18,384 nt of DNA. Origin: an uncultured Kangiella sp. (GTDB lineage Bacteria; Pseudomonadota; Gammaproteobacteria; Enterobacterales; DSM-103792). Positions 1 through 18,384 of the stretch are shown one piece after another. The translations under genes and the position numbers were made by a program. The notes under the pieces are model-generated. The model made no database searches, was not told the DNA's origin, and saw only the letters and a program-made list of their open reading frames with translations. The number at the start of each line of letters is the position of its first letter. The stretch's first letter is position 1. The DNA lies in contig CAMLNB010000050.1 in NCBI GenBank assembly GCA_946481205.1, positions 1-18,384 on the forward strand, read 5' to 3'.

Positions 1-185
1 TCAACACCACCGAAGGCAAACAGGCGATTGCGGACTCTTACATGATTCGGCGCTCAGCGCTGCAGAAGAAGATTCCGTACACCACAACCATCGCCGGTGC
101 GTTTGCCAGCTGCGCGGCCCTGCGTGAGCAGGACCGTGATCGGGTGGAGTCGGTGCAGTCATTGCATCGCCGGATCAAAGCCTGA
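1..185 (+). CDS. carB: Carbamoyl-phosphate synthase large subunit, C-terminal end (partial)
   Basis: Only the last 60 codons are in the window. The reading frame starts at base 3 and ends at TGA 183-185. The peptide begins [20 protein letters not shown] and ends [13 protein letters not shown], matching the end of the MGS-like allosteric domain of CarB; E. coli has a similar VINTTSGRRAIEDS..RRSAL segment followed by a SVQEMH stretch near the C-terminus. The complete enzyme makes carbamoyl phosphate from glutamine-derived ammonia, bicarbonate and two ATP, in the cytoplasm with CarA, feeding pyrimidine and arginine synthesis. The visible part covers the region where UMP and ornithine regulate the enzyme. 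carB directly upstream of greA is a familiar order in gammaproteobacteria. Nothing suggests damage; the gene is cut only by the window edge. Confidence 0.93.
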
Positions 186-186
186 T

Positions 187-230
187 AGGTCGGCAGTCGG
201 GACCGTCTCATGAAGATGTCCTGCCGACCT
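187..230 (+). promoter_or_regulatory. Hairpin in the carB-greA spacer
   Basis: AGGTCGGCAG at 187-196 is a perfect 10-base inverted match to CTGCCGACCT at 221-230, leaving a 24-base loop. It begins two bases after the carB stop codon. No T-run follows, so it is not a standard intrinsic terminator. It may be an RNA processing or stability element, or the first part of a structured greA leader. The pairing is seen directly; the function is inferred. Confidence 0.5.
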
Positions 231-243
231 GAGTCCATGTTTA

Positions 244-279
244 GCGCGGCCCGTTTGCTGGAACAGCAACAGACCGCGC
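244..279 (+). promoter_or_regulatory. Nested hairpin just upstream of the greA ribosome binding site
   Basis: GCGCGG (244-249) pairs with CCGCGC (274-279). Inside it, TTGCTG (255-260) pairs with CAGCAA (264-269) around a GAA triloop, with a small internal loop between the two stems. The structure ends two bases before the AAAGGAG ribosome binding site at 282-288. There is no T-tract, so control of translation or of RNA stability is more likely than termination. E. coli greA is also known to have a leader that yields a short RNA (GraL), but I see no sequence homology here. Confidence 0.5.
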
Positions 280-293
280 AGAAAGGAGTAGAA

Positions 294-770
294 ATGAATC
301 GTGTACCGATGACGGCACGCGGTGCGGAAGCCTTGAACCAGGAATTGCACGAACTGAAAACGGTAGCCCGGCCGAAAGTGATCAACGCGATCGCCGAAGC
401 GCGTGCCCACGGCGATCTGAAAGAGAATGCCGAGTATCACGCCGCGCGTGAGCAGCAGGGTTTTATCGAAGGTCGCATTGCCGATATCGAAGCCAAGCTG
501 TCGAACGCCCAGATCATCGACGTCAGCAAGCTGCAGAACGATGGCAAAGTGATCTTCGGTGCGACCGTCGAGCTCGCCAACACCGAAACCGACGAGGAAG
601 TGGTGTATCGCATCGTTGGTGAGGACGAAGCCGATATCAAGAACAACCTGATCAACGTCGGCTCGCCGATCGCGCGCGGACTGGTTGGCAAGTTCGAAGG
701 CGATACCGTGGTGGTCAAAACGCCCGGCGGCGATATCGAGTACGAAATCGTCGCGGTGAAGTACCTTTAA
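294..770 (+). CDS. greA: Transcription elongation factor GreA
   Basis: GreA enters the secondary channel of RNA polymerase and stimulates cleavage of backtracked RNA, so stalled complexes can resume. The 158-residue product equals the usual family length. It has the N-terminal coiled coil with the conserved [19 protein letters not shown] tip region (about residues 43-61), whose acidic residues help position the catalytic metal, followed by the FKBP-like globular domain with [10 protein letters not shown] and the KTPGG..EYEI C-terminus. An in-frame ATG at 210 would add 28 residues not found in GreA. The ATG at 294 is chosen because AAAGGAG (282-288) sits five bases upstream and the protein then starts [12 protein letters not shown], like E. 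coli MQAIPMTLRGAE. The leader is strongly structured, and a terminator follows the gene. Confidence 0.97.
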
Positions 771-780
771 GTGGGAAAAG

Positions 781-810
781 AAAACGCCGCGATGCTATCG
801 CGGCGTTTTT
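781..810. terminator. Bidirectional intrinsic terminator between greA and yhbY
   Basis: The perfect stem AACGCCGCGAT / ATCGCGGCGTT has a three-base loop (GCT, 794-796). It is flanked by an A-run on the left and TTTTT on the right, so it can act on both strands. It lies between the convergent ends of greA (plus) and yhbY (minus). Confidence 0.88.
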
Positions 811-863
811 GTCTGCTCCGGCGCTGCCTGCTGTGATGGCCGGTTGGCTATCGCAGGGATTGC

Positions 864-1184
864 TTAGACCAGCTTGGGTTTGTTGGCTTTCGGCAGCACA
901 ATCTTGCTGTCCTTTGGCTTGGCCCGGTAAGCAATCAGGTTGTGGCCGAGGATCTGGACGTTAGCGGCCTGTATTTGTTCGCAAATCTGTTCGGCGATGG
1001 CGCGGCGCTCATCGCGGTCTTCGCCGGCCAGCTTGACCTTGATCAGCTCATGGTGGGCGATGGCCAGTTCAATCTCCGCCAATACCGCCGCGGTCAGGCC
1101 ATTGGAGCCGAGCATCACGACCGGTTTCAGGTTGTGCGCCAAGGCGCGAAGGTGGCGGACCTGATTGCTGGCAAGGGTCGGCAT
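864..1184 (-). CDS. yhbY: YhbY family ribosome-associated RNA-binding protein (CRM domain)
   Basis: The 106-residue product is a single CRS1-YhbY (CRM) domain, a small RNA-binding fold; E. coli YhbY associates with pre-50S ribosomal particles. Recognisable parts are LRALAHNLKPVVMLGSNGLT (residues 12-31), which contains the GxxG-type loop, HHELIKVK (44-51), and the C-terminal strand VQILGHNLIAYR (76-87). The open frame continues upstream through the rlmE region on the opposite strand. The ATG at 1184 is chosen because MPTLASNQVRHLRALAH aligns with the start of E. coli YhbY; the ribosome binding site is weak. The C-terminus has a short basic extension (PKANKPKLV). Divergence from rlmE, another ribosome-maturation gene, is the usual arrangement. 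Confidence 0.93.
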   Translation of the reverse strand: MPTLASNQVRHLRALAHNLKPVVMLGSNGLTAAVLAEIELAIAHHELIKVKLAGEDRDERRAIAEQICEQIQAANVQILGHNLIAYRAKPKDSKIVLPKANKPKLV

Positions 1185-1221
1185 GGCGGGTTCCGGTAGG
1201 GCATACGGCAAAAGGGGCGCC

Positions 1222-1227
1222 ATTCTA
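1222..1227 (-). promoter_or_regulatory. Candidate -10 box for yhbY
   Basis: Read on the minus strand this is TAGAAT, one mismatch from TATAAT, about 38 bases upstream of the yhbY start. It lies in the loop of a perfect inverted repeat (GGGCGC 1215-1220 and GCGCCC 1228-1233). No good -35 box is found at the right distance, so the call is tentative. Confidence 0.3.
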
Positions 1228-1310
1228 GCGCCCGAGGCAGGGGGACACGAGGGTTTTCGGCCAATGGCTGCGGCTCCTCGAGTCAAACGAATATTGGGTT
1301 CGGATAAAGT

Positions 1311-1940
1311 ATGGCACGTAGCAAAAGTTCGACCCGCTGGTTGCAGCGACACTTTGACGATCCGTTCGTCAAACAGGCCCAGAAGGAGGGCTGGCGCTCG
1401 CGCGCCGTATTCAAGCTGCAGGAGATTGACCAGAAGGACAAGCTGATCCGTCCGGGCATGGTCATCGTAGACCTTGGTGCAGCCCCGGGCAGCTGGAGTG
1501 AGTATGTACTTACTCGGACCGGTGGCAAGGGCAAGATTGTCGCGCTCGACATTCTGCCAATGGACTCGCTGCCCGATGTCGAGTTCATCGAGGGCGACTT
1601 CCGCGAGGACGCCGTGCTGGCCGAGCTGGAAAAGCGGCTTGAAGGTCAGCAGGTCGACCTTGTTTTGTCCGACATGGCCCCCAATATGAGTGGAACGCCC
1701 GTCGTCGATCAGGCACGGTCGATGTATTTGCTGGAGTTGGCACTGGAGTTCGCCAAGGGCTGGTTGAAACCCGGTGGCAATATGCTGGTCAAGATGTTTC
1801 AGGGCGAAGGTTCGGACGCGTATTTGGTCGAATTGCGACGCTTGTTCAAAACCGTGAAGATCCGCAAGCCAGACGCATCTCGTGACCGTTCTCGTGAGGT
1901 GTTCGTGCTCGCCCAGCACTATACTGGCCCCAAGAGCTGA
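1311..1940 (+). CDS. rlmE: 23S rRNA (uridine-2'-O-)-methyltransferase RlmE (FtsJ/RrmJ)
   Basis: RlmE uses S-adenosylmethionine to methylate the 2'-O of U2552 in the A loop of 23S rRNA, late in 50S assembly. The 209-residue product has the same length as the E. coli enzyme. The SAM-binding motif is DLGAAPG (54-60), with a serine where E. coli has the next glycine (APGSWS). The catalytic tetrad is complete: K35 (SRAVFKL), D121 ([10 protein letters not shown]), K161 (LVKMFQGEG) and E196 (RSREVFVL). The start at 1311 gives [15 protein letters not shown], as expected for the family; the ribosome binding site is weak. It lies 67 bases before ftsH on the same strand, the classical rlmE-ftsH operon, known to be heat-inducible in E. 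coli; I see no clear heat-shock promoter here. Confidence 0.97.
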
Positions 1941-1970
1941 GTTTCACCCAGGGTTTAGCTGAATTGCGTA

Positions 1971-1990
1971 CCGTTGCCGTCCGGCAGCGG
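1971..1990 (+). promoter_or_regulatory. Small hairpin abutting the ftsH ribosome binding site
   Basis: CCGTTGC (1971-1977) and GCAGCGG (1984-1990) pair with one G-U pair around a CGTCCG loop whose outer bases can also pair. The hairpin ends directly against the AGGAAAGGAG ribosome binding site of ftsH. It could modulate translation, but it is short and may be chance. Confidence 0.35.
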
Positions 1991-1993
1991 AGG

Positions 1994-2000
1994 AAAGGAG
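1994..2000 (+). promoter_or_regulatory. Ribosome binding site that selects the TTG start of ftsH
   Basis: AAAGGAG at 1994-2000 is seven bases from TTG 2008 but sixteen from the first in-frame ATG (2017). The spacing favours the TTG start. Confidence 0.7.
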
Positions 2001-2007
2001 TAGTCCC

Positions 2008-3930
2008 TTGAACGATATGTTCAAAAATGTCCTGCTGTGGCTGGTTATCGCCATTGTGCTGGTGTCGGTGTTCAACAATTTCACCGGCAGCCGCGGCAGT
2101 GTGCAGTCGATCGGTTATTCCGAATTCATCAGCGATCTGCAAAACGGCAAGATTGACGAAGTGCAGGTTCAGTTCGACTCCCGCGAAGCGGTCGGCAAAT
2201 ACAAGAATGGCGATCAATTTGTTGCCAGCTTGCCGCCCTATACCGATCGGCTTGATGCGGCACTGACCGAAAGCCAGACCGCGAAAGTCACCATTCTGCC
2301 GCCGGAAAAACAAAGCCTGCTGTTCCTGATTTTCATCAACCTGTTGCCGGTACTGCTGCTGATCGGCGTCTGGATTTTCTTCATGCGCCAGATGCAGGGC
2401 GGTGGCAAAGGCGGTGCGCTCAGCTTTGGCAAGAGCAAGGCCCGCCTGCTCGGTGAAGATCAAGTCAAGACCACGCTGGCCGATGTCGCCGGTGTGGAAG
2501 AAGCCAAAGAAGAAGTCGCCGAACTGGTCGAGTTCCTGCGCGATCCGGGCAAGTTCCAGAAACTCGGCGGCAAGATCCCGCGTGGCGTTTTGATGGTCGG
2601 TCAGCCGGGTACCGGTAAGACGCTGCTGGCGCGCGCCATTGCTGGCGAAGCGAAAGTGCCGTTCTTCACCATCTCCGGTTCCGATTTCGTCGAAATGTTT
2701 GTCGGTGTCGGCGCCTCGCGTGTGCGCGACATGTTTGATCAAGCCAAGAAGCACGCGCCTTGCATTATCTTCATCGACGAAATCGATGCGGTCGGTCGTC
2801 ATCGCGGCGCCGGTCTCGGCGGTGGTCATGACGAGCGTGAACAAACCTTGAACCAGCTGCTGGTCGAGATGGACGGGTTTGAAGGCAGCGAAGGCATCAT
2901 CATCATTGCCGCGACCAACCGTCCGGACGTGCTCGATCCGGCGCTGCTGCGCCCGGGCCGTTTCGATCGTCAGGTTGTGGTCGGTCTGCCGGATATCCGC
3001 GGTCGCGAACAAATCTTGAAAGTGCATATGCGCAAAGTGCCGGTCGCGGATGATGTCGATCCGGCTGTGATTGCCCGTGGTACGCCAGGCTTCTCTGGCG
3101 CCGATCTGGCCAACTTGGTCAACGAAGCCGCTTTGCTGGCGGCGCGCGCCAATGAGCGCGTGGTCAAAATGCGCTTCTTCGATTCGGCCAAGGACAAGAT
3201 CATGATGGGCGCTGAGCGCCGCACGATGGTCATGACCGAAGAAGAAAAACGCAACACCGCCTTCCACGAAGCCGGTCACGCGATCCTCGGTTATCTGTTG
3301 CCGCATTCGGATCCGGTCTACAAGGTCACGATTATTCCGCGCGGCCGCGCGCTGGGTGTGACCATGCAGTTGCCGGAACAGGATCGCTTGTCGTATTCCA
3401 AGCAGTACCTGGAAAACCGCATCGCCATTTTGTTTGGTGGCCGCATTGCCGAAGCGATCATTCATGGCTTCGATGGTGTGACGACTGGCGCCTCGAACGA
3501 TATTCAACGTGCGACAGAGCTGGCCCGGAACATGGTCACCCATTGGGGTCTGTCGGAGCGCATGGGCCCGTTGTCGTATAGCGAAGATGAAGGTGAAGTG
3601 TTCCTTGGCCGCTCGATCACCCAGCACAAGAGCGTCGCCGATTCGACTGCAAAAGCGATTGACGAAGAAATCCGCGCCATCATCGATCGCAATTACAAGC
3701 TGGCCGAGAAAATGCTGAACGACAATCTCGACAAGCTGAATGCGATGGCCGATGCCTTGATGAAGTTCGAAACGCTGGATAGCAAGCAGATCGACGACAT
3801 CATGAAAGGCCGTGATCCGCAGCCGCCGGAAGGTTGGTCCGATCGCAACGATGGACCTAAAGGTACTGCAACGACCAATGCCAGCGAGCCGGCATCGGAT
3901 GTTGGCGGTGACACCGCGGCGGTGCATTGA
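2008..3930 (+). CDS. ftsH: ATP-dependent zinc metalloprotease FtsH
   Basis: FtsH is a hexameric inner-membrane AAA+ protease that extracts and degrades misassembled membrane proteins and short-lived cytosolic proteins. The 640 residues contain TM1 (8-23), a periplasmic domain, TM2 (104-125, ending [10 protein letters not shown]), Walker A GQPGTGKT (198-205), pore motif FVGVG (231-235), Walker B IIFIDE (253-258), the second region of homology with arginine fingers (RPGRFDR, 315-321), the zinc motif HEAGH (420-424), and the third zinc ligand, probably D498 in TTGASND. Walker A has Gln where E. coli has Pro (GPPGTGKT). The start is TTG, giving [15 protein letters not shown] like E. coli MSDMAKNLILWLVIA, which also uses TTG. 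It follows rlmE and ends at a strong terminator. The tail after about residue 610 is low-complexity and poorly conserved, as is usual. Confidence 0.98.
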
Positions 3931-3954
3931 CATTTAACGCAATTATCGTTGAGC

Positions 3955-3984
3955 AAAAAAAGGGCGCCAATCGGCGCCCTTTTT
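3955..3984. terminator. Bidirectional intrinsic terminator after ftsH
   Basis: The perfect 8-bp stem AGGGCGCC (3961-3968) / GGCGCCCT (3973-3980) has an AATC loop. It is flanked by an A-run on the left and a T-run on the right, so it can serve ftsH (plus) and the convergent outer-membrane protein gene (minus). No gene or clear signal is seen in 3985-4120. Confidence 0.88.
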
Positions 3985-4120
3985 CATACGGCGGTTTTCA
4001 GCTCGACGTGCAACGGCCATTTTCGTGCGGAAAGTGCCACGGCGATCTCCGCATCCGCTTTGTAAGTGTGGCTTTCAATTGCAGCCCTCACGCACGAATG
4101 CGCTTCAGTACAGTCCCGGC

Positions 4121-5914
4121 TTAGAAGCTGCTGCGCACAGTGACCAACCACTGCACTTGATCCAGCTCTGGATCGTCATCGCGGTCCAGCGGTGAAGCGA
4201 TATCGAGATGGACAACGGTCTGCTTGCCTGGGCTGTCATTGCCGGTACGGGTCGGCATCAGCCGCAAACCAAAGCCGACATCACTTAACCAGCCGCCGTT
4301 GTAACCGTTGTCACGATCGTCATACCAGGCTCGGCCGATATCGGCGAACACGGCCGCGCCGACGTCAAATAGCGACAACACTTCGGTGAACAGATAGAAC
4401 CGCTCCTCGAAGGTCAACAAAGCCATGCGATTACCGACTTGATAGTTGGAAGGGTAGCCGCGCAAACCGGTGTCACCACCGAGCATGATGGGCTCATCCA
4501 GAAACAAGTTGCGACCATGCTGCAGGCGCAAGCCGGTAAAAAACTGATGGCTGGCAAAATCGCCGATGTGATAACGCAGCTGCATCTGGCTCAGCTGATG
4601 CGTCGGCGTGCCACCGTCATACCAACCCGACAGATTCGCGCTCAGGTACAGCACTTGATTGTCGGCGGGCAGAAAATAGCGTTCCAGCGCCGCTTCGATC
4701 CGCCAACCCTTGTCGTCGGCGCCGAAGCGCTCGCTGGAGCGACCAAGCCGCAAGGTGCTGAGCCAACCGAGATTGATGTCTTCGATGCGGCGCATCTGAT
4801 TGACGTTGACGGCTTTGACATACTGATCTTCGACGCGCTGCCACTCCAGCCACACGTAACGATAAAGCCGATCACTCGGCAGTGGCTGACCGTCAACGCT
4901 GTCTTCATTTACGGCAAACTGATCACGCTTTTCGCTGAAACCGAACAGCCAGCGCTGGGTCTCGCCGGCGATCAGGCCTTTTGACCAGCCCGCGTAAACA
5001 GTTCCGCGGTCTTCCTGATGCTCGAATGACTGCACTTCCTCATCACGAAAATACAGGTCGTCATCCAATACCGAGTGAAAGGTTTCAACACCACCGGCCC
5101 ATGGCGTTTCCAGTGAAAAGAACGGTCGCGACAACTCGAACAGATGGCTCTTGCCATCGTCGTTGTCGGTGTATTCCAGATCGAGAATGCTGCGAGTATT
5201 GCCCAGGCTGGGATCACGGTAACCGAACACGGTGCCAGTGCGCTCCTCGTCCCGTTCTCGAACGATACTGACCGCGCGGCCGGTACCGAGGAAGTTGCTG
5301 TCCTTGAAGCCGAATCGGCTGCTGTTGTCGCCGCCGCTACGGGAAAAACCCACGTCCGGTACCAAGGTCCAGACGTCCTTCACCCGGACTTCCAGATCCA
5401 CTTGCTCGGCGCATTCACCAACCGGCTTGATGCTGGCTTCGCGCAGGTAACGGCGGGTGCGTAACAAACGCTCGGACTCGGCCAGACGGTAGGCGCTGAA
5501 GGGTTCACCGGACTGGAACAGCAGATCGTCGGCGATGACCTTGTGATCGGTGTCAACGTGCAGATCATTGACCAGCCGGAACAACCAGTTGTCTTCGTCG
5601 GGATTGTTGGTATCGAAAATCGGATCGACCACGATATCGATCTGGCCCACTGGCAATTGCCGTTGCTCAAACGCCGCCAGCGCGGCGGGGTCGGCACCGC
5701 TTTCGGGAATGGCCAAGCAGCCGTGCCGCGGCACGGTTTCACCGGTGGTTACCTCTGGCTCGTTGGCCACGACATCGTCGCCAATCGGTTCGGTGACGAC
5801 AACCGGCGGCTCGGTAACGATAGGTTCGCTGGCGACAACGGAACCCGCGACGGCGAGTCCCGTGAGGAGGAGCCCGCGCAAAAACTGGCCTTGCCACAAC
5901 ATAAGACAACGCAC
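4121..5914 (-). CDS. Omp85/TamA-like outer membrane protein, probably one POTRA domain
   Basis: This is a 597-residue predicted outer-membrane protein of the BamA/TamA superfamily. Residues 1-29 look like a Sec signal peptide (LLLTGLAVAGSVVA, cleavage near SEP). A Val/Pro/acidic linker (30-60) follows, then one POTRA-like region (about 88-182, with the typical ADDLLFQSGEPFSAYRLAES and a terminal VRVKDVWTL strand). A beta-barrel runs to the end, with the loop-6 signature GGDTGLRGYP (479-488) and a C-terminal aromatic (VTVRSSF). Family members fold or insert outer-membrane proteins or move lipids, but the substrate cannot be read here. It is too short for BamA (about 800 residues, five POTRA) and not a typical three-POTRA TamA. 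The start is GTG at 5914, ten bases from AAGGAGG; ATG 5902 lacks a well-placed site. It stands alone between ftsH and folP on the opposite strand, so it looks inserted into a conserved string. Confidence 0.85.
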   Translation of the reverse strand: MRCLMLWQGQFLRGLLLTGLAVAGSVVASEPIVTEPPVVVTEPIGDDVVANEPEVTTGETVPRHGCLAIPESGADPAALAAFEQRQLPVGQIDIVVDPIFDTNNPDEDNWLFRLVNDLHVDTDHKVIADDLLFQSGEPFSAYRLAESERLLRTRRYLREASIKPVGECAEQVDLEVRVKDVWTLVPDVGFSRSGGDNSSRFGFKDSNFLGTGRAVSIVRERDEERTGTVFGYRDPSLGNTRSILDLEYTDNDDGKSHLFELSRPFFSLETPWAGGVETFHSVLDDDLYFRDEEVQSFEHQEDRGTVYAGWSKGLIAGETQRWLFGFSEKRDQFAVNEDSVDGQPLPSDRLYRYVWLEWQRVEDQYVKAVNVNQMRRIEDINLGWLSTLRLGRSSERFGADDKGWRIEAALERYFLPADNQVLYLSANLSGWYDGGTPTHQLSQMQLRYHIGDFASHQFFTGLRLQHGRNLFLDEPIMLGGDTGLRGYPSNYQVGNRMALLTFEERFYLFTEVLSLFDVGAAVFADIGRAWYDDRDNGYNGGWLSDVGFGLRLMPTRTGNDSPGKQTVVHLDIASPLDRDDDPELDQVQWLVTVRSSF

Positions 5915-5924
5915 GCCGGATCAA

Positions 5925-5931
5925 CCTCCTT
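5925..5931 (-). promoter_or_regulatory. Ribosome binding site that selects the GTG start at 5914
   Basis: On the minus strand this reads AAGGAGG, ten bases before GTG 5914-5912. The in-frame ATG four codons later would be 22 bases away. Confidence 0.6.
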
Positions 5932-5973
5932 GCATGTCCGCTGTGACTGATGGCAGCGGCCCGGTCGAGCCCG

Positions 5974-6002
5974 AGTATACCAGCCCGATCTGACCGTCGC
6001 AG
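5974..6002 (-). promoter_or_regulatory. Candidate promoter for the Omp85-like gene
   Basis: On the minus strand, TATACT (5979-5974) is preceded by TGG, giving an extended -10 pattern. A weak -35 (CTGCGA, 6002-5997) lies 17 bases upstream. The predicted transcript would start about 50 bases before the GTG start. Confidence 0.4.
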
Positions 6003-6054
6003 TGGGCACCTGCCGGTGCGATAATGAGCGCTTCATCGCTCACGAAATCACCAC

Positions 6055-6906
6055 ATGGCTGCTTCTGGCTTTACCTGGCCGCGCTCCGGTCCGCCGCTGC
6101 TGATGGGGATCATCAACGCCACGCCGGATTCTTTTTCCGATGGCGGCCGTTATCTGCAGCGTGATGCCGCCGTTCGCCATGCCGAGCAGCTGCTGGCGGC
6201 CGGAGCCGATATCCTCGATATCGGTGGCGAGTCCACCCGGCCTGGCGCGGCGCCAGTCAGCGTGCAGCAGGAACTGGATCGGGTACTGCCGGTGATCGAA
6301 GCGGTGCATCAGCTGGGCGCGCTGATCTCGGTAGACACCAGCCGTACCGCGGTCATGCAGGCGGCACTTGCTGCCGGCGCGCGTATCATCAATGATGTGC
6401 GCGCTCTGGCTGATGACGGCGCCATGGCGCTGGTGGCAGCACAGCGGGTTCCGGTCTGTCTGATGCATATGCAAGGCGAGCCGCGCTCGATGCAAGTGCA
6501 GCCGCATTACCGCGATGTGCTGACCGAGGTTGCGGAATTTTTGCAGCAACGTACCGCCCAGTGTCTCGCCGCCGGTATCGCTGCGGAACAAATCTGTCTC
6601 GACCCCGGCTTTGGTTTTGGCAAAACCACGACGCACAATCTGCAGTTGCTGAAAGGGTTACCGGCCATTTGCCGCCTTGGCTATCCGGTATTGGCCGGCT
6701 TGTCGCGCAAACGATTGATCGGCGATGTGACCGGCGCACCGGTTGAGCAGCGCGTGATTGGCAGTGTCGCGTTGGCGTTGCTCGCCGCGCAGAACGGCGC
6801 CCGCATTTTGCGGGTTCATGATGTCAAAGAGACCAAACAGGTTTTGCAATTGTGGCTGGCAATGGAAGCGTCGGCCGATGTCGTATCACACGGGGAATCA
6901 GCATGA
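6055..6906 (+). CDS. folP: Dihydropteroate synthase
   Basis: FolP condenses p-aminobenzoate with 6-hydroxymethyl-dihydropterin pyrophosphate to make dihydropteroate, and is the sulfonamide target in cytosolic folate synthesis. The 283-residue TIM barrel shows the family landmarks in order: [14 protein letters not shown] (18-31), [11 protein letters not shown] (55-65), SVDTSR (92-97), IINDV (111-115), MHMQG (137-141), [13 protein letters not shown] (183-195), GLSRKR (215-220, with the pyrophosphate- and PABA-contacting Ser/Arg/Lys) and RVHDV (253-257). All expected active-site positions look intact. ATG 6055 gives the right N-terminus, although no strong ribosome binding site is visible; an upstream ATG at 6024 is out of frame. 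Its TGA overlaps the glmM ATG by four bases (ATGA), so the two are probably translationally coupled. Confidence 0.97.
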
Positions 6907-8237
6907 GTAAACGCAAATATTTCGGCACCGATGGCGTTCGCGGCAAAGTGGGTGAGCATCCGATCAATCCCGAGTTTGTCATGAAGCTCGGCTGGGCCGC
7001 TGGCAAAGTGCTGGCCGCTGGTGGTGGCAGCAAGGTGCTGATCGGCAAAGACACCCGCATCTCCGGCTATATGTTTGAAGCAGCGCTGGAAGCCGGTCTG
7101 TCCGCCGCCGGGGTCGAGGCGCATATGCTCGGCCCGATGCCGACACCGGCGATTGCCTATCTGACCCGGACGTTGCGAGCGCAGGCAGGCATCGTAATCT
7201 CCGCCTCACACAACCCCTATTACGACAACGGCATCAAGTTTTTCTCCGCCGACGGTTTCAAGCTGCCGGATGACATCGAAGCGCGTATCGAAGCGATGAT
7301 CGAAGAGCCGATGACCACGGTGGATTCGGCGCAGCTGGGGCGCGCCCGTCGGGTCAGCGAAGCGACCGGTCGCTATATCGAATTCTGCAAAGCCTCGGTG
7401 GCCGGCAATCTCAGTCTGCGTGGCCTGAAACTGGTCGTCGATTGTGCGCACGGCGCGACCTACAAAGTGGCGCCGGCAGTACTCGAAGAGCTCGGCGCGG
7501 ACGTGTTTGCGATCGGCGTCGAACCCAATGGTCTCAACATCAACGACAAAGTGGGCGCGACCGCGCCGGCCATGCTTGCGCAAACGGTGCTGGAACGCGG
7601 TGCCGATGTCGGGATCGCGCTCGATGGTGATGGTGATCGGTTGATCATGGTCGATCACAAAGGCGAAACGGTTGACGGCGATGAAATCCTGTTCCTGATT
7701 GCCCGCGATGCGCTACGTCGCGGCAAGCTGCCGGGCGGCGTTGTTGGCACGGTGATGAGCAATCTTGGGCTGGAAGTGGCGCTGCGCGAACTGGGCATCG
7801 GTTTTAGCCGTGCCAAAGTCGGCGACCGTTATGTGCTGGAAATGATGCAGGAAAAAGGTTGGTTGCTTGGCGGTGAGTCCTCGGGCCACATCGTCTGCCT
7901 CGACAAAACCACCTCGGGTGACGGCATTGTCTCGGCGCTGCAAGTGCTGTCGGCGATGATGCAGAACGGTGTCAGCCTGCACGATCTGAAACACGGCATG
8001 CAGAAGTTCCCGCAGACACTGATCAACGTACCGTTGAAAGCCGGCAGCAAACCGATGGAGTCGGATGCCGTCAAACAAGCAGTGACCGCCGTCGAACAAG
8101 AGCTGGGCAATGCGGGGCGGGTGTTGCTGCGACCGTCCGGCACCGAGCCCTTGATTCGGGTCATGGTCGAAGGCCGTGAGGCCGCGCAGGTCAAGCGCTG
8201 CGCCGAGCAGATTGCTGCGGCAGTGAAAGCAGTCTGA
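6903..8237 (+). CDS. glmM: Phosphoglucosamine mutase GlmM
   Basis: GlmM interconverts glucosamine-6-phosphate and glucosamine-1-phosphate, the committed route to UDP-GlcNAc for peptidoglycan and LPS. The 444-residue product has the family length (E. coli 445). The N-terminal FGTDGVRG (7-14), the phosphoserine loop [12 protein letters not shown] with Ser102 (99-110), the metal loop DGDGDR (241-246), the sugar-binding GGESSGHI (323-330) and the phosphate-binding [11 protein letters not shown] (410-420) are all present. An in-frame ATG at 6852 would add 17 residues lying inside folP. ATG 6903 is preferred because GGGGA (6892-6896) precedes it by six bases and [11 protein letters not shown] matches the family start. 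It shares ATGA with the end of folP. A strong terminator follows. Confidence 0.97.
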
Positions 8238-8254
8238 TTGGTGTGTAGTTGAAC

Positions 8255-8284
8255 AAAAAAGCGCGTCAATCGACGCGCTTTTTT
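8255..8284. terminator. Bidirectional intrinsic terminator after glmM
   Basis: The stem GCGCGTC (8261-8267) / GACGCGC (8272-8278) has an AATC loop and is flanked by AAAAAA and TTTTTT. It lies between the convergent ends of glmM and the EAL-domain gene and can work in both directions. Confidence 0.9.
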
Positions 8285-8312
8285 GTTTCTGGCGAGCGGC
8301 TTCGCCGCTGTC

Positions 8313-10676
8313 TCACACTTTCAGATTGCTGCCGACCTGTTGCAACCACTGCCGGAAATCCTCCGCCGGTACCGGCCGGCTGAAATGATAGCCCTGACCG
8401 CGATTACAACCCCAGTCGCGCAGTAGCAGCGCCTGTTCGCGCTGCTCAATGCCTTCGGCCACGACGGTCAGGCCCAAGTTGTGACCCAGCTCAATGGTCG
8501 AGCGGACAATCGCGGCATCGCCGCCGTCGGCCTGCAGATGGCGGATGAATGCCTGATCAATTTTCAACTCCTGCACCGGCAGCTTTTTCAAATACGCCAG
8601 TGAGGAGTAGCCGGTGCCGAAGTCATCAATCGCCAGCGTCACTCCGAGCTGGCGCAAGCGGCCGAGCAAGGCCATGGCGCGTTCCGGCTCATCCATAAAA
8701 CCGCTTTCGGTGATTTCGAGACCGAGCAGATCCGGCGCGATCTGGCTGCTGGCCAGCGATTCGGCAATGAAATCGCTGAGGCTGTCATCGAGCAAATCAT
8801 GGGTCGAAATATTCACGGCGATATGCACCGACAAACCGGAGGCCTGCCACTCGCGGCTCTGACTGAGCGCGCGGGCGATGATCCACCGGGTCAAGCGTTT
8901 GATATCGCCGGTTTGTTCGGCGAACGGAATGAAATCGATCGGCGGGATGAAGCCGCGTTGCGGATGCTGCCAGCGCACCAGCGCTTCGCAATGGCCGTGG
9001 CCATCGCCTTGCAGATCGATCTTTGGTTGATAAAACAACCGCAGTTCGTTTTCGGCAACGGCGCGGCGCAGATCACCGAGCAAACTCACATGTTCGGCAC
9101 GGAACGGTTGCAAGCCCGGGTCAAAGCGGACAATGCTGCGCCGCTGCTGCCGGCTGTAATAGAGCGCGACATCGACTGCACGCAGCAGGGCGCCAGTGCG
9201 CGTGCCATCATCGGGTGCAACCGCGTAGCCAAAGCTGGCACGCAGATCGACGGTATGGCCGTCGATAACGAAAGCCTGCTGCATGCTCGCCGCCAATTGC
9301 TCGGCGATCTGCTTGGCTTCTGCATCACCGGCCGCCGGCAACAGCACACCGTATTCATCGGCACCGAGTCGCGCCAGCGTTGCTGTCTCAGGCAACCGCT
9401 GACGCAACCGCTCGCCAGCCGCTTTCAGCAACTGATCGCCAAGGGCATGGCCGAGTGTGTTGTTGATCAGTTTGAACCGATCCAGATCCAGCAGCAGCAC
9501 CGCGGTCGGTTCAGCATTCTTCAACAACGTGGTCAGCTGTTCGGTGAAGTAGGTGCGATTCGGCAGTCCAGTCAGCGGATCGCGATAAGCCAGATCAAGA
9601 ATTTGTTGTTCGCGATTGGCGATAGTCGCCTGCATGGTGTTGAACGCCTGGGCCAGCTCGCCGATTTCATCGCCGCTGCGGATGTCGGCATTGACCCGGT
9701 AATCACCGCTTTCCATGCGTCGTGCGGCGGCCTGCAATTGCTGCAGCGGCTTGACGATGCCGCGGGCCAGCAGCACGGTAGCGATCAGCGCCAGCAGCAG
9801 CGCCACGCCGCCGAGCAGCAACAAATAGCGCTGCAATTGCCGGTGCGGCGCCAAGGCCAGTTCGAGCGAGCGTTGCAGCACCGCGACTTCCCGGCTGTTG
9901 CTTTCACCAATAGGAACGATCAGCGTCTGGTACGGTGTGCCGTCAAGCGTTACGGTTTGCACGCTGTCACGTGCCAGCGCCACCATCTGCTGCCGTAATT
10001 GCTCGGCCAGTTCCGGAGCCAAGCTGCTGGCTTGCAGATGCCAATCGCCCGTCGCGCTGTCCTGCTGTGCTAGCTGGCCCAGAAACGAAATCTGCAGGCC
10101 GGTCAGTTTGTGCAGATCACTGACAACCTCGCCGTCAATCAGAAAAGCCATCGCGACCACGGCAACCGGCAATGGCGCCCGGACGATGACCACGACCAAT
10201 TGATAAGCCTGGCCATCGAGGCTGACGATATCGCTGGCGGCGCCGTTGTCGCGCGCGCGTTGCAGCAAAGTCGGGAACGGAAAGTCGCCGCGGCTGGCAC
10301 CGCTGCGACTGTCGGCCAGCAATTGGCCTTCGAGTGTTGCCGCCAAACTGAGATCGGCGCGAATGCGGCTGCGATGGCTTTGCAGTGCCGACTCGATGGT
10401 GCCGGCATCCTGGCTGGCAACCGCTTCGCGAAAACCATAGTCTGCTGCGAGCACGCGTGCCGCTTGGATCAGCTGTTGCTGATTCTGTTCCAGCGCACGC
10501 TGAAACACGCCGCGGCCGAGCAGCAATTCCTGCTGCAATTGATCACTGATGATGCCGCGCTGAACCTGACTGACCAGCAACAGCACCGCTGCAATGACCA
10601 GCAGCAACAAGCCGCCATAGGTCATTGCGAGGCGCCGACTCAGATACCGGCGCGGTATGCTGGCGGTGTGTTGCAT
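8313..10676 (-). CDS. Membrane-bound sensor with degenerate GGDEF and intact EAL domain (probable c-di-GMP phosphodiesterase)
   Basis: The 787 residues read as TM1 (about 19-38), a periplasmic sensor (40-283) that resembles double-Cache domains (segment LAADYGFREAVASQDAGTI), TM2 (284-304), HAMP (305-358, including the DEIGELAQAFNTM segment), GGDEF (about 365-520) and EAL (about 530-780). The GGDEF signature is GADEY (438-442), and no RxxD inhibitory site is seen upstream, so cyclase activity is doubtful. The EAL residues are complete by family comparison: E564 (EAL), N622, E654, D684 and D685 (DDFGTGYSS), K705, E741 and Q761. I infer a phosphodiesterase that degrades c-di-GMP under control of a periplasmic signal, with the GGDEF domain perhaps binding GTP as a regulator. 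ATG 10676 overlaps the stop of the cupredoxin gene (TGATG), so it is the last gene of a coupled three-gene operon. Confidence 0.93.
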   Translation of the reverse strand: MQHTASIPRRYLSRRLAMTYGGLLLLVIAAVLLLVSQVQRGIISDQLQQELLLGRGVFQRALEQNQQQLIQAARVLAADYGFREAVASQDAGTIESALQSHRSRIRADLSLAATLEGQLLADSRSGASRGDFPFPTLLQRARDNGAASDIVSLDGQAYQLVVVIVRAPLPVAVVAMAFLIDGEVVSDLHKLTGLQISFLGQLAQQDSATGDWHLQASSLAPELAEQLRQQMVALARDSVQTVTLDGTPYQTLIVPIGESNSREVAVLQRSLELALAPHRQLQRYLLLLGGVALLLALIATVLLARGIVKPLQQLQAAARRMESGDYRVNADIRSGDEIGELAQAFNTMQATIANREQQILDLAYRDPLTGLPNRTYFTEQLTTLLKNAEPTAVLLLDLDRFKLINNTLGHALGDQLLKAAGERLRQRLPETATLARLGADEYGVLLPAAGDAEAKQIAEQLAASMQQAFVIDGHTVDLRASFGYAVAPDDGTRTGALLRAVDVALYYSRQQRRSIVRFDPGLQPFRAEHVSLLGDLRRAVAENELRLFYQPKIDLQGDGHGHCEALVRWQHPQRGFIPPIDFIPFAEQTGDIKRLTRWIIARALSQSREWQASGLSVHIAVNISTHDLLDDSLSDFIAESLASSQIAPDLLGLEITESGFMDEPERAMALLGRLRQLGVTLAIDDFGTGYSSLAYLKKLPVQELKIDQAFIRHLQADGGDAAIVRSTIELGHNLGLTVVAEGIEQREQALLLRDWGCNRGQGYHFSRPVPAEDFRQWLQQVGSNLKV

Positions 10677-11293
10677 CAGTAGTCCGGATCCTGCCGCGGT
10701 CGTTGCCGCAGCGCCAAGGTCAGCGTCAACGGCGTAGTGTGGTCGGTCACCGTAATTGCCTGCGGCTTGGCGATGCCAAGCAGATCCGGATGCCAGTATT
10801 CCAGCGTGTGCGGCCCTGGTGGCAATTGCAGCACGGCGATACCCTGCGCATTGCTGCGGCCATACCAGGGCGTGTCGACCACCAGAATATGCGCCAGCAT
10901 CCAGTCATGGATATTGCAGCCGAGCGTGACCACGCCCGGTTTGTCGAACAGCACCGGCTCGGCCGGCACGCCGCTGTACAGTTTCAGCTCGAATTTTTTC
11001 GGATCAGAAAACGAGTAAACGTGATGGCGGATATTGTCCTTGTTCGGAAAGCGGATTTTGCTGCCGACCGGAACCACGCTGACATACGGCACAAACTCTT
11101 TGTTGATCTGATCGATATCGGTCAGCAAACCGGCTGGCTTGGCGGCGCTGGAAGGCACGTAGACGACGACATCGGCCAGCGGTTCGCCTGCGCTGGTTTT
11201 GATCTGCACTTGCAATTCGGCGGCGGTTGTTGTGCCGATTGCCACACCGACGCCAGCCAACAGCAGTGCTGCCATGCCATACGTGTTTCGCAT
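10676..11293 (-). CDS. Exported cupredoxin-like protein (amicyanin-type copper motif)
   Basis: The 205 residues begin with a Sec signal peptide (about 1-25, ending TTTAA). A cupredoxin-like region runs to about 140. Candidate type-1 copper ligands are H90 or H91 (NIRHHVYSF) and C126-x2-H129-x2-M132 in GCNIHDWM; this Cys/His/Met spacing is that of amicyanin. Residues 146-200 look like a small beta-sandwich add-on (QLPPGPHTLEYWHPDLLG). Such proteins are often named methylamine utilization protein by similarity to amicyanin, but no methylamine dehydrogenase genes are nearby, so that role is not supported. It probably carries electrons or binds copper in the periplasm. Start and stop codons overlap the neighbours as TGATG on both sides, between an exported globin and an EAL-domain sensor, which argues for a shared function. 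Confidence 0.85.
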   Translation of the reverse strand: MRNTYGMAALLLAGVGVAIGTTTAAELQVQIKTSAGEPLADVVVYVPSSAAKPAGLLTDIDQINKEFVPYVSVVPVGSKIRFPNKDNIRHHVYSFSDPKKFELKLYSGVPAEPVLFDKPGVVTLGCNIHDWMLAHILVVDTPWYGRSNAQGIAVLQLPPGPHTLEYWHPDLLGIAKPQAITVTDHTTPLTLTLALRQRPRQDPDY

Positions 11294-11718
11294 CAGGGAC
11301 CTGCTGCAACGGGATGCACGACTTGCGGTTTCATCGGCGCCAGCAGTGCCAGCAGCTCGTTCTTTTCCCGCGTGCCAATGCCTTGTTCGTCAAGGATGAC
11401 CCGCAGCTGTTCAACCAAGCCATAAAACTCCCGCTCGGTAATGTTGAGGCCGCGGTGGACCAAACGCATGTCATCCCCCGTATAGGTACAGGGCCCACCC
11501 GCGAGCACGCAAAACTGCTCGGCCAGCTTGTCCTTGACCCGGTCGAGGTTGACCTTGTTGAAACTGCGTTTGGTCACCGGATCGGTGCTGGAGACATCGA
11601 TCAGTTTGCCGGTGATGGTTTTCAGCACCGGCAGACCACCGATGCGGCTATAGAGGCTGTCATCAGCCGATAGCCGGGTTGACAGGCAGAGCAACAGCAG
11701 CAGGCAGCAGCGCAACAT
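11293..11718 (-). CDS. Exported group 1 truncated haemoglobin
   Basis: The 141-residue product has a short Sec-type signal peptide (MLRCCLLLLLCLSTRLSA), then a TrHbN-like 2-over-2 globin. Landmarks are LYSRIGG (22-28), GGPCTYTGDDM (74-84) and the proximal haem ligand H88 in MRLVHRGLNIT, aligning with H81 of mycobacterial HbN. By hand alignment, the distal Tyr-B10 and Gln-E11 of HbN are replaced by aliphatic residues (near I40 and L66), suggesting different ligand chemistry. C70 and C77 bracket the GGP turn and could form a disulfide after export. An ATG at 11748 would add ten residues; ATG 11718 is preferred because GGAGGG lies ten bases upstream and the hydrophobic signal begins there. It is the first gene of the operon with the cupredoxin and EAL genes. 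Confidence 0.85.
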   Translation of the reverse strand: MLRCCLLLLLCLSTRLSADDSLYSRIGGLPVLKTITGKLIDVSSTDPVTKRSFNKVNLDRVKDKLAEQFCVLAGGPCTYTGDDMRLVHRGLNITEREFYGLVEQLRVILDEQGIGTREKNELLALLAPMKPQVVHPVAAGP

Positions 11719-11728
11719 TTTTGACAGG

Positions 11729-11734
11729 CCCTCC
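11729..11734 (-). promoter_or_regulatory. Ribosome binding site that selects the globin start at 11718
   Basis: On the minus strand this reads GGAGGG, ten bases before ATG 11718. It lies inside the longer alternative frame that begins at 11748, which supports the shorter protein. Confidence 0.6.
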
Positions 11735-11750
11735 GGGGCGATTAGCATTG

Positions 11751-11779
11751 AGCATAGCCAGTGACCGGATGTTGGTCAT
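11751..11779 (-). promoter_or_regulatory. Candidate promoter of the globin-cupredoxin-EAL operon
   Basis: On the minus strand, ATGACC (11779-11774) and TATGCT (11756-11751) are separated by 17 bases, each matching the sigma-70 boxes at four of six positions. The transcript would begin near 11744, leaving about 25 bases before ATG 11718. The -35 overlaps one of the GGTCAC-like half-sites described for this region. Confidence 0.4.
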
Positions 11780-11821
11780 CCGAAACTGATCACTTGAAAC
11801 AGGTCACCTGAAACAGGAGCG
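11761..11821. repeat. 14-bp periodic repeats in the divergent globin / DUF3034 region
   Basis: GGTCAC-like hexamers occur at 11774 (GGTCAT), 11788 (GATCAC) and 11802 (GGTCAC), exactly 14 bp apart, with an inverted copy (GTGACC) at 11761-11766. In longer form, CACTTGAAACAGG (11791-11803) and CACCTGAAACAGG (11805-11817) are direct repeats with one mismatch. CAGGTCACCTG (11800-11810) is also an inverted repeat with 5-base arms. This looks like a multi-site operator for a regulator binding one face of the helix; the regulator is unknown. Confidence 0.6.
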
Positions 11822-11825
11822 GGAC

Positions 11826-12710
11826 ATGGGCGAGGCCCTCACAGCGATCTCCGGATCGGTCATACGAGCCGTTTTGCTGTTTGCGCTAGTGCAGACGGCC
11901 AGCGTCAACGCCGATCCGGGCGGTCGCTTGCCTGCCACCGGCGGCGTGGTGTCGGTTGATGGCAGCGGCGGTGGCGGCTTGACCAGTTGGGCGCTGATCA
12001 CGGGCTATGGCACCGCCGATGAGTGGGGCGGCGCCATCAGCTACACCCGGCTGCCGTTGCCCGATTACACCTTCGAAAGCACGGCGCTGACAGTGGGCCT
12101 GTTCGACCGGTTCGAGCTGAGCCTCGGTCGCCAGCGCTTTGATCTGGAAGATGTGGTGCCCGGTGAGCAGATCACGCAGGACATCGTTGGCCTGAAATGG
12201 CGTCTGGCTGGCGATGCCGTCTTTGCCCCGGACTCGGCGATGCCGCAGCTGGCCCTTGGCCTGCAGCACAAACGCAATCGCGATTTTGATTTCATCCCGG
12301 CGGCGCTGGGCGGTGAGCATGAACGCGATACCGAGCTTTATCTGGCCGCCAGTAAGCTCTATTTCGGCGCGGTGTTCGGCCACAACCTGCTGGTCAATGC
12401 CGGGCTGCGTTACAGCCGGGCCAATCAATTCGGTCTGCTGGGTTTCGGCGGCCCGGAGGGCGATGACCGCGAGTGGCTTGGCGAATTGGCGCTCGGGCTG
12501 TTCTTGACCGACAGTCTGGTGCTGGGCGCCGAATACCGGCAAAAGCCGGACAATCTCGCCTTTGCCGAAGATGACGCCCGCGATGCCTTCCTGGCTTGGG
12601 TGCCGAACCGGCGGTTTGCGCTGACGCTGGCCCGGGTCGATCTGGGCCGGATCGCCGTGACCCCAGACGATCAAACCGGCACCTATCTGCAGCTGCAGCT
12701 CAATTATTGA
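11826..12710 (+). CDS. DUF3034 family exported protein, probable outer-membrane beta-barrel
   Basis: The 294-residue product matches the DUF3034 pattern as I know it: a signal peptide (about 1-29, ending VNA), then GGRLPATGG (32-40), LTSWALITGYGTADEW (52-67), FDRFELSLGRQRF (93-105), QDIVGLKWRLAGDAVF (118-133), ANQFGLLGFGG (199-209) and GAEYRQKPDNL (234-244). Alternating polar and hydrophobic strands and a C-terminal aromatic (QLNY) suggest an outer-membrane beta-barrel; no function is established for the family. ATG 11826 is supported by AGGAG six bases upstream (11815-11819). It is divergent from the globin-cupredoxin-EAL operon, across a region of 14-bp repeats, so the two units may share a regulator. 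No clear sigma-70 promoter or terminator was found for it. Confidence 0.82.
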   Translation: MGEALTAISGSVIRAVLLFALVQTASVNADPGGRLPATGGVVSVDGSGGGGLTSWALITGYGTADEWGGAISYTRLPLPDYTFESTALTVGLFDRFELSLGRQRFDLEDVVPGEQITQDIVGLKWRLAGDAVFAPDSAMPQLALGLQHKRNRDFDFIPAALGGEHERDTELYLAASKLYFGAVFGHNLLVNAGLRYSRANQFGLLGFGGPEGDDREWLGELALGLFLTDSLVLGAEYRQKPDNLAFAEDDARDAFLAWVPNRRFALTLARVDLGRIAVTPDDQTGTYLQLQLNY

Positions 12711-12731
12711 CCAATCGTCTTCCTGCCTCGC

Positions 12732-12773
12732 GCGGCGACCGGTGCGTTGCTTGTAACTTGCCGGCGTCGCCGC
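12732..12773. repeat. Inverted repeat enclosing the tpiA -35 region
   Basis: GCGGCGAC (12732-12739) and GTCGCCGC (12766-12773) are perfect inverted 8-base arms with 26 bases between them. The arms enclose the proposed -35 box and end directly against the -10 box of the tpiA promoter. It could be an operator or, in RNA from the upstream gene, a hairpin; there is no T-run. Confidence 0.45.
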
Positions 12774-12779
12774 TACCAT
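12751..12779 (+). promoter_or_regulatory. Candidate tpiA promoter
   Basis: TTGTAA (12751-12756) and TACCAT (12774-12779) are separated by exactly 17 bases, each matching four of six consensus positions. The transcript would begin near 12786, about 22 bases before ATG 12808. Confidence 0.45.
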
Positions 12780-12807
12780 ATGCGCCCGCTTCGCCAGGCC
12801 CTTTTTT

Positions 12808-13569
12808 ATGACCTCGTCGCGCCCGCGCATCGTTGCTGGTAACTGGAAAATGCACGGTTCGCGCGAACTGGTTCGGGCCTTGGTCCCCGCTGTGCAGCAG
12901 GCGCTGCCAGCGACCGGTCACTGCCAGGTCGTGTTCTGTCCGCCGGCGGTGTATCTCGGTGAAGTCTCCGGTTTGCTGAACCATCCGCGCTGCGCCTTGG
13001 GCGCTCAGGATGTCAGTGCCCAGAGTAGCGGTGCCTACACTGGCGAGCTGGCCGGGGCGATGCTCAAAGAGCTCGGTTGCCGGTTCAGCATTGTCGGGCA
13101 TTCGGAGCGGCGCCGTTACCACGGCGAAAGCAGCGAGCTGGTCGCGGCCAAAGCGGCGGCGGCACTGGCAGCAGGATTACGGCCGATCATCTGTGTCGGC
13201 GAAACTCTGGCCGAGCGCGAAAGCGAGCGGACCTGGGCGGTGTTGGAACAGCAGCTGACGGCGATTGCCGGCTTGCTCCAGCACGAACGGGCCAGCGAAT
13301 TGGTGTTGGCTTACGAACCGGTCTGGGCCATTGGCACCGGCCGCACCGCGACGCCGCAGCAGGCGCAGTCGGTACACGGGCAGGTCCGGGCGTGGCTGAA
13401 ACAGCAGGCGCCGGCCTTGGCCGAGCAGCTGCCGATTCTGTACGGCGGCAGTGTAAAAGCAGATAACGCGGCGGCGCTGATGGCGCAGCCGGATGTGGAC
13501 GGAGCCCTTGTCGGGGGCGCCTCCTTGCAGGCAGATGAGTTCATCGCCATTTGCCGCAGCGCTGGATAA
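12808..13569 (+). CDS. tpiA: Triosephosphate isomerase
   Basis: TpiA interconverts dihydroxyacetone phosphate and glyceraldehyde-3-phosphate in glycolysis and gluconeogenesis, in the cytoplasm. The 253-residue TIM barrel has the catalytic set: N12 and K14 in GNWKMHG, H98 in IVGHSERR, E170 in AYEPVWAIGTG, the flexible loop PVWAIGTGRT (171-180), and the phosphate-binding YGGSVKADN and ALVGGASL near the end. Length and motifs are those of a normal enzyme. ATG 12808 gives MTSSRPRIVAGNWKMHG; it follows a T-run and has only a weak ribosome binding site. tpiA immediately before secG is a common gammaproteobacterial order. The four genes before it separate it from glmM, its neighbour in many relatives. 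Confidence 0.97.
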   Translation: MTSSRPRIVAGNWKMHGSRELVRALVPAVQQALPATGHCQVVFCPPAVYLGEVSGLLNHPRCALGAQDVSAQSSGAYTGELAGAMLKELGCRFSIVGHSERRRYHGESSELVAAKAAAALAAGLRPIICVGETLAERESERTWAVLEQQLTAIAGLLQHERASELVLAYEPVWAIGTGRTATPQQAQSVHGQVRAWLKQQAPALAEQLPILYGGSVKADNAAALMAQPDVDGALVGGASLQADEFIAICRSAG

Positions 13570-13599
13570 GCGCTGAGAGAAAAGTCGGAAAAGACTGAC

Positions 13600-14031
13600 A
13601 TGTACGAGATTTTGCTGGGTCTGTTTCTGGTCATCGCCTTGGCGTTGGTCGGCATCATCCTGCTGCAACAGGGCAAAGGCGCCGATCTGGGCGCATCGTT
13701 CGGTGCTGGCGCCTCCAACACCGTGTTCGGTGCCGCCGGTTCGGGCAATTTTCTGACCAAGGCCACCTGGGCGCTGGCGCTGGTGTCCTTGGTGATCCTG
13801 CTGGTGCTCGGCTATCTGGCCAGCCACCGCGATCAAGCCGTGCAAGCCACTGACGATGTCTTCGCCGATCAGCCGGCAAGCGAAATCCCGGCGGCTGCTC
13901 CGGCAACCGATGCGGCTGCCGTGCCAGCCACGGATGTGCCGGTCGCTGCGGAAGCGGCACCTGCCAACAGCGATGTCCCGGCCGCTCCGGCTGAGCAAGC
14001 GCAACCGGCCAACGATGTGCCGACGCCCTGA
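13600..14031 (+). CDS. secG: Preprotein translocase subunit SecG
   Basis: SecG is the small auxiliary subunit of the SecYEG channel in the inner membrane and improves SecA-driven export. The protein has TM1 (about 3-22), the conserved cytosolic loop LQQGKGADLGASFGAGASNT (22-41) and FGAAGSGNFLTKAT (43-56), then TM2 (57-74). The remaining 69 residues are an Ala/Pro/Asp/Val-rich tail (for example AAAPATDAAAVPATDVPVAA). At 143 residues it is longer than the roughly 110 of E. coli SecG because of this tail. ATG 13600 gives the expected MYEILLGLFLVIALALVGI; the ribosome binding site is weak. It lies 30 bases after tpiA and is probably cotranscribed with it and with the tRNA-Leu gene downstream. Confidence 0.94.
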   Translation: MYEILLGLFLVIALALVGIILLQQGKGADLGASFGAGASNTVFGAAGSGNFLTKATWALALVSLVILLVLGYLASHRDQAVQATDDVFADQPASEIPAAAPATDAAAVPATDVPVAAEAAPANSDVPAAPAEQAQPANDVPTP

Positions 14032-14039
14032 GGGCAGCG

Positions 14040-14055
14040 CAGGTCGCTCGACCTG
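14040..14055 (+). repeat. Palindrome between secG and tRNA-Leu
   Basis: CAGGTCG (14040-14046) and CGACCTG (14049-14055) are perfect inverted arms separated by CT. It lies nine bases before the tRNA and has no T-run, so an RNA-processing hairpin in a secG-tRNA transcript is more likely than a terminator. Confidence 0.45.
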
Positions 14056-14063
14056 AACAATTC

Positions 14064-14148
14064 GCGGAAGTGGTGAAATTGGTAGACACACCATCTTGAG
14101 GGGGTGGCGCCGCAAGGCATGAGGGTTCAAGTCCCTCCTTCCGCACCA
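14064..14148 (+). tRNA. tRNA-Leu, anticodon GAG
   Basis: The 85-base tRNA has acceptor GCGGAAG (14064-14070) paired with CTTCCGC (14138-14144), discriminator A and encoded CCA (14146-14148). The anticodon stem CCATC/GGTGG encloses loop TTGAGGG with anticodon GAG at 14098-14100, decoding CUC and CUU. A long variable arm (14108-14120, GCC-GCAA-GGC) marks a class II tRNA such as leucine, and the T arm is GAGGG-TTCAAGT-CCCTC. Sequence and position after secG resemble E. coli leuU. Confidence 0.97.
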
Positions 14149-14185
14149 ATTTACCGGCCGGGTTCTCCGGTCGGCCTGAAAGGAG

Positions 14186-14219
14186 AATGGCATCTGTCCG
14201 CAAGACGATGCCATTTTTT
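14186..14219 (+). terminator. Intrinsic terminator after tRNA-Leu
   Basis: AATGGCATC (14186-14194) pairs with GATGCCATT (14207-14215), extended inside by GTC/GAC with one bulged T, and is followed by a T-run ending at 14219. It would end the tpiA-secG-tRNA transcript before the nuo operon. A second GC-rich inverted repeat (CCGGCCGG / CCGGTCGG, about 14154-14174) lies just upstream. Confidence 0.82.
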
Positions 14220-14469
14220 GTTGCCTTCCACGGAGCGGAAGGTGGTTCCTGCGCCGACCCAGCCGGTAGCGCGGGGCTGTTATCAGTGGGATCTGACCGG
14301 CGTTGTTGCAAGCGATTGCAACCAAGAACATCAGCTCCGGACCTGGCACCGACGTTGCGATGCGTCAGAAAAAGCCGGCCGGAAGCTGCTAAAATTCCGT
14401 GGTTTTGTCCTACCACGATTGTGCGGTCGCTGACGGGGTTTTCAGCTACGCGGCCGCAGGGTGAACAAC
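14220..14469 (+). other. Noncoding leader/promoter region of the nuo operon
   Basis: Together with the terminator region, about 320 bases between the tRNA and nuoA contain no convincing gene. Open frames through it run into nuoA or the tRNA in the wrong frame and resemble nothing known. It holds a perfect inverted repeat, GTTGCAA (14305-14311) and TTGCAAC (14316-14322), and an extended -10 motif at 14387-14395. It probably contains the nuo promoter and its control sites. Confidence 0.5.
14387..14395 (+). promoter_or_regulatory. Candidate extended -10 promoter for the nuo operon
   Basis: TGCTAAAAT fits the TGn-TATAAT extended -10 pattern with one mismatch in the hexamer. No good -35 is found, which extended -10 promoters tolerate. 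It would give a leader of about 68 bases before ATG 14470. Confidence 0.4.
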
Positions 14470-14838
14470 ATGCTGCAGAACTACACTCCCATCCTCGTGT
14501 TCATGGGGGTCGGGCTCGGCCTTGGCACCGTTTTGGTTGCCCTCGGTTGGCTGCTCGGCTACCTGTTCGGTCGGCACAAGCCGGATCCGGCCAAGAATGC
14601 GCCGTTCGAATGCGGTTACGACGCGTTTGAAGACGCCCGCATGAAGTTCGATGTGCGTTTCTATCTGGTCGCCATCCTGTTCATCATTTTCGATCTCGAA
14701 ATCGCCTTCCTGTTTCCCTGGGCTGTGGTGATCAACGAGATTGGCTGGTTCGGCTTCTGGGCCATGGCGGCGTTCCTGGGCCTGCTGGTTGTCGGTTTCA
14801 TTTACGAATGGAAAAAAGGCGCCCTTGAGTGGGAATAA
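14470..14838 (+). CDS. nuoA: NADH-quinone oxidoreductase subunit A
   Basis: NuoA is a small inner-membrane subunit of complex I at the junction of the quinone site and the proton-pumping arm. The 122 residues have three TM helices (about 7-33, 62-87, 93-113), the flexible loop with the conserved [11 protein letters not shown] (47-57), the acidic pair D75/E77 in [10 protein letters not shown], and the family C-terminus [15 protein letters not shown] at 14461 would add three residues. ATG 14470 is preferred because AGGGTG (14457-14462) lies seven bases upstream and MLQNY resembles related NuoA starts. It is the first gene of the nuo operon, after a terminator and a noncoding leader. Confidence 0.95.
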
Positions 14839-14871
14839 ACCGGGCGGTTGACCTCATCGGGTTGCCCGGTT
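14838..14871 (+). repeat. Hairpin between nuoA and nuoB
   Basis: AACCGGGC (14838-14845) and GCCCGGTT (14864-14871) form a perfect 8-bp stem with an 18-base loop, starting on the last base of the nuoA stop. A run of seven T (14880-14886) follows after eight bases, too far for a standard terminator. It may be an RNA stability or processing element, or partial attenuation. Confidence 0.45.
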
Positions 14872-14914
14872 CGTGCGCGTTTTTTTCTCGTTAATGCATC
14901 AAGAGGATTCCGGA

Positions 14915-15397
14915 ATGGCTGTTGAAGGCGTCGTGGAAAAAGGCTTTGTCACCACCTCGGTCGACACCTTGGTGAACTGGGCCAGCACCGGTTCAATGTG
15001 GCCGATGACCTTCGGTCTCGCCTGCTGCGCGGTCGAGATGATGCACGCCGGGGCGTCGCGTTATGACCTCGACCGTTTCGGCATCGTGTTCCGGCCGAGC
15101 CCGCGTCAGTCCGACGTGATGATCGTCGCCGGCACGCTGACCAATAAAATGGCGCCGGCGCTGCGCCGCGTTTATGACCAGATGCCAGAACCGCGCTGGG
15201 TCATTTCGATGGGTTCCTGCGCCAATGGCGGTGGTTACTATCACTATTCCTACGCCGTGGTCCGCGGTTGCGACCGCGTCGTGCCTGTCGATATTTACGT
15301 ACCGGGCTGCCCGCCGACGGCGGAAGCGCTGCTGTACGGTCTGATCCAGCTGCAAAACAAGATACGCCGCACCAACACCATCGCGCGGCAAGCCTAA
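14915..15397 (+). CDS. nuoB: NADH-quinone oxidoreductase subunit B
   Basis: NuoB carries iron-sulfur cluster N2, the last centre before quinone, in the peripheral arm of complex I on the cytoplasmic side. The 160-residue protein has the four cluster-ligand cysteines: the adjacent pair C37-C38 ([10 protein letters not shown]), C102 (GSCANGGG) and C132 (VPGCPPTAE). Upstream in-frame ATGs at 14873 and 14894 have no ribosome binding site. ATG 14915 is chosen because AGAGGA lies seven to eight bases upstream and [17 protein letters not shown] is a normal start. It follows nuoA after 76 bases containing a hairpin, and precedes nuoC by 11 bases. Confidence 0.96.
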
Positions 15398-15408
15398 GGA
15401 ATTCGCTC

Positions 15409-16068
15409 ATGCAATTGGCCGAACAACTGACGGCACATTTCGGCGCGCGCCTGCAGGCCTGCGTTGTCGATCGTGACGAAATCTCCATTGAAGTCTCGCG
15501 CGAAGATTATCTTGGCGTCTGCCAGGAATTGCGCGACAAGGAAGCGTTCCAGTTCAAGCAACTGATCGATCTCTGCGGTGTCGATTACTCGCAGTACGGC
15601 GCCACCGAATGGGAAACCGAAGACGCCTCCAGCGCCGGCTTCTCACGCGGTGTCGATCGCGAACAGCCGCGCGAAGCGAATTGGAGCAAACCGCGGTTTG
15701 CCGTGGTTGTGCACTTGCTGTCGGTCAGCAACAACCAGCGCGTGCGCGTGCGCGTGTTTGTCGACGAGCAATTCCCGATCGTGGCCAGCGTGTCCGAGCT
15801 GTGGCCGGTCGCCAACTGGTTCGAGCGCGAAGCGTTCGACATGTACGGCATTCTGTTCGACGGTCACAACGATCTGCGTCGGCTGCTGACCGATTACGGT
15901 TTTGTCGGCCATCCGTTCCGGAAAGATTTCCCGCTGATCGGCAATGTCGAAATCCGCTATGACGCCGCGCAAGCCCGCTGCGTCTACGAGCCGGTGTCGA
16001 TCGAACCGCGCGTGCTGGTGCCGCGCGTCATTCGCCACGATCAGCGTTACAGCGCGAAGAAGGCCTAA
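15409..16068 (+). CDS. nuoC: NADH-quinone oxidoreductase subunit C
   Basis: NuoC is a cofactor-free peripheral-arm subunit of complex I that packs against NuoD and NuoB. The 219 residues contain the family core [17 protein letters not shown] (137-153), then [20 protein letters not shown] (156-175), and end with a basic tail. A hydrophilic segment rich in Glu, Asp, Ser and Arg (about 62-94) precedes the RVRVRVF strand. It ends in its own stop, so nuoC and nuoD are separate here, unlike the fused nuoCD of E. coli. ATG 15409 is supported by TAAGGA, whose first three bases are the nuoB stop. A longer frame starting at 15268 lies inside nuoB and is not used. Confidence 0.96.
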
Positions 16069-16072
16069 AGAA

Positions 16073-17326
16073 ATGGCAGAAATTCGTAACTACACCATCA
16101 ACTTCGGCCCGCAACACCCGGCCGCACACGGCGTGCTGCGTCTGATTCTGGAGCTGGACGGCGAAACCATCGTCCGCGCCGATCCGCATATCGGGCTGCT
16201 GCACCGTGGCACCGAAAAGCTGGCCGAGAGCAAGCCATTCAACCAGAGCATCGGTTACATGGACCGGCTCGACTACGTCTCGATGATGTGCAACGAGCAC
16301 GCCTACGTGATGGCCATCGAGAAATTGCTCGGTATTGAAGCGCCGATCCGCGCGCAATACATCCGGGTGATGTTCGACGAAATCACCCGCATTCTGAACC
16401 ACCTGCTCTGGCTCGGCGCGCACGGTCTCGACATCGGTGCGATGACCATGTTCCTGTACTGTTTCCGTGAGCGCGAAGCGCTGATGGACTGCTACGAAGC
16501 GGTGTCGGGTGCGCGTCTGCACGCCACCTATTACCGTCCGGGCGGCGTCTACCGCGATCTGCCGGATCGCATGCCGCAGTACCAGGCGTCGAAATTCCGC
16601 AGCGAGAAAGACACCAAGAAACTCAATGAAATGCGTCAGGGCTCGATGCTCGATTACCTGTGGGCATTCACCGAGGATTTCCCGAAGCGTGTCGACGAAT
16701 ACGAAGCCCTGCTGACCGACAACCGGATCTGGAAACAGCGCACCGTCGGTATCGGCGTGGTGTCACCGGAACGCGCCTTGGCGCTCGGCCTGACCGGCGC
16801 AATGCTGCGCGGCTCGGGCGTGGTCTGGGATCTGCGCAAGCACCAACCCTACGAAGTCTACGACAAGCTCGATTTCGACATCCCGGTTGGCAAGAACGGC
16901 GACTGCTACGACCGTTACCTGGTTCGGGTCGAAGAGATGCGTCAGTCGAACCGGATCATTCGTCAGTGCATTGACTGGCTGCGCAAGAATCCGGGCCCGG
17001 TCATGGTCGACAACTACAAGGTTGCGCCGCCGCGTCGCGAAACCATGAAGCACGACATGGAAGCGCTGATTCACCACTTCAAGTTCTTCACCGAAGGCTT
17101 CTGCGCGCCGGAAGGTGAGGTGTACAGCGCTATCGAACACCCGAAAGGGGAGTTCGGTATTTACCTGATTTCCGACGGTGCCAACAAACCTTATCGCGTC
17201 AAAATTCGCGCGCCGGGTTTCGCCCACCTGTCTGCCATTGATGAAATCGGTCGTGGCCACATGCTGGCCGACATCGTTGCGATCATCGGAACGATGGACA
17301 TCGTGTTCGGGGAGATTGACCGCTAA
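16073..17326 (+). CDS. nuoD: NADH-quinone oxidoreductase subunit D
   Basis: NuoD, the 49-kDa-type subunit related to the large subunit of NiFe hydrogenases, forms the quinone-binding cavity with NuoB. The 417-residue protein has the conserved N-terminal [10 protein letters not shown] (11-20), [11 protein letters not shown] with its quinone-site histidine region, [17 protein letters not shown]-type [12 protein letters not shown], and the C-terminal DIVFGEIDR. It lacks the nickel-ligand cysteines of hydrogenases, as expected. The frame extends upstream into nuoC, but [16 protein letters not shown] at 16073 is the family start, four bases after the nuoC stop and preceded by AAGAAGG. The final base of its TAA is the first base of the nuoE ATG (TAATG), implying coupling. 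Confidence 0.97.
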
Positions 17327-17859
17327 TGAGCACGCATACTTCCAATCAGCCGAATCCGGGACCAGTTAATCAAAACCGGCTGAAAGAACTGCTGCCAGCC
17401 TCGGCGATTGCCGAAATCGAAGTCTGGCTGGCCAAGTACCCGCCGGATCGCCGTCGCTCGGCCGTCATGGGCGCGCTGACGATTGCCCAAGATCACCTGA
17501 ATCACCTGAGCACCGACACGATGGATGCGGTGGCCGATTACCTCGGCATTCCGCGCATCGCCGCTTATGAAGTGGCGACGTTCTACTCGATGTATCAGCT
17601 GCAGCCGGTTGGCAAGCATGTGATCAACGTCTGCACCAACGTCAGCTGCATGCTGCGCGGCTCGGATCAGATCGTCGATCACCTGCAGAAAAAACTCGGT
17701 ATCGGCTTCAAGCAGACCACCAAAGACGGCAAGTTCACCCTGCGTGAAGTCGAGTGTTTGGCCGCTTGTGGTGGTGCGCCGTGCTGCCTGATCGACAAGA
17801 CTTACCACGAAAATCTGACCCCGGAAAAAGTGGATCAGATTCTGGCCAAGCTGGATTAA
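17326..17859 (+). CDS. nuoE: NADH-quinone oxidoreductase subunit E
   Basis: NuoE is the thioredoxin-fold 24-kDa-type subunit of the NADH-dehydrogenase module and holds the [2Fe-2S] cluster N1a. The 177 residues include a helical N-terminal domain (about 19-85, with the typical [16 protein letters not shown]) and four cluster-ligand cysteines: C103 and C108 (CTNVSC), then C144 and C148 (CLAAC, followed by GGAPCC). The first 17 residues are an unconserved polar stretch ([17 protein letters not shown]). The start overlaps the nuoD stop by one base (TAATG). nuoF begins 13 bases after its stop. Confidence 0.97.
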
Positions 17860-17872
17860 GAGAGCTCGCAAG

Positions 17873-18384
17873 ATGATCGACGTCGCTTACCAGTTGCATA
17901 AAGGTCCGGTCTGCTACCGGACCATCGGTCTGCCGGAACCGTGGTCGCTGAAGACCTACGAATCGGTTGGTGGTTACGCCCAGTGGCGCAAAATCATCAA
18001 CGAAAAGATTCCGCCGGAACAAATCATCGAGTCGCTGAAGCTCGGCAACCTGCGTGGTCGCGGTGGCGCCGGCTTCCCGACCGGTCTGAAGTGGTCGTTC
18101 ATGCCGCGCAATGCCCCGGGCCAGAAGTACATGGTCTGCAACGCCGACGAAGGCGAGCCGGGCACCTACAAGGATCGCGACATCCTGCGCTTCAATCCGC
18201 ATCAGCTGATCGAAGGCATGGCGATCGGTGCGTATGTCATCGGCGCGACCGTTGGTTACAACTACATTCGCGGTGAGTTTTATGAGCCGATCATGCGGTT
18301 CGAGAACGCGCTGAAGGAAGCCTATGCCGCCGGTTTGATCGGCAAGAACATTCTCGGCAGCGGTATCGATTTCGATCTGTTCAC
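17873..18384 (+). CDS. nuoF: NADH-quinone oxidoreductase subunit F, N-terminal part (cut by window edge)
   Basis: NuoF binds NADH and FMN and carries [4Fe-4S] cluster N3; it is the electron entry point of complex I. The first 170 codons are present, starting [19 protein letters not shown]. The glycine-rich nucleotide-binding segment [13 protein letters not shown] (62-74) and the FMN/NADH-binding [13 protein letters not shown] (90-102) are intact. The acidic residue equivalent to E. coli Glu95, which is involved in NADH binding and flavin potential, appears conserved in NADEGEPG. The iron-sulfur cysteines lie beyond the window. ATG 17873 has a weak GA-rich ribosome binding site and follows nuoE by 13 bases. 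Confidence 0.96.

Follow-up and report, generated by a model that had tools for sequence, protein, structure and literature searches.

Do an exported globin, an exported cupredoxin, a membrane receptor and a DUF3034 protein that are encoded side by side belong to one functional system and, if so, which of them make up its core? The question is raised by a locus within an 18,384-nucleotide stretch of DNA from an uncultured Kangiella sp. (in the following: the window). An earlier note on this DNA had read the four genes as a module in which the globin and the copper protein provide the input and the turnover of c-di-GMP is the output. The known roles of copper proteins are electron transfer and enzyme catalysis, and the truncated globins (trHbs) known so far are mostly cytoplasmic. 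No description of the module was found in a library of open-access papers, and the sensing of redox, copper or gas in the cell envelope via this cassette is apparently undescribed. As to the separate parts, the section of PMC3770913 that deals with trHbs and EAL/GGDEF genes in Fe oxidisers does not link the two there, a figure legend in PMC12548924 names DUF3034 (which we take as a slip for DUF3037), and PMC6337780 concerns plant plastocyanin.

Organization of the locus

The earlier description of the layout, in terms of gene positions, strands, both TGATG overlaps and the divergent DUF3034 gene, proved correct (Table 1). The globin gene more likely starts at an internal ATG (11718) that has GGAGGG upstream; the sigma-70-like promoter match lies within the globin gene as called and outside of it if that start is used. 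FNR/ANR operators were not enriched ahead of cupredoxin genes (1 of 123 upstream regions, versus 0-2 in five shuffles), and the commonest 8-mers in the 123 regions are mostly GC-rich.

Table 1. Features of the four-gene locus in the window
Feature	Position	Strand	Remarks
DUF3034 gene	11826-12710	+	294 aa; divergent from the three other genes
Globin gene (exported group 1 trHb)	11293-11748	-	151 aa as called
Cupredoxin gene	10676-11293	-	205 aa; exported
Receptor gene (dCache_3-HAMP-GGDEF-EAL)	8313-10676	-	787 aa
Receptor domains (Pfam)	residues 56-267, 302-352, 363-513, 535-768	-	dCache_3 (periplasmic), HAMP, GGDEF, EAL, respectively
TGATG overlaps (two)	10674-10678, 11291-11295	-	catca on the plus strand; couple the globin, cupredoxin and receptor genes
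Sigma-70-like promoter match, TTGACA-16-TAGCAT	11721-11748	+	toward DUF3034; a match to the consensus only; 1 found, shuffled sequences averaging 0.1
Imperfect direct repeat, TGGTCATCCGAAAC / AGGTCACCTGAAAC	11773-11814	.	divergent intergenic region; may be chance

Identity of the cupredoxin and its receptor

No Pfam or NCBIfam model scored above its cut-off for the cupredoxin of the window, and a PDB profile search with the alignment of the family yielded three weak matches only, mainly over the C-terminal sandwich. The protein is read as a cupredoxin from an invariant ligand set and the predicted fold. The candidate copper ligands H90, C126, H129 and M132, presumably those of a type 1 site, are invariant in 28 of 28 sequences, their C-x2-H-x2-M spacing is that of an amicyanin-type loop, and the counterpart of H90 in the cupredoxin 5fc9 is also a His (E 0.019). 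A conserved face of the protein carries the stretch IRHHVYSFS. In the predicted model a cupredoxin is inserted in a transthyretin-like/CarboxypepD_reg-like domain. The protein is predicted to be a type 1 cupredoxin of the amicyanin type, which would load copper and be redox-active; the closest known proteins are amicyanin, pseudoazurin and plastocyanin, i.e. type 1 copper electron carriers. The family is large (at least 7934 matches among 8000 scored candidates) and its named members are labelled 'methylamine utilization protein' or 'plastocyanin'. Two of the alignments used in this work were built from stop-to-stop frames, so that some rows carry extra N-terminal letters.

The four domains of the receptor were all recognized by Pfam (EAL 2.8e-72, GGDEF 4.8e-38, HAMP 1.5e-17, dCache_3 4.8e-11). 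The EAL catalytic motifs EALVRW, VNIS, EITES, DDFGTG, LKID, EGIE and QGY are all found in the receptor and are largely retained across 85 aligned sequences, with single departures; on the basis of these motifs the receptor is predicted to act here as a c-di-GMP phosphodiesterase. In place of the GG(D/E)EF motif of diguanylate cyclases, its GGDEF domain has GADEY, as had been noted before. The site is variable within the family (GGDEF in 28 and GADEY in 3 of the 85 sequences), and its degeneracy is therefore no family hallmark. The receptor stays below the NCBIfam equivalog cut-offs of DibA (445.5 versus 980 bits), DosP (339 versus 857), LapD (152.8 versus 1020) and other named c-di-GMP proteins.

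The periplasmic domain distinguishes the receptors that are paired with a cupredoxin. Asp79, Phe82, Thr93, Ser96, Asn100 and Arg104 are each present in 22 to 24 of 24 paired receptors, whereas in 17 unpaired dCache_3 domains the commonest residue of the corresponding column is a different one in all six cases. These controls remain from 20 that were hand-picked from the listed matches, after exclusion of three (L197, L204 and L205) that belong to the paired subfamily; one of the 17 (L199) matches the paired-receptor profile weakly, at 12.8 bits. The aligned receptors have no nearly invariant Cys, His or Met in this domain, and the metal chemistry must therefore come from a partner.

Conserved genome context

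Linkage was analyzed in a sample of 299 Pseudomonadota genomes, the central one of which (G001) was known beforehand to hold the module, and in an anchor scan, which confirmed 584 relatives and kept the best 80 of them. Some loci (L007, L152 and L153) lie at contig ends, where a partner gene may be missing. The proposal of a module would have been in trouble had the four families rarely been neighbours elsewhere. DUF3034 was found in 25 of the 299 genomes, the globin adjoins it in all 25, a cupredoxin lies within 3 kb in 20, and all four genes stand together in 17; the globin is likewise present in 32 of 32 DUF3034 loci of the anchor scan (best 80 of 584 relatives). The module occurs in at least four gene orders, some of which are spread over two strands. 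The linkage across the sample thus bears out that the four genes form a real, recurrent module.

The association between cupredoxin and receptor is reciprocal. The receptor subfamily occupies 37 places in the sample, of which 28 directly adjoin a cupredoxin gene, 2 more are in its cluster and 7 are away from any cupredoxin gene; a cupredoxin is encoded in 31 of the 32 receptor-holding genomes. Conversely, the sample has 42 cupredoxin places, and at 29 of them a same-strand gene no more than 1.5 kb away encodes this sensor domain together with an output domain; the anchor scan (best 80 of 584 relatives) plus the window gives 74 of 81. Some of the 13 sample places that have no such receptor nearby show other neighbours, for example a redoxin gene (L145) or a Band_7 gene (L156), and in three DUF3034 loci (L169, L180, L182) cupredoxin and globin are present without a receptor of the paired type. 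When the 299 genomes are treated without regard to kinship, Fisher's test gives p = 1.4e-33 for cupredoxin with the receptor subfamily and p = 3.7e-24 for cupredoxin with DUF3034.

A comparison of phylogenies had been suggested in the earlier note; the trees of all five parts correlate with Spearman values of 0.71-0.86 over 49 complete loci. In the set of 86 EAL loci, the correlation of the cupredoxin is closer with the sensor domain (0.67) than with the EAL domain (0.48). Among the 49 complete loci, however, the value for cupredoxin and sensor (0.77) is barely above those for cupredoxin and EAL (0.73) and for cupredoxin and DUF3034 (0.73), and a special co-evolution of the interface is thus not established.

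Exchange of outputs around a constant pair

The output domain varies while the pair stays. Besides EAL, the paired receptors carry a class III nucleotidyl cyclase domain (PF00211, Pfam-checked in L014, which is from Methylovulum, L040 and L051) or, in one case, a Ser/Thr kinase (L160), and the output label needs 6 changes on the cupredoxin tree. Outside EAL and cyclase the exchange is seen in few loci. Histidine kinases are possibly a further output, all of them weak cases: L006 has a dCache_3 domain but lies on the opposite strand, the candidates at L159 and L161 lack a dCache_3 match, and the candidate at L069 is located upstream at 589 nt. The putative outer-membrane partner is exchanged as well. 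In 11 of 12 cyclase loci DUF3034 is replaced by another family (F3); F3 accompanies the pair in 8 EAL and 11 cyclase rows, and neither globin nor DUF3034/F3 is present in 29 EAL rows, counts that mix scan and sample loci and include some duplicates (L009 and L168, for instance, come from a single genome). L009, from Pseudomonas chlororaphis, carries all four genes.

Many loci keep the pair although both globin and DUF3034 are missing, and every one of the 25 genomes with DUF3034 has a globin beside it. The globin is thus an accessory to DUF3034 that moves along with it, and the core of the module is the cupredoxin-receptor pair. Of the two inputs originally proposed, the copper protein retains its tie to the receptor and the globin loses its place as an equal. 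Nor is c-di-GMP essential as the output of the module, given that the cupredoxin has cyclase and kinase receptors as partners, too.

The barrel and the globin

The DUF3034 protein matches PF11231 over the full profile (5.1e-92, 1-255 of 255). Its predicted structure has 12 strands of at least 8 residues (pLDDT 81.1, and below 50 at residues 28-50), the listed structure matches of the model are, judged by their titles, outer-membrane or designed barrels, and the C-terminal residue is aromatic; a 12-stranded outer-membrane beta-barrel is thereby predicted. Membership of F3 in DUF3034 was considered and rejected (profile comparison probability 7.5%, E 0.0047, 72 columns). F3 appears to be an unrelated, barrel-like family, with a sub-cut-off Pfam match hinting at a barrel in one of five scanned members (L070) and 18 of 20 ending in an aromatic residue.

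The globin matches Bac_globin (PF01152, 4.8e-11) and has the proximal histidine: His98, like Phe63, is found in 60 of 60 sequences (window included; as above, scan and sample loci are mixed, with some duplicates). If the equal spans 28-143 of the globin and 11-126 of HbN are aligned without gaps, these residues correspond to His81 and Phe46 of HbN, and aliphatic residues stand at positions 50 and 75, where Tyr33 and Gln58 of HbN would be expected. In HbN the distal Tyr/Gln pair stabilizes O2; the pair is typical of group 1 trHbs but does not define them. The globin of the window lacks such a pair, and apolar residues prevail at both positions among the 60 globins (in this partly duplicated set, position 50 is Leu in 40, Ile in 8, Val in 6 and Tyr in 2, and position 75 is Leu in 50). 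The absence of polar residues here argues against O2-dependent NO dioxygenation. The globin further differs from HbN and other group 1 trHbs in being exported and in having a conserved Cys pair (Cys80/Cys87). Judged by a conserved Cys column, it is probably a lipoprotein in most relatives; lipidation, like haem loading, would be expected.

Proposed mechanism and alternatives

With slightly better than even confidence, we propose that the blue-copper protein is the periplasmic partner of a dedicated dCache_3-HAMP receptor and that DUF3034 and globin form an outer-membrane accessory. The locus would then be a sensory cassette that spans the cell envelope. The exported cupredoxin would act as co-receptor, or as carrier of a redox or copper signal, for the receptor, which at the locus of the window would pass the signal on to its c-di-GMP phosphodiesterase. 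The DUF3034 barrel would reside in the outer membrane with the globin held nearby in the periplasm; together they would bring in or modify the signal, for which NO or a redox-active species is the likeliest candidate, and they may exchange electrons with the cupredoxin. Binding between cupredoxin and receptor would fit the reciprocal pairing of their genes, linkage alone being no proof of contact. That gas or redox state is sensed, with the receptor as recipient, what the signal is and in which direction c-di-GMP responds, we infer.

A broader proposal, which we put forward tentatively and hold somewhat more likely wrong than right, is that the cassette represents a transmembrane signalling class of a new kind. 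In it, a blue-copper co-receptor of a dedicated dCache_3 subfamily would report periplasmic redox state or copper and be plugged into c-di-GMP, class III cyclase and kinase outputs, and in the main c-di-GMP form the barrel and the lipoprotein globin would widen the input so as to include a gas, for instance NO.

The same genes could instead encode mainly an enzyme system. Electrons from the cupredoxin would then keep the globin in the periplasm reduced, so that it can act on NO or peroxide; the substrate would enter through DUF3034, and the receptor would do no more than sense this substrate and adapt the lifestyle of the cell. No flavin reductase is known to serve a globin outside the cytoplasm, and cupredoxins are the usual electron donors of the periplasm; the three loci that keep globin, cupredoxin and DUF3034 without the receptor, and L159 with its di-haem CCP_MauG gene between the cupredoxin and kinase genes, fit such a system. 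The many pairs without globin, including those accompanied by F3, and the apolar distal positions of the globin speak against it, and we consider it unlikely. Still less probable in our view is a role in cargo transport, with DUF3034 (or F3) exporting or importing a copper chelate, haem or a polypeptide that globin or cupredoxin would carry in the periplasm, and with feedback on the traffic from the receptor. Shared regulation without a joint mechanism (e.g. a low-oxygen or copper regulon) is very improbable, because, although neighbourhood alone is never proof of a shared mechanism and the gene orders vary, the partners are kept together through the rearrangements, pair reciprocally and involve a receptor subfamily of its own.

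If correct, the mechanism would give the periplasm a route by which to report redox state, copper or NO to c-di-GMP or class III cyclases, and would offer a function that can be put to the test both for DUF3034 and for the large family of the cupredoxin. Because different outputs share this pair, a single biochemical experiment would be informative for many organisms.

Comparison with known systems

In DosP, the globin-coupled cyclases and the H-NOX and NosP systems the haem domain is cytoplasmic and is part of, or bound to, the enzyme. The cassette resembles them in linking a protein of gas or redox chemistry to c-di-GMP turnover, and differs in the export of its haem and copper proteins and in a receptor that lacks a haem domain. 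LuxP-LuxQ, ChvE-VirA and YfiR-YfiN are receptors served by a periplasmic protein, and here, too, a soluble periplasmic protein would bring the signal to a membrane receptor; in contrast to these systems, the soluble protein is a blue-copper protein and the output class of the receptor is exchanged among loci.

Gene arrangement and genomic context

The four-gene arrangement described in the earlier note is borne out, i.e. the genes encoding the globin, the cupredoxin and the receptor are joined by TGATG overlaps and the DUF3034 gene is divergent from these three, 77 bp separating it from the globin gene (genes as called). The module lies within a housekeeping backbone (greA, yhbY, rlmE/ftsJ, ftsH, folP, glmM, module, tpiA, secG, tRNA-Leu, nuo run), where it parts glmM from tpiA-secG-tRNA-Leu. 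These are neighbours in many gammaproteobacteria, and the module may represent a cassette inserted between glmM and tpiA. The divergent promoter region contains imperfect direct repeats that form a possible operator; by eye, a third related copy lies between them. Among the matches listed, the closest organism-named relatives of the cupredoxin are from Permianibacter (69-70% identity), two other matches being nearer (100% and 87%).

Features of the window and of related loci (L, cupredoxin-anchored or sampled loci; G, sampled genomes)
Feature	Location	Strand	Remark
Receptor gene (P0001)	window 8313-10676	-	
Cupredoxin gene (P0002)	window 10676-11293	-	
Globin gene (P0003)	window 11293-11748	-	
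DUF3034 gene (P0004)	window 11826-12710	+	
Module between glmM and tpiA	window 8238-12807		
Repeats TGGTCATCCGAAAC / AGGTCACCTGAAAC	window 11773-11814		imperfect, direct
Omp85/ShlB-like protein gene, 597 aa	window 4121-5914	-	between ftsH and folP, on the strand opposite to both
F3 (barrel-like family) genes	L013:7020-7985; L014:7068-7970; L019:7017-7916		examples; adjoin cupredoxin where inspected
Membrane receptor, dCache_3-HAMP-Pkinase (Ser/Thr type; Pfam)	L160:3532-6258	-	adjoins cupredoxin gene
Di-haem CCP_MauG gene	L159:5684-6754	-	between cupredoxin and hybrid histidine kinase genes
PAS-GGDEF gene	L149:4224-6133	+	with a DUF4394 gene, directly upstream of a family cupredoxin gene
Pseudomonas lactucae receptor gene	L061:6571-8986		split across three reading frames in that record
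Second DUF3034 copy of G082 (L106-L108)	G082:C3:72638-73313		three pieces, a stop codon inside one; again adjoins a globin reading frame

A dedicated cupredoxin-receptor pair

In this cassette the cupredoxin and its dedicated receptor form a pair, the outputs can be exchanged, and the DUF3034-globin pair is optional. A profile (A4) built from 24 paired sensor domains was run on 299 evenly sampled Pseudomonadota genomes, the centre of the sample (G001) being already known to contain the module, and yielded 37 places in 32 genomes. Of these places, 28 directly adjoin a cupredoxin (by coordinates, the two matches are about 50-140 nt apart), two are second receptors within the cupredoxin cluster (G001 and G241) and seven lie away from it (G146, G162, G130, G211 C1, G229 C12, G123 and G019). 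The cupredoxin is present in 31 of the 32 receptor genomes (Fisher p = 1.4e-33, genome relatedness uncorrected), and of the 39 genomes with the cupredoxin, 8 gave no receptor match at the A4 threshold used. dCache_3 at large is far commoner than this subfamily (117/299 genomes). The paired receptors share Asp79, Phe82, Thr93, Ser96, Asn100 (Ser in the window) and Arg104, none of which is the commonest residue at its column in 17 unpaired dCache_3 domains, Asp90 being common to both groups; the nearly invariant positions of the 24 paired domains include no Cys, His or Met. In seven Pseudomonas loci (L011, L022, L025, L029, L055, L061, L071) sensor-EAL genes flank the cupredoxin on both sides, on one strand.

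In the window receptor, dCache_3 and HAMP are followed by a GGDEF domain whose motif reads GADEY and by an EAL domain that carries the usual catalytic motifs. Because the EAL motifs are largely kept in 85 aligned relatives and the GGDEF motif is variable, its output is likely phosphodiesterase activity.

Exchange of outputs and barrels

The output varies between loci, and DUF3034 and F3 never occur in one locus among the 123 cupredoxin places.

Outputs at 123 cupredoxin places from the window, the scan (best 80 of 584) and the sample, some duplicated; barrel and globin counted wherever found in the locus
Output	Accompanied by	Places
EAL receptor	DUF3034 and globin	50
EAL receptor	neither barrel	29
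EAL receptor	globin only (L027)	1
EAL receptor	F3	8
Class III cyclase receptor	F3	11
Class III cyclase receptor	globin (L007, contig end)	1
Kinase receptor (L160)		1
Histidine kinase with sensor-profile match (L069, L159)		2
Histidine kinase without sensor-profile match (L161, L165)		2
GGDEF only	upstream EAL receptor in L013	2
No same-strand output gene nearby		16

Pfam identified dCache_3-HAMP-Guanylate_cyc in L014, L040 and L051 and, on the opposite strand of L006, a hybrid histidine kinase with dCache_3; its scan of L159 and L161 gave no dCache_3. On a cupredoxin tree of 101 rows, in which many branches are weak, with 41 of 98 open, the labels are clustered (6 changes for output, 12 for barrel type), and the rows that combine EAL with F3 form a group (7 rows, support 95) beside cyclase-with-F3 rows, which is what a swap of output with the barrel kept would give. 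Pairs of cupredoxin and cyclase are likewise present in metagenome records that bear the titles Chthoniobacterales (L018, L053), Nitrospiria (L044) and Myxococcota (L051), which suggests that the pair extends beyond Pseudomonadota. F3 itself (about 300 aa, uncharacterised, with barrel-like C-termini) was found in 20 loci of the best 80 of 584 cupredoxin relatives, adjoining the cupredoxin in those inspected; a Pfam scan of five members gave no match in four.

The DUF3034-globin pair

The same 80 of 584 relatives, from a cupredoxin-anchored scan of representative genomes, include 34 loci with a truncated haemoglobin (trHb) and 32 with DUF3034, all 32 of which contain the globin. Cupredoxin- and DUF3034-anchored loci show at least four gene orders, namely the window type (-DUF3034 +globin +cupredoxin +receptor; L003, L004, L010, L016, L035, L066), a Pseudomonas type (cupredoxin, receptor, DUF3034, globin), a Caballeronia type (DUF3034, globin, cupredoxin, receptor; L017, L064) and receptor plus cupredoxin divergent from DUF3034 plus globin (L173, L183-L185).

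Of the 299 sampled genomes, 25 contain DUF3034 and 39 the cupredoxin, 24 of the 25 containing both (Fisher p = 3.7e-24, relatedness again uncorrected). The globin adjoins DUF3034 in 25/25, its family (Bac_globin) being present in only 154/299; the cupredoxin lies within 3 kb in 20 (from coordinates) and a subfamily receptor beside the cluster in 18. All four families are together in 17. Elsewhere DUF3034 and globin are apart from a cupredoxin-receptor pair (G217, G229, G265), the receptor adjoins DUF3034 with the cupredoxin at another site (G130), or DUF3034, globin and cupredoxin stand together with no receptor beside them (G146, G250, G023); in G082 neither cupredoxin nor receptor was found at the thresholds used. 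Trees of the module parts are correlated (0.71-0.86, 49 loci) and show the parts to be largely inherited together; the correlation singles out no interface between them.

Both its Pfam match and its similarity to HbN and further solved trHb1 proteins place P0003 among the group 1 trHbs. An alignment of 60 sequences (the window copy and its relatives, with some duplicates) shows that His98, Phe63 and Cys80 are invariant, Cys87 is present in 59 and a Cys at the residue-21 column in 45, the window included. By eye, the latter resembles a lipobox in Pseudomonas rows (e.g. LLLSACAQ); the window has the less typical LLLLC, so that lipidation of its copy is unsure. If the equal spans of the alignment are followed, positions 50 and 75 correspond to HbN Tyr33 and Gln58; they are mainly Leu/Ile, which, by comparison with HbN, predicts poor O2 stabilisation and would be compatible with NO, CO or redox roles.

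The P0004 model is a 12-stranded barrel (pLDDT 81.1, residues 28-50 uncertain) whose top structural neighbours are FapF, KdgM and NanC. Since unrelated 12-stranded barrels likewise score high, it is predicted to be an outer-membrane barrel, and no narrower class is claimed.

A possible signalling route

Searches of an open-access library found no description of the module. The earlier proposal, in which the globin and the copper protein detect a gas, is supported in part, with the emphasis shifted to the copper protein and the receptor as a core whose outputs vary. The receptor subfamily has no conserved periplasmic metal ligand of its own and is usually partnered by the copper protein; in the simplest mechanism the latter would therefore deliver the signal to the receptor. 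Globin and barrel would be accessory parts in the c-di-GMP form, and the leading candidates for the signal are redox state, copper and NO.
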